From positions 1 through 64,000 of the forward strand of contig JAKJHU010001655.1 of the NCBI GenBank assembly GCA_022316685.1: DNA of 64,000 bases. Reading direction: 5' to 3'. Shown in pieces: positions 1 to 64,000 of the stretch (positions are counted from its first letter, which is position 1; every line of letters begins with the position of its first letter). Below the pieces are notes generated by a model that was not told the DNA's origin, ran no database searches, and was given only the letters and a program-made list of their open reading frames with translations. Origin of the DNA: Progne subis subis (lineage: Eukaryota > Chordata > Aves > Passeriformes > Hirundinidae). A program made the position numbers and the translations under genes.

Positions 1-1745
1 CTGTTGGGTTTGCCAAGGGAGCCGTGAGTGTCCTTGGCAGAAGGGGGTGCTGAGCCCTTGCCAGAGACCTTTGGAGAGGCTGAGACATTCAGGGATCCCT
101 CTGCTCTGGGCAGGGTCTGGTTTATCCCAGGGTGACGGGAGTGTGATTGTGCTCTGATGGCAGTCAAAGCTGCAAATCCAGGGCAGCTGGGAACAAGCCC
201 ATCCAGCCCCTCACCTTCCCTAAGCCACAGGGAATCCTTTGCCTCTCACATCTCTCAGTGGTAAAATCTCAGTGCAGCAGAAATGCTGGGGATTTCTGAC
301 CTCAGAGAAACAGGAATGATGCGTGTGCAGGAAAATAATGGCTAAAATTCCTTCCTGCTCCCCATGCCCTTTAGAAGTTGAAGTGCAGATGCTACCAAGC
401 CTGCCTGCATTAGGAGTGATTCCACTGACAAATCCTGAATATCCAGCCTTGTCCCTCTGCCACATGGCCACAAACCCAGGGCAGCAGGGCAGGGATGGCT
501 CCTGGAGAGCCCCCACGCACAGGCCTGGCTGCTCCTGCCACACTCAGACAGCACAGCTGGAGCTTAGGCAGGGACCTGGGTGAAGGTTTTCCAAGAGCAG
601 GAACAAGGTGGGTGGGTCACAGCGGGACAGTCTGCAGGGAATGGCCCAGGTTTGGCTCAAAGCAGCCTCTGCTGACTTGTCACTGTCCTTTATCCATGAA
701 CAGGTCCCCATGTGGAGCCACAGCAAATGTCCAACAGCAGCTCCATCAGCCACTTCCTCCTGCTGCCATTGGCAGACACGCGGCAGCTGCAGCTCCTGCA
801 CTTCTGCCTCTTCCTGGGCATCTCCCTGGCTGCCCTCCTGGCCAACGGCCTCATCATCAGCGCCGTAGCCTGCGGCCACCTCCTGCACATGCCCATGTTC
901 TTCTTCCTGCTCAACCTGGCCCTCACCGACCTGGGCTCCATCCTCACCACTGTCCCCAAAGCCATGCACAATTCCCTCTGGGACACCAGGACCATCTCCT
1001 ACACAGGATGTGCTGCACAGCTCTTTTCCTATATGTTCTTCATCTCAGCAGAGTATTTCCTCCTGACCACCATGAGCTATGACCGCTACGTGTCCATCTG
1101 CAAACCCCTGCACTACGGGACCCTCCTGGGCAGCAGAGCTTGTGCCCACATGGCAGTAGCAGCCTGGGCCAGTGCCTTTCTCAATGCTCTCATGCACACA
1201 GCCAATATATTTTCCCTGCCCCTGTGCCATGGCAATGTCCTGGGCCAGTTCTTCTGTGAAATCCCACAAATCCTCAAGCTCTCCTGCTCACAGTCAAACC
1301 TCAGGGAACTTGGGCTCATTGCAGTTAGTGTCTCTTTGGTATTTGGTTGTTTTGTGTTCATTGTTTTCTCCTATGTGCAGATCTTCAGGGCTGTGCTGAG
1401 GATCCCCTCTGAGCAGGGACGGCACAAAGCCTTTTCCACCTGCCTCCCTCACCTTGCTGTGGTCTCTCTGTTCATCACCACTGGCACATTTGCTCACCTG
1501 AAGCCCCCCTCCATCTCCTCCCCATCCCTGGATATGGCCCTGTCTGTTCTGTACTCGGTGGTGCCTCCAGCCCTGAACCCCCTCATCTACAGCCTGAGGA
1601 ACCAGGAGCTCAAGGCTGCAGTGTGGAGACTGATGATTGGATGGTTTCGGAAACATTAAACTTCTCACCCATTTCTGCAAATCACTTGTAATAAAAGTAA
1701 ATTTTGATATTTCTTCTTGGTTAATTTTTTTTTCCTTTGTTGCAT
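1..1745. repeat. Outer inverted repeat, left copy (OR-bearing unit)
   Basis: Base 1 pairs in reverse complement with about base 61738, and the match runs with small indels through the OR gene to its polyadenylation signal. The repeat may start outside the window. It includes about 700 bp of 5' flank, so the duplicated unit was genomic DNA rather than a retrocopy. Confidence 0.85.
727..1659 (+). CDS. Olfactory receptor, OR14-like, intact
   Basis: This is a single-exon odorant GPCR of 310 residues, the normal length for the family. It starts at the ATG of MSNSSS, an N-glycosylation site (NSS) in the short extracellular N-terminus. Seen in order: TM1 with GISLAALLANG; the PMFFFLLNLALTDLG block of TM2; the TM3 end SYDRYVSICKPLHYG; the second extracellular loop with conserved Cys residues; RHKAFSTCLPHLAVV before TM6; and PALNPLIYSLRN in TM7. 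These are canonical OR motifs and the subtype resembles the avian-expanded OR14/gamma-c group. The protein would sit in olfactory cilia and couple to G-olf. A GTG in frame 15 bases upstream is less likely as start. Stop TAA is followed 30 bases later by AATAAA at 1690-1695. Ligand unknown. Confidence 0.9.
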   Translation: MSNSSSISHFLLLPLADTRQLQLLHFCLFLGISLAALLANGLIISAVACGHLLHMPMFFFLLNLALTDLGSILTTVPKAMHNSLWDTRTISYTGCAAQLFSYMFFISAEYFLLTTMSYDRYVSICKPLHYGTLLGSRACAHMAVAAWASAFLNALMHTANIFSLPLCHGNVLGQFFCEIPQILKLSCSQSNLRELGLIAVSVSLVFGCFVFIVFSYVQIFRAVLRIPSEQGRHKAFSTCLPHLAVVSLFITTGTFAHLKPPSISSPSLDMALSVLYSVVPPALNPLIYSLRNQELKAAVWRLMIGWFRKH

Positions 1746-1925
1746 ATTAATCTTTTCCACGAATAAATGTCATTGTGCCATTTCTCATTTTGTTTCTCTG
1801 CACCTCCCCTGTGGCCGCAAACTGTGTCAGTGAGGGGCTGAGCTCTTGGTGGCTTTAAAGGAACTACAGGATCTCCCAGCCTAGTTTTCTGCAGAGATGC
1901 CCTTGTTGTTCCATTCTCTGGAGCT

Positions 1926-2148
1926 TTGGAACTTTCTCAGTTTGCCATCTTACTCTAGAATGAGAGGTTTTATTGTTTCATATTATTCATTCTTTATACT
2001 TGTATGCACTTTGTTAAGTGAAATAATTTTTCCACTTTCTCTGAGGAAGTTCTTTACTGGACTGGTTGGGGAGAGGGGCTGTTTGGGTTTGCTACCCAGA
2101 TGGACCTCATTCAGGGGTTTTCTCCCAAATTTGCCCTAAACCATGACA
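1926..2148 (+). mobile_element. Truncated LTR fragment (3' part)
   Basis: The stretch matches the last roughly 230 bases of the LTRs at 39877-40532 and 47797-48430, including the TTTGCCATC(T) start of the shared block, the GAGAGGTTTTATTGTTT segment and the ...GACA end. It abuts the outer edge of the large inverted repeat at 2151, so the palindrome border may coincide with an LTR end. Confidence 0.7.
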
Positions 2149-2237
2149 GACTGTGAGGAGAAGCTGCTGGATCTGGGCTGCTGGACCTTTAGAGAGGAGG
2201 CCCAGGGCTCATCCTGCAATTGCTGCAAGAGTAGTTT

Positions 2238-2840
2238 GAGAGAATCACAGAATCAGCCAGGTTGGAGACCTTGGATATCATCAAGTCCAACCTGTGCCCT
2301 GCCACTGCCTTGTCTTCCCTGAGCCTCCTCTTTTCCAGGATAAACAACCCCAGCTCCCTCAGCCATTCCTCACAGGACTTGTGCTCCAGACCCCTCACCA
2401 GCCTTGTTGCCCTTTTCTGGACACGCTCCAGCCCCTCCATGTCCTTTCTTAATCGGTGGCCCAGAAATGGACACAGCGCTCGAGGTGCTGCCCAACCAGT
2501 GCTGGTCACAGGGGAAGAATCACTGCCCTGTCCTATGTCCACCCTGTTCCTGATCCAGGCCAGGTGCCATTGGCCATGTGGGCACACTGCTGACTCCTGT
2601 CCAGCCTGCTGTCCCTCAGTCCCCACAGCTCCCTTTCTGCCTGGCTGCTGCCTAGTCACTCTGTCCCCAGCCTGTGGCGCTGCAGAGGTGGTTGTGTCCC
2701 AAGTGCAGGACCTGGCACTTGGACTAGTTAAACCTCACATTGCTGGATTTGGTCCCTGGATGCAGCCTGTTCAGGTCCTGTGCACAGCCCTCCTACCCTC
2801 CAGCAGAGCAACACCCCCAGCCAACTTGGTGTCACCACAG
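2238..2840 (-). mobile_element. CR1 LINE 3' end fragment
   Basis: Read on the minus strand it carries the CR1 3' region: a stretch encoding the hallmark of non-coding CR1 tails (lead-in to 'gggcagcacctc', 'ctggagcgtgtcc'-like text) and ends in the ATTCTGTGATTCTCT-type tail near 2238-2250. It is mirrored at 23206-23800. Truncated at the 5' side, as usual for CR1. Confidence 0.8.
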
Positions 2841-3061
2841 TTCCATGAGGCCCTAGAGTGTCATAATGGTTTCCATGATTGCATGAAGCTTCCCAGTGTC
2901 ACAATATTCCTTTGGTTGCATTTAGCCCCACAGTGTCACAATGGCCCCTTGGCTCTATGGTGCCATGTCGTGCACAGTGTCACTCTGGTCCTCTTAGTGC
3001 CACCAGGCCCTGCAGTGTCACAATGGCCCCTTGCTTCCCCAGGGCCCTGCAGTGTCACCAT
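2841..3061. repeat. Minisatellite, left palindrome copy
   Basis: Imperfect tandem units of about 40-50 bases built around CAGTGTCACAATGGCCCC (reverse form GGGGCCATTGTGACACTG). It lies between two CR1 3' ends. The mirror array at 22749-23205 is about twice as long, so unit number changed after the arms formed. Confidence 0.75.
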
Positions 3062-3650
3062 CATCAGAGAATCAAGCAGGCTGGAAAAGACCTTGGAGAG
3101 CATCAAGTCCAACCTGTGAGCCAACACCACCTTGTTAGGCAGACCACGGCACTGAGTGCCACATCCAGTCATTCCTGAAACACTGCCAAGGACAATGACC
3201 CACCCACCTCCCTAGGCAGCCCATTCCAATGCCCAGTCACCATTTTGGGAAGAATATTTCCTAACGTTCAGCTTAAACATCCCCTGTTGCAGCTTAAGGC
3301 TGTGTCCTCTTGTCCTGTCACTGTTCCCTGGGAGAAGAGCCCGACCCCCATCTAGCTGCACCCTCCTTTCAGGGAGTTGTAGAGAGTGATGAAGCCTCCC
3401 CTGAGCCTCCTCTTCTCCAGGATAAACAACCCCAGCTCCCTCAGCTGCTCCTCACAGGACTTCTGTTAGAGACCACTCACCAGCTTTGTTGCCCTTCTCT
3501 GGACACACTCCCACCAGTCCATGTCCTTCCTAAACTGGGGGGTTCAGAACTAGACACAATATTTGAGGTGCTGCCCAACCAGAGCTGAGCACAGGGAAAG
3601 AATCACTGCCCTGCTCCTGATGGCAGCACCATTCCTGATCCATAGGAGTG
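3062..3650 (-). mobile_element. CR1 LINE 3' end fragment
   Basis: Second minus-strand CR1 3' end, containing on the reverse strand the typical 'tggaatgggctgcctaggga' segment and a tail of 'gattctctgatg' type at 3062. The mirror copy is 22165-22748. Confidence 0.8.
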
Positions 3651-4080
3651 CCAAGGGTTGGATGAGAGAATTGGTGGGGAGGGGTTGGGGACAAAGTCTG
3701 ATTGATTGTCAGCCATGAAGGGTCTTGATTTTTACATCTATTCAGACTGCAGAAGAAGGTGCTGGACGTCAATATCAGTTGAACATTGCTGATATCAATT
3801 GATAAAAAGGAAAAAAAACAGGACAAAACAGTTCTCTCTGCATTGTTTTCAATATAGAACATTCACTCGAATAAACTTCTGAAATCTGTCTAATTGACCA
3901 CAGAAGAATTGAAAACTTAAATCATTCCCAGGCATTTTCTTATTTGTTTTTTTTGAACAAATGTTATGAGCTTTTCTCAATGAACTCTGTAACTGAAGAG
4001 TTCGAAAGGAAGAGGTCTCAGGAGTAGTAAAATTCATCAGCAACCTCCAAGGGGCTGAGGATCCATCCTCATCAGCAGGA
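3651..4080. other. AT-rich non-coding stretch in palindrome arm
   Basis: No gene recognised. It is mirrored at 21740-22164 with few differences and separates the CR1 block from gene copy A. Confidence 0.5.
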
Positions 4081-4456
4081 ATGAACAGAAATGGGCACAG
4101 CTTTTCTGGCTGCCCCAGCTTTGGATGGGCCCTGGGCCTGGAGCAGGAGCAGCTCTTGAGGGCCCCAAGGCCAGGGCTGTTGTGCTGGCCTGGGCAGATG
4201 GGATGGCAGCAGGGGCTGCAGAGCTCTCAGCACCTCAGGGAGAGGGGAGCAGGGCACACAGGGAGCCTCCTTTTCCCCTGGCCCAGCACCTTCCCATGGC
4301 TGGGGCTGAGTCCTGTCTGAGCTGCAGCTGCTGCTGTGCCCTTCCGAGGGGCTGAGGCCGTGGGGCCCCTGCCCAGAGCAGCCTGCCCTGAGCAGAGCTG
4401 TGGGGCCAGAGCCGGCTGGGCTGTGCTGGGGAGAGGCCCTTGGTGCTGCCGAGAGC

Positions 4457-5406
4457 TCAGGGCAGCTGGCAGAGCTTGGAGGGAGCTGGGCTGGGCTGAG
4501 AGAGCCTGCCACAGAAACCATCAGTGTCCATCTCAGCCTGTGTGAGCGTGCAGGGGCAGGACTCAGCCCAGGCCTTGTGGGGCAGGGCCAGCGCCTGTGG
4601 AAGGCATTGAAAACAGGCAAGTGGCCAGAGAGGAGGCTGCTCTGTGCCCTTGGTGGCATGGACAGAGCAGGAACATGGCCCAGGACATTTGTCAGCGCCA
4701 GCCTCTGTCCCCAGCCATTGCCAGCCCTGGCTGCTCAGCCCAGGTTTGCGGGGCAGTTTGGCTGTGCCCAGCTCCATCCTCCTGCGGGGCTCAGGGCCTG
4801 TTCCCGGCCATGGCCAGCCCTGCCCGGCCTCTCTGCTGGCCCAGAGCCCGGCAGAGCCGGGCAGGGCTGTCTGTGCAGCCCCACAGGTGCCAAGGGCTGG
4901 AAGCTGTAGGAGGAATGGCCCCTCTGGCTGGGAGGAGCCGCCGAGGCACGAAGCACCCGGAGCAGCGGGACGAGGCACAGCAGGGCAGGTGGCCTCGCTT
5001 GCCCAGCTGCTGCAGGTGCGCCCACAGCACCGCCACATGGCAGGATGAAGAGGAGCCCATGTCCCACGGTGAGCCCGGAGCAGCAGCATCAGCCCCAGCT
5101 GCAGCTCCTTGGCCACGCTGACGCAGGGGCCGCAGCTGCCGGGTCCCTTGGGCAAGTGGCGGGAGCATCGGGACGCTTCCGAGGGCTTGCGCCAGGCCCG
5201 GAGGCCCTGGCAGCCACAGGGGCTCCTGGGCTCCTGCCTGGGCCCCTGGCCCGGCCCCCGAGCTGCTTGCGCGGCCTCCGAGTCCCGGCCTGCCGGCCCT
5301 GCCGTGCCCGGTGGCCAATGACCCAGCGGACAGCCACCGTGGCCAGCAGCAGGGCAAGTGCAGCCAGCAGGACGCTGACGTCGCTCACGGCTCCGACACG
5401 TGCCAT
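4457..5406 (-). pseudogene. Gene copy A of the palindromic TM/Arg-rich family, frameshifted
   Basis: Start ATG at 5406 is in the same place relative to the TATA box as in the other three copies. The first 83-84 residues are intact: MARVGAVSDV, a hydrophobic helix (about residues 11-30) and an Arg/Gly-rich segment. The first frame ends at 5089 after 105 codons because of an indel near the CP(K)G motif. The homologous reading continues in another frame (CGPCVSVAKEL, LLLRAHRGTW), and further indels follow. The 3' part belongs to the A type (shared with the 20388 copy), not the B type. Broken in this assembly. Sequencing indels in GC-rich DNA are an alternative explanation. Confidence 0.55.
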
Positions 5407-5530
5407 CGCCACTGCACTGGCGGCTGTGGGGCCGGCCCGCCTTATATAGGGATGGCCCGGTGACCTCACAATGCTGGGGCCGCCACACGGCGTGACATCA
5501 CAGCCCAGCTCAGCCTCAGCCGCTGTCACG
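5407..5530 (-). promoter_or_regulatory. Promoter of gene copy A
   Basis: On the minus strand: TATATAA at 5442-5448, about 36 bases before the ATG, and CRE-like TGAGGTCA/TGATGTCA octamers just upstream. The arrangement is the same in all four copies. Confidence 0.6.
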
Positions 5531-8083
5531 CCATTTGTGACCTCACAGCACCGCCTGCCTCAGGGCCGCAAGACCCACTCAGGCAGCAGGGCGCTGATGG
5601 CCAGGAAAGGCCTGCCACTGAAAATGGGAGCCCAGGCCGTGGCAGCCAAGCGCTCCCAGGAGCACGGGCCACATCAGGAAGAGGTCAGGTGCCACCAATG
5701 CCCAGCCCATGGCTCCCCCAAGGCTGTGGAACTGCTGGCTGGGAACAGCCTCTGCCCTGTGCCGGAGAAGATCCTGCAGACACAAAGGCGGCTGCAGTTC
5801 CCCATGCCCAGGCAGCTCTCCCCACCTGCCTGACAGCTCCAACCCTTAGCCTATCACTACAATTGCTGTCACAGAATGCCTCTGCAGCTCCCTACAGCTC
5901 CTGGCACACTGCAAGGCACTGGGAGGCCTCCCACAACCTTCTCTTCTCCAGCCTGAGCAGCTCCAACTCTCTCTCAAGCTGTCTCCACAGGAGAGCTGCT
6001 CACCTTCGCAACCCGCTGGCCTCCTCTGCACTTGCTGCAACACTTGCATGGCCTGATGTGCTGGCCACACCAGGAGTGGAATCCCTGCTCCAGGTCTGGC
6101 CCTGCCTGAGCAGCTTCATTCCACAGGCTCAGGCTACGTGTCTGGCTGCTCAGTCCCAGCTGCTGTAAGTGGGCAGGATTAGTGCTGCCGCTGGATCACC
6201 AGAGTGATGGCCACAGCTCGCATGGGCCCGGCCCCATCCCTTGGGCATCTCTGCCGACGGAAAGCCCAGTCCTGCCTGGGCCACCTGCAGTCTGGCAAGA
6301 GGCTGCCCGTGCCAGCCTCTGCTGTCGCCAGGCAGGGGCAGCAGCCGGCCGTGCTAGCGCTGCTTCCAGCCTGCTGCGAGTCACACAGCGGGAGAGGGAC
6401 AGCTTGGCTCCGGGCACTGGCACTCCCAACCCATTGCTGCAAGGCAGCGATGAAAGCGCACGCACCCTGGCAAGCAGCTCCGGCAGCTGTGCTGTCCTTC
6501 CGAGGGAAACAGGGAACGGCGTGCCCTCAGAGCCCCTGGCTCTCATGGCAGCAGCTCACACAGCTGCCCACGCAGCAACAGGCACATGTTCTCTGGACAC
6601 ATAAGGAGCTCTGCGTGTCTTTGTTCCCATTGCTTCACGTGCTCAGGTTGCCGTCCCTCTGAGGCACCGGCAAAAGGCCAGCACACACCTTCAGCCCCCA
6701 CTCCTCATGTGCAACAAGTTCTTCTGCTCTCTTTGGCCTTTCGGCTGTCCTCAGCTGTTGCTTTCCACTGCCCCACTCGCAGCGTCCTGCGTCCCTTCAC
6801 TCTGCCCGCTCTTCCCACACAGGCTAGCCCTTCAGTGGAGGCCTGCCTTGTGTCCCCTCTGCTCCCCAAAGTGTGCTCCACAGCCCACCGTGCCGGCAAG
6901 GCAGCCGCCGTAGCCTTTGGTGGCAGTGGGGGGTCACAGCCCCAGCGCCCCTGCACGAGCCCCAGAGCTGCCACTGGCTGCCTCCAGGTGAGCCAGGACA
7001 CTCTGCAGTGGGCAGCATCAGCTCCTGAGCCTGCACTTGCCTGCCCTTGAGCCTCCCTGGGCAAAGGGGAAATCGGGCAGGGACGGGACTGCAGGGAGCG
7101 GCCATGGCCTACCTCTTGGGCAATCCACAGCCAGCACCAGGCAGCCCCTGCCTGCAGCATGGCGCAGGCACGACACGGCCACGGCCACACAGGCTGGGCC
7201 CTGTGGCCACCCAAGTCATTTCCTCCCCATCAACTGCTGCCAGGCACCAGGCTGCTGTGAAGCGCTGGAGAGGCTGCTCTTGCAGCGGGGCTGCCCTGGC
7301 CAGGTGCAAAGTCACAGTTCCACGTGCTTGCCCCATCCCTGCTTGTGCTGGTTCTTTTGAGAGACCCAGATGACCGTCGATGGCAAAAGGCCCGAGCTTG
7401 CCCTCTGTCCTGGGGCATATCATGGCTTGATTCTGGGCTCCTGCCCTGCCGGCCGCAGCTCTTCCTTAGCTCCTTCCCCGTCCCCGCCGGTGCCAGAGAG
7501 ACAGAGCTGCCGGCAGTCGCAGGCTTTTTCCCAGAGCGGGGAAGGGCCTAGAGGCAGGGACAAGCCACTCCCCGATCAGGGAGAAGGTGGGAGTGGAACA
7601 GAGTTGGGTTCCATTCCAGCCTGGGGATGGGCGCAGCGAAGCAGGGACAAACAAGGTGCTCCACTTTCCAAGGGGAACAGGGAAGAAAACATCCAAACAC
7701 CAAGATCAAAAGGAAACACAGTATCAAACCAAATGAACACACTCTAACACTTGCTCCTACAAGGATGGGCAGAAGAGCATTTGGACAAGCAGAGTGGGGC
7801 CGTAACTGTATCCCTACCAAGACTCCAAGCACTCGTAGATGGGTCAGCCCCGCAGGCATCTCTCTCAGAAGGATGTCAGTGGAAATGACAACAACACGGG
7901 TGAGGGTTGCACGTGATACTTGCTCAGCCTCAGAGGACAAACAGGAGTTTAAACCGAGTCGTTGGGAATGGCCTAGCATCCCCCAGCCCGTAGGCAAGCC
8001 CAGCCCTGAGCCAGTTCCTGGGAAGAAAAGAGCCCTCTCCCAGCAGGAACACTGCACAGCTCTTTGGGGAAAGGCCTAATTTA
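5531..8083. repeat. Spacer between copies A and B, left arm
   Basis: GC-rich. Its mirror is 17698-20254, and about 1.4 kb of it also recurs upstream of copy B (about 9480-10895). No recognised gene. Several long GC-driven reading frames cross it, including one discussed for the mirror copy at 18419-19339. Confidence 0.7.
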
Positions 8084-9337
8084 TTAACACCTAGGGTGGA
8101 AGGCCCCTCCGAGGCCTGTGACCACCTGCCTGGGCTGCGGGGACCGTCTCGGGGCAGCCTCCTGGAGACCACGCAAGCGCCATGGTCTCGTGGGTGCCGT
8201 CTGTGCCACCCAGCTGGGGCTGTTGCTGCCTGAGTCAGGCACAGCATCCTGGGAGCCCTGCGCTGGACACTGGTGGCTGCAGGATGTTTGTGGCTCAGCC
8301 CACCTGCTCCTGGGGAATGCCTCTCCTTCTCCAGCTGGGCTCCTGTTTGTGCTTCCCAGCTTTCCCTGGCCGTGTCAGTGCCCTGGGACACGCCAGGGCT
8401 CTCAATGTGCACGGGATGCTGTTGATGTGGAAGGGAGCAGGAGGAGGTGTCCAGCGCTTGCTGAGGGTGCTCAGGCGTGGAGGCTTTCCTGAGAGGCCGG
8501 GAGGGCTGGAGGCCTCCAGGAGGGAATGTGTGGGAGGGAGGCAGGAACTGGGACGCCAGGGACGAGGTCTTGGCAGGCGCAGGATCTTGAAGGGCTGGGG
8601 GCTCTCAGCAGGGATGGAGGCTGTGGCAAGCTGGTGGGAGGGAGGCGGCGTCTTCGGCGCTGGGGAGGTTCTGCGAGGGAGGGAGGCGCTTGAGATCAGG
8701 GAGGGACTTGCAGGGTTGGAGGCCGTCAGAGGGTGGTGGAAGCTCCCGGAAGGCTGGATCTGGGCCGGGCCGAGCTTCTCCCAGGGATGCTTGGTGTCCA
8801 ACACAATCTTCTGGAAGGGCCGGAGGCTGTGCCAGGAATGGCCCCTCTGGCTGGGATAAGCCAGCCAGAGGGACAGAAGAGCCCGGAGCAGCGGGACGAG
8901 GCACAGCAGGGCAGGTGGCCTCGCTTGCCCAGCTGCTGCAGGTGCGCCCACAGCACCCGCCACATGGCAGGATGAAGCATGGAGCCCATGTCCCACGGTG
9001 AGACCCAGGAGCAGCAGCATCAGCCCCTAGCAGCTCCTTGGCCACGCTGAGGCAGGGGCCGCAGCTGCCGGGTCCCTTGGAGGCAAGTGGCGGGAGCATC
9101 GGGACTCCTCCGAGGGCTTGCGCCAGGCCAGGAGGCCCTGGCAGCCACAGCGGTTCCTGGGCTCCTGCCTGGGCCCCTGGCCCGGCCCCCGAGCTGCTTG
9201 TGCGGCCTCCGAGTCCCGGCCTGCCGGCCCTGCCGTGCCCGGTGGCCAATGACCCAGCGGACAGCCACCGTGGCCAGCAGCAGGGCAAGTGCAGCCAGCA
9301 GGATGCTGACGTCGCTCACGGCTCCGACACGTGCCAT
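8084..9337 (-). pseudogene. Gene copy B of the palindromic TM/Arg-rich family, frameshifted
   Basis: This is the mirror partner of the intact copy at 16451. ATG at 9337 opens the same N-terminus (MARVGAVSDVSILLAAL...), but the frame closes at 9020 after 105 codons. Homologous residues (CGPCLSVAKEL) continue in a second frame, and the Pro/Ser-rich tail (homologous to the 16930-17692 stretch) is spread over further frames. The expected stop position TAA (8086-8084) with overlapping AATAAA (8085-8080) is conserved, so the 3' end of the gene is still visible. The damage is due to several small indels. Confidence 0.55.
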
Positions 9338-9500
9338 CGCCACTGCACTGGCGGCTGTGGGGCCGGCCCCGCCTTATATAGGGATGGCCCGGTGACCTCA
9401 CAATGCTGGGGCCGCCACGCGGCGTGACATCACAGCCCAGCCTCAGGCCGCTGTCACGCCATTTGTGACCTCACAGCACCGCCTGCCTCAGGGCCAGGCA
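9338..9500 (-). promoter_or_regulatory. Promoter of gene copy B
   Basis: TATATAA on the minus strand at 9374-9380, followed upstream by the same TGAGGTCA and TGATGTCA octamers as in the other copies. Confidence 0.6.
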
Positions 9501-10895
9501 AGACCCACTCAGGCAGCAGGGCGCTGATGGCCAGGAAAGGCCTGCCACTGAAAATGGGAGCCCAGGCTGTGGCAGCCAAGCGCTCTCCAGGAGCACGGGC
9601 CACATCAGGAAGAGGTCAGGTGCCACCAAGTGCCCAGCCCATGGCTCCCCCAAGGCTGTGGAACTGCTGGCTGGGAACAGCCTCTGCGCTATGCCGGAGA
9701 AGATCCTGCAGACACAAAGGCAGATGCAGTTCCCCGTAGCCCAGGCAGCTCTCCCCACCTGCCTGACAGCTCCAACCCCTTAGCCTATCACTACGAATTG
9801 CTGGCACAGAATGCCTCTGCAGCTCCCTACCAGCTCCTGGCACACACTGCAAGGCACTGGGAGGATCTCCCCACAACCTTCTCTTCTCCAGCCTGAGCAG
9901 CTCCAATTCTCTCGTCAAGCTGTCTCCACAGGAGAGCTGCTCACCTTCGCAACCCGCTGGCCTGCTCTGCACTTGCTGCAAACACTTGCATGGCCTGATG
10001 TGCTGGCCAACCAGGAGTGGAATCCCTGCTCCAGGTCTGGCCTTGCCTGGGCAGCTTCATTCCACAGGCTCAGGCGACGTGTCATGGCTTCTCAGTCCCA
10101 GCTGCTGTAACTGGGCAGGATTATTGCTGCCGCTGGATCCCCAGAGTGATGGCCACAGGCTCGCATGGGCCCGGCCCCATCCCTTGGGCATCTCTGCCGA
10201 CGGAAAGCCCAGTCCTGCGTGGGCCACCTGCAGTCTGGCAAGGAGGCTGCCCGTGCCAGCCTCTGCTGTTGCCAGGCAGAGGCACCAGCCAGCCGTGCTA
10301 GCGCTGCTTCCAGCCTGCTGCGAGTCACACAGCGGGAGAGGGACAGCTTGGCTCTGGGCACTGGCAACTCCCAACCCATTGCTGCAAGGCAGCGATGAAA
10401 GCGCACGCACCCTGGCAAGCAGCTCCGGCAGCTGTGCTGTCCTTCCCCTTGAGGGAAAGCAGGACAGGCGTGCCCTCAGAGCCCCTGGCTCTCATGGCAG
10501 CAGCTCACACAGCTGCCCTACGCAGCAACAGACACATGTTCTCCGGACACATAAGGAGCTCTGCGTGTCTTTGTTTCCCATTGCTTCACGTGCTCAGGTT
10601 GCCCGTCCCTCTGAGGCACTGGCAAAAGTCCAGCACACACCTTCAGCCCCCACTCCTCATGTGCAACAAGTTCTTCTGCTCTCTTTGGCCTTTCGGCTGT
10701 CCTCAGCTGTTGCTTTCCACTGCCCCACTCGCAGCGTCCTGAGTCCCTTCACTCTGCCCGCTCTTCCCACACAGGCTAGCCCTTCAGTGGAGGCCTGCCT
10801 TGTGTCCCCTCTGCTCCCTAAAGTGTGCTCCACAGCCCACTGTGCCAGGCAAGGCAGCCGCCGTAGCCTTTGGTGGCAGTGGGGGGTCACAGCCC
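9501..10895. repeat. Upstream flank of copy B, direct repeat of 5531-6950
   Basis: Same sequence and order as the flank upstream of copy A, so A and B arose by tandem duplication before or after the inversion. It is cut off at 10895 by an LTR. Its continuation as seen in the A flank (after 'cacagcccc' near 6945) is absent on the far side of the provirus. Confidence 0.75.
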
Positions 10896-11187
10896 TGTGG
10901 GAGATTAGGGACAGGCGGTCGGAAGATATCACGTTGTACGGGCAGACAGACCCCTCCCTCAACACTTAGTTGTTTAGCGTCCCTGATAAGGTAAGCAACA
11001 CATAACTTGTAACGTAAGCAGACAGATGTGATGTAGCAAATCAGAGGTTTTATAACTCCATGTAACCAGTAATAAACGCCATTAGCCGTCCACCACACTG
11101 GTGTCTGTGAGCTGGTGGCCCGAGCAGCCTGGGTGTGGCTGCCGTGTTGTTCCCGAACCAGGTCGCTACGCCTCAGCGGAGGCAGCA
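10896..11187 (+). mobile_element. 5' LTR of provirus 1
   Basis: 292 bp, TGTGGG...GGCAGCA, nearly identical to 14713-15007. Contains a TTTTATAAC TATA-like site and AATAAA ahead of the U5 part. The two copies differ at only a few positions and small indels, so the insertion is fairly young. Confidence 0.9.
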
Positions 11188-11188
11188 A

Positions 11189-13400
11189 GTGGTGCCGAAA
11201 ATCCCTGGGAGTCGCCCGGGAGATCGGGAGTTCGCCTGGACGGGTGAACGACGGCCGAGCGGTGGGGCCAGCTCGGCGAGGGGGACGCCCCAGGACCCGT
11301 GGGAGAGGATGGAATCCCTCATGAAGGATCGTATCTCAGATTCATAAAACAGTGGGGAATTGATTGTAAAGCAAAAGATTTTACCCTCGCAGTGACAAGG
11401 CTTTTGCAACTTAGTATCATCGATCGTCAGTGGAAATTCTCCACCCAGATATTTGGGATCGCTGTACGAAAAGCTTTAGCCGAGGAAACGATGCTTTCAG
11501 GGTCGGCAAAGTATCTTAAGTCATGGGGGAGGGTTTGTGCAATCTTTGCAGAAGGCTTTGCAGGAACAAGAGACCTGGAAAGCTGCACAGAATTGTCTAA
11601 AATTTACAGCCGCAGCTCGGTGTAGGAGCTGCAACGCAAACTGTTTTAGAAGGAAACTTTTTCAGAGGAAAATTTTAAAGGGGATTATCAGAGTGTAGGA
11701 AAATGCGGTCTGAAAGACAATGAGGTCTGTTCAGACTGCTGATAAAGTTTGTCTTAATGACTGCGGAGGCTTGCAGGAACAAAATCTTCCTTCAAAGCCT
11801 TCAAGTCCAGAGTTAGCTGCTAAAGAAAAAAAATCAGGCAAAATTAGTTTATGATCAATTAACTGAGGAAGCTAGGAATATTGCCAAAAATTCTGCTGGG
11901 GGGTCGCGGGTAGAAGGGGCTGAGGGGGGACCTCCACCCTATACAGCAGGAGATTGCATTGAATCGCTGGGAGAAAATAAGAATGTAACTAAATCAGAAT
12001 ATTTGGCAGACAACCAAGAACCAGCAAACAAAGAAAGGTTTTTTACACAGTGTGCCTGCTGCCAACAGCTTGTTTGATAGCGCGGGCACACGCAAACAGA
12101 AGAAAGAGGGAATTAAAGGCTAGTTGGAACGCTTGCCAAATAGGACATTCTTTAAAGGAACACAGTTTAAAAAGGGGAAAAAAAGGGGCAGCTCAGCCCT
12201 GAGGGAAAGGGGCGGGGCCAGAGGGAAGGGATGGCCCAGCCCTGAGGGAAAGGGGCGGGGCCAAGAGGGAAGGGACTGGCCCAGCCCTGAGGGAAAGGGG
12301 TGGGGCCAAGAGGGAAGGGACGGCCCAGCCCTGAGGGAAAGGGGCGGGGTCGGAGCCCGACCAAAAGGGTCCAGAGCCCGGAAGCAGCCAGTCAGTCACT
12401 TCCGGCTCTGAATCGGACTCCAGCTGGGACTGGGACAGCCAGTCCTCCGCTGCTGGCTCTGGCTCCGGCTCCGACAAAGAAGAAGTAACAGTATATAAAA
12501 TCAGGAACAACAATGTTTCTACTCGGGTTGAGGGGAAGTCAGAAAAAGAGGAACTCCTCTCACAGACTGGAGGAAAATAAAAGGTCGCATGTGCCAATTG
12601 GGGTCCGTCAGCCACACTGGCTTTTCCAGTCCGAGTGGGGGGGCAGGTGGAAACCAGAGAACGTACTCACCAGTAAACCCTAAGGACATACAAGCAATTG
12701 TTAAAGCAATCACTGACAGAGGGATCAATTCAGCTATGGTTTCCACTCTCATTGATAGTGTTTTTGGAGGGGATGACATGCTCCCATTTGACATAAAGCA
12801 AACCTGCAGATTGATTTTTGATGGGGCAGGGATGATAGTTTTTTAAACAAGAGTGGGAGGACAATTGTGCAAAGCAACTAGCTCTGGTCACTGGTGCCGG
12901 ATCATCCTCTATATGGCTCCAGCCTGCAGCGGCTCATGGGCACAGACCCACCATGATCACCCCCCAGGCACAAGCCGAGGGCCTACGGGCCCACGAGGTC
13001 ATGACAACTACCCGTGCTGCCAGGGAAGCCATCCGCTCTGCTTCCATGGTCATTGCTAAACCATCATCATGGTCCACAATAAGCAAAGTGAGAGTGAGAG
13101 TTTTACACAATTTGTAGATCGGCTCCAAGCATCACTTGAACTCCTCAGCTTTGCCTTCAGAGGCAAAGGGCCTGTGTTAGCAGAGTGCTTGCGCCAGCAA
13201 TGCAATTCAGCCACTAAGGACATTTTAAGATCATTACCACCCGGTCCAACCTCGCAGACATGATCAGGCATGTTGCAAAAGAGGAACTATTTTGCCCCAA
13301 TCCAAGCAGCCGTCCATACCGCAATAACTAGTGAAATGGCATGCTTTAAATGCAGCCAGGCAGTTAAATTGGGCGAGCGTGCAAATTATCAGACTCCTAC
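11189..13400 (+). pseudogene. gag: Provirus 1 leader and gag, broken
   Basis: A TGGTGCCG primer-binding-site-like string starts at 11190, two bases after the LTR; I cannot assign its tRNA. A matrix-like reading frame starts at 11299. A capsid region appears around 12661-12846 (frame with VNPKDIQAIVKAITDRG) and at 13069-13270 (ESFTQFVDRLQASLELL, the capsid C-terminal domain style of alpha/betaretroviruses). One nucleocapsid zinc-knuckle start, CFKC, lies at 13342-13353. Frameshifts and stops break the frame many times. Protease, reverse transcriptase and integrase are missing: after the first half zinc knuckle the sequence passes straight into env. Confidence 0.7.
12189..12358 (+). repeat. GC-box minisatellite inside gag
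   Basis: About four units of roughly 44 bases, each with CCCTGAGGGAAAGGGG followed by (C/T)GGGGCC, an Sp1-type GC box. The composition is very unlike the surrounding gag. Confidence 0.75.
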
Positions 13401-13401
13401 C

Positions 13402-14584
13402 TTCAGTACCCCAATCAATTAGACCCTATCAGATTCTCACAGCACGCAGACACAGGAGAGAGGCCACACCTGGCACCTCCTCCTCATTCAGTCCTTTAGC
13501 TATCTACCAAGAACCTAAGTCAGATCCTTACAATCCATTTCTTAGTGTATTAAATGCTACCTTTTTGTCGTTGAACCAATCCAATCCAAACTTTACAAAA
13601 TCATGCTGGTTGTGTTATAATGCAGAACCTCCTTTCTATGAGGGTGTCGCTCTTGATGTTCCTTTTGAATATTCTGCAGCAGATAATCCACACAACTGTA
13701 GATGGGACACCCCCCGAAGGGAAATTACTCTGAGTCAAGTCACAGGCCGAGGCAAGTGCTTTGGCAATGTAACCTTAGCAAAGCAGATGGGAAACATTTG
13801 TGCTGAGTTCATCCAACCTAGCCAAAAGACTGATAAGTGGGCAGTCCCATTCGTACCAGGAATGTGGGTTTGCCAAGAATCTGGAATAACACCCTGTGTG
13901 TACCTTGGTAAATTCAATTACCTTGCTGACTTTTGTGTCCAAGTTCTGATTGTTCCTAGAGTCCTGTATCACCAAGAAGAGGAAATGTATCGCTTTTTAG
14001 AAGAAACCATCCAGCTTCACAAAAGAGAGGTAATGACAGGTATAACCATTGCAATGCTCCTTGGCCTAGGAGCTGCCGGTACAGCCACAGGTGTTTCAGC
14101 TCTCGTGACCCAACACCAAGGACTTTCTCAGCTGCAAATGACGATTGATGAGGACTTGTTAGGAATTGAAAAATCCATATTCTCTCTGGAGGAATCTACC
14201 TCCTTGCTTTCAGAAGTCGTCCTACAGAACAGGCGAGGACTGGACCTCTTGCTCATGCAGAAAGGAGGCCTGTGTGCCACCTTGAGAGAAGAATGCTGGT
14301 TTTATGCAGACCATACCAGAGTTGTGCGAGACTCCATGGCCGAACTGAGAGAAAGACTGGCCCAGAGAAAGAGAGAGAGAGAGGCCCAACAGGGATGGTT
14401 CGAGTCATGGTTCAATCAGTCCCCATGGCTAGCCACCCTTGTTTCCACCCTGATAGGCCCTCTTACCATGATACTCTTGGTATTGATTTTTGGGCCTTGC
14501 ATTTTGAACAAGTTAGTGTCATTTGTTAGAAGCCGTTTAGAGAAAGTCGACATCCTATTTGTCGAACGCCTGCAATTACCATGA
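13402..14584 (+). pseudogene. env: Provirus 1 env (gamma-type), open but without its start
   Basis: An envelope glycoprotein lacking its signal peptide and N-terminal surface part, fused in frame to the leftover gag end, with no ATG in a sensible place. Still visible: surface-subunit CWLC motif near 13597-13608; N-glycosylation sites; a hydrophobic fusion-peptide-like stretch near 14040-14110; the heptad region with LQNRRGLDLL; a C-x6-C-W motif near 14272-14298, where covalently linked envs have C-x6-C-C; and a membrane span with short tail near 14430-14520. The frame is open for about 390 codons, although gag is wrecked. The cleavage site is degenerate (HKR). The combination of alpha/beta-like gag with gamma-like env is known in recombinant retroviruses. 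Confidence 0.75.
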
Positions 14585-14695
14585 AGTGCATTTATTACTA
14601 ACATGTTGTATCACTTTGTATCATATTATACTAACTTCAACAGCTTTTGCATTTTTTATAACATTTATACTTTTATAGGTGTTTTACTTAATCAT

Positions 14696-14712
14696 GAGGG
14701 GGGGGGGGGAGA
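14696..14712 (+). other. Polypurine tract of provirus 1
   Basis: A run of G with A ending in GGGGAGA-type sequence immediately before the 3' LTR, the expected site for plus-strand priming. Confidence 0.75.
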
Positions 14713-15007
14713 TGTGGGAGATTAGGGACAGGCGGTCGGAAGATATCGCGTTGTACGGGCAGACAGAACCCCTCCCTCAACACTTAGTTGTTTTAGTGTC
14801 CCTGATAAGCTAAGCAACACGTAACTTGTAACGTAAGCAGATGGATGTGACGTAGCAAACAGAGGTTTTATAACTCCACGTAACCAGTTAATAAAATGCC
14901 ATTTGCCGTCCACCACATTGGTGTCTGTGAGCTGGTGGCCCGAGCAGCCTGGGTGTGGCTGCCGTGTTGTTCCCGAACCAGGTCGCTACGCCTCAGGGGA
15001 GGCAGCA
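14713..15007 (+). mobile_element. 3' LTR of provirus 1
   Basis: 295 bp, TGTGGG...GGCAGCA, paired with 10896-11187. Flanking bases (AGCCC on the left, GCTCC on the right) do not form a clear target-site duplication. Confidence 0.9.
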
Positions 15008-15633
15008 GCTCCCAGTGTCAAAAAAGCAGTCAAAAAGAAAAGCAGAAGGATTAGATCCTCCTGGGGACATGAATATGAGAGCAAATGTGATAGTAATTTC
15101 CATCCTTGGAACTCAGGAGAGTCAATTGCTGCTAGCATTTTCCTGCCTCAGCTAAGCTCCTCAATTGCCCTAAAACAGCTGAACGAGTTAGGATGCTGGC
15201 TCAGCAAAGAAGTAAATGCCACCTCTACTATGATCAGTGACTTGCTGACAGATGAAGAAGCAATCAGACATGCCATTTTAAAAAACAGAGCTGCTATTGA
15301 TTACCTTCTTCTGGCACATGGACATGGTTGTGAGGATTTTGAAGGTTTGTGATGAATGAATTTATCCGATCACTCTGTTTCCATTCATAAACAATTGCAA
15401 GAATTGAGAGATTTAGCTAGCCAAATTACAATAGATGACCCATTTTGGCTGGACAATTTGTTTGATGGTTTGAGCTTTGCACCTTGGCTAAAGGAACTTT
15501 GTAAGATAGGTTTGATTGTTCTAATAGCAGTAATTGTAGTTTTAGTAGCGGTTCCCTGCATACTTCAGTGTGTGCAAAAAGTAATGAGTAAGACAGTGTC
15601 TAGCGTTTTAGTTGCTAATAAGAACGGGGGAGA
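15008..15633 (+). pseudogene. env: Second ERV remnant: env transmembrane subunit
   Basis: Starts directly after the provirus 1 LTR, so the rest of this element is missing. Reading frame 15020-15352 holds the heptad region (IALKQLNELGCWLSKEVNAT) and LKNRAAIDYLLLAHGHGCEDFEGL. The frame ends at two successive TGA codons (15350-15355) exactly where the CC of C-x6-CC is expected. It reopens with MNLSDHS and then has WLDNLF, a membrane helix (15500-15570) and a tail. A purine tract (AACGGGGGAGA) precedes the LTR at 15634. Confidence 0.7.
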
Positions 15634-16101
15634 TGTTGGGAAGGATGAACGCAGAAAGCCCTATAAATATGATTGCTTGGACTCTGAGAATGTGAAACCT
15701 GTAACTGAGATAGAATTGAAAGTAACTTTGATGTTAAAATGTCCTAGCTACTAGATGCCTGCAAAACAACCCCCAATGTATAATTCATCCCACACATGTA
15801 ACCCGCCTGAAGTAGCAAGTATCTGTAACCCCATTTGCACAAGCCTGTTACAGCCCACCTCAAGACCCCTCATCAGAAGGCTGCGAGAGTGGGCTGCGCT
15901 TCTGTTCTCTTCTCTCCTTTGCTCCTCTCTCTTGCGTCTTGCATCTTGCTCTTGGAATTTCTTTATCTGTTACTTGCCCCCACCTTCCAAGGCCATGCCA
16001 CAGCTGCGCCTGGCAGCTCCGAGCAAGGCCTCACACTCTACACAATAAACCTGTTCTTCTAAGACCCAACTTCAGAGATCTCTCGTCTACATTCATCTAC
16101 A
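15634..16101 (+). mobile_element. 3' LTR of the second ERV remnant
   Basis: TGTTGGGAAGG start after a purine tract. AATAAA lies at about 16043-16049, and the end is near the CTACA at 16097-16101. A CT-rich stretch sits in the middle. The exact end is uncertain. 47 bases later the right palindrome arm begins. Confidence 0.6.
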
Positions 16102-16315
16102 CTGTCCTGGAGTCCTCAGCAGCAGGAGGGAAGAAGGCATTTTTCTACAATGGGCTAGGCATTGCTGGCACCTGACCTCTTCCGGATGTGGCCCGTGCTC
16201 CTGGGAGCACTTGGCTGCCACGGCCTGGGCTCCCATTTTCAGTGGCAGGCCTTTCCTGGCCATCAGCGCCCTGCTGCCTGAGTGGGTCTTGCCGGCCCTG
16301 AGGCAGGCGGTGCTG

Positions 16316-16415
16316 TGAGGTCACAAATGGCGTGACAGCAGCGTGAGGCTGGGCTGTGATGTCACGCCGTGTGGCGGCCCCAGCATTGTGAGGTCACCGG
16401 GCCATCCCTATATAA
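16316..16415 (+). promoter_or_regulatory. Promoter of gene copy B'
   Basis: Three CRE-like octamers, TGAGGTCA (16316-16323), TGATGTCA (16357-16364) and TGAGGTCA (16389-16396), precede TATATAA (16409-16415). The ATG lies 36 bases after the TATA box, so a normal TATA-directed start site leaves a leader of only about 5-15 bases. Such CRE variants near a TATA box are common in CREM-driven spermatid promoters. That link is inference. Confidence 0.65.
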
Positions 16416-16450
16416 GGCAGGCCGGCCCCACAGCCGCCAGTGCAGTGGCG

Positions 16451-17692
16451 ATGGCACGTGTCGGAGCCGTGAGCGACGTCAGCGTCCTGCTGGCTGCACT
16501 TGCCCTGCTGCTGGCCACGGTGGCTGTCCGCTGGGTCATTGGCCACCGGGCACGGCAGGGCCAGCAGGCTGGGACTCGGAGGCCGCGCAAGCAGCTCGGG
16601 GGCCGGGCCAGGGGCCCAGGCAGGAGCTCAGGAGCCCCTGTGGCTGCCAGGGCCTCCGGGCCTGGCACAAGCTGTCGAAAGCATCCCGATGCTCCTGCCA
16701 CTTGCCCCAAGGGACCCAGCAGCTGCGGCCCCTGCGTCAGCGTGGGCAAGGAGATGCAGGGGCTGATGTTGCTGCTCCGGTCTCACCATGGGACATGGGA
16801 TCCGCTTCATCCTGCCATGTGGCGGGCGCTGTGGGCGCACCTGCAGCAGCTGGGCAAGCGAGGCCACCTGCCCTGCTGTGCCTCGTCCTGCTGCTCCAGG
16901 TGCTTCCGTGCCTCCGGCAGGCTCCTCCCAGCCAGAGGGGCCATTCCTGGCACAGCCTCCAGCCTTCCAGGAGATTGTGTTGGACACCAACCATCCCTGG
17001 GAGAAGCTCGGGCTAGCCCACGTCCAGCCTTCCGGGAGCCTCCACCGCCCCTGACGGCCTCCAACCCTGCAAGTCCCTCCCTGCTCTCAACCACCTCCCT
17101 CCCGCGCAGAACCTCCCCAGCACCGAGACGCCGCCTCCCTCCCAGCAGCTTGCCACAGCCTCCATCCCTGCTGAGAGCCCCCAGCCCTTCAAGATCCTGC
17201 GCCTGCCAAGACCCGTCCCTGGCGTCCAGTTCCTGCCTCTCTCCCACACATTCCCTCCTGGAGGGCTCCAGCCCTCCCAGCCTCTCAAGAAAGCCTCCGC
17301 GCCTGCGCAGCCTCAGCAAGCGCTGGACACCTCCTCCTGCTCCCTTCCACATCAACAGCATCCCGTGCACATGGAGAGCCCTGGCGTGTCCCAGGGGCAC
17401 TGACACAGCCAGGGAAAGCTGGGAAGCACAAACAGGAGCCCAGTTGGAGAAGGAGAGGCATTCCCAGGAGCAGGTGGCTGAGCCACAACCATCCTGCAGC
17501 CACCAGTGTCCAGCGCAGGGCTCCCAGGATGCTGTGCCTGACTCATGTAGCAACAGCCACAGCTCGGTGGAACAGACGGCACCCACGAGACCATGGCGCT
17601 TGCGTGGTCTCCAGGAGGCTGCCCCGAGACGGTCCCCGCAGCCCAGGCAGGTGGTCACAGGCCTCAGAGGGCCCTTCCACCCTAGGTGTTAA
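16451..17692 (+). CDS. Intact copy B' of the palindromic TM/Arg-rich family (413 aa)
   Basis: Function unknown. The ATG has good context (GTGGCGATGG) and sits where all four copies start. Residues 1-10 are short and polar, and 11-30 form one hydrophobic helix (LLAALALLLATVAVRWVI), probably a membrane anchor. Residues 32-60 are Arg/Gly-rich. A cluster follows with the pattern C-x2-C-x5-E-x3-L-x2-LL-x-SH-x-G (residues 92-114), then WAHLQQLGKRGHLPCC (127-142). From about 155 to the end it is Pro/Ser-rich and low in complexity. The layout of anchor, basic region, Cys/Leu motif and long disordered tail resembles the mammalian SPATA31/FAM205 spermatogenesis proteins. I recall this pattern and could not check it. 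AATAAA at 17692-17697 overlaps the stop codon by one base, so the 3' UTR would be minimal. It could also be a GC-rich chance frame, but the fixed promoter-ATG spacing argues against that. Confidence 0.55.
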   Translation: MARVGAVSDVSVLLAALALLLATVAVRWVIGHRARQGQQAGTRRPRKQLGGRARGPGRSSGAPVAARASGPGTSCRKHPDAPATCPKGPSSCGPCVSVGKEMQGLMLLLRSHHGTWDPLHPAMWRALWAHLQQLGKRGHLPCCASSCCSRCFRASGRLLPARGAIPGTASSLPGDCVGHQPSLGEARASPRPAFREPPPPLTASNPASPSLLSTTSLPRRTSPAPRRRLPPSSLPQPPSLLRAPSPSRSCACQDPSLASSSCLSPTHSLLEGSSPPSLSRKPPRLRSLSKRWTPPPAPFHINSIPCTWRALACPRGTDTARESWEAQTGAQLEKERHSQEQVAEPQPSCSHQCPAQGSQDAVPDSCSNSHSSVEQTAPTRPWRLRGLQEAAPRRSPQPRQVVTGLRGPFHPRC

Positions 17693-17697
17693 ATAAA

Positions 17698-20254
17698 TTC
17701 GGATTCCTCCAAAGAGCTGTGGCAGTGTTCCTGCTGGGAGAGGGCTCTTTTCTTCCCAGGAACTGGCTCATTGCAGGGCTTGCCTACGGGCCGGGAATCC
17801 TGGGCCATTCCCAACAACTCGGTTTAAACTCCTGTTTGTCCTCTGAGGCTGAGCAAGTATCACGTGCAACCCTCACCCGTGTTGTTGTCATTTCCACTGA
17901 CATCCTTCAGAGAGAGATGCCTGTGGGGCTGACCCATATACCAGTGCTTGGAGGCTTGGTAGGGACAGAGTTACGGCCCCAATCTGCTTCTCCAAAGGCT
18001 CTGCTGGCCATCCTTGTAGGAGCAGGTGTTAGAGTGTGTTCGTATGGTTGATACTGTGTTTCCTTTTGATCTTGGTGTTTGGGATGTTTTCTTCCCTGCT
18101 CCCCTTGGAAAGTGGAGCACCTTGTTTGTCCCGGCTTCGCTGCGCCCATCGCCCAGGCTGGAATGGAACCCAACTCTGTTCCACTCCCACCTTCTCCCTG
18201 GTCGGGGAGTGGCTTGTCCCTGCCTCTAGGCCCTTCCCCGCTCTGGGAAAAAGGCCTGCGACTGCCGGCAGCTCTGTCTCTCTGGCACCGGCGGAGATGG
18301 GGAAGGAGCTAAGGAAGAGCTGCGGCCGGCAGGGCAGGAGCCCAGAATCAAGCCATGATATGCTCCTGGACAGAGGGCAAGCTCGGTGCCTTTTGCCATC
18401 GACGCTCATCTGGGTCTCTCAAAAGAACCAGCACAAGCAGGGATGGGGCAACCACGTGGAACTGTGACTTTGCACGTGGCCAGGGCAGCCCCGCTGCAAG
18501 AGCAGCCTCTCCAGCGCTTCAGAGCAGCCTGGTGCCTGGCAGCAGTTGATGGGGAGGAAATGACTTGGGTGGCCACAGGGCCCAGCCTGTGTGGCCGTGG
18601 CTGTGTGTCTGTGCCCGCGCCATGCTGCAGGCAGGGGCTGCCTGGTGCTGGCTGTGGATTGCCCAAGAGGTAGGCCATGGCCGCTCCCTGCAGTCCCGTC
18701 CCTGCCCGATTTCCCCTTTGCCCAGGGAGGCTCAAGGGCAGGCAAGTGCAGGCTCAGGAGCTGATGCTGCCCGCTGCAGAGTGTCCTCTGGCTCACCTGG
18801 AGGCAGCGAGTGGCAGCTCTGGGGCTCGTGCAGAGGCTCTGGCGCTGTGACCCCCCACTGCCACCAAAGGCTATGCCGGCTACCTTGCCAGCACGGTGGG
18901 CTGTGGAGCACACTTTGGGGAGCAGAGGGGACACAAGGCAGGCCTCCACTGAAGGGCTAGCCTGTGTGGGAAGAGCGGGCAGAGTGAAGGGACTCAGGAC
19001 GCTGCGAGTGGGGCAGTGGAAAGCAACAGCTGAGGACAGCCGAAAGGCCAAAGAGAGCAGAAGAACTTGTTGCACATGAGGAGTGGGGGCTGAAGGTGTG
19101 TGCTGGCCTTTTGCCGGAGCCTCAGAGGGACGGGCAACCTGAGCACGTGAGGCAATGGGGAACAAAGACACACAGAGCTCCTTATGTGTCCGGAGAACAT
19201 GTGTCTGTTGTGGCATGGGCAGCTGTGTGAGCTGCTGCCATGAGAGCCAGGGGCTCTGAGGGCACGCTGTCCCTCTTTCCCTCGAGGGGAAGGACAGCAC
19301 AGCTGCCGGAGCTGCTTGCCAGGGTGCGTGCGCTTTCATCGCTGCCTTGCAGCAATGAGTTGGCAGTTGCTAGTGCCCGGAGCCAAGCTGTCCCTCTCCC
19401 GCTGTGTGACTCGCAGCAGGCTGGAAGCAGCGCTAGCACGGCCGGCTGCTGCCCCTGCCTGGCAACAGCAGAGGCTGGCACGGGCAGCCTCTTGCCAGAC
19501 TGCAGGTGGCCCACGCAGGACTGGGCTTGCCCTCGGCAGAGATGCCCAAGGGATGGGGCCGGGCCCATGTGAGCCGTGGCCATCACTCTGGTGATCCAGC
19601 GGCAGCACTAATCCTGCCCACTTCCAGCAGCTGGGACTGAGCAGCCAGACACATAGCCTGAGCCTGTGGAATGAAGCTGCTCAGGCAGGGCCAGACCTGG
19701 AGCAGGGCTTCCACTCCTGGTTTGGCCAGCACATCAGGCCATGCAAGTGTTGCAGCAAGTGCAGAGGAGGCCAGCGGGTTTCTAAGGTAAGCAGCTCTCC
19801 TGTAGAGACAGCTTGAGAGAGACTTGAAGCTTCTCAGGCTGGAGAAGGGAAGGTTGTGGGGAGGCCTCCCACTGCCTTGCAGTGTGTGCCAGGAGCTGGT
19901 AGGGAGCTGCAGAGGCATTCTGTGCCAGCAATTGTAGTGATCGCATAAAGGGTTGGAGCTCACCCCAGGCAGGTGGGGAGAGCTGCCTGGGCATGGGGAA
20001 TTGCAGCTGCCTTTGTGTCTGCAGGATCTTCTCCGGCCCAGGGCAGAGGCTGTTCCCAGCCAGCAGTTCCACAGCTTTGGGGAAGCCATGGGCTGGGCAC
20101 TGGTGGCACCTGACCTCTTCCTGATGTGGCCCTTGCTCCTGGGAGCGCTTGGCTGCCACGGCCTGGGCTCCCATTTTCAGTGGCAGGCCTTTCCTGGCCA
20201 TCAGCGCCCTGCTGCCTGAGTGGGTCTTGCTGGCCCTGAGGCAGGCGGTGCTGT
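17698..20254. repeat. Spacer between copies B' and A', right arm
   Basis: Mirror of 5531-8083. Apart from the antisense frame at 18419-19339 nothing gene-like is recognised. Confidence 0.7.
18419..19339 (-). other. Uncertain 306-codon reading frame in spacer
   Basis: An ATG-started frame on the strand opposite to the neighbouring gene copies. Related frames lie on + at 9986-10969 (327 codons, running into the LTR) and, broken into pieces, at 6204-7360. The protein is Ala/Pro/Ser-rich with one mildly hydrophobic stretch (VLLLSLAFRLSSAVAF) and no recognised domain. High GC alone may keep it open. Listed because the frame is shared by copies. Confidence 0.2.
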
Positions 20255-20255
20255 G

Positions 20256-20352
20256 AGGTCACAAATGGCATGACAGCGGCGTGAGGCTGGGCTGTGTGTC
20301 ACGCCGTGTGGCGGCCCCAGCATTGTGAGGTCACCGGGCCATCCCTATATAA
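20256..20352 (+). promoter_or_regulatory. Promoter of gene copy A'
   Basis: TGAGGTCA near 20256-20263 and again just before TATATAA at 20346-20352. The middle octamer has lost a base relative to B' (TGTGTCACG in place of TGATGTCACG). Confidence 0.6.
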
Positions 20353-20387
20353 GGCGGGCCGGCCCCACAGCCGCCAGTGCAGTGGCG

Positions 20388-20993
20388 ATGGCACGTGTCG
20401 GAGCCGTGAGCGACGTCAGCGTCCTGCTGGCTGCACTTGCCCTGCTGCTGGCCACGGTGGCTGTCCGCTGGGTCATTGGCCACCGGGCACGGCAGGGCCG
20501 GCAGGCCGGGACTCGGAGGCCGGGCAAGCAGCTCGGGGGCCGGGCCAGGGGCCCAGGCAGGAGCCCAGGAGCCCCTGTGGCTGCCAGGGCCTCCGGGCCT
20601 GGCGCAAGCCCTCAGAAGCGTCCCGATGCTCCCGCCACTTGCCCCAAGGGATCTGGCAGCTGTGGCCCTTGCGTTAGCGTGGCCAAGGAGCTGCAGGGGC
20701 TGATGCTGCTGCTCCGGGCTCAGCGTGGGACATGTTCTCCTCTTCATCCTGCCATGCGGCTGGTGCTGTGGACGCACCTGCAGCAGCTGGGCAAGCGAGG
20801 CCACCTGCCCTGCTGTGCCTCGTCCCGCTGCTCTGTGTGCTTCAGTGCCTCCGGCGGGCTCCTCCCAGCCAGAGGGCCCATTCCTCCTACAGCTTCCAGC
20901 CCTTCCGGGCACCTGTGGGGATGCACAGACAGCCCTGCCCCGGGCTCTGCCGGGCTCTGGGCCAGCAGAGAGGCCGGGCAGGGCTGGCCATGA
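20388..20993 (+). CDS. Copy A' of the palindromic TM/Arg-rich family, short form (201 aa)
   Basis: Same N-terminus as B': membrane helix, Arg/Gly-rich segment, the CGPCVSVAKEL...LLLRAQRGT cluster and THLQQLGKRGHLPCC. After about residue 150 the sequence departs from the B type and ends in SAGLWASREAGQGWP. The homologous region of copy A reads on in another frame for a further 150 codons (PGLSSQGWQWLG...), which in A' is also open but shifted. So either A' is a true short form or it carries an indel near 20900. No polyadenylation signal is obvious close to the stop. Function unknown, as for B'. Confidence 0.4.
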   Translation: MARVGAVSDVSVLLAALALLLATVAVRWVIGHRARQGRQAGTRRPGKQLGGRARGPGRSPGAPVAARASGPGASPQKRPDAPATCPKGSGSCGPCVSVAKELQGLMLLLRAQRGTCSPLHPAMRLVLWTHLQQLGKRGHLPCCASSRCSVCFSASGGLLPARGPIPPTASSPSGHLWGCTDSPAPGSAGLWASREAGQGWP

Positions 20994-21739
20994 CTCGGAA
21001 CAGGCCCTGAGCCCCTCAGGAGGGTGGAGCTGGGCCACAGCCAAACTGCCCCGCAAACCTGGGCTGAGCAGCCAGGGCTGGCAATGGCTGGGGACAGAGG
21101 CTGGCGCTGACAAATGTCCTGGGCCGTGTTCCTGCTCTGTCCATGCCACCAAGGGCACAGAGCAGCCTCCTCTCTTGGCCACTTGCCTGTTTTCAAGGCC
21201 TTCCAGAGGCGCTGGCTCTGCCCCACAAGGCCTGGGCTGAGTCCTGCCCCTGCACGCTCACACAGGCTGAGATGGACACTGATGGTTTCTGTGGCAGGCT
21301 CTCTCAGCGCGGCCCAGCTCCCTCCAAGCTCTGCCAGCTTCCCTGAGCTCTCAGCAGCACCAAGGGCCTCTCCCCAGCACAGCCCAGCCGGCTCTGGCCC
21401 TACAGCTCTGCTCAGGGCAGGCTGCTCTGGGCAGGGGCCCCACGGCCTCAGCCCCTCGGAAGGGCACAGCAACAGCTGCAGCTCAGACAGGACTCAGCCC
21501 CAGCCATGGGCAAGGTGCTGGGCCAGGGGAAAAGGAGGCTCCCTGTGTGCCCTGCTCCCCTGTCCCTGAGGTGCTGAGAGCTCTGCAGCCCCTGCTGCCA
21601 TCCCATCTGCCCAGGCCAACACAACAGCCCTGGCCTTGGGGCCCTCAAGTGCTGCTCCTGCTCCAGGCCCATGGCCCATCCTAAAGCTGGGGCAGCCAGA
21701 AAACTGTGCCCATTTCTGTTCATTCCTGCTCTGATGAGG
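20994..21739. other. A-type 3' region
   Basis: GC-rich and mirrored at 4090-4870. It holds the shifted continuation of the A-type frame described for copies A and A'. No B-type homology. Confidence 0.4.
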
Positions 21740-22164
21740 ATGGATCCTCAGCCCCTTGGAGGTTGCTGATGAATTTTACTACTCCTGAGACCTCTTCCTT
21801 CTCGAACTCTTCAGTTACAGAGTTCATTGAGAAAAGCTCATAACATTTGTTCAAAAAAAACCAAATAAGAAAATGCCTGGGAATGATTTCAGTTTTCAAT
21901 TCTTCTGTGGTCAATTAGACAGATTTCAGAAGTTTATTCGAGTGAATGTTCTATATTGAAAACAATGCAGAGAGAACTGTTTTGTCTTGTTTTCTTTTCC
22001 TTTTTATCAATTTATATCAGCAATGTTCAACTGATATTGACATCCAGCACCTTCTTCTGCAGTCTGAATAGATGTAAAAATCAAGACCCTTCATGGCTGA
22101 CAATCAATCAGACTTTGTCCCCAACCCCTCCCCACCAATTCTCTCATCCAACCCTTGGCACTCC
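21740..22164. other. AT-rich non-coding stretch in palindrome arm
   Basis: Mirror of 3651-4080. No gene seen. Confidence 0.5.
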
Positions 22165-22748
22165 TATGGATCAGGAATGGTGCTGCCATCAGGAGCAGGG
22201 CAGTGATTCTTTCCCTGTGCTCAGCTCTGGCTGGGCAGCACCTCAAATATTGTGTCTAGTTCTGAACCCCCCAGTTTAGGAAGGACATGGACTTGTGGGA
22301 GCGTGTCCAGAGAAGGGCAAAAAAGCTGGTGAGTGGTCTCTAACAGAAGTCCTGTGAGGAGCAGCTGAGGGAGCTAGGGTTGTTTATCCTGGAGAACAGG
22401 AGGCTCAGGGGAGGCTTCATCACTCTCTACAACTCCCTGACAGGAGGGAGCAGCTAGATGGGGATCGGGCTCTTCTCCCAGGGAACAGTGACAGGACAAG
22501 AGGACACGGCCTTAAGCTGCAACAGGGGATGTTTAAGCTGAACATTAGGAAATATTCTTCCCAAAATGGTGACTGGGCATTGGAATGGGCTGCCTAGGGA
22601 GGTGGGTGGGTCATTGTCCTTGGCAGTGTTTCAGGAATGACTGGATGTGGCACTCAGTGCCGTGGTCTGCCTAACAAGGTGGTGTTGGCTCACAGGTTGG
22701 ACTTGATGCTCTCCAAGGTCTTTTCCAGCCTGCTTGATTCTCTGATGG
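22165..22748 (+). mobile_element. CR1 LINE 3' end fragment
   Basis: Typical CR1 3' text on the plus strand (GGAATGGGCTGCCTAGGGAG, then TTGGACTTGATGCTCTCCAA) ending at a GATTCTCTGATG tail. Mirror of 3062-3650. Confidence 0.85.
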
Positions 22749-23205
22749 TGGTGACACTGCAGGGCCCTGGGGAAGCAAGGGGACATTGTGACACTGCAGG
22801 GCCTGGTGGCACTAAGAGGACCAGAGTGACACTGTGCATGATATGTCACCATAGAGCCAAGGGGCCATTGTGACACTGTGGGGCTAAATGCAAGCAAGGA
22901 ACCCATGGTGACAGTCTGGGGCCTGGTGGAACCACAGAGGCCACTGTGACACTGTGGAACCAAGGAGATCACTGCTGCGCTGGCAGACGTCATGGAACAA
23001 AGGATCCATTGTGACACTCCAGGGTTATGGGGGCCCAAGGCACCATTGTGACACTGTGGGGCCCAAGGATCCAAGGGACTTTGTGACACCAAGGGGTCCC
23101 ACGGAACCAAAGGCACACTATGACACTGGGAAGCCTCATGGAATCATGGAGACTATTGTGACAGTCTAGGGACACAAGGAACCGTGGTGACACTAAGTTG
23201 GCTGG
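22749..23205. repeat. Minisatellite, right palindrome copy
   Basis: About ten degenerate units around CCATTGTGACACTG(C/T)(A/G)GGGC, twice the length of the left array. It directly follows a CR1 tail. Confidence 0.8.
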
Positions 23206-23800
23206 AAGTGTTGATCTGCTGGAGGGTAGGAGGGCTGTGCACAGGGCCCTGGACAGGCTGGATCCAGGAAGTCAAATCCAACAATGTGAGGTTTAACAGG
23301 TCCAGATATTGAGTCCTGCACTTTGGCCACAACAACCCCTGAAGTGGTGCAGGCTGGTGACAGAGTGTCTGGACAGCAGCCAGGCAGAAAGGGACTTGCA
23401 TGGACTGATGGACAGCAGGCTGCACATGAGCCAGCAGTGTGCCCAGGTGGCCAAGAAGGCAATGGCTCCTGGCCTGGATTAGGGACAGTGTGGCCATCAG
23501 GAGCAGGGCAGTGATTCTTCCCCTGTGCTCAGCACTGCTTGGGCAGCACCTCAAGTGCTGTGTCCAGTTCTGGGCCCCCAATTAAGAAAGGACATGGAGG
23601 GGCTGGAGCGTGTCCTGAGAAGAACAACAATGCTGGTGAGGGGACTGGAACACAAGTCGAGTGAGGAGAACCGGAGGAAGCTGGGGTTGTTTATCCTGAA
23701 GAAGAGGCTCATGGGAGGCATGGCAGTGTCAGGGCACAGGTTGGACTTGATGATGTCCAAGGTCTTTTCCAGCCTTGCTGATTCTGTGATTCTCTGAAAC
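23206..23800 (+). mobile_element. CR1 LINE 3' end fragment
   Basis: Plus-strand CR1, from the 'ctggacaggctggatc' region to the GATTCTGTGATTCTCTG tail. Mirror of 2238-2840. Confidence 0.85.
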
Positions 23801-23884
23801 CACCCTTGCAGCAGTCGCAGGATGAGCCCTGGGCCTCCTCTTCAGAAGGTCCAGCAGCCCAGGTCCCTCAGCTTCTCCTCACAG

Positions 23885-25384
23885 CACCAAAGCCCATCCT
23901 GTCAGTCTTGCACAGCCTCTGCAGCTCCTCCTCCTTGCCCAGCACAGGGAGCCCCACAGCCAGACGCAGCAGCCCAGATGTGCCCCCCTGGCCTGTGGTG
24001 CCTCTGGCAAGGGAGCAGCACGAGGCACTGCAGGAGCCTTCAGACAGTTCCTGAAGCACTTGGAGGATGATCCTGCTCCCCAGGAGACCTTCCCATGGTG
24101 CTGGGAACTCAGGAACTGAAATGGGGAGTGGGGCCAGAGGGCCAGAGAGGAAATGGCAACCAGGGATGGGCTGTTTGCAGGGGAGGGAACAGGGATGGAC
24201 AATAGGAAGAAATTTGTAGCAGGAAGGGTAAAGAAAGCCAAGGTGAGGCAAAGGAAATGCTGAGGGCAGTTTGGGGGTGGCTGCCAGGCAGCCCTGGCTC
24301 TGAGCAACAACGTCTGCAGTGGCACAGGAAACACACAGCTCATCGGAACAAACTTTCTGGCTGACTTCAGAGGCCACCACAAACCTGAGTGGTTTCCCTG
24401 CTGTCCCCCAGCCCTTCCTGGCCCCAGGGGCTGATGGCATTTGTGCTCACTCAGGTTCATCTCCCCATGCCAACACCATGGGGGTGCTCACACCTGCTCT
24501 GGGCAGTGCAAACAGGGGCTCCTGAGCCAGTGCTGCCGTGTCTGTGCCTGCAAGGATGCGGCACCTGTGTGAGCTGGAGGAGAGGCCAGGGCTGCAGAGG
24601 GGGGATGTTGTTGGCAGGTGCATGAGGACGCTCTGGGACGCTGCCCCGGTGTGTCCAGTGCAGTGGGGATGGATCAGCCCCTGCTCTGCTGCTCCTTCCC
24701 ATCTCCCCCAGGCACCTTGCAGAGCCCCAGCCATGCTGTTTGCCCCCAGCCTGCCCATGGCCACCCTGGGGCTGCTCACGGGGCTTTTCTCTGCTGAGCA
24801 TTGGCCTGGGCGTGCTCTGGAGAGAGCCTGGGCAAGGAGCCTGGAGCCCCCAGGCCCTGCCCTGAGGTGTCAGCGCTGCCCCAGCAGTGCCCATGGCCTG
24901 TCCCTGCTGCAGCCCCGGCACTGCCACCCCCAGCACTGTGCCCGGCCCCGAGAGCACTCAGGCCCTACAGCAACAGCAGGGCCAGGAGGGCAGCGGGGCA
25001 GGGCCACGGGAGCAGCACTGGCAACACCAAGTGCTGCTGCTCCTGGGCACAGCTGCTGTGCCAGCACTGATCTGCCCCCAGCTCTGCACACAGACATTGC
25101 TGCTGCAGCTCCAGAGAAGGGAACAAAAGTGGGATCTATGCACAGAAATTGGCTGGAAGATCCCTGAGTTTGTTTAAATCCACCAAGAGTGCAGCCCCTC
25201 ATTGACCCAGTCTGTGGTCATGTGGAAGTTACAGAGAATCAAATTGAAATGTGGCACAAAGAATGGCTATTCTTCATGGTCAATATTGAAAAAATTAAAA
25301 TACAAAGAACCTCCACCATGAAACCAGCATTAAATATCAAAGATTACTTTTATTACAAGTGATATGCAGAAATTGGCCAGCAGT
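23885..25384. other. OR 3' flanking DNA
   Basis: No gene recognised. From about 25020 the sequence matches the 3' flank of the OR pseudogene (59700-60105), including the polyadenylation signal of the OR gene that follows (TTTATT at 25349-25354, i.e. AATAAA on the minus strand). Confidence 0.5.
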
Positions 25385-26317
25385 TTAATGTTCTGGAAAC
25401 CCTGCAGTGATCAGTCTCTGCACTGCAGCCTTGAGCTCCTGGTTCCTCAGGCTGTAGATGAGGGGGTTCAGGGCTGGAGGCACCACCGAGTACAGAATTG
25501 ACAGGGCCAGATCCAGGGATGGGGAGGAGATGGAGGAGGGCTTCAGGTAGGCAAACATAGCAGTGCTGAGGAACAGGGAGAGCACAGCCAGGTGAGGGAG
25601 GCAGGTGGAAAAGGCTTTGTGCCGTCCCTGCTCAGAGGGGATCCTCAGCACAGCCCTGAAGATCTGCACATACGAGGAAACAATGAACACAAAACAACTG
25701 AATGAAAAACAAGCACTGAACACAATAACTCCAACTTCCCTGAAATAGGAGTGTGAGCAGGAGAGCTTAAGGACTGGGGGGATTTCACAGAAGAACTGAT
25801 CCAGGGCATTGCCATGGCACAGGGGCAGGGAAAATATATTGGCTGTGAATAGCAGAGCATTGAGAAAGGCACTGGCCCAGGCAGCTGCTACCATGTGGGC
25901 ACAAGCTCTGTTGCCCAGGAGGGTCCCATAGTGCAGGGGTTTGCAGATGGACACGTCGCGGTCATAGCTCATGATGGTCAGGAGATAAAACTCTGCTGAC
26001 ATCACGAAAGAAAAGAAAAAGAGCTGTACAGCACATCCTGTGTAGGAGATGTTCCTGGTGTCCCAGAGGGAATTGTGCATGGCTTTGGGCACAGTGGTGC
26101 AGATGGAGCCCAGGTCGGTGAGGGCCAGGTTGAGCAGGAAGAAGAACATGGGCGTGTGCAGGAGGTGGCCGCAGGCCGCGGCGCTGATGATGAGGCCGTT
26201 GGCCAGGAGGGCAGCCAGGGAGATGCCCAGGAAGAGGCAGAAGTGCAGGAGCTGCAGCTGCCGCGTGTCTGCCAGTGCCAGCAGGAGGAAGTGGCTGATG
26301 GAGCTGCTGTTAGACAT
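25385..26317 (-). CDS. Olfactory receptor, OR14-like, intact, with altered DRY motif
   Basis: 310 codons, single exon, start at the ATG of MSNSSS (26317). A longer frame upstream (to 26434) has no support from the related genes. Canonical motifs are present: PMFFFLLNLALTDLG, KPLHYGTLLG, RHKAFSTCLPHLAV and PALNPLIYSLRN. The TM3 end reads SYDRDVSICK rather than SYDRYVSICK (codon GAC at 25957-25955). The aromatic residue of the G-protein-coupling motif is thus replaced by Asp, while both relatives in the window keep Tyr. Differences from the 727-1659 gene cluster in TM3 and TM5, the expected ligand-pocket region. AATAAA follows the stop by about 30 bases. Possibly functional with altered coupling, or at an early stage of decay. 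Confidence 0.85.
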   Translation of the reverse strand: MSNSSSISHFLLLALADTRQLQLLHFCLFLGISLAALLANGLIISAAACGHLLHTPMFFFLLNLALTDLGSICTTVPKAMHNSLWDTRNISYTGCAVQLFFFSFVMSAEFYLLTIMSYDRDVSICKPLHYGTLLGNRACAHMVAAAWASAFLNALLFTANIFSLPLCHGNALDQFFCEIPPVLKLSCSHSYFREVGVIVFSACFSFSCFVFIVSSYVQIFRAVLRIPSEQGRHKAFSTCLPHLAVLSLFLSTAMFAYLKPSSISSPSLDLALSILYSVVPPALNPLIYSLRNQELKAAVQRLITAGFPEH

Positions 26318-28558
26318 TTCTTCACTCTGGCCATGGAGTTCTGTTGGAGGAGGACACAGTGACAGGTCAAGGCAGACACCAATGAGCAATGCCCAAACCC
26401 TTTCTCCCAGCCCTGCCCTGCTGCTCTGTGGCACCCAATTTTCCTTTTCTCAGAGCCCTTCCTTCAGCCCCGTGCCTGGAGCTCTGCTGGGAACTGACCC
26501 CGTTGCTGTGACGAGCAGGGGCTCTGCCCATGGAGACCGAGGGGTCAGCTCTGCTCTGCAGCACTGGGGTCATGGGAACAGGGACAGGGGCCAGTCCTGG
26601 GGTTAGACTTCATCAGCCCAAATTGCTGCTGAGGCAGAGGAGCTTGGCAGCATCTCCTGTGCCAGGGCTAAGGAACGGTGATGGCCAAAGGCACTTGGAG
26701 AGGGTTTCCTGCTGTGCCCAGGGAGATCAGAGAGAACTGTGCAAGGCAAGAGCATTGGCTGTAACTCAGTGAAGGATGAAGGGAGCTGCTCTGTGGCTCC
26801 ATTTTTCCCCAGCTGCCCTTTCTGAGATCCAGGGCAGTCCCTGTGTTCCCCTGAAAATCAGCCTGACACAGCTGAGAGCAGAGGGAGCCACAGCAGAGCA
26901 AACCGGCTCAGCCTTTCTCAGAGTCTCAGCCCGACTCCTTGCCAAGGACACTCCTGTCCTCCAGTGTCCCCTGGAGGCAGCTCACAGCTTGGATGGCATC
27001 CCCAGGACACACCCAGGGTCCTGTCCATGGCTCTGCTGGAGGAGAGTCAGCTCATTCCCAGCATCCAGCCTGCCCTGCCCAGAGCCTCCTGGAGCAGAGG
27101 AAGCTGGGAGACCCCATTTGCAGTGTCTGAGCATAGGGATCTGTAAAAAAAGTAACCATGGAATGGTTCCGTTTGTAGAGGACTTTCTATATCCCAGCAC
27201 AGCTTGGTGGCACTTTCCCCCCACTGCCTGCCCAGGGCTCTGCTGCCTGGAGCTGTCCCTGCCTGCAGCTGCTTCCCTGTGCCCAGGGCTGGGCCCTGCC
27301 AGTGCTGCCAGAGCCCAGCCCAGCCCTGGGGGCTCAGCTCTGCCCTGCAGAGCCCTCCCAGCTCAGGCACTGCCCAGGGGCAGCTCTGGCTCTGCAGGCT
27401 CTGATGGCAACCTCAGAGCAACCCAGAGGAGGCCAGAAAAGTGACACTGGTGCTGCCTGCAAGGGAACCTCTGCTGATTTCTGTCACTGCCTGGTTTATT
27501 AAGATCTGAGAGAAAATTGTTTGATTTTTCTCAACCTGAACTGAGAGATGAATATCTATGTGCAATTTTCCATCCAGGCAACCCAGAGCAGTAGATTAAA
27601 AAAGCAGGATTTTTAATTTCATGTAGCCCCTGTCTGTCTTTGCTCCCTGCATAATCTACTTGGAAATGTTCAAGAGTTAAATGTCATGCTGGGAGCAGTC
27701 CTGAACAATGCAGCATCCTCACCTCACAAGAAGAACACTTCCACACCTTACCAGCTGTCTCCTTCCACCCAGATCTTGTCCCCCAGTGCTGGGAGCAGCT
27801 CCCAGGGCTGGCTGAGAGCTGTCCCTGGCAGGCAGCAGAGTCCCTGCCCCAGCACAGCACCCTGGGCTGCAGGACCCTGCTCTGCAGGACAGCCCTGGGC
27901 ACCCCTGGCTGCTCTGCACAAGAGATAATCAGAGAATGTACTCACAGAGTCTGTAGGCATTGGGATGTTGCAGCTTTAGGAGATCCCTGCAGGAGCTGCA
28001 GCTGCCTTGTCCTGCAGCCAGAGGTTCCTGTGTCAAGGGCTGGGAGTGATTCTCCCGCAGTCACTTCTCAGCTCCTTCCCAGCCCTGAGTGATTGAAACT
28101 CTCTGTGCCTGTGTGCTGTGCCCAGGGTGCCTGCAGGCAGTGCCCCAGCCCTGCTGGGCTGGGAGAAGAGCTGCTCATCAAGAGCAATGTGCTTTTAAGC
28201 TCCTCTTGGTTGCCAGGAGCTGCTTCTGTGCCAGGAGCCACCTCTGTGCCAGGAGCCAAGCCCAGCTCAGCAGCACAGATACTGCACAAGGACTTTAATG
28301 ACCCTCTCGGGCTTTGTGCTGAGGCCCTGAACATCAGTCCCGGAGAGGGAGCTGAAGAAACCTCTCAAGAATTCCAAGTCAGAATCCAACTCCAAAGTTT
28401 CTTGAAGTTTTAATGGGTCCCACTGAGGGACAGGACAGAGAAAGTGTCCGCAGGCCCCAGGCAGAGCAGAGAACTGGAGGCAGTGATGACAGGTGGGGAC
28501 AAAGAGAAGCCAAATCTTGTGCCCTGGGGCACAGCAGCTTCTGTGCCACCAAGGGCTG
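26318..28558. other. Upstream region of OR gene
   Basis: No gene recognised. It is GC-rich, with a short 17-base repeat (TGTGCCAGGAGCCACC type) near 28215-28265. It may include non-coding first exons of the receptor, which cannot be placed from sequence. Confidence 0.4.
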
Positions 28559-30290
28559 TGAGGAGACACCTTGTCCTGAGGCCCTGGGGCCTCCTGGCAC
28601 AGCCCCAGCAAGGCTGGGCACTGTCAGCCCCTTGTGCTGCCCTCAGCATCCCCCTCACATGCCAGTGGCCTCAAGGATGTGCTGGAAGGAGTCCCTGGGG
28701 AGCCTTGGTCAGCAATGGCCCTGGGGGGCTCCTGAATGCTGCCAGGGACTGCAGGTTTTTCAAAGGACTTTGGGTTTTGCTTTTGTCTTGGGGTCTCTGA
28801 GAGGTTTGTGCAATCATGGCCTGCAATTACCTGCTCTAATTAGTCCCTTGAGAGGCTTTGTCAGTAACAACACTCTGTGGGGGTCATTAATACTTCAAGG
28901 AACTTCAGGTTTTTAAAGGTACTTGGTGTTGCCCTTTTAGAACTGACTATGAGAATGACTGTGCAATCATGTCCCCAAATATCTACTTTAATAAATCCCT
29001 TGGGATTCTCTTTCAGTAAAAACAGTGGGGCTTATTAATACTTCAGGGTAGTCAAGGTATTGAAGAACTTTTTTTTTGGCACAAAACTGGGTCAAAAAAG
29101 AGTCTGAGAGGTTTGTGCAATCATGGCCCCAATTATCTGCTTTAATTAGTCCCTTGAGATTCTTAGCCAGTAACAACACTCAGTGGGGCTCATTAATGCT
29201 TCAAGGTACTCAGGATTAATTTAAGTACTTCTTTTTGCTACTGAGTCTCTGAGAGGTTTTTTGTGCCATTCTGGCCTCCAGTTCTCTCCTTCATGGACTC
29301 CAGGAGGAGCCTGTGTTGGGAATGGACCTCTGTGGGACCCATTGATGCATCGAGACACTTTGGGTTTTTCTTCTGACTTCCACTCCTGGAAAGGTTTGTG
29401 CAATCTCCTCTTAGGCCCTGAGGTTCCAGGGTTTAACACCAAATCCACCACAGGGCTCATCAGGATCAAGCAAGTCCTGAAAAACCATGGCTATGCCTTG
29501 AGTTCCCTCTGGTCTAATGCCATTCATTAGGAATTTTCCTGCTGCAGTTATGGAGAAATATTTCAAAGAGCTTCTAAGAAACATGTATTCTTATTTTCAA
29601 GGATGTATTTCATTACTGTTCTCATTACACAAGAGGTGATTGCAGCATTCTGTGGTTGATACTGAACCAGGGTGTCCCAAGGAGGTCTGGCCTGCTCAGA
29701 GAAGCTGTGCTTTGAGATCTGACCCAGTGTGGACAACCTTGCTCCACATTCCCCAACCCCATCCTCTCCCTCACCTGGGACCTGCTTTCCTTGGAGTCCT
29801 GGCTGCACATTAAGCAAAGAGGGATTTTCTTCTTTTATTTTTGAAGCAATCTAAAACTCCTGAGTTTCCCCAATGAAAACAGAAACCCTCCTCAAGTGTG
29901 TGCCAAGCCCAAGGTGCCACCAAGAGCACTGCAGCCCTGCCCTGGGCCAGGAGTGAGGGTGGATCATCATCCCAACCTGCCCTGGGCCATTGCAAGGGGC
30001 TGTGGCCATGGACACTGCACTGTTCCCTCTGCTGGCTTTGGATCCCTCATCCCTTCAAGTTTCCTTGGAAAGCACCCCAAGGACCCATTTCTGCAGCCAG
30101 GTTCCATGGCCAGGGGGGATGTGGGGGGCTGCAGGTGGTCAATGCCCCATCCCTGGAAACATTCAAGTCCAGCTGGGACAGGGCTCTGAACAACCTGATC
30201 TGGTGAAAGATGTCCCTGCTCATGGCAGGGGTTTGGATGAGATGAGCACTGCAGAGCTCTTCCCATCCAAAGCATTCCAGGATTGCATGG
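28559..30290. repeat. Direct duplication, unit 1
   Basis: Starts with GACACCTTGTCCTGAGG and contains a decayed tandem array, a unique 600-bp piece and a CR1 tail. The same order recurs at 32079-33875. Confidence 0.85.
28790..29480. repeat. Decayed tandem repeat, about 150 bp period, in unit 1
   Basis: The phrase GTGCAATCATGGCC recurs near 28809, 28959, 29115, 29262 and 29398 with associated AATTAGTCCCTTGAGA and CTCATTAATACTTCAAGG blocks. Units are well diverged. Confidence 0.75.
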
Positions 30291-30300
30291 GGAGAAGGGG
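30110..30300 (+). mobile_element. CR1 LINE 3' end fragment
   Basis: Contains CTGGAAACATTCAAGTCCAG and the AACCTGATCTGGTGAAAGAT text characteristic of CR1 tails. The second copy at 33770-33872 is cut short. Confidence 0.75.
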
Positions 30301-30444
30301 CTGCTCACTGGACTCCATCCACTCCCTTGACTCCTCCTTGTCTCTGCTGGAGCCCACATCCAGCAGCCAAAGCCAGCCCCTTCTCTGGCCTTTCCCTGCC
30401 CTGCCCCAGGGGCTGACAGAGCCAGGCTGGCACAGGTGACCTTT

Positions 30445-31060
30445 TGTTGGAGTCCAGGGCATTCCTTTGGTTGCCCTGGAGGGTCAGAGACCTGGGCAGG
30501 GGGGTCTGGGACCACAGCCCAGAGCTCAGAGAGACACTGGATTTGATTTCAGTCCATGGGAGAGGCTTCTTGCACTGCAGGAAGCATTGCAGGCCACAAG
30601 AGTGTAAAAGAGTGTAGTTTAGTATATCACAGGGTGAGAAAAACAGTGGTTTTGGATTTCTTGTATTGAAGTGAATGGGGATAAGATGGAGAATTTGGGG
30701 CGTTGCCTCCTTCTTCTTCTTTCTTCTTCCCTCGCTCCATTTCTGCAGTGACGTTGGCACAAAGTAGTTTGTGAGGATTGGATCAAAGTAAAGAGGACCT
30801 TTTTAGTAATAGTGATAGACATTGGTAATAAATAGTAAATATCGAATACGTAGCAATTAGTATAAAAGATAAGGACAGCCCTGGGACGGGGGGAGTCACC
30901 AGATGTCCAAGCCGCGGCAAACATCTTGTAGGACACTGAGAAAATTGTAAGATAAGAACTAATAAACACGAAGCATGCAACCTTGAAGACTCCGTCTTTT
31001 CCTGCGTTTGGCTCAGAGCTTTGCAGAGGGCAAAAAATACTGTAAAGCCACCTGAATGCG
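30445..31060 (+). mobile_element. LTR (TGTTGGAGTCC family), copy 1
   Basis: Starts TGTTGGAGTCCAGGGC and is closely similar to 62471-63100. Shows TATAAAAG near 30862-30870 and AATAAAC near 30960. The 3' end is not sharply defined, because similarity with the other copy fades after CCACCTGAAT near 31055. Confidence 0.75.
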
Positions 31061-32078
31061 GGGAATTTAAGCTCCAGCAAGCAGCCCCTCAACAACTGCT
31101 GTCCCTGGGTGCAGAGAAACCACTGGCACCCCAGATGGGACAGCGACAACTGGCGTCCCTGAGAGGGCACAGAAACCACTGCCATCTCTGAGTGGGCAGA
31201 AACACCTGGCGTCTCTGGTCAGGCAGCCACAGACGTCTCTGTGTGTGCAACATCTAGCAATCCTGAACAGGCAAAACAAAACCTCTGCAGCAACATCAAA
31301 GCTCTCGGAAGATCAAAGCCAAACAGACACCATCGGAAAAGAAACACCATCTGGACAAGAAGAAGAAGAACACCTTGTTTTCGGTTCGTCCTAGATGACG
31401 GTTTTCCAAGGGGCCCTGGAACCCGTCACCCTGAGATCTGCGGGCAGTGATCAGGACAGTCACTGAGGCGGACTGGACACAGCTGCAGCAAGCCTTTCGG
31501 CTTTTGGTAAGACAGTGAGATTTAGAACACACACCATGGGATCTAACATTTCACAAGATTTCTAGACAGAAGAAAGACAGAATAGCTGTGAGGTTTGTAC
31601 CCGCAGCGGGGAGAATTAAGTTAGAAGTTATAACAGAAAACAGCAGTGAAAATCCCGGGATTCGAAAGCTGCCAACGTGCAGCAAAAACCAAGATAGCAG
31701 AGCTTTATCTGTAGGGCAAGGAGTGCCAGGAGACACAGGAATGCTATCTTCAAGGTCAATAGCTCCTCCGGGGGATAGAGGAGGGGGGAACTCTCATGCA
31801 TTTCAAGATTCGTCAGGAAGCTCGTCAGAAACCCCAAAATTAATTCCAAGAAAAAGGAAGCTTTTAATTCACCCAGAAGAGCGGAGGAGGTTGGACATGC
31901 TCTTGTTTCAAGCAGTTCCAGAGCTCACCCCACATTCTTCCCAAGAGAGGGGGGGGAGGACTCTCTTTAACCCCCCAAAGTCACCGCGGGACATCATTTT
32001 GCGGCTCCTTTCCCTCTCCGTGGAGGAACGGAGCACGGAGGGGGAAGGCAGAGTGGGCGAGACGCCGGGGAAGCGGGG
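31061..32078 (+). pseudogene. gag: ERV leader and gag fragment behind LTR copy 1
   Basis: Four imperfect repeats of the type ACTGGC(G/A)(T/C)C(C/T)C lie at 31120-31215 and may include a worn primer-binding site. A charged, low-complexity reading frame runs at 31588-32078 (PGDRGGG, IPRKRKLLIHPEERRRLDML). It looks gag-like but I cannot assign it firmly. It ends exactly where duplication unit 2 begins, so the rest of the element is missing. Confidence 0.4.
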
Positions 32079-33875
32079 AAGGACACCTTGTCCTGAGGCC
32101 CTGGGGCCTCCTGGCACAGCCCCAGCAAGGCTGGGCACTGTCAGCCCCTTGTGCTGCCCTCAGCATCCCCCTGACATCCCAGTGGCCTCAAGGATGTGCT
32201 GGAAGGAGTCCCTGGGGAGCCTTGGTCAGAAATGGCCCTGGGGGGCTCCTGAATGCTCCCAGTGACTGCAGGTTTTTCAAAGGACTTTGGGGTTTACTTT
32301 TGCCTGGGATTCTCTGAGAGATTTATGCAATCATGGCCCCAATTACCTGCTTTAATTAGTCCCTTGGGAAGCCTTCTCATTAACAACACTCAGTGGGCTC
32401 ATTAATGCTTCAAGGTACTTCAGTTGTTTTAAGGTACTTGGTGTTTCCCTTTAAAAACTGACTCTGTTAGAAGTTTATGCAATCATGTCCCCAATTATCT
32501 ACTTTAATAAGTCCCTTGGGATTCTTAGTCCCTAAAAACACTCAGAGGGGCTCCTTAATACTTCAGGATACTCAAGGTTTATTAAGGAACTTTTTTGACA
32601 CTGAGTTTTAGAGGTTTTTGCAATCCTGGCCTCCAATTATCTGTATTAATTAGTCCCTTGAGATTCTTAGGCAGCAACAACACTCAGTGGGGCTCATTAA
32701 TACTTCAAGGTACTCAGGGGTAATTTAAGTTCTTCTTTGTGCCACTGACTCTCTGACAAGTCTGTGCAATCATGGCCTCTGATTCTCTCCTCCTAAGCGT
32801 CCCTTGAGAGCTTTGCACTGACATTCAGTGGGGCTCATTAATACTTTGAGATACTCAAGGTGTTTAAGGTACTTTGGAATTTCCTTCCCATACTGAGTCT
32901 CTGAGAGGCTTTTGAGCAATTCTGGCCTCCCATTCTCTCTGCCAAGGACTCCATGAGGAGCCTGAGTTGAGGATGTACCTCTGTGGGAGCCATTGATTCA
33001 TTGAGACATTTTGGGTTTTTCCTCTGACTTTGATTTCTGGAAAGGTTTGTGCAATCTCCTCTCAGGCCCGGACGTTCCAGGGCTCAGTACCAAATGCATC
33101 ACGGGGCTTGTTAGGAGAAAGCAAGTTCTGAAAAACCATGGCTGTGCCTTGATTTCCCTCTGGTCAGGTGCAGTTCATTAGGAAGTTTTCCTGCTGCAGT
33201 TATGGAGAAATATTTCAAAGAGCTTCTAAGAAACACATATCCCTATTTTAAAGGGTGTATTTCAATACTGTTCTCATTACACAAGAGGTGATTGCAGCAT
33301 TCTGTGGTTGATACTGTACCAGGGTCTCCCAAGGAGGTCTGGCCTGCTCAGAGAAGCTGTGCTTTGGGATCTGACCCAGTGTGGACAACCTTGCTCCACA
33401 TTCCCCAACCCCATCCTCTCACTCACCTGGGACCTGCTTTCCTAGGAGACATGGTTGCACATTAAGCAAAGAGGGATTTTCTTCTTTTATTTTTGAAGCA
33501 ATCTAAAACTCCTGAGTTTCCCCAGTGAAAACAGAAACCCTCCTCAAGTGTGTGCCAAGCCCAAGGTGCCACCAAGAGCACTGCAGCCCTGCCCTGGGCC
33601 AGGAGTGAGGGTGGATCATCATCCCAACCTGCCCTGGGCCATGGCAAGGGGCTGTGGCCATGGACACTGCACTGTTCCCTCTGCTGGCTTTGGATCCCTC
33701 ATCCCTTCAAGTTTCCTTGGAAAGCACCCCAAGGACCCATTTCTGCAGCCAGGTTCCGTGGCCAGGGGGGATGTGGGGGGCTGCAGGTGGTCAATGCCCC
33801 ATCCCTGGAAACATTCAAGTCCAGCTGGGACAGGGCTCTGAACAACCTGATGTGGTGAAAGATGTCCCTGCTCAT
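32079..33875. repeat. Direct duplication, unit 2
   Basis: Second copy of 28559-30235 with extra tandem units (about six rather than five, near 32324, 32476, 32619, 32764, 32913 and 33048). The last 300 bases are nearly identical between units while the tandem parts differ more. Ends in a truncated CR1 where the next ERV begins. Confidence 0.85.
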
Positions 33876-34649
33876 GCCAGGCCTGGACAAGAGGCCTGAG
33901 TGAGGCCTGAACAGCAGGCCCTGAGCCAAAGGTGACCTCTGCATCAACCTTCCAACCAAAGGTTATCTTTGTATCTGCTTGTTGAGGGTTAAGTTCTCCT
34001 GTAGAATTTTTCCCCCCCCATGACTTGCTAGGAGACTTTAAGTACTAATAGTTAAGGGGTGCTTAACCTGACAAAGGAAGTTGATCACTTGATTTTGGGG
34101 GAGGGAGGAGGCTCCCGGGAGCAGAGGGTGAAGGATTCACTGCTCTCAGTTTTCCTGGGGAGGACGGTCGGGCTATCGAATAGCTGCCTGGAGTCCACAG
34201 CTAACGGAGGAGTCTGGTCCTGGGAATTCTACCATCTGTTGGAGAGCCCAGGAATTCGGAGTTTCTTCGCTGCCCTGCTGGATTTTGGGTCAGCCTGGGT
34301 CCAGCCGCTGCGGGTTCTCCGGCACTTCATCTGCCAGGACACCCCCCTGCCTGCCGAGGACAGTCCACCGCTTCCAGCCATCAGCACCGGAGTTTCCACC
34401 GTTCGTCCTCGGGGTTCTTAGTTCTGTTTTTTTTTTACTATTATTATAATTGCTGTTGTTTTTCTGTTTGTCCTGTTATATTTACTAGTAAAGGACTGTT
34501 ATTTTTTTTTCCCATAGCTCTGACTGAAAAGTGTTTTTTTAAATCTTCCAAATTATAATAACACGGAGGGAAGGATTTGAATTCCTCATTTCCTGGAGAG
34601 GCCTGCCTCTCCTTAGCAGACACCTGTCTTTTCAAACTAAGAAAGAATT
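33876..34649 (+). mobile_element. 5' LTR-like region of the class III ERV
   Basis: Lies directly before a primer binding site, so an LTR is expected here. It has T-rich and TTTACTAGTAAAGGACTG text, but no visible similarity to the LTR found 3' of the same pol (39877-40532). Exact ends are unclear. TGCTAGGAG near 34027 and CTCCTTAGCA near 34610 are one possible inverted pair. Confidence 0.45.
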
Positions 34650-34667
34650 TGGCGCCCAACGTGGGGC
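34650..34667 (+). other. Primer binding site, tRNA-Lys type
   Basis: TGGCGCCCAACGTGGGGC, the 18-base site used by many retroviruses that prime with tRNA-Lys. Typical ERVL elements are named for tRNA-Leu, so the pairing with an ERVL-like pol is of note. Confidence 0.85.
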
Positions 34668-34726
34668 ACGAGGGCATTGAGAGAAAAAGGAATAACAGTT
34701 CTTAAGTGCCTAGATTGTTTTGTACT

Positions 34727-35072
34727 GGATATCATGTGGTCTGGTTTAACCTGGTTTGGGTGGCATGTGGGTATGGCCGTATTCCTCCCATTTGCAGGCT
34801 CTTTTCTAAACATGGGCCCTGTAACTAAGGTTGCTGTGGCTGTCATCCAGTTTGCTATATGGGTTAACGAAGTGAAGAAATCGTGGATTTTTAATTTCCT
34901 CTGGAAAGCAGGCACATGGATTCAGGGCTATCATACACTAACTGTGTGTTTCTGGGGTTACTTTAACAACAGTACCTACTGTGAAGAAATGACACAGGGG
35001 AAATTTTTTCACAACTCTTCACCCAGCTCTTTGGGCCTACCCCACCAGTCTTTGAAGGGTTCAAATCTCTGA
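34727..35072 (+). pseudogene. Leader/gag N-terminal reading frame with hydrophobic segments
   Basis: Just after the primer site, a frame with ATG at about 34734 (MWSGLTWFGWHVGMAVF) contains two hydrophobic stretches and then loses its frame near 35000. The next frame (FEGFKSLNVNDIIQWLVLLVCLFC) carries on into gag with a third hydrophobic stretch. One indel seems to separate them. Unusual for a gag N-terminus. Role unknown. Confidence 0.35.
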
Positions 35073-35098
35073 ATGTTAATGACATCATACAGTGGCTG

Positions 35099-36415
35099 GT
35101 GTTGCTGGTATGCCTGTTCTGTGTAGCATTTAGAGGTAGGGGGAGACTGGACTGGGTAACCACCCTGATACCTCCCCTAGAGAATAAGGATACTGCCCCA
35201 CAGCCTGACCCTGCCCCACAGCCTGACCCTGCCCCACAGCCTGCCTCAGGAATAAACCACCCAGATTTGGTGAAAGAGATAGGTGAGATGCTGAGGGAGT
35301 ACCTTTCTCCTGTAGTAGCCTCATCAGCCCCAGCTGCTGGGAAACCCTCCCCCTGCCCCGACAAAGGAGAGTCTGATGGTGCAGCAGCGGAACCCACAGA
35401 CGTCACAACCGTCCAGGTTCCAGCTGAACCACAGGGGCAGCCACAGCCAGCAGCAGTGGCCCCTGTGGAAACAAAGAAGTATAAGGTGAAATCAGAGCAC
35501 CCAGGCAACAAGGATAAGAAAGGAGGGCCCTCACAACCCGCGGGGGACTCAGAGGTTGAGATCATCACTGAGTCCCTGACATATGAAAGTCTCCGTAATC
35601 TGCAAAAAGATCTTGCACGACGGGGATGTGAGGCTTATACAGCCTGGTTAGTTTGGGTCTGGGACCTTATAGGTACAGGCGTGCAGCTAGATAGTAGTGA
35701 GGCAAGGAATTTGGGACCCTTGACCCAGGACTCAGGTGTGAATCAGGTATTTGTAAGGGAGCCAGGGCCCCTTTTCCTTTGGGAGCAGCTTTTAATGAGT
35801 GTAAGGGAGAGGTTTGTCCACAGAGACAGAATGCAGGAGCATCATCATAGAATGCGCTGGAAGACCCTTGAGGAAGGGATCCAACAGCTGAGAGAAGTGG
35901 CAGTATTGGAGGTACTCTTTGGGAGGGGTGGACAGCATGATAATGACCCCGACAAAGTCAGGTGCACAGGGCAAATGCTGTGGAATCTGGCAACTCTAGG
36001 ACCATCTCAATACGCCACATTCATTGCAACAATTAATGCCGATAACAACCGAGAGGCAGTGGGTTCTGTTGCCAACAAGCTCAGAAATTACGAGAGTATG
36101 ATCAGTGGCCCAATGCAGGCTCAGGTCTCTGCTGTGGCTAAGGAACTCAGGGAGAAGATAGAGGAGGTGACAGAGGAGATAAGGGAGGTGAGGGAGGAGA
36201 TGAGGAGGAACAGTTCCCATGTGGCACCGGTGCGAGTTACAGGCCCCAGAGTCAGAGCTCAACGGCCCCCAGCTAGAGAGAGAGGGTACACCCCACGAGC
36301 TGACCTGTGGTTCTTTCTGTGTGACCATGGGGAAGACATGGGAAGATGGCATGGGAAACCCACTTCTGCCCTGGCAGCACGGGTGCGTGAGCTCAAGGAG
36401 AGAAACACTAACTGA
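35099..36415 (+). pseudogene. gag: Class III (ERVL-like) gag
   Basis: 438-codon open frame. There is no ATG at its head, so the true start is probably in the frameshifted leader above. A Pro-rich part has three PQPDPA units, followed by a conserved-looking capsid block (WLVWVWDLIGTG, LFLWEQLLMSVRERF, GIQQLREVAVLEVLFG), as in avian ERVL-type gag. A long acidic/basic coiled-coil region (residues about 340-375) and a basic tail follow. No CCHC zinc knuckle is present, which fits class III. It stops at 36413-36415, and protease follows in another frame about 180 bases on. Confidence 0.6.
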
Positions 36416-36593
36416 GGGGATGAAGGTAGCCTCGACATCGCATGACCAAGCTGCCAGGTATTATAGAAGTGAGGATATGTCAGATCCCTGTGAAGGAACC
36501 TCTACCATGTATGCCCAGGAAGGAAATAATGACCGGTGCTAGAGGGGCCCTGCCTCTAGCCAGGGAGAGGCACAGGAAAACTGGGTCTATTGG

Positions 36594-39533
36594 ATGGTGT
36601 GGATCTGGTGGCCTGGCACATCAGAGCCACAGAAATATGAGGCTTTAGTTGATACTGGTTCGCAGTGTACACTGATACCATCAGAATATGTGGGGACAGA
36701 ACCTATTTCCATTGCCGGGGTGACGGGGGGATCACAGGAACTGACTCTGTTGGAAGCCGAGGTGAGCCTGACCGGGAAGGAGTGGCAGAAACATCCAATT
36801 GTGACTGGCCCAGTGGCCCCGTGTAATTTGGGCATAGACTTCCTCCGGAATGGTCATTACAAAGACTCTAAAGGACTCAGGTGGGCTTTTGGAATAGCAG
36901 CTGTGGAGGCAGAGGGCATTAAGAAATTGAATAACTTGCCTGGACTGTCGGAGAACCCATCTGCAGTAGGACTTCTAAAGGTAAAAGAGCAACGAGTTCC
37001 AGTTGCCACCTCGACGGTGCACCGCCAACAGTATCGGACAAATCGAGATGCCATGATCCCCATCCACAAGATGATCCGTGAGCTGGAGAGCCAAGGGGTG
37101 GTCAGCAAAACCCACTCACCCTTCAACAGCCCCATCTGGCCGGTGCGCAAGTCTGACGGAGAATGGAGATTGACTGTGGACTACCGTGCCTTGAACGAAG
37201 TGACTCCACCATTGAGCGCTGCTGTGCTGGACATGCTGGAACTCCAGTACAAGCTGGAGTCCAAGGCAGCAAAATGGTACGCCACCATTGACATTGCTAA
37301 CGCATTTTTCTCCATTCCTCTGGCTGCAGAATGCAAGCCTCAGTTTGCTTTCACCTGGAGGGACGTGCAGTACACCTGGAACCGACTGCCCCAGGGGTGG
37401 AAACACAGCCCCACCATCTGCCATGGATTGATCCAGGCTGCACTGGAAAAGGGTGAGGCTCCGGAGCACCTACAGTATATCGATGACATCATTGTGTGGG
37501 GGAACACAGCAATGGAAGTGTTTGAGAAAGGAGAGAAGATCATCCAAATTCTCCTGAAAGCTGGTTTTGCCATCAAGCAGAGCAAGGTCAAGGGACCTGC
37601 CCGAGAGATCCAGTTCCTGGGAGTAAAGTGGCAAGATGGACGGCGGCAGATTCCCACTGAGGTCATCAATAAGATAACCACAATGTCTCCACTGACCAGC
37701 AAGAAGGAAACACAAGCTTTCCTAGGCGCCATAAGTTTCTGGAGAATGCACATTCCTGAGTACAGCCAGATTGTGAGCCCTCTCTACCTGGTCACCCGCA
37801 AGAAGAACGATTTCCACTGGGGCCCTGAACAGCAACAAGCCTTTGCCCAGATGAAGCAGGAGATCGCTCATGCAGTGGCCCTTGGCCCAGTCAGGACGGG
37901 ACCAGATGTGAAGAACGTGCTCTACTCAGCAGCCGGGAACAATGGCCTGTCCTGGAGCCTTTGGCAGAAGGTGCCTGGGGAGACTCGAGGCCAACCACTG
38001 GGATTCTGGAGCCGAAGCTACAGAGGGTCCGAAGCCAACTACACTCCAACAGAGAAGGAAATCTTGGCCACCTATGAAGGAGTTCAAGCTGCCTCAGAGG
38101 TGATTGGCACAGAAGCACAACTCCTGCTGGCACCTCGACTACCGGTGCTGGGGTGGATGTTTAAAGGAAAGGTTCTCTCCACCCATCATGCCACCGACGC
38201 CACGTGGAGCAAATGGATTGCCCTCATCACTCAGCGCGCCCGCATTGGAAACCCAAATCACCCTGGGATTCTGGAAATAATTACAAACTGGCCGGAAGGT
38301 GAAAACTTTGGTCTCATGGATGAAGAGGAGCAGGAACAAGTGACACGTGCTGAAGAAGCTCCACCATACAACCAACTGCCAGCAGAAGAAACTTGCTACG
38401 CTCTTTTCACTGACAGTTCCTGCCTCATCGTTGGGATGAAATGAAAGTGGAAAGCAGCCGTATGGAGCCCCACACGACAGGTTGCAGAAGCCACTGAGGG
38501 AGAAGGTGGGTCAAGCCAACTTGCTGAACTCAAAGCTGTTCAACTGGCCCTGGACATTGCTGAAAGAGAGAAGTGGCCAAAGCTCTACCTCTACAATGAT
38601 TCATGGATGGAGGCCAATGCTCTGTGGGGTTGGCTGGACAGGTGGAAAAAGGCCAATTGGCAGCGCAGGGGAAAGCCAATCTGGGCTGCAGATGAGTGGA
38701 AGGACATTGCCACTTGGGTAGAGAAGCTACCTGTCAAAGTCCGTCATGTAGATGCCCATGTCCCCAAGAGTCGGGCTAATGAGGAGCACCGAAACAACGA
38801 GCAGGTAAATCAAGCTGCAAAGATAGAGGTGTCAAAGACAGACTTAGATTGGGAACACAAGGGAGAGTTGTTCTTAGCTCGATGGGCCCATGATGCCTCA
38901 GGTCACCAGGGCAGAGATGCCACCTATAAGTGGGCCCAAGACGGAGGGGTGGATCTAACCATGGACAGTATTTCTCAAGTTATCCATGACTGTGAGACGT
39001 GTGCTGCCATCAAGCAGGCCAAGCGAGTGAAGCCCCTATGGTATGGCGGGCGATGGTCCAAGTATAAGTACGGGGAAGCCTGGCAGATTGACTACATCAC
39101 CCTTCCCCAAACCCGCCAAGGCAAATGCTACGTGCTGACCGTGGTGGAAGCCACAACTGGATGGTTGGAGACCTACCCTGTGCCTCACGCTACTGCCCGG
39201 AACACCATTCTAGGCCTTGAAAAGCAAGTTCTTTGGAGGCATGGTACCCCTGAGAGGATTGAGTCAGACAATAGAACTCATTTCAAGAACAGCCTCATCA
39301 ACAACTGGGCTAGGGAACATGGCATTGAGTGGGTGTACCATATCCCCTATCATGCACCAGCTTCAGGGAAAGTAGAAAGATACAATGGACTGCTAAAAAC
39401 CACCCTAAAAGCACTGGGTGGGGGATCATTCAAAAATTGGGAGCAGCATCTAGCAAAGGCCACCTGGTTAATTAACACCCGAGGTTCCACCAACAGAGCA
39501 GGCCCTGCCCAATCTGCGCTCTACATACAGTAG
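36594..39533 (+). pseudogene. pol: Class III (ERVL-like) pol with a single in-frame stop
   Basis: One reading frame interrupted only by TGA at 38442-38444. Domains in order: aspartic protease with LVDTGSQCTLIP (about 36640-36680); reverse transcriptase with LPQGWKHSPTICH and the catalytic YIDD (about 37477-37488); RNase H with DSS, AELKA and YNDSW, where two usual residues are changed (T to N, and D to N in NEQVNQAA); and integrase with its H-H-C-C finger (HDASGH, CETC) and D, D, E residues in QIDYI, ESDN and GKVERYNG. The YIDD box and lack of a downstream env point to class III. The stop falls in the RNase H start, where a basic residue is expected, consistent with CGA-to-TGA decay. Gag and leader indels make it defective overall. 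Confidence 0.85.
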
Positions 39534-39876
39534 ATGGAGAGAAAGTCCCAGTAGTACATGTAAGAGGTTTGTTAGGGAAGACAGTTTGGATCAATTCTAC
39601 TTCAAGTACAGAGGATTCCATCTGTGGGATTGTCTTTGCTCAGGGACCAGGCTGCACATGGTGGGTAATGCAGAAAGATGGAACCACATGATGTGTACCT
39701 CAGGGAGATCTGATTGTTGGGTGAGAACCGTGTGTAATTATCGCTGTGTGCTGAATGGTACTGCCACTGTATGTAGCTGTATATTGCATATTGTTTTTTA
39801 TATAGATGTATGTGTGTGTAGAGCTAGAGTATGTATTAGTTTTAGTAGATTGACAATATGGGGATAAGGGGTGGAA
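39534..39876 (+). other. Non-coding 3' region of the class III ERV
   Basis: No env. It ends in a purine tract (GGGGATAAGGGGTGGA) that fits the start of the LTR at 39877. Confidence 0.6.
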
Positions 39877-40532
39877 TGTCCTAGGGTAACTTTATGATGC
39901 TTGTATCCCCAATCGTCTGTTCTGTTTGTGCTGTATATTGAGTCCTGTGCCTTTAAGACTGGTTCTAAGAGCAAGGAGAAGCGCGGAGTTGTTTTGAGAA
40001 AACTGCCCAACTCCTCCCCATTCTTCTGCAGACAGTAGTGTTCAGCGGAAGCTTAGAGAGACTGCAGGACAAAGATCTTTTTGCTTTTAGTTAGTTTCAG
40101 CTAGCTAGAGCAGAGAAGTTCCCTGGACTGTTTTTTTCCTTTTTCTTGGAACTGTTTAAACCTGCTCTGGACTGAAAACCCAGGGGAGCACTGGGGGCTG
40201 CACCTGCGGCCCACCGGGGCCTGGACCTCGGCATTTTCCAGCAGCGCCGGAGGGACTGGGACTGAGGAGAGACTGAGAGAGAGCCGAGCTCCACCCACGG
40301 CAAGGACTTTCTCAATTTGCCATCTCACTCCAGAACGAGAGGTTTTATTGTTTAATATTAATTCATTCTTTATACTTGTATGCACTTTATTTGTTTAGTA
40401 AAATAGTTTTTTCCACTTTCCTCCAAAAAGATTTTTTTTTCGGACTGGTTGAAGGGAGGGGCCACTTGAGTTTGCTTCCCAGAAGGATCCTATACAGGGG
40501 TTTTCCCCAAAATTTGTCTCCAAACCAGGACA
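39877..40532 (+). mobile_element. LTR (TGTCC...GGACA family), copy 1
   Basis: 656 bp with perfect 5-base inverted ends TGTCC/GGACA, preceded by a polypurine tract. Closely similar to 47797-48430 and to the fragment at 1926-2148. Contains a TGCCTTTAAGACTGG block and a T-rich tail part. Confidence 0.85.
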
Positions 40533-41263
40533 GACCAATTTGAGATCAGCTGCTCTGGCCAGAAATGTTCCTCTTATCTTGTCCGGAGCTGACCATCTGG
40601 CTTGTTATCTTCACAGGGCTTGCGGTGTTCACTGCATGCAGAAGGCTTACTGTGACCCTGTTCAGCATGAAACCACTTTGTCAGCAATGCACGAGTGAAA
40701 ACCACCCCAGCTTGGCTCTTACTTGGCAGCTGCTGCAGCCACACAACTTAGTAAGGTATCTTTGGGTTTTCACCAGCTTAAGTCTTTAGTAAATAAATTC
40801 CAAGTGGACACTAAACAAGTATTTCACTAAGAGATGATGAAATGTTAAAATTAAAAACAAGTCAGATTGCAGATGTAATTATACTACATTAGAAACTCCA
40901 GCTGGTGGGGATCCATTCACTGTATAGAGAGAAATTAGTAATCAAGGTAATTACAAGGACAGAACATTTGTTTCCTGCATGCTTTTCCAGGCTTGGAACC
41001 AACAGAGTTGACTACATGGAGAGTTGACTAGGGTGAACTCGGAACTCACTCTCTCAGGCAGGAGACTAGTTAAGAAGTGTTACTGATAACAAAGAAGAAA
41101 AATTATACAACATTGATTATTACAAATTTATTATTATTATTACTACTATAATTATTATTATTACTTTGTTCTCTTCTGCTTTTAGCATTTGTCTCTTACA
41201 AGTCTTCATCCATTCCTGTAGAAACCTAACTCTTTTTCCATTCCCCTGTGGCAGCTCCCATCC
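40533..41263. other. Unassigned stretch between LTR and CEPT1 copy
   Basis: No gene recognised. Contains a simple ATT-rich run at 41118-41165 that could be the worn tail of the minus-strand retrocopy to its right. Confidence 0.4.
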
Positions 41264-42195
41264 CTAGTGATGGTTCGAGGGCATGGGGCAGCCCTTGATG
41301 CAGAACACGTGGATGTGCAGGTGGGCAGCAATTCTGGCTGCACACGCTGACACAGTATCGGAGCAGGTCAGACAGGGACAGGATCAGGGCAATCCAGTGG
41401 ACAATATACTTATCAATAAAGCTGTTAAAATGCTTGGTCAAGGAACAGCAATGCTGGGCTTATGAATGCTGTGTCATATAAATACATTTCACTCTTGGTC
41501 ACGTGGGCAACCACCAGTTGATTTGTGATCTTGGCAGACACAAAGCCAAAAGTCAGTATGTAGAGGCAGAGATGCCTCTCAAAGAGCTGCACAGCAGATT
41601 TCTTGTAGATCATTGCAGACAAGACAATCACAGAGCCAATATGGAGAAAAGGTGAGAGGACACTTGTTCCTGCTGAAGTGGATCTATTTTTGCCAACTGC
41701 ACCTGAATATTCAGTCTTGGAATCAGAGACTGCTAAAAAGATGTTCTTCCAATCACTGCCAGTAAATGCATGATTATTATGAAGATTTGTACTTCAGTCA
41801 CATCAGTCATGCCAAAGTGCAGAGTTCTTGAGACGTACGTCTGTCAGTGTGCACAGTAAAACATGAATGCCACAGCAAAACAACAGAAGAACATCCCGTC
41901 AGGGTTGGTGTCCAGCTGCACAACAATACAAGTTCCCAAAACCACAAAGACTGTGGACAATGAATCACAGCTATGATTAAAAAGCTCTCCTAATGGAGTG
42001 CTGCTATTTGTCCTTATTGCTTGCTTTCCATCTATTGCATCCAGGAACTGGAATGCCACAGGCACAAGCAATGAATGTCCAGGAAGGCGCCTGCCCTCTA
42101 TCTGTTGGGCAGTAACATACTAAAAACAGAATTGTAAATATATTTATTAACAATCTGATGATGGGGATCAGACGGGGGGCAGTCCAGGCTGGAGA
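41264..42195 (-). pseudogene. CEPT1: Retrocopy of choline/ethanolamine phosphotransferase (CEPT1-like)
   Basis: The parent enzyme transfers phosphocholine or phosphoethanolamine to diacylglycerol in ER/nuclear membranes. The copy is intronless and begins mid-protein ([17 protein letters not shown]). It includes the CDP-alcohol phosphotransferase signature region DAIDGKQA..., which is damaged: the motif Arg after DGKQA is Ile, and the first motif Asp of the GELFD box is Asn. It continues through [39 protein letters not shown] and LLRYCVSVC to a C-terminal SNHH-type end with TAG at 41264. Several frameshifts and a missing block near 41690-41760 make it non-functional. It is joined upstream to a retroviral gag at about 42195, without the CEPT1 5' half. 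Confidence 0.8.
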
Positions 42196-43130
42196 ACTGA
42201 TATCTGCAGTATGAATCCAATCTAACATTGTTTGAGCATTTTCAGATTTCAAGCCGTGCTCCTTTATTGTTGTTTGTGGGGGGTTTTTTTGGTTTTTTTT
42301 TTTTTTTTTTTTGGTTTGTTTTTTGTTTTTTGTTTTTTGTTTTTTTGCTTGTTGCAAAATTTTCCATTCATGCTGCTCACACACAGGATTGCCATCTCTG
42401 AACATGACAGGACACGCTACAGGACATGCCATGTGTCCTGTGGGTTCCCACTGTCTTTCTAGTATAACATCACGTATAATTCCAGACCATCGAGTCATGG
42501 CGGGGGACGGGCGAATGCGTTGCCTGGGGACTGCTTTGTGCAGTTTGTTCTAGCAATTGTTTCATTGGAGTTAACTGGGAGCTGAAAGATGTTGGCTTCT
42601 CCTGATTTTTAGCATTTATTGTAGATAATTCTTGGGCTTTTTCTAGCAGCAGCTTAGTTGCTCCTTCAGGCGCTGCATCACTGCCTGAATTTGATCAGTC
42701 AATTCTTTTAAACCAGTCATGGGTTCTGCTGGGGGAAGCAGTACTCTGTCATCGGGGTCCTCCTCTAATTCGTCCGGCAGCGGAACTTTGTCAGGGGAAG
42801 GTGGTCGACAGTAGGGTTCACAGGTTCCCCTCTCTTGGTTGACTGGTGTCTCTTCGGGCACAGCTGGGAAAGGGGGGGCACATGGCACATGCGTTGTGGG
42901 AGTGGCAGCAGCGCGGGAGTGGAGACGCCGGGGCCGTGCAGACCCCCGGGGGTCTCTTCCTCCTCATCCTGACTTGCTGTGGGGCAGGGGGCGGGGGCGC
43001 TTAGGTGACGGGGGCGGTCCGTGTGCCGGGAGCGGCGAGCCAGGCATTGGCCAGTGAGGGTGCCGGGGCGCTGGAGGCGGCAGGAGGGCACGGCAGGAGC
43101 CCTGCGGCGCCTCCTCAACTTCACAGCATC
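42196..43130 (-). pseudogene. gag: Betaretrovirus-like gag fragment joined to the CEPT1 copy
   Basis: On the minus strand, a Pro-rich frame (42643-43124) is followed by the capsid N-terminus ([20 protein letters not shown]) and [25 protein letters not shown], which is capsid helix text. This passes straight into CEPT1. An A-rich tract on this strand (T-rich at 42286-42346 on +) is inserted between the two capsid pieces. Confidence 0.65.
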
Positions 43131-43559
43131 AGGGGTTGTTAAATGTCCATTTCCCTGCGCCCAGTTAATCAGATTTTGCAGTACTTTTTCTGCTACTGCT
43201 TTTCCTCTCTCAGAGTATAATAATAAGCAACTTCAATGCGGCAGCAAATTCGCACTCCATGCTTGCCTCATCAATGGGGCAGGGAAGGGAGTACTCAGAG
43301 CTTTCCACCTTTTTTCAAGAAACTGCCCCCTGTTCCCCTTACCAGCTCAGCCTTGCACTCTTTGCAAGGACGGCGAGCTTCTATCTCAATGCTGATGCAT
43401 CTCTCAGCAGATCAGCGTCTGACTGCTGTTTTCTGGAGGGTCTCACCTCAATGCAGCTGCATCTGTCGGTGAGTTCAGCATCCAACTGCTCAGCATCCCA
43501 CCGCTAATTTTCTCCTCCAGATTGTCACCCCAAGGTCTGATGTTCAGTGCCAATTAAAG

Positions 43560-43960
43560 GTGATTTTGAAAAAAACCAGAGGGAAGAGCCGGAGTCAAAC
43601 ACCTTCTTCACAGAAGTAGTGGTGAATGCTCATTTTATTGAGGGTACACAGGGTTCTTTTATACATACATCATTCTAGTGCATAAGCTGTTCACATGGCA
43701 TTTTACTACATGTCATTGGCTGTCTCCTCCTGTCCACGAGCTCCAGGCAGCTATACTATTGGTTAGTGTTATCTCCATAAGTATTCCTTTGCAGTTACCT
43801 GTTTACACTTTGTTGAGAGGCCATCAGCTTGTTCCCAGGCTCTTTGTCCTGGTTCTCAGGCTCAACGTCCTTGGCAGTGCTAAAACAACAGAACTTTCCA
43901 AGCACTGGAAGGCCTCTCTGCGTCTGTCTCCAAAAATCCTGCTACAGTCAAGGAACAAAC
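43560..43960 (-). mobile_element. LTR-like promoter/polyadenylation region on minus strand
   Basis: On the minus strand TATAAAA (43663-43657) is followed 18 bases later by AATAAA (43639-43634), the spacing of a retroviral TATA box and polyadenylation signal. It lies upstream of the minus-strand gag. A TGTAGCAGGATTTTTGG-type start near 43945 is plausible. Ends are not certain. Confidence 0.5.
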
Positions 43961-43969
43961 AATCGTGCT

Positions 43970-44272
43970 TCAGCTGATTGTCATCAAAAACAATCCCGAG
44001 ACGCTCCACGAACTGCAACAGCTCTGTGGTTCCATTAATTGGGTTCGACCCCTTCTTGGAATTTCCTCAGAAGACCTCGCTCCGCTTTTTAACCTTCTGT
44101 GAGGGAGCTGCGAAGTCAGTTCTCCTAGGAGCTTGACCCCTGAGGCAAGAAAGGCAATTACCTGCATCCAAGAGGTTCTGTCAGCCTGACAGGCCCACAG
44201 GTATGATCCATCTTTGCCGTTTCTGCTTGCAGTGTTAGTAGAGTCCCACATTGGAGTGGACTGATTTTTCAA
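43970..44272 (-). other. Uncharacterised minus-strand frame next to LTR-like region
   Basis: A 100-codon frame (GSYLWACQADRTSWM) between the two head-to-head ERV pieces. It might be a worn env fragment. I cannot assign it. Confidence 0.2.
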
Positions 44273-44274
44273 TG

Positions 44275-46021
44275 GGACCCGGACTTAAAAGACCAGTTGC
44301 TCATCCTCGAATAGGTTTTCCTTCAAGCACAACCAACTAATACAGTAACCACACCGCAAGGAACCATGGCAGCAGTCATCTGTAAGGGCAGGGCTCGCTT
44401 CTGCTCTCTTGTGGGGTGTGACTTTGCATGCATCTACATGCCATTGGCAACTACCGAGGAGCTAGAGTTTCTGCTCCAAAATAATGACAACCTTCAGTTC
44501 GCCCTAGATATCTATCCAGGAAAATTTCCATCCATATCCTGGCCACAAATTATTTAAAGCAGAACTTCATTTGGTTCCCAAATTCATTCAAGGTAGAACT
44601 CCTCTTGAGCTGTGACAGTCTTTACAGACGGCTCAGGGTCTTCTCATAAGTCAGTCATGACTTGGAAAGACACTAGGACACAGAAGTGGGAGTCTGACGT
44701 CCGAGTAGTGGAAGGATCTCCACAAATTGCTGAGATGGCAGCCGTTGTCAGGGCATTAGAGAAGTTCAAAGACCAACTGTTTAACCTAATCACAGATTCA
44801 GCATATGTAGCTGGTATAGCTATGAGGGCTGAACATGCCTTTTTAAAGGAGGTGTCAAATAGAAACCTTTATAATTTGCTTTCTAAACTGGTTTATCTTA
44901 TCTCCCACAGAAAGCAACCATATCATGTCATGCATGTGAGGTCGCACACTGACCTTCCCGGTGCTATCGTGGACGGCAACAAGAGAGCAGACGCACTGGC
45001 AATGGCGGCACAAACACCAGCCCTCCCAGACACGTTCCAACAAGCCAAGCTCTCCCATCAATTTTATCATCAGATTGTCCCAGCACTACTGAGGATGTTT
45101 CACCTAACCAGGGAACACGCCAAAGCTGTGGTAGGATCATGTCCACAATCATATCTGATGTGTTCGTGTCTACCAATCATACCAGGTGCCCTTTTTAGAC
45201 AAAGGCATCAACCCAGGAGGGCTCAATAGTAATGAACTGCGGGAGATGGACGTTACACATGTTCCATCTTTTGGTAGGCAGAAGTATATTCACATGTCAG
45301 TAGATACATTCTCAGGTGCAGTTTTCACCTCAGCACATGCAGGTGAAATCATCTGCTTTGTTAAAAGACATTTCTTATTGGCCTTTGCAACTCTGGGAAC
45401 TCCCCAGAAAATTAAAACAGACAACGGCCCCGCCTACTCCTCAAACAGCTAAAGGCATTCTTCCAAGATCGGGGCATCAGACATAACAAATGGATACTGT
45501 AGTCTCCCACAGGCCAATCAGTCACTGAGAGGACACATCAGACTCTTAAGAGAGTCCTTCACCAACAGCGGGGAGGTTCAGAGACACTTCCTCCCGTTGA
45601 GAGGCTCTGCAAGGGACTTGATGTAATTAACTTTCTAAATTGTTCAAGCACTGAGCCTAATGCCCCTGTCATCAGGCACTTCTCAAATTCGGCCCGAGCT
45701 AAGCTTGAAGAGAAGCTGCCTGTGTTGATCAAGGACCCAGAAACACATCAAATATCAGGCCCTCTTCGGTTGATTACCTGGGGTAGAGGGTACACATGCA
45801 TATCCATGCCTACAGGCCCTAGGTGGCTTCCTGCAAAGAACATCAAACCTTACCTAGGACCCATAGATACTAATAAAGCCAATTCTGAGCAAAATACAGT
45901 CACCAAAGGTGCAGCAGACAGCCACTTGGAAGAGGAGGAGAAGATGGCCGGTCCCACAAAGGACAGCTCAGTGTCCTGTGACCAGACAAGAGACAAGACA
46001 AGCAAGGCCTACCGGATGTAA
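44275..46021 (+). pseudogene. pol: Betaretrovirus-like pol, 3' part (RT end, RNase H, integrase)
   Basis: Begins inside the RT/RNase H connection (TTEELEFLLQNNDNLQFALD). RNase H follows at 44612-45180 with FTDGSGSSHKS, AEMAAVVRAL, TDSAYVAG and NKRADALA. Integrase follows from about 45060 with its N-terminal zinc finger degraded; the catalytic Asp residues are in SVDTFSGAVF and KTDNGPAYS. A frameshift comes at about 45450, and then a C-terminal DNA-binding part (DPETHQISGPLRLITWGRG, near 45735-45800). The glutamate of the catalytic triad is not visible. Gag and most of RT are absent. It is defective. Confidence 0.75.
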
Positions 46022-46222
46022 CAAAAACTAAGAAAAGAAGTGATTTCTTTCCTACCCTTTTATTCCTTACCCTTATTTCCTTACCCTCTCCCACAAATCC
46101 TTTTACCCAAGCTATGTTGTTAACTTTATTTAAAAATATCTCTTCTATTTGTTAAACTACTAAATTGTTGGGTTTTATTGATATAGAACACTGACCCACC
46201 GTCCTGCAAAAAGAGACAAAGT

Positions 46223-46886
46223 ATGGAGACAAGACATATTCTCCTGCTGATTGTTTTTGTCATCACCACCCAGACCGTGGTCGGCAATAGAACACCCAGA
46301 AACAGATGCTGCAGTGCAGAAGATGCTGCGATACGCTATTGCCCAGCATGACAAAAGTAATTACCATCTGCTCCCAAGCCAAATTGTAAAGGTCATAAAG
46401 GCAGAAAAGCAAGTTGCAGGAGGAATCAAATATAACATAGTGGTGAAATTAAAACAAGATAACAAGTATGAACTATGTAACTTAGTGGTATTTAATACAC
46501 CATGGAAGAACTCAATACAAATACTAAAAGACCAATGCCAAAAGAGTGAGCCCCCAACCAACACTCCTGATCCGAAAAAGACTGATATAACCACTCAAAA
46601 ACCTCTAACAACTGACTTTAGACATAAAAGTGAAGACCAAGTCACAGAACAGATAGCTGCTGAAAAAATTTATGAAACTCCTTATTTCTTTGTTATTACT
46701 GTAACCATTCTTTTACTGCCTTTATCCATCTATCTTTATCATTTATATCATCGCAAGCATGTTATTAACGCTGTCTTTTCAGTTTTTCAACAGGGAGGAG
46801 AGAACAAACTAGACAAAGACAGTAAAGGATCAGAGGACGATCCAAATAACCTGCCAAACACCCCCCTTGAAGGGACAGCAGTTTAA
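46223..46886 (+). pseudogene. Cystatin-like, membrane-anchored gene inside an ERV
   Basis: Lies between the pol end and env. ATG at 46223 opens a classical signal peptide (METRHILLLIVFVITTQTVVG). A one-base frame change near 46285-46300 then separates it from the rest, which is open from about 46283 to 46886. That part shows a cystatin fold pattern: a helix (DAAVQKMLRYAIAQHDKSN), the QVAGG first-hairpin motif (QxVxG class), a PW second hairpin (FNTPWKNS), and two Cys residues 20 apart (C-x19-C, at YELC and KDQC). That spacing equals the second disulfide of type 2 cystatins. The first disulfide loop is shortened away. A Thr/Lys-rich stalk, one membrane helix (FFVITVTILLLPLSIYLY) and a 45-residue acidic tail follow. 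Cystatins inhibit papain-like cysteine proteases such as cathepsins. A role on the cell or particle surface is inference. Confidence 0.65.
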
Positions 46887-47036
46887 ATTTCTTTTATCTT
46901 ACCCCCTCAAAAACTTCCCCAGATACCTGTTTCCCATACCCCTTCTTTTCCTAAAGTTCCCTAGTGCCTAAATAATATGTTGATAGTTTAAACTAGTTTT
47001 TCTTTTTAGAAGCAAACCCCAAAGGACCCCTCTGAG

Positions 47037-47796
47037 ATGAGAGGCAGTTACCATGTCACAGTGATGCGGATGCTCCTCACACTCCTCATGCTCCTCAACA
47101 TCAAAGCATGGAAGATCGGACAACCACCAGAAAATGTGTGGGTGACACTTGCCAAGACCCTCCGGCAAGACAATTTGTGCCTGTCCATGGGCTCCGTCAG
47201 CAGTCCTCTGTCGTCGTGCCTGGTAGGAATCCCATTCGGAATCAACGAGCCATCACCTCTGCATCCCTTTGCAGGGAACTGGCCTGCCCTGCCCACCGCA
47301 GAGAAAGGACCAGCCCGAGAGCCTGGGAACAGTGGGTGAAGCTCATACCCAAAGCTACAACAGACGCTCACAAAGAAAACCCAGTAGCAAACTCCGAGTC
47401 CCAAGAGCTTGATCTGCTTGTCTCAGCAAAAGCTAGTTATTGTTTTAATTTTTACTTTCAAAATATGGCCTCTAGTTACAAAAATCAAAGTAAATGCCCT
47501 AAAAAATTTACAATTTGGTCAACTGGTGCAACTACACAACAAAAATTCCATTTGACACTTCTGGCTTCCTTATTCCCAGGGCACTTCCCAAGGACGTGTT
47601 CCTAATTTGCGGCGATAGGGCGTGGGCAGGAATCCCTTCCCGCATCCAAGGAGGTCCATGCACCTTTGGCCGACTTACAACACTCACCCCAAACATTACT
47701 CTCTTACAAGAATGGAAACAAAAGAATAAATTTGCCCGTCCAAAAAGATCCTATACCCAATTTGATGAAAATTTTGATGCCACCCTTTTTGATTGG
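47037..47796 (+). pseudogene. env: Env surface-subunit fragment, alpharetrovirus-like
   Basis: The first frame (47037-47339) has a leader-like hydrophobic start (MLLTLLMLLNIKAWKIGQPPENVWVTLAKTL in outline) and NLCLSMGSVSSPLSSCLVGIP, a motif of avian alpha-type ERV envs. Frameshifts follow. The frame 47515-47817 has LPKDVFLICGDRAWAGIP, a basic cleavage-site-like RPKRS near 47737-47751 and a few transmembrane-subunit residues, and then runs into an LTR at 47797. Fusion peptide, heptads and membrane anchor are missing. Confidence 0.65.
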
Positions 47797-48430
47797 TGTC
47801 CTTGGGTGACTTTATGATGCTTGTATCCCCAGTCATCTGCTCTGTTTGTGCTGTATATTGAGTTCTGTGCCTTTAAGACTGGTTCTAAGAGAAAGGAGAA
47901 GCATGGAATTTGTTTTGAGAAAACTGCCTGACTGCTACACATTCTTCTCTGGACGGGTGTTCAGCAGAGATTTTTTTTGCTTTTAGTTAGTTTCAGCTAG
48001 CTAAGGCAGAGAAGTTCCCTGGACTGTTTTTTTTCTTTCTTTTTTCTTGGAACTGTTTAAACCTGCTCTGGACTGAAAACCCAGGGGAGCACTGGGGGCT
48101 GCACCTGCGGCCCACCGGGGCCTGGAGCTCGGCATTTTCCAGCAGCGCCGGAGGGACTGGGACTGAGGAGAGACTGAGAGAGAGCCGAGCTCCACCCACG
48201 GCAAGGACTTTCTCAATTTGCCATCTCACTCCAGAACGAGAGGTTTTATTGTTTCATATTATTCATTCTTTGTACTTGTATGCACTTTGTTTGTTAAGTA
48301 AAATAGTTTTTTCCACTTTTCTCCAAAGAAGTTTTTTACCGGACCGGTTGGAGGGAGGGCCACTTGGGTTTGCTTCCCAGAGGGATCCTATTCAGGGGTT
48401 TTCTCCCAAATTTGTCCCTAAACCAGGACA
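47797..48430 (+). mobile_element. LTR (TGTCC...GGACA family), copy 2
   Basis: 634 bp, same family and orientation as 39877-40532, with internal indels (one near 47960-47975 removes about 30 bases). No purine tract and no matching target-site duplication. It interrupts env on its left and meets a satellite exactly at its right end. Confidence 0.85.
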
Positions 48431-49620
48431 GAGTGATTGAGACCAAATGGACGGAGATGAAATGAGGCACAAAGAAAAGGACCCAAACTTGCCAAAAGTA
48501 CTCCAATTCAAATGCTGCAATCAGGCAAGAAGTGGAAATAAAGGAAGGAAGGAGAGAAAATGAAATAGAGGAAACGCAAACTTAAAATGAAAAAGCAAAA
48601 AATGTTTAAAGCATGTGAAAACAAAAAGTGAATGGGATGACAAGAAGTGCAGGGAAAGGGGTTGAAGCTTGCCCAATTAATCTTCATTGAAATGGCAAGA
48701 TTTCATTCCCTTTGGAAAGTCTTCCTTTCGGGAAAGGGAATGAAATCTTGAAACAGGGAACAAAGTCCAACAAACGCTCAAGAAAGGAGATATTGTGAGA
48801 AACAGTGCGAATGAAAACAACCGAGATAATCTTGAACCAGAGTGATTGAGACCAAATAGACAAAGATGAAATGAAGGTTACTGAAAAGGACCAACACTTG
48901 CGAAACATACTCCAACTCAAATTCTGCTATTAGTCAAGAAATGGAAATAAATGATGGAGAGGGGAAAAAAAAATCTAAAAAATGAAAACTTAAAATGAAA
49001 AAGAGAAAATTTTGAAATTATGTGAAAAGGAAAGTGTTCCTTTCAGGAAAGGGAATGAAAACTTGAAAACAGGGAACAAAGTGTAACAAATGATGAGGAA
49101 AGGAGATGTGAGGAGAAACAATGTGAATGAAAACAACCGAGATAATTTGGAACCGGAGTATTTTGGCCAAATGGACTAAGATGAAATGAGGGGCAATGAA
49201 AAGGAAAAATACTTGGCAAACGTACTCCAATTCAAGTGCTGTAATCAGGCAAGAAATGAATATAAGTGAAGGAGAGGAAAAGAAATGGAAGAAATGCAAA
49301 CTTAAAACGAAAAAAGGAAAAATTTTGAAAGCACATGAAAATCACAAAGTGGATGGTATGACAAGAAGTGCAGGGAAAGGGACAGAAGCTTGCCCAATTA
49401 ATCTTCCTTGAAACCTTGAAAAGAGGGAACAAAGCCTAACAAACTCTCAGGAAAGAAGATACTGTGAGAAACAGTGCAAATGAAACAACCGAGAATATTT
49501 GGAACCAGAATGATTGAGACCAAATGGACTGAGCTGAAATGAGGGGCACTGAAAATGACCAACTTTTGCCAAAATACTCCAATTCAAATGCTAACATCAG
49601 GCAAGAAATGAAAAAAAGAA
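48431..49620. repeat. A-rich tandem satellite, units of roughly 320-410 bp
   Basis: GATTGAGACCAAATGGAC-type unit starts lie near 48431, 48839, 49157 and 49507. Each unit repeats GCCAAAAGTACTCCAATTCA and CTTGCCCAATTAATCTTC-type phrases. The plus strand is almost free of pyrimidine runs. No coding sequence. Confidence 0.75.
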
Positions 49621-49623
49621 GGA

Positions 49624-50130
49624 TGTTGCGGTTCCTTAAGCGTGGTCTCCACGCTCGCCCGGGCTAGCTCAGGCACCGTGGTGTGGAAAGGTACGGACAG
49701 CTGGCCGTGCCAGCTAACCCGATCCTGTGGGGCCTTGCATCCCACACGACCTCGGCAGCAGGCACAGGTGGTGCAGGGCAACGACGGTGGAGATAGAAAT
49801 GCAGACTCTGCTGAACGGGTCACAAGATTTAATTGGAGCCCCGGTGTGGGACCTCCTGACCTCCAGGTAACTGCCTAGGCAGAGACCCCCAGGCTGCTTG
49901 CCAGCAGCTTTTATCTGGGGGTGGAACCAGGAGAAGAGGCAGTGGGTGAGCAAATCAGGGATCACCGGGGAGGGGTCACACAGATGAATGGTATTTTCAT
50001 AAACCAAACATAAATGATGAGGAGGGACCCCTCTGGATCTGACCTATCACTCGATGCCCTTGGAAGAACTTTCTAGCTCCAGGAGAAGGCCCCAAGGCAG
50101 ACCCCAGAGGAGGGGGAGTGGGGATTGACA
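49624..50130 (-). mobile_element. LTR-like element, probably minus strand
   Basis: 507 bp with TGT...ACA ends. On the minus strand a GATAAAAG TATA-like site is followed by ATTAAA about 110 bases on, as in an LTR. A purine tract is lacking on that side, so orientation is not settled. Confidence 0.4.
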
Positions 50131-50174
50131 TATAACGCTTGGAGGGGAGAAGAGTAGGGAAAGATCATTAGAGG

Positions 50175-50337
50175 GAACAAACCGGGATACATAGAATGAA
50201 CCATAAATTAATAGCACATACGATAAAACCAAAACCAAATCCCACACCACTACAGAGCTCCCCACCAGCTCTTTTAAGGTGGTCCCGAGCTTAGACCAGA
50301 CTCCCTTGGAGAAGGAGCTCCAATTACAATAATGCAT
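50175..50337 (-). pseudogene. env: Env transmembrane tail fragment
   Basis: A minus-strand frame with WSKLGTTLKELVGSS, then a strongly hydrophobic helix (VVVWDLVLVLSYVLLIYGSF), resembling the end of an env transmembrane subunit just upstream of its LTR. Confidence 0.4.
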
Positions 50338-51180
50338 AAGCTAAGGAAGCCAGCAATAGGAGGCACACACAAAGGCTGTCATTGGAGTGCCAGCTAAAGG
50401 TAAAGGTGCCTGTAAAAAGGTGCACAAGAACTGTGTGGGAAAATGGACTGTGTAAGTATCATGGGGTTGAGCAGGCGGGCAGCTGTGTGTTTGTGTGTGT
50501 GTAGAATATCTAAAATGGGCGCTGGTAGCCCAGACCCTCAAAGCGAGTGTGAAACTCCCAGTACCGCGTTTTCAGCTCTCTGTGAGGAGACCGGCTGGGA
50601 AAGGAGGGAAGTGAAAAGAGAGAATGAGTGAGGATCCTGGGAGGGACTGACAGGAGGGTCCAGCCCGAGAACCCAGGGTAAGGTCCTGAGGAGAAGGGAG
50701 CGATCTGATCACTGGGCAAGGTGAATAAGGAGGAGAGCAATGGAGTCAAGTTCAATTTTCTTTGAGAAGAAAATAGTTGGTAACTTTAGTACGAGAGACT
50801 AAGAGAGATTGCAAGGGGAAGTGGCTAGAAGGATATAGTCTGGGCGAAAGATTGGAATTAGTCATGAGACAAACAGTTGGTAAAAGACAAGATAGTGCAA
50901 CAGAATAATAAGTGAGAGGATTGAACCACAAAGGGAGTGAGGGAGACCAAGATCCTCCTGGTACTGTCGGTTTCTTGATTTGTTGCCACCAAAAATGAGT
51001 CCAAGGAAAATTAAATCCTTAGACCCAGGGGCTGCGAATTATGAAGGAAATTGACAAGAGCCTGGTATACCTGGGAACTGTGAGGGGGTTCTCAGAAGGG
51101 GAGCATCCCTCAGGAAAATCCACTGGGGATGATGTTATGATACTGGGATGCATGGGAATTCCGAAGAGGAAAAGGTACGC
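50338..51180 (+). other. Probable leader of the gamma-type ERV
   Basis: G/A-rich non-coding DNA with a (GT)n run near 50489-50502. It precedes gag; a primer binding site cannot be recognised. Confidence 0.35.
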
Positions 51181-52618
51181 AGAAAATGATTAATTATTGT
51201 ATGTTTGAAAGGACAAAGGAAATGATCCAGAAAGATAATTTATCTTGGCCAAAGTTTGGACTGTTTGAAGATTGTATTTGCCAGGCTCTGAATTTGTATG
51301 CGAATTCAATCAATCCTTTTAATCCAGAAGAAAGTGAATATGCTGCTCTGTGGCTTCCCAGGGAAAGGATGAATTTTTCACTCAAAGGCAGGGAATCAAA
51401 GGTTTTCCATTCTATCCTTTACAAACTAGAGGGCAAGCAGCCAACAAAGAAGACACGAGCCCTAGGATCTGTTAGATCACCTCCCAGCCCCTTATAGGCA
51501 ACCTAATCAGCCCGTTCAACCCCAAGCCCCCGAAGGTCCTCCAGGAAATGCAAACACAGCCCCTATTCAGGAGGAGCCAGTAGCACATAGAACTAGAGGT
51601 GGGGGACGGGGAGAAGTGATGATGGGGATGGGGAAGCAAAAATGGAAGATGGACTATACCCGCTTGGAAAAGTTCCAATGGCAAACCCAGAACAGAGACC
51701 TATTGGTGATGTGAGTGTTCCCCTGAACACAGGGGATGTCAGGGAGTTTAAGAAGGAGATGGGCAGGCTGCTAGAGGATCCTATTGGAGTGGCAGAGAGA
51801 TTAGATCAGTTCTTGGGGCTGAATATATACACCTGGGTGGAACTGCAGTCTATCTTAGGAATCTTGTTTACCATGGAAGAAAGAGAAATGATTAGACATT
51901 CAGGAATGAGGGTTTGGGATAGAGAATGTCAGGGGCCAGACCAGGGGAATCAGAAATGGCCTATGCAAGATCCAGGTTGGAGTAATCAGAATGAAAGACA
52001 CAGGCAGAACATGAGTGATCTCTGGTGGATGATTATCCGAGGAATCGGGAAGCAGTGCCCAAGGGGCAGAATATAAGGAAAGCTCTAAGTGAGCACCAAG
52101 GGAAGGATGAAGCCTGGCAGACTGGTTAGAAAGACGAAGAAAAGCCTTGCAGTTATATTCAGGTGTAGACCCCGATACTGCAGCAGGACAGGTCCTTTTG
52201 AAAACACAACTTGTAGGTAAGTCCTGGGGGCACATCAGGAAGAAGCTGGAAAAAAGTAGAAAATTGACAGGATAGGGGGCTTCAGGAATTGTTAAGAGAA
52301 GCACAGAAAGTGTATGAGAAGAGATGAGGAGAGGCAAAAGACAAACCACAGATTTTACTGGCAGCAGTCAAGGAAACACAGACAACCATGAATACAGAGA
52401 AGCACTCAGGAAAGAACAAACAACAGAAAAAGGCAGGTCCCACCTCTGGGGATACGAGATCCACGTGTTTTTCCTGTCACCAGAAAGGACACTTACAAAC
52501 TTCTTGTCCTACCTCCAGGGGTACAGGACCCACTTGTTTTTACTGCCACAAAAAGGGACATCTACAAAAATTCTGTAGAAAGAGGCAGCAAGATGAGAAA
52601 ATATTTCAAGAAGACTAG
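51181..52618 (+). pseudogene. gag: Gamma-type ERV gag
   Basis: Matrix part at 51186-51370 (MINYCMFERTKEMI, LSWPKFG, AALWLPRERM). Capsid at 51720-51930 with VPLNTGDVREFKKEMGRLLEDP, LDQFLG and YTWVELQSILG, the gammaretroviral capsid signature. Nucleocapsid at 52450-52600 with two CCHC knuckles (CFSCHQKGHLQTSC and CFYCHKKGHLQKFC). Most gammaretroviruses have one knuckle. Frameshifts and stops occur between the three parts. Confidence 0.75.
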
Positions 52619-52639
52619 GGGGGTCAGGAGTTCTATTTA

Positions 52640-52931
52640 ATGAGGACTGAACACCTAGAAGAGCCCTTGATAAAACTGAAAATAGGTCCTCAAAAGGATG
52701 AAATCACATTTTTGGTGGACACAGAAGCTACTAGGTCTACAGTAAGAAAACTATCAAAGAAATGTGAAGTAAGTCATGAACGTGTCCCTGTAATTGGGGT
52801 TAAAGAAGAAGATTTTCAGGTTTCTGTAATTAAAATGTGAAGACTGGACTGGATGAAAAATTTAGATTGAATGATTTGGTAAAAATACCAGAGGCTGATA
52901 ATAATTTTAAGGAAGGGACTTAATAATAGCC
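52640..52931 (+). pseudogene. pro: Gamma-type ERV protease fragment
   Basis: EEPLIKLKIGPQKDEITFLVDTEATRS corresponds in layout to a retroviral aspartic protease. The catalytic DTGA is DTEA here, so it is inactive. The rest appears in a second frame (KFRLNDLVKIPEAD, near 52857-52900). Confidence 0.65.
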
Positions 52932-53498
52932 TTGAGCATTAAAATAGCACCCTGTGAAGGAACACTTAAAATCTATTCTTTAACTGAAGAAGATAATTTC
53001 AAGATTAGCGACACTGAGGCTATGGTTCTTATAGAAAATCGTTTTCGGTTGTGGATTTCACATAATGCTGCAACACATTTGGTGTGCCACCCACATATTG
53101 AAAGAATAACCCAGCCCCAGGATATTCAAGATATCCTTAGCACAGAAAGGTCAGAAGCTGCCATCCCGCAGAGAGAAGTTTCCATGTTTCAGCAAGGCTG
53201 CTGCAAACACGGTCATCAGTGTGAGCGGTGTAAAGCAGTGACCATGAAGTGGCTGAGACAAAGACATTGGCACAGAACAACTGTACCTTGGGACCAAAGA
53301 GATGTAGCTTTTATGATTAATTGTATACGATGTTTTAGTAGAGTAGAGCGAGACTTTAGAAGGCACACTTGGGTTTTAGCATCGATCTATATAAGATCAA
53401 GTACAAAGAGCATTGATTTATTTAGCGTATCACATGGAACAATTAGTGGCTTTGAGAACACTGCGAGAACAACAAAAGGTAATAAAACTAAGATGTAG
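52932..53498 (+). CDS. Cys-rich reading frame in the pol position, part 1
   Basis: The first residues continue the protease end (IKIAPCEG). From about 53100 it no longer resembles pol. A cluster CCKHGHQCERCK...RHWHRTTVPWDQRDV...INCIRCF (53195-53340) suggests a metal-binding module. No RT, RNase H or integrase motif is seen between protease and env, where about 3 kb of pol is normal. A second, similar cluster follows at 53850-54000. Function unknown. It could be an accessory gene or a captured host exon. Confidence 0.35.
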   Translation: MSIKIAPCEGTLKIYSLTEEDNFKISDTEAMVLIENRFRLWISHNAATHLVCHPHIERITQPQDIQDILSTERSEAAIPQREVSMFQQGCCKHGHQCERCKAVTMKWLRQRHWHRTTVPWDQRDVAFMINCIRCFSRVERDFRRHTWVLASIYIRSSTKSIDLFSVSHGTISGFENTARTTKGNKTKM

Positions 53499-53740
53499 AT
53501 ATAGTAGGATTCCCAGAAACAACGGAAAAAGATAAATTGTCTTGCTTAATCTGTTCAGGTTATAAAACTCCTTTAATAGTTAACAATTAAAGGTTTGAGT
53601 TTTGTAATTGCAACAAACTTTAATTTATTAGGAAAATTAGGCATTCTGGATTGGCTGTTGAGCAACTCCATTGAGTTCAGAGGCAGAACAATGCTGATGG
53701 GAAGGGATCAGACACTTCCTTGATCAATGGGAACAGCCTG

Positions 53741-54310
53741 AACAAATCAAAAGTCTTTTAAGAGGCCTCAGACTAACACTAACAGATTTCAAGGAGGAAC
53801 TACAATTCCAGAACAAGAGACTGGTAACACCTGTTACTAAAAGAGTCCAAGAACAAGTAACACACTGGGAGTGTACTAAGCATGGCTTAGAGTGTCGCCC
53901 ATGGGTTTGTGTTATTTGTACACTTTGTCTTTATTCATAGTGGAGAGTAACAAGAGAAGAGAGAGAAAGGCAATTGATTTGTTTAACTTGCTTGGCTTGC
54001 GTGCGTGAACAGTTAACTTTAAAAGCTTTTTCAGTGATTTTTTTTGGAACACCTTTGAGATATGAAGATGGAATCTTTTATGCAGGAGTTTGATTAATAG
54101 AAAATTTGGACCAATGAGTTTTTCCTATATTAGATTTTGAGCAGGTGAGAGAGGAAATAATTCATAATTTTATAGACCACTGTATTAAAATAGACAGTTG
54201 CTGTGGAGAAGGAATTTGTGTGCCACGCTATAGACATATTTCTTACATGAATTGGCATTGCGAATGATGTGCCTATTGGTGGCGATGAAGACTTAATAAT
54301 TATGCCCGAG
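53741..54310 (+). pseudogene. Cys-rich reading frame in the pol position, part 2
   Basis: Read through several stops, the frame gives an amphipathic lead (LTLTDFKEELQFQNKRL), a cluster ECTKHGLECRPWVCVICTLC, a break at TAG, then ICLTCLACVREQ. Near 54190-54280 a third Cys-containing piece (SCCGEGICVP ... NWHCE) follows. Parts 1 and 2 share KHG-x2-C followed by a C-x2-C about 40 residues on. At least four stops (TAG, TGA) interrupt it. Confidence 0.3.
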
Positions 54311-54503
54311 ATCAGGAAAAAAAGTGACCAACAAATCAGGTTGTTAACTGAAGTAGTGAAAAAGCAAATCTTATTGTGGTTGGCACATCTCCAGAGCTTT
54401 GGTGGTTTAGACTAAAAGATGAAGTACCTGACTAACCCAGAGAGAGAGAGAGAGGACAGTGCTGCGAGAACTGTGAGTAATCTGTGCCATCCTTGAAACA
54501 AAC

Positions 54504-56355
54504 ATGAGGCCAAGGGTACCAGTGAGACCAAATGCACCAGTGACTAGATCCCAGGATATAAACTTTGCTGCCAAGAATCCTGACATCTTGGTCCTTGGCT
54601 GCAAGCCAAAGGGCCTTGAGGATGGTAGAAAGTCAAAACTCCTGAGGATTATTTTCACTGTGTTTGTTGTGATGCCCTTGGCAACTGGGCAAAACTATGG
54701 AGCCACTCTGCAGAGAGTCCATGAGAGAAGGGACTGAGCAATGCCGGAACAAACAATAATAATAATATTAACAAACAATAATAAAACAAGCAGCGCAAGA
54801 GTGGCCAATGAGACAACAATCGATGCAAAAACAAAGTCCCAGTAATATTGATCCCTGTAATAAATGCCATCAGTCCCTGGGGGTCAAGGACAAGATGGAA
54901 TGTGTGTTCACGGCACATCCACATGTTTGTGCTGCCTGCTATGATTGCAGCAATTTTATAGATGTTTGTGTTAAAAATAGAAAAATGGATTGGGTAGGGG
55001 AAAATTTAGGATTTAATGGACCAGCTCCTTATCCTTACAGTGATCAAATCTGTCCTCAATATGAAAATTTTATTTGTTTTGAGAAAGATGAGAATGGGAA
55101 TGATCCAAGTATAGGCATAGGAGGTACAGCACTAAGGAAAAAAAAGAAGAAAAAAAAAGAAACAAAAGAAATAAGAATAAAGGCCCTAGGGAAAGAATTA
55201 AAGGAACTGATAAGCTGTATGAACAATTAAAGCAGCAGTGTAGCCACTGGGATTTGACAACCTCAGCTAAGAACCTTTTTGTAGATTTGATGCAAGAAAT
55301 TGCTACAGAATCAGGATTATCCAAATGATGGATCTGTGGGGGAATTAGAATGGCTGAAAGATGGCTGTGGAGAGGTGAGAGTCTAGCTCCAGAACAATTT
55401 TTCAAATGGAATCATACTCAAACTTCCAAGACATTAAAATGACCTGAAGGATGGATTTTGAGTCATCAAGTAATTGGAATAGTTTGTGTAACTTGAGAAG
55501 GAAGAAAAATATAATGAAGTTGTAGGATATACTCCTTGTATATCTACTTTAGTAGTTAATTCGTATAATATAACTAATACCTGATAACTAATAACTTTTA
55601 TTGTGTATTGAGGAATAATAAAAGGAAATGAATTGTGAGTGGAATAATCAAACTGATTTTTTCTGGTATATAGTGAATTACCTGAAAAGTGGGAGGGAAC
55701 CTGTACCTTAGGAGTTATACGACCCTCCTTCTTCGTCATACCAAGGTCTAGGAGCAATATGCCGGGAACATCACTTGATGAGACTCTAGAAAGGAATAAA
55801 AGAGATTGAAACCTCGACTTCCCAAAGGCAGGGGGAAACCAGGAATGGGGGGAAGAAGAATGGCCTGCAGAAAGAATCATAACATATTATAACCCAGCAG
55901 CTTGGGCTGAGGGTGGATCTTGGGGATATAGGACCCCAATTTATCTATTGAATCTGTTGATAAGACTCCAGGAGGGAGTGGAGGTTGTATCAAACCATAC
56001 TTCTGATGCCCTAAAGTTACTGGCCAAGCAGTATTCACAAATGTGAGCATTTGTATATCAAACCAGAATTGCCCTAGATTATCTGTGGGCTGAAGAAGGG
56101 GGAGTTTGAGGAAGATTTAACGAACCTGAGTGCTGTGTGGAGAGAGATGATCATGGGGAAGCCATCACAAAACTTGCTGATGAAATTAAGAGAGTGCCAC
56201 ACGTACCTGTTCAAAAGTGGAATTCTATTCTAAAAACGGATTGGTGGGATAACCTCTTTGGAGGAGCCTGGTGGAAGAAGGTGGGATTTATGCTGTTATG
56301 TTCTGGATTAGGATTGTTATTCTTACCATGCATGATTCCATGTCTTATTGACTAA
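54504..56355 (+). pseudogene. env: Gamma-type ERV env
   Basis: Signal/leader at 54504-54737 (LLRIIFTVFVVMPLATGQ). The surface subunit follows from 54808 (PCNKCHQSLG, HVCAACYDCSNFIDVC) with a poly-Lys slip near 55136-55160. After a frame change come DLTTSAKNLFVDLMQE, a CxxC-like WICGG, ESLAPEQFFKWNHT, PEGWILSHQVIG, YSELPEKWEGTCTLGV, the heptad end QTRIALDYLWAEEGG, then ECCVERDD and the anchor helix (VGFMLLCSGLGLLFLPCMIP) with stop at 56353-56355. Many in-frame stops, mostly TGA. No furin site is clear. Confidence 0.7.
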
Positions 56356-56708
56356 TCCACCCAGTGATACAAGGAAGGCAAATGACAGCAATGCCCATTG
56401 ATCCAGAATTGGCAGCAAAAGGGAAACCAAATCCTTTGATGATATTAAAAGCTAGACCTACTCATACTCAAAAGAAAGGACCTGAAGAGATGTTGACTGA
56501 ACATAAGAGACTACTCTAGCACAAGAGATGTTAACCAAATTTGAGAAGGAATGCGAAAAGCTTGATGCAGCACGGGAGATGTTAGAAAAATTAGAGGCTG
56601 AAATGAGAGAGCGTGAAAACCTGGATTATTGGGAATATAGAAGAAATCGAGATTCAGTTTTAATTGAAAAGCATGAATCAATATGATTAAAAAGAGAAAT
56701 GGGGGAAA
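56356..56708 (+). pseudogene. Post-env coiled-coil frame
   Basis: Downstream of the env stop a frame gives a Lys/Pro-rich part and, after one frame change, a highly charged heptad stretch (MLTKFEKECEKLDAAREMLE, then LEAEMRERENLDYWEY). It ends near a purine tract (AGAGAAATGGGGGAAA, about 56692-56707). It may be a long env cytoplasmic tail or a separate small protein. Confidence 0.3.
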
Positions 56709-57545
56709 TTTGTAATAAATGAAAATGATTCATGATAATTGTAACTATATTAATATTTTAGAAATACATAATTTAGAAAGCATTTGTGATAAAGTAGTAA
56801 AGGAAAAAGTAGATGTGATTAGTGTTACAAAGCAGATGGGCCCCTTGGCAGATGCTGCATGAGAAAAATAAGATACAGGATGCAGTTTGAGATAAGCAAG
56901 AGTTTCAAAGCTGGATTAGCCAAAGCTGGGACTACTCCAAGGTAGGGGGATGGGCCCTTTGCAGATGTGATGGGATACAGGGTGTCTTAAGATAGAACTG
57001 GCCTTGAGATGGACAAAGCTGGGACTTTTCCAAGGTAGGGAGTTTGGGTGGTGGTTTGATCCATGAAATAATTACTTTCTGGCACAAAATGCTTAGTTAT
57101 GTATAAACAAAACTTAGAGCGCACATGCAACCAGTAAGGTTATTCATAGGATGCAAGGAAGATGATGAGCCTTCATCTGAAGAAGACCAACAAAAAGCCA
57201 AGAATACCCCTAACAACAAGTGGAGCATGAGCTATGTAGTATAGCAATGTTGATTTTAAGAATTGAAAATAGGAAAACATTCATGAGAAATATTAATGAA
57301 TATGTATTAGCACACAGTATCTAAGATTAAGTTGGATTACTTTGTTTTGTACGTGAAGTACAAAACAAATTCTGTACCCTCTGTACCCCGGTCAGTTTTG
57401 CTTATGCTTTATCCAAACAGTACTTATCTCTACTTAATCACTGCCGAATTTTGTATATGCCTTATTATAAAATGCAACTTAAATAAAATTGCATTGCTGC
57501 TAAATTCAACATTGTTGATTATTAAATTAGACATATAGGGCTTAA
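56709..57545 (+). mobile_element. Probable 3' LTR of the gamma-type ERV
   Basis: Begins after the purine tract. It holds two imperfect copies of AAAGCTGGGACT(A/T)(C/T)TCCAAGGTAGGG (about 56925-57050), typical of U3 repeats, and AATAAA near 57480. No second copy exists in the window, so the ends are guesses. Confidence 0.4.
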
Positions 57546-57550
57546 TTTAA

Positions 57551-57632
57551 AATCCTTCCTTCCTTCCCTCCTTTTTCCTTCCTCCTTTCCTTCTTTCTCT
57601 CTCATTTCTTTCTTTCTTTCTTTCTTGGGAGC
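57551..57632. repeat. Pyrimidine-rich microsatellite
   Basis: CCTT and TTTC repeats, continuous pyrimidine on the plus strand. Confidence 0.9.
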
Positions 57633-57910
57633 AGGTACCCTTACCCTCCCAAAATCACTGCCACTCTACCTCAGCCCTGCACAGCACAGCACCTTAAACT
57701 CAGCCTTCCCAATTTCACTGCAACCTCCCACAAGACACTTCCAGGCCCCAAAATTCCTAAAAGCACAAGCAGCCTTTAAAAACTGCTTCTTGCTTTCTCT
57801 CCCTCTACTCCCCTACTCCAAGAGCCCAAACCACCCTCTCCCAGCATTGCAACCCTACCTCTCCAAACTTTCCTACCACCCTCACACTGCAATCCCCACA
57901 ATTACACTGA

Positions 57911-58032
57911 TCCTATCCCATCCCATCCCATCCCATCCCATCCATCCCATCCCATCCCATCCCATCCCATCCCATCCCATCCCATCCCATCCCATCCCAT
58001 CCCATCCCATCCCATCCCATCCCATCCCATCC
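57911..58032. repeat. (CCCAT)n pentanucleotide microsatellite
   Basis: About 24 almost perfect CCCAT units with one 4-base interruption near 57940. Confidence 0.95.
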
Positions 58033-59080
58033 CTTCTGGGCAGAAGTCCCCTCCAACCAGCCCTTGCACACTTCCAGCCATTCCAGGCAGCCGCAGCTTT
58101 TCCTCCCACTCTGTGCCAGGGCCCCACCGCCCTCCCAGGGAACAAGTCCATCCCCACATCCCAGCTCACCCTGGCCCCAAGCAGTGTCCAGCCATGGCCT
58201 GTGTCCTGGCGCTGCAGGCCCTTGGCAAGAGTCTCTCCCAGCAGCAATTCCTGCTCTTCCCTGCTCTGGGGCAGCAGCTGCAAGTTGATTTGCTCCCTGG
58301 GCTCTGGCCCAGCCCCAAGCCAGGGCCGGGACCTTTCCCCAGAGCTCTGCCGGCACTGGCTCGCTTCGGCCGCAGCCCAGCAGCAGACGGAGCTCAGAGC
58401 TCCCCGGGGGCTGCGCCTCCTGCCCAGGGACAGCAGCAGGGGCAGCTGAGACTTCTGCCCCGGGGCCAGCAGGGAATGCACCCCAGGGAACGGCTGGGGC
58501 TGGGCCAGGCCAGCTGCGGGCTGGAGACCAGCAAAAGCTTCTTCCCCTGCAGGGGCCTTGACCACTCACCAGGCTCCCCAGGGAATGGTCACAGCTGCGA
58601 GGCTGCCGCAGCTCCAGGAGCCTTTGGACACCGCTCCCGGGAATGCCCAGGCTGCCACTCTTGGGCTGTCTGTGCAGGGCCAGGGCCTGACTCCATGATC
58701 CCGCTGCCTCCCTCCCAGCTCAGCCCCTTCTGCAGTTCTCACCCTTGGGCTCAGCCTTTGTGTCTCCTCCAGGCGCTGGCAGAGCTCTTGGGGCCGGGGC
58801 AGGAGCGGCACAGCCCCAGCGTTCCCCTCTCTGTGACACCACGGTGGGGACAGCTCCAACGTTCCCTGCCTGGAGACGCTCCAAGGGAAGCGTCCAGAGC
58901 CACAGCCAGACAGCAAAACTGAGCGGGCACTGAGCACCCCCGGCCTGGGCTGATGTGCATTGCTGTGCACACAGCTCGGGGAAGGTCCCCCTGGCCACCT
59001 CCACAGTGCCACAGGCAAGTGTCAGATAGTTACAGAGCTCTGCCCAGAGCTGACAGGGGGAGTTAATAAGAAAACAAAAA
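58033..59080. other. GC-rich region without a recognised gene
   Basis: Open frames on both strands (for example + 58194-58922) arise from base composition. There is no domain, no related copy in the window, and no clear promoter. Confidence 0.4.
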
Positions 59081-59085
59081 AAGAC

Positions 59086-59121
<36 letters not shown>

Positions 59122-59340
59122 AACAAAACCCCCATACAAAACCAAAAACTCCTACCACCAAAAAAAAAGAACTGAAACCCAAAAAAAAAAAAAAAAAACC
59201 CACGAACCCCACAAAATCTAGAATCAAAGAGCTCTTCTCCACATCAAGAAAACCAATCAAAACAAAAGAACAGGAAAATAAACCAAACCAAAAAAAAAAC
59301 CCAAACAAAACCCCAAAAGAAAAGCAAACAAGAAAAAGAG
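59081..59340. repeat. A-rich low-complexity tract
   Basis: Runs of up to about 35 A with AAAACC variations. It may be a decayed retroposon tail. Confidence 0.8.
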
Positions 59341-60039
59341 AACGTCCCCCAGCAGAGCTGTTCCATCCATCAGTTCTCACACTGCAGGCACAAAAGACCT
59401 GTGGCTGCAAAAAATGAGGACTCATTGGGCACATTTGCAGGAAAAGCAGGTTCAGGACAGGCTTTCGGCAGAACTGTTCTCAGCTGCAAAAAAGGCCCCT
59501 TTGGCAGCTGCAGGGCCATTGGAAATGCAGACCCTCAGCCCACAGGGGAGAAAAGAGCTCTGAATCCTCTCCCCACACAAACCCTGTTCCCAGCTGCTTC
59601 ACACACAGGATCCTTCTGGAGGACTGTGGAAAGCTGAGAATCAGCTCTGCCTTCTCCATTCTGTGCCCTAAAGCTGCCTGGAGAAGAAATTTAGGCTCAG
59701 CTCTGGTGGCACAATCCCTCCTGGCCCAGGGCACAGCACCAGGAAGGTCTTTGTGTGCTGCTGCTCCTGGGCACAGCTGCTGTGCCAGCACTGATCTGCC
59801 CCAGCTCTGCACACAACATTGCTGCTCCAGCTCCAGAGGAGGGAACAAAAGGGGGATCTCTGCAGAAAACTTGGCTGAGAGATCCCTTAGTTCCTTTAAA
59901 GTCACCAACAGCGCAGCCCCTCATGGGCACAGTCTGTGGCCACAGAAGGTGGAGAGAAACAAAATGAGAAATGGCACAAACATGACTTATCTTTGTGGAG
60001 AAGATTAAAGGACTAAAACAAAGAAAAAGAACCTCCAAA

Positions 60040-61738
60040 ATAAAACCAACAAGAAGTATCAAAGATGACTTTTATTACAAGTGATTTGCAGAATTGGCCA
60101 GCAGTTTAATGTTCCAAAACCATCCAGTCATCAGTCTCCACACTGCAGCCTTGAGCTCCTGGTTCCTCAGGCTGTAGATGAGGGGGTTCAGGGCTGGAGG
60201 CACCACAGAGTACAGAACTGACAGGGCCAGATCCAGGGATGGGGAGGAGATGGAGGGGGCTTCAGGTAGGAAAACATGCCAGTGCTGACAAACAGAGAGA
60301 GCACGGCCAGGTGAGGGAGGCAGGTGGAAAAGGCTTTGTGCCGTCCCTGCTCAGAGGGGATCCTCAGCACAGCCCTGAAGATCTGCACATAGGAGAAAAC
60401 AATGAACACAAAACAAACAAATGCTAAAGAGATGGAAAATACAAGAAGTCCAAGTTCCCTGAGGTGGGATTTGGAGCAGGAGAGTTTGAGGATGTGTGGG
60501 ATTTCACAGAAGAACTGGCCCAGGCATGCCATGGCACAGGGGCAGGGAAAATGTATTGGCTGTGCATGAGCATTGAGAAAGGCACTGGCCCAGGCAGCTG
60601 CTGCCATGTGGGCACAAGCTCTGCTGCCCAGGAGGGTCCCGTAGTGCAGGGGTTTGCAGATGGACACGTAGCGGTCATAGCACATGATGGTCAGGAGAAA
60701 ACTCTGCTGAGAAAGAAGGAAAGAAAAAGACTTGTGCAGCACATCCTTGTAGGAGATGTTCCTGGTGTCCCAGAGGGAATTGTGCATGGCTTTGGGGACA
60801 GTGGTGAGGATGGAGCCCAGGTCGGTGAGGGCCAGGTTGAGCAGGAAGAAGAACATGGGCGTGTGCAGGAGGTGGCCGCAGGCTACGGCGCTGATGATGA
60901 GGCCGTTGGCCAGGAGGGCAGCCAGGGAGATGCCCAGGAAGAGGCAGAAGTGCAGGAGCTGCAGCTGCCGCGTGTCTGCCAATGCCAGCAGGAGGAAGTG
61001 GCTGATGGAGCTGCTGTTGGACATTTGCTGTGCTCCCATGGGGACCTGTTCATGGATAAAGGACAGTGACAAGTCAGCAGAGGCTGCTTTGAGCCAAACC
61101 TGGGCCATTCCCTAGACTGTCCCACTGTGACTCACCCACCCTTGTTCCTGCTCTGGGAAAACCTTCACCCAGGTCCCTGCCTGAGCTCCACTTGTGCTGT
61201 CTGAGTGTGCCAGGAGCAGCCAGGCCTGTGTGTGGGGGCTCTCCAGGAGCCATCCCTGCCCACTGCCCTGGGTTTGTGGCCATGTGGCAGAGGGACAAGG
61301 CTGGATCTTCAGGATTGTGCCAGTGGAATCACTCCTAATGCAGGCAGGCTTGTAGCATCTGCACTTCACTTCTAAAGGGCATGGAGAGCAGGAAGGAATT
61401 TAGCCATTTTTTCCTGCACACATCATTCCTGGTCTCTGGGTCAGAAATCCCCACCATTTCTGCTGCACTGAGTTTACCACTGAGAGATGTGAGAGGCAAA
61501 GGATTCCTGTGGCTTAGGGAAGGTGAGGGGCTGGATGGGCTTGTTCCCAACTGCCCTGGGTTTGCACCTTTGGCTGCAATCAGAGCACAGTCACACTCCC
61601 GTGTCACCCTGGGATAAACCAGACCCTGCCCAGAGCAGAGGGATCCCTGAATGTCTCAGCCTCTCCAAAGGTCTCTGGCAAGGGCTCAGCACCCCCTTCT
61701 GCCAAGGACACTCACGGCTCCCTTGGCAAACCCAACAG
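60040..61738. repeat. Outer inverted repeat, right copy (OR-bearing unit)
   Basis: Reverse complement of 1-1745, including about 700 bp of 5' flank. Confidence 0.85.
60106..61039 (-). pseudogene. Olfactory receptor, OR14-like, frameshifted
   Basis: Inverted relative of the 727-1659 gene. ATG at 61039 (MGAQQMSNSSS) or 61024. TM1-TM2 are intact (PMFFFLLNLALTDLG) and the DRYVSICKPLHYG motif is present. The frame is disturbed near 60745 (ISYKDVLHKSF where relatives have ISYTGCA), around 60540-60570 in the second extracellular loop (Cys pattern scrambled, frame returns), and finally near 60258. There a lost base in the run of G/C changes the LKPPSISSPSL segment and brings an early stop at 60188, so TM7 with its NPLIYSLRN (about 60155-60195) is out of frame. 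The normal stop position is 60106, and AATAAA follows at 60076-60071. Confidence 0.85.
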
Positions 61739-62470
61739 CATTTCCTCAGCTCTGGCATCTCTGCACTTCCCCATGGGACATTCAGGGAACTCCCAGAGGC
61801 TGTGGCACAGATTTGCAGCCAGGAGGGCAGCTCAGAGCTTGGAAGGACACAGCAAGGAGATCCCTGGGTGTGCCCATGATGGGATCTCAGGGAGGGGGCT
61901 CAGCTCATTCCCCTTTCCCATGGATGCTTTCCCACAGCCCCACAGGTGACAGGCAAGCTTGGACACCCCATTCCCATGGACACAGCTGCCTGGCAGCAAT
62001 CCCAAGGGCAGTGCCTGACTCAGCTGCTGCAAATGCCAGAACCTCCCTGAGAGCACCAGGTAACAGTGACAATATCAGGGGAGTGGCATACCCAGCCATA
62101 GATTGCAAGAGTTTATTAAGGTTGATTAATTAGTATATTTTACAGGAACATCCAATAGGAGATTCAGTTGCCCCAGTTACACAGCTGTAGGTAAATCCAT
62201 TTGAATGGACCATGGGCTTTTTTGCCCTGCTTGTTTTATGACTGATCACACTCTGGTTAAAAACCAAATGCTCTTCCGTAGGTTCTTTTCCTGATACTAT
62301 GACTATACAGTATTTCAGGAATGTATTTAGAAGCATATTTTTCTAAAATGTAAGAGGAAGGGTGGGAAACATACTACTGTTAATTAAGGTTTATAATTAT
62401 CTAGGTATGTAATAGTAGTGAATGGAGTTAATTAAGGATTATGATTTATAAATATATAATAGTAGTTAAC
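61739..62470. other. No gene seen
   Basis: Unique DNA, with an AT-rich last 150 bases next to the LTR (two TAATAGTAGT-type repeats near 62410 and 62459). Confidence 0.5.
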
Positions 62471-63100
62471 TGTTGGAGTCCAGGGCATTCCTTTGGCTGC
62501 CCTGGAGGGTCAGGGACCTGGACAGGGGGTCTGGGACCCTGGCCCAGAGCCCAGAGGGACATTGGCTTTGATCTCAGTCCATGGGAAAGGCTTCCTGCAC
62601 TGCGGGAAGGATTGCAAGCCACAAGAGTGTGAAAGATAGTAGTTTAGCTTATCAGAGGGTGAGAAAACAGTAGATTTGGGTTTTTAGTATGGAAGTGAAT
62701 GGGAGCAAGATGGAGGATTTGGGGCGTTGTCTCCTGCTTCTTCTTTCTTCTTCCCTCACTGCATTTTCTGCAATGACGGTGGCACAAAGTAGTTTCAAGA
62801 GATTGGGTCAAAGTAGGGATGACCTTTTAGTATAAGTGATAGGTATTGGCAAATAATGATAAATAAAGAACACGTAGCAATTAGTATAAAAGATAATGAC
62901 AGCCCAGTCCAGGAGGAGTCGAGGAGTCACCAGATGCCCAGGCAGCTGCACAGATCTTTGTTGGGCACTGAGAAGTGTAAGATAAGAAACAATAAACGAA
63001 GCGCAACCTTGAAAAATCAGAACCTGAAGATTCCGTCTCTTTCTTCCATCTGGCTCAGAGCTTTGCAGAAGGCAAAAAGACTCTAAAACCACCTGAATCT
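62471..63100 (+). mobile_element. LTR (TGTTGGAGTCC family), copy 2
   Basis: Same family as 30445-31060, with TATAAAAGATAA near 62886 and AATAAACG near 62990. The element's interior is replaced by another LTR piece. Confidence 0.75.
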
Positions 63101-63576
63101 CAGAAAAAAACCGAGAGGAGATGCCATAGGAAACTGTGATCCAGTGAGAGACTTGAACAGAGAGAGAGGGCTCTCGCTCCCAGAGATAAAGAGGGCCTTT
63201 GCTTCCAAACTAGAGCAGCCTATCCTTGAAAGACTGCAGCCCACTGACAAGTGTCCCATGCCACAACAGTACTGGGAAGACTGTTTTGCCTGTGTGAGGG
63301 ACTCATGACACAACAGAAGAAAATCTCCTCTCCCTGAGCAGAGAAAGATCTTGGGTAATGAACTGACAAAAACCCCCACTCTCTGTCTCCCTGTGCTATC
63401 GGTGGGAAAGAGGGAGGGGCTGGGGGGCAAAAAAGTTGTTTTAAAGTCTCATTTTACTTCTCATTATCTTCCTTTGACTAATAAATTTACTTTATACCTT
63501 TAAATTTGAACCTCTTTTTCCTTTAGAGTGTTTTTCTCCCAGTCCTCATCTCAACCCATGAGTCCAAACCACGACA
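63101..63576 (+). mobile_element. 3' part of a different LTR
   Basis: T-rich end with ACTAATAAATTTACTTTATACC and a CCACGACA end at 63576, the style of class III LTR ends in songbirds. No 5' part is recognised. Confidence 0.5.
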
Positions 63577-63955
63577 GAGGCCGTGTGAATCAAGGGGCTC
63601 TGCAGGGCCTTGTGGAACCAAGGAGCAGCTGTGACACTGCAGGGCCTCATGGAAGCAGTGAGAGCATTCTGACACTGTGAGTCCCCACGGAACCAAAGGG
63701 CCATTGTGACACCACAGAACCAAGGCAACCACTGTGACACTGCCAGGTCTCATGGAAACAAGGGGTCATTGTGACACCAAGGGTCCCCATGGAAGCAAGG
63801 GGCCAGTGTGACACAGCCAGGCCTTGTGGAACCAAGGGGCCATTGTGATCCTGGGGAGCCCAATAGAACCAAGGGAACACTGTGACACTGCAGGAACTTA
63901 TGGAGTCATGGAAATCATTGTGACACTCTGAGACCTCAAGTAACCTAAGGGCCAT
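63577..63955. repeat. Minisatellite, third copy
   Basis: Same GGGCCATTGTGACAC units as 2841-3061 and 22749-23205, here following an LTR end rather than a CR1 tail. Confidence 0.75.
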
Positions 63956-64000
63956 TGGGTTTATTTTTCAACCCCATGGAAACGACCAAACCATTTTGAC

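What the first reader, a model, noticed from the sequence alone, without database searches (positions are those of the whole stretch)
46223..46886. Cystatin-like, membrane-anchored gene carried between pol and env of an endogenous retrovirus
Seen: signal peptide, QVAGG and PW hairpin motifs, and a C-x19-C pair with the spacing of the second disulfide of type 2 cystatins, then a stalk, one membrane helix and an acidic tail. It sits where some retroviruses place accessory genes. Known: cystatins block cathepsin-type proteases. Inferred: a captured host cystatin that gained or kept an anchor, perhaps shielding particles or cells from endosomal cathepsins. I know of no described avian ERV with such a gene. 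The copy here has one frame break after the signal peptide.
Basis: partly seen in the sequence, partly recalled or inferred. Interest (0 to 1): 0.9.

Follow-up and report, generated by a model that had tools for sequence, protein, structure and literature searches.

The report
Retroviral fossil carrying a membrane-anchored cystatin
A decayed bird-type retrovirus carries, between its polymerase and envelope genes, an extra gene for a protease inhibitor of the cystatin kind with a membrane anchor, most likely taken from a host, which suggests that some retroviruses once carried their own protease shield.

Summary
Between integrase and an avian-type envelope (gp85) in a decayed provirus lies a 211-codon open frame (46251-46886) that encodes a cystatin domain, a Thr/Pro-rich stalk, one membrane helix and a tail. 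The cystatin call is firm by sequence: the best solved relative is chicken egg-white cystatin (E 8.8e-11) and Pfam Cystatin is above its gathering score. A single-sequence model of the domain agrees, but more weakly (best Foldseek E 1.3e-3). The signal-peptide-like start (46223 on) is in another frame, so this copy is broken, and its open core needs no selection. Best reading: a class II ERV lineage captured a family-2-like host cystatin as an accessory gene for a tethered cysteine-protease inhibitor. Capture between pol and env has a published precedent (KIT-ligand in a crocodilian ERV, PMC4299795). No other copy and no host genome could be examined, so recurrence, donor and selection are untested. 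New variant of a known kind.

The parts
39877..40534 (+). 5' LTR
   Evidence: direct repeat with 47797-48432; starts TGTCC; 630 aligned columns, K2P 0.078
43884..44102 (+). pol fragment: reverse transcriptase thumb
   Evidence: Pfam RVT_thumb 7.1e-14; PDB 7sr6 'Polymerase' 6.2e-05
44609..45229 (+). pol fragment: RNase H and integrase zinc-binding domain
   Evidence: Pfam RNase_H 7.7e-15, Integrase_Zn 1.4e-07
45159..45452 (+). pol fragment: integrase core
   Evidence: Pfam rve 1.7e-12
45503..46021 (+). pol fragment: integrase C-terminal part
   Evidence: Pfam IN_DBD_C 3.7e-07; PDB integrase 7usf 6.2e-11
46223..46285 (+). start codon and signal-peptide-like stretch of the extra gene, in a different frame from the cystatin core
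   Evidence: read directly; no signal-peptide predictor run
46251..46886 (+). 211-codon open frame holding cystatin domain, stalk, membrane helix and tail
   Evidence: 0 of 5000 shuffles reach this length
46296..46541 (+). cystatin domain: helix, QVAGG hairpin, short turn in place of the first-disulfide loop, PW hairpin, C-x19-C
   Evidence: phmmer PDB, Pfam, model and fold search
46542..46676 (+). stalk of 45 residues, 15 of them S, T or P
46680..46739 (+). single membrane helix
   Evidence: hydropathy; helix with pLDDT about 90 in the full model
46740..46883 (+). cytoplasmic tail of 48 residues ending GTAV
47010..47339 (+). env start: signal peptide and N-terminal SU, frame-broken later
   Evidence: open frame; assigned by position and by eye, no Pfam match above cut-off
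47503..47817 (+). env SU, C-terminal part of avian gp85; TM subunit missing
   Evidence: Pfam Avian_gp85 8.5e-15
47797..48432 (+). 3' LTR, following directly on the SU remnant

Best explanation
A class II endogenous retrovirus lineage with an avian-type envelope had acquired a family-2-like host cystatin as spliced mRNA and kept it as an extra gene between pol and env. The product would be a type I membrane protein: the cystatin domain outside the cell or in the endosomal lumen on a stalk, one membrane helix and a short tail. It most likely acted as a tethered reversible inhibitor of papain-like cysteine proteases (cathepsins), inserting the N-terminal segment and the QVAGG and PW hairpins into the protease cleft, on infected cells or particles, so lowering cathepsin attack on Env or antigen processing in endosomes. 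Shown: cystatin homology, anchor, position, frame break. Inferred: capture from a host, retention through several rounds of viral replication, inhibition, the benefit. This copy is dead.
For: Cystatin homology with chicken cystatin as best solved relative; 34 of the 36 PDB rows at E up to 10 are, by their names, cystatins or cystatin-derived binders. Fold: the first 37 of the 50 Foldseek rows shown for the domain model are cystatins, cystatin-derived scaffolds, SQAPI (one row) or a designed cystatin fold (one row). Gene order RT thumb, RNase H, integrase, cystatin, gp85, LTR on one strand. The frame runs without an interruption through the places where vertebrate cystatin genes have introns (positions recalled). 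Published precedent: KIT-ligand mRNA between pol and env of CrocERV29 (PMC4299795, sections read). The divergence (38% identity; loss of the first-disulfide loop; an anchor) speaks against a fresh retrocopy of a known cystatin made at this insertion.
Confidence: 0.62

Rival explanations
1. A host gene retrocopy that landed between pol and env by chance at or after this insertion and was never a working viral gene.
For: A CEPT1-like sequence lies antisense inside the same provirus interval, with no intron-sized gap between its two matched pieces, so host mRNA copies do seem to enter this locus. Only one copy of the cystatin gene was seen.
Against: Same strand as pol and env, placed exactly in the gap, no poly-A run in 46887-47000, a signal-peptide-like start and an anchor (vertebrate type 2 cystatins are soluble as recalled; the PDB list cannot test this), and strong divergence from chicken cystatin.
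Confidence: 0.2
2. A captured cystatin domain that lost protease inhibition and served another role, for example as a cell-surface ligand or an Env partner, as non-inhibitory members of the cystatin superfamily do (recalled).
For: QVAGG lacks the central V; the first disulfide loop is missing.
Against: Q, G, the PW hairpin and the second cysteine pair are kept at only 38% identity overall.
Confidence: 0.25
3. The ORF was taken over by the host and is now a host gene.
For: The core frame is open over 211 codons while the LTRs differ by K2P 0.078.
Against: The start is out of frame. No stop is seen in 40% of neutral simulations at half the LTR divergence (mean 0.91 stops), so the open frame needs no selection. 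One break in about 660 bases is not unlike the broken pol and env fragments around it.
Confidence: 0.05

Closest known systems
CrocERV29 with captured KIT-ligand (PMC4299795, sections 9 and 15 read)
   Same: [quoted passage not shown] surrounding viral frames decayed
   Different: A cytokine in a crocodilian ERV, nine copies with a retained ORF; here a cystatin, class II pol with avian gp85, one copy
Chicken egg-white cystatin (family 2; PDB 1a90, 1cew)
   Same: Helix and sheet core, hairpins, C-x19-C, 30 of 78 aligned residues
   Different: Soluble, two disulfides (recalled), QLVSG; here anchored, first-disulfide loop deleted, QVAGG
Bracovirus (Cotesia congregata) cystatins (PMC2553070, passages seen)
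   Same: Cystatin genes carried by a virus
   Different: Polydnavirus of wasps, multigene family, both type 2 disulfides and the QxVxG motif in the modelled cystatin 1, which that paper says was shown to be an inhibitor
Rous sarcoma virus src and walleye epidermal hyperplasia virus cyclin ORFs (as described in PMC4299795)
   Same: Host genes added to retroviruses without loss of viral coding regions
   Different: Growth genes, not a protease inhibitor

Membership tests
Cystatin superfamily (Pfam PF00031) | Profile score above the curated cut-off | tested here: met
   32.1 bits against 22.2
Cystatin superfamily (Pfam PF00031) | One helix packed on a four-stranded sheet | tested here: met
   H8-20, E33-43, E46-55, E60-71, E76-85; pLDDT 71 from a single sequence; cystatins lead Foldseek, best E 1.3e-3, none at E up to 0.001
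Family 2 (type 2) inhibitory cystatin | Signal peptide in frame with the core | tested here: not met
   Signal-peptide-like start present but in another frame in this copy
Family 2 (type 2) inhibitory cystatin | Strict QxVxG first hairpin | tested here: not met
   QVAGG: Q and last G kept, central V is A
Family 2 (type 2) inhibitory cystatin | PW second hairpin | tested here: met
   NTPWKN aligned to SIPWLN
Family 2 (type 2) inhibitory cystatin | Two disulfides | tested here: not met
   Second cysteine pair C-x19-C present; the stretch that would hold the first pair is deleted
Family 2 (type 2) inhibitory cystatin | Soluble secreted protein | tested here: not met
   Membrane helix about residues 144-163
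Family 2 (type 2) inhibitory cystatin | Inhibits papain-like proteases | not testable with these tools
   needs an assay
Retroviral host-gene capture between pol and env | ORF between integrase and env on the viral strand | tested here: met
Retroviral host-gene capture between pol and env | Homology to a named host gene closer than to other viruses | tested here: inconclusive
   Best solved relative is chicken cystatin; no host genome or large protein database could be searched
Retroviral host-gene capture between pol and env | Several proviral copies share it | not testable with these tools
   No second copy in the window; no eukaryote collection available
Class II ERV with alpharetrovirus-type env | pol of the alpha/beta kind, gp85 SU | tested here: met
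   IN best to 7usf and 3jca, RNase H best to 7sr6 (3.1e-15), with XMRV/MLV-type RNase H only at about 4e-4 (that 7usf, 3jca and 7sr6 are MMTV and HERV-K is recalled); Avian_gp85 8.5e-15

The most novel reading that the evidence does not exclude
A bird-infecting retrovirus lineage carried a membrane-tethered cystatin as a true accessory gene: a retrovirus-encoded protease inhibitor, and a cystatin anchored to membranes, used to blunt endosomal or cell-surface cysteine proteases.
Probability: 0.55. Interest if true: 0.85.

Novelty: new variant of a known kind. Interest (0 to 1): 0.68.

Why it matters
[quoted passage not shown] A captured, anchored protease inhibitor would add a new functional class to host genes taken up by retroviruses, point to cysteine proteases as a pressure on these viruses, and give a gene whose host donor, age and selection can be read from bird genomes.

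Tried and rejected

Literature: nine searches, listings only, showed no title on a retroviral or membrane-anchored cystatin; several listed 15 to 25 of many more papers. One search held 0 papers with all of cystatin, endogenous retrovirus and accessory gene; one search held 0 for four phrases on anchored cystatins; one search held 10 papers for six viral-cystatin phrases, of which 8 by title or abstract concern wasps, polydnaviruses or their lepidopteran hosts, one is a Lepidoptera workshop report and one the cystatin phylogenomics paper. The library holds only open-licence PMC papers. In-text term searches: 'cystatin' occurs 0 times in PMC4299795, PMC4272516 and PMC8672886, the last of which reports zebrafish ERVs whose inside between the LTRs is replaced by cellular genes; 'transmembrane' and 'membrane-anchored' occur 0 times in PMC2784779. 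PMC10536682 was looked at for avian env recombinants (passages) and gave nothing on extra genes.

Full report
What is there. The interval 39877-48432 is bounded by two LTRs (39877-40534 and 47797-48432) that align over 630 columns with 34 transitions, 12 transversions and 34 gap columns, K2P 0.078. At a recalled neutral rate near 2e-9 per site per year this would be of the order of 20 million years; that age is only indicative. On the + strand follow an RT thumb piece (43884-44102; RVT_thumb 7.1e-14), RNase H with the integrase zinc domain (44609-45229), the integrase core (45159-45452), the integrase C-terminal part (45503-46021), the extra gene (46223-46886), an env start by position (47010-47339, no Pfam match above cut-off) and an avian gp85 piece (47503-47817; 8.5e-15). 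The gp85 remnant runs straight into the 3' LTR, so the TM subunit is missing. In 40535-43880 I recognised no gag, protease or N-terminal RT on the + strand, by eye, in the list of frames of 35 codons or more; only one + frame there was given to Pfam (43642-43974, no match). That stretch holds an antisense CEPT1-like sequence.

The extra gene. ATG 46223 opens a signal-peptide-like stretch. The core lies in another frame, open for 211 codons from 46251 to the stop ending at 46886. An open frame this long did not occur in any of 5000 dinucleotide shuffles of the 988-base gap (mean 75, maximum 196). The product matches chicken egg-white cystatin best among solved structures (E 8.8e-11), 18 of 52 and 12 of 26 residues identical in the two aligned blocks. 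Of the 36 rows at E up to 10, 34 are by name cystatins or cystatin-derived binders; the other two are receptor fusions that match the membrane helix at E about 0.8. Pfam gives SQAPI (33.1 bits, cut-off 31) and Cystatin (32.1 bits, cut-off 22.2), with a sub-threshold Prenylcys_lyase; that SQAPI and Cystatin share a clan is recalled.

Anatomy against known cystatins. Kept: helix, Q and G of the first hairpin, PW, and the C-x19-C pair. Changed: the central V of QxVxG is A; about 20 residues, where type 2 cystatins hold the first cysteine pair (recalled), are gone, leaving 4 residues between the two aligned blocks where chicken cystatin has 24, which recalls the short core of stefins and plant cystatins. 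Added: a 45-residue stalk (15 S, T or P), a membrane helix and a tail. No N-glycosylation pattern occurs in the ORF. So it is a cystatin-superfamily member but not a textbook type 2 cystatin.

State of this copy. The start and the core are out of frame with each other, so the copy is not expected to make the anchored protein. At half the LTR divergence, neutral simulation of substitutions gives 0.91 stops on average and none in 40% of runs; the open frame is therefore no sign of recent selection. The neighbouring pol and env frames are broken too.

Origin and mechanism. The most likely history is capture of a spliced cystatin mRNA by an ancestral virus, as described for KIT-ligand between pol and env of CrocERV29 (PMC4299795; I read sections 9 and 15 and search passages). 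[quoted passage not shown] Viral cystatins are described in bracoviruses (PMC2553070, passages); the passage shown of the cystatin phylogenomics paper reports no transfer among eukaryotic hosts and one case from a wasp to a bracovirus (PMC2784779). The mechanism, a tethered inhibitor of cathepsin-like proteases, is inferred from anatomy. The benefit (protection of Env or particles, or reduced antigen processing) is a guess between two options that this sequence cannot separate.

Limits. No bird genome, transcript or second copy was reachable. That the host is a bird rests on the gp85 match and on chicken cystatin being the closest solved relative; it is an inference.

Noticed in passing
41428-41793 (-) and 41847-42119 (-): Antisense CEPT1-like (choline/ethanolamine phosphotransferase) sequence inside the provirus interval, E 6.7e-47 and 1.5e-34 to 8gyw; neighbouring minus-strand frames look by eye like further parts of the same protein. 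A second host mRNA copy in this element or a nested insertion.
   Followed up: partly
38445-39530 (+): RNase H and integrase of another retroelement directly upstream of the 5' LTR.
   Followed up: partly
1931-2153: A fragment 86% identical to the 3' end of the 3' LTR, far from the provirus.
   Followed up: no
48429-49617: Degenerate direct repeats spaced about 315-409 bases right after the 3' LTR.
   Followed up: no
46872-46883: The ORF ends GTAV, which fits the class I PDZ-ligand pattern (recalled; could be chance).
   Followed up: no
42470-43232 (-): Minus-strand frames that look Gag-like by eye; the three tested gave no Pfam match above its cut-off.
   Followed up: partly
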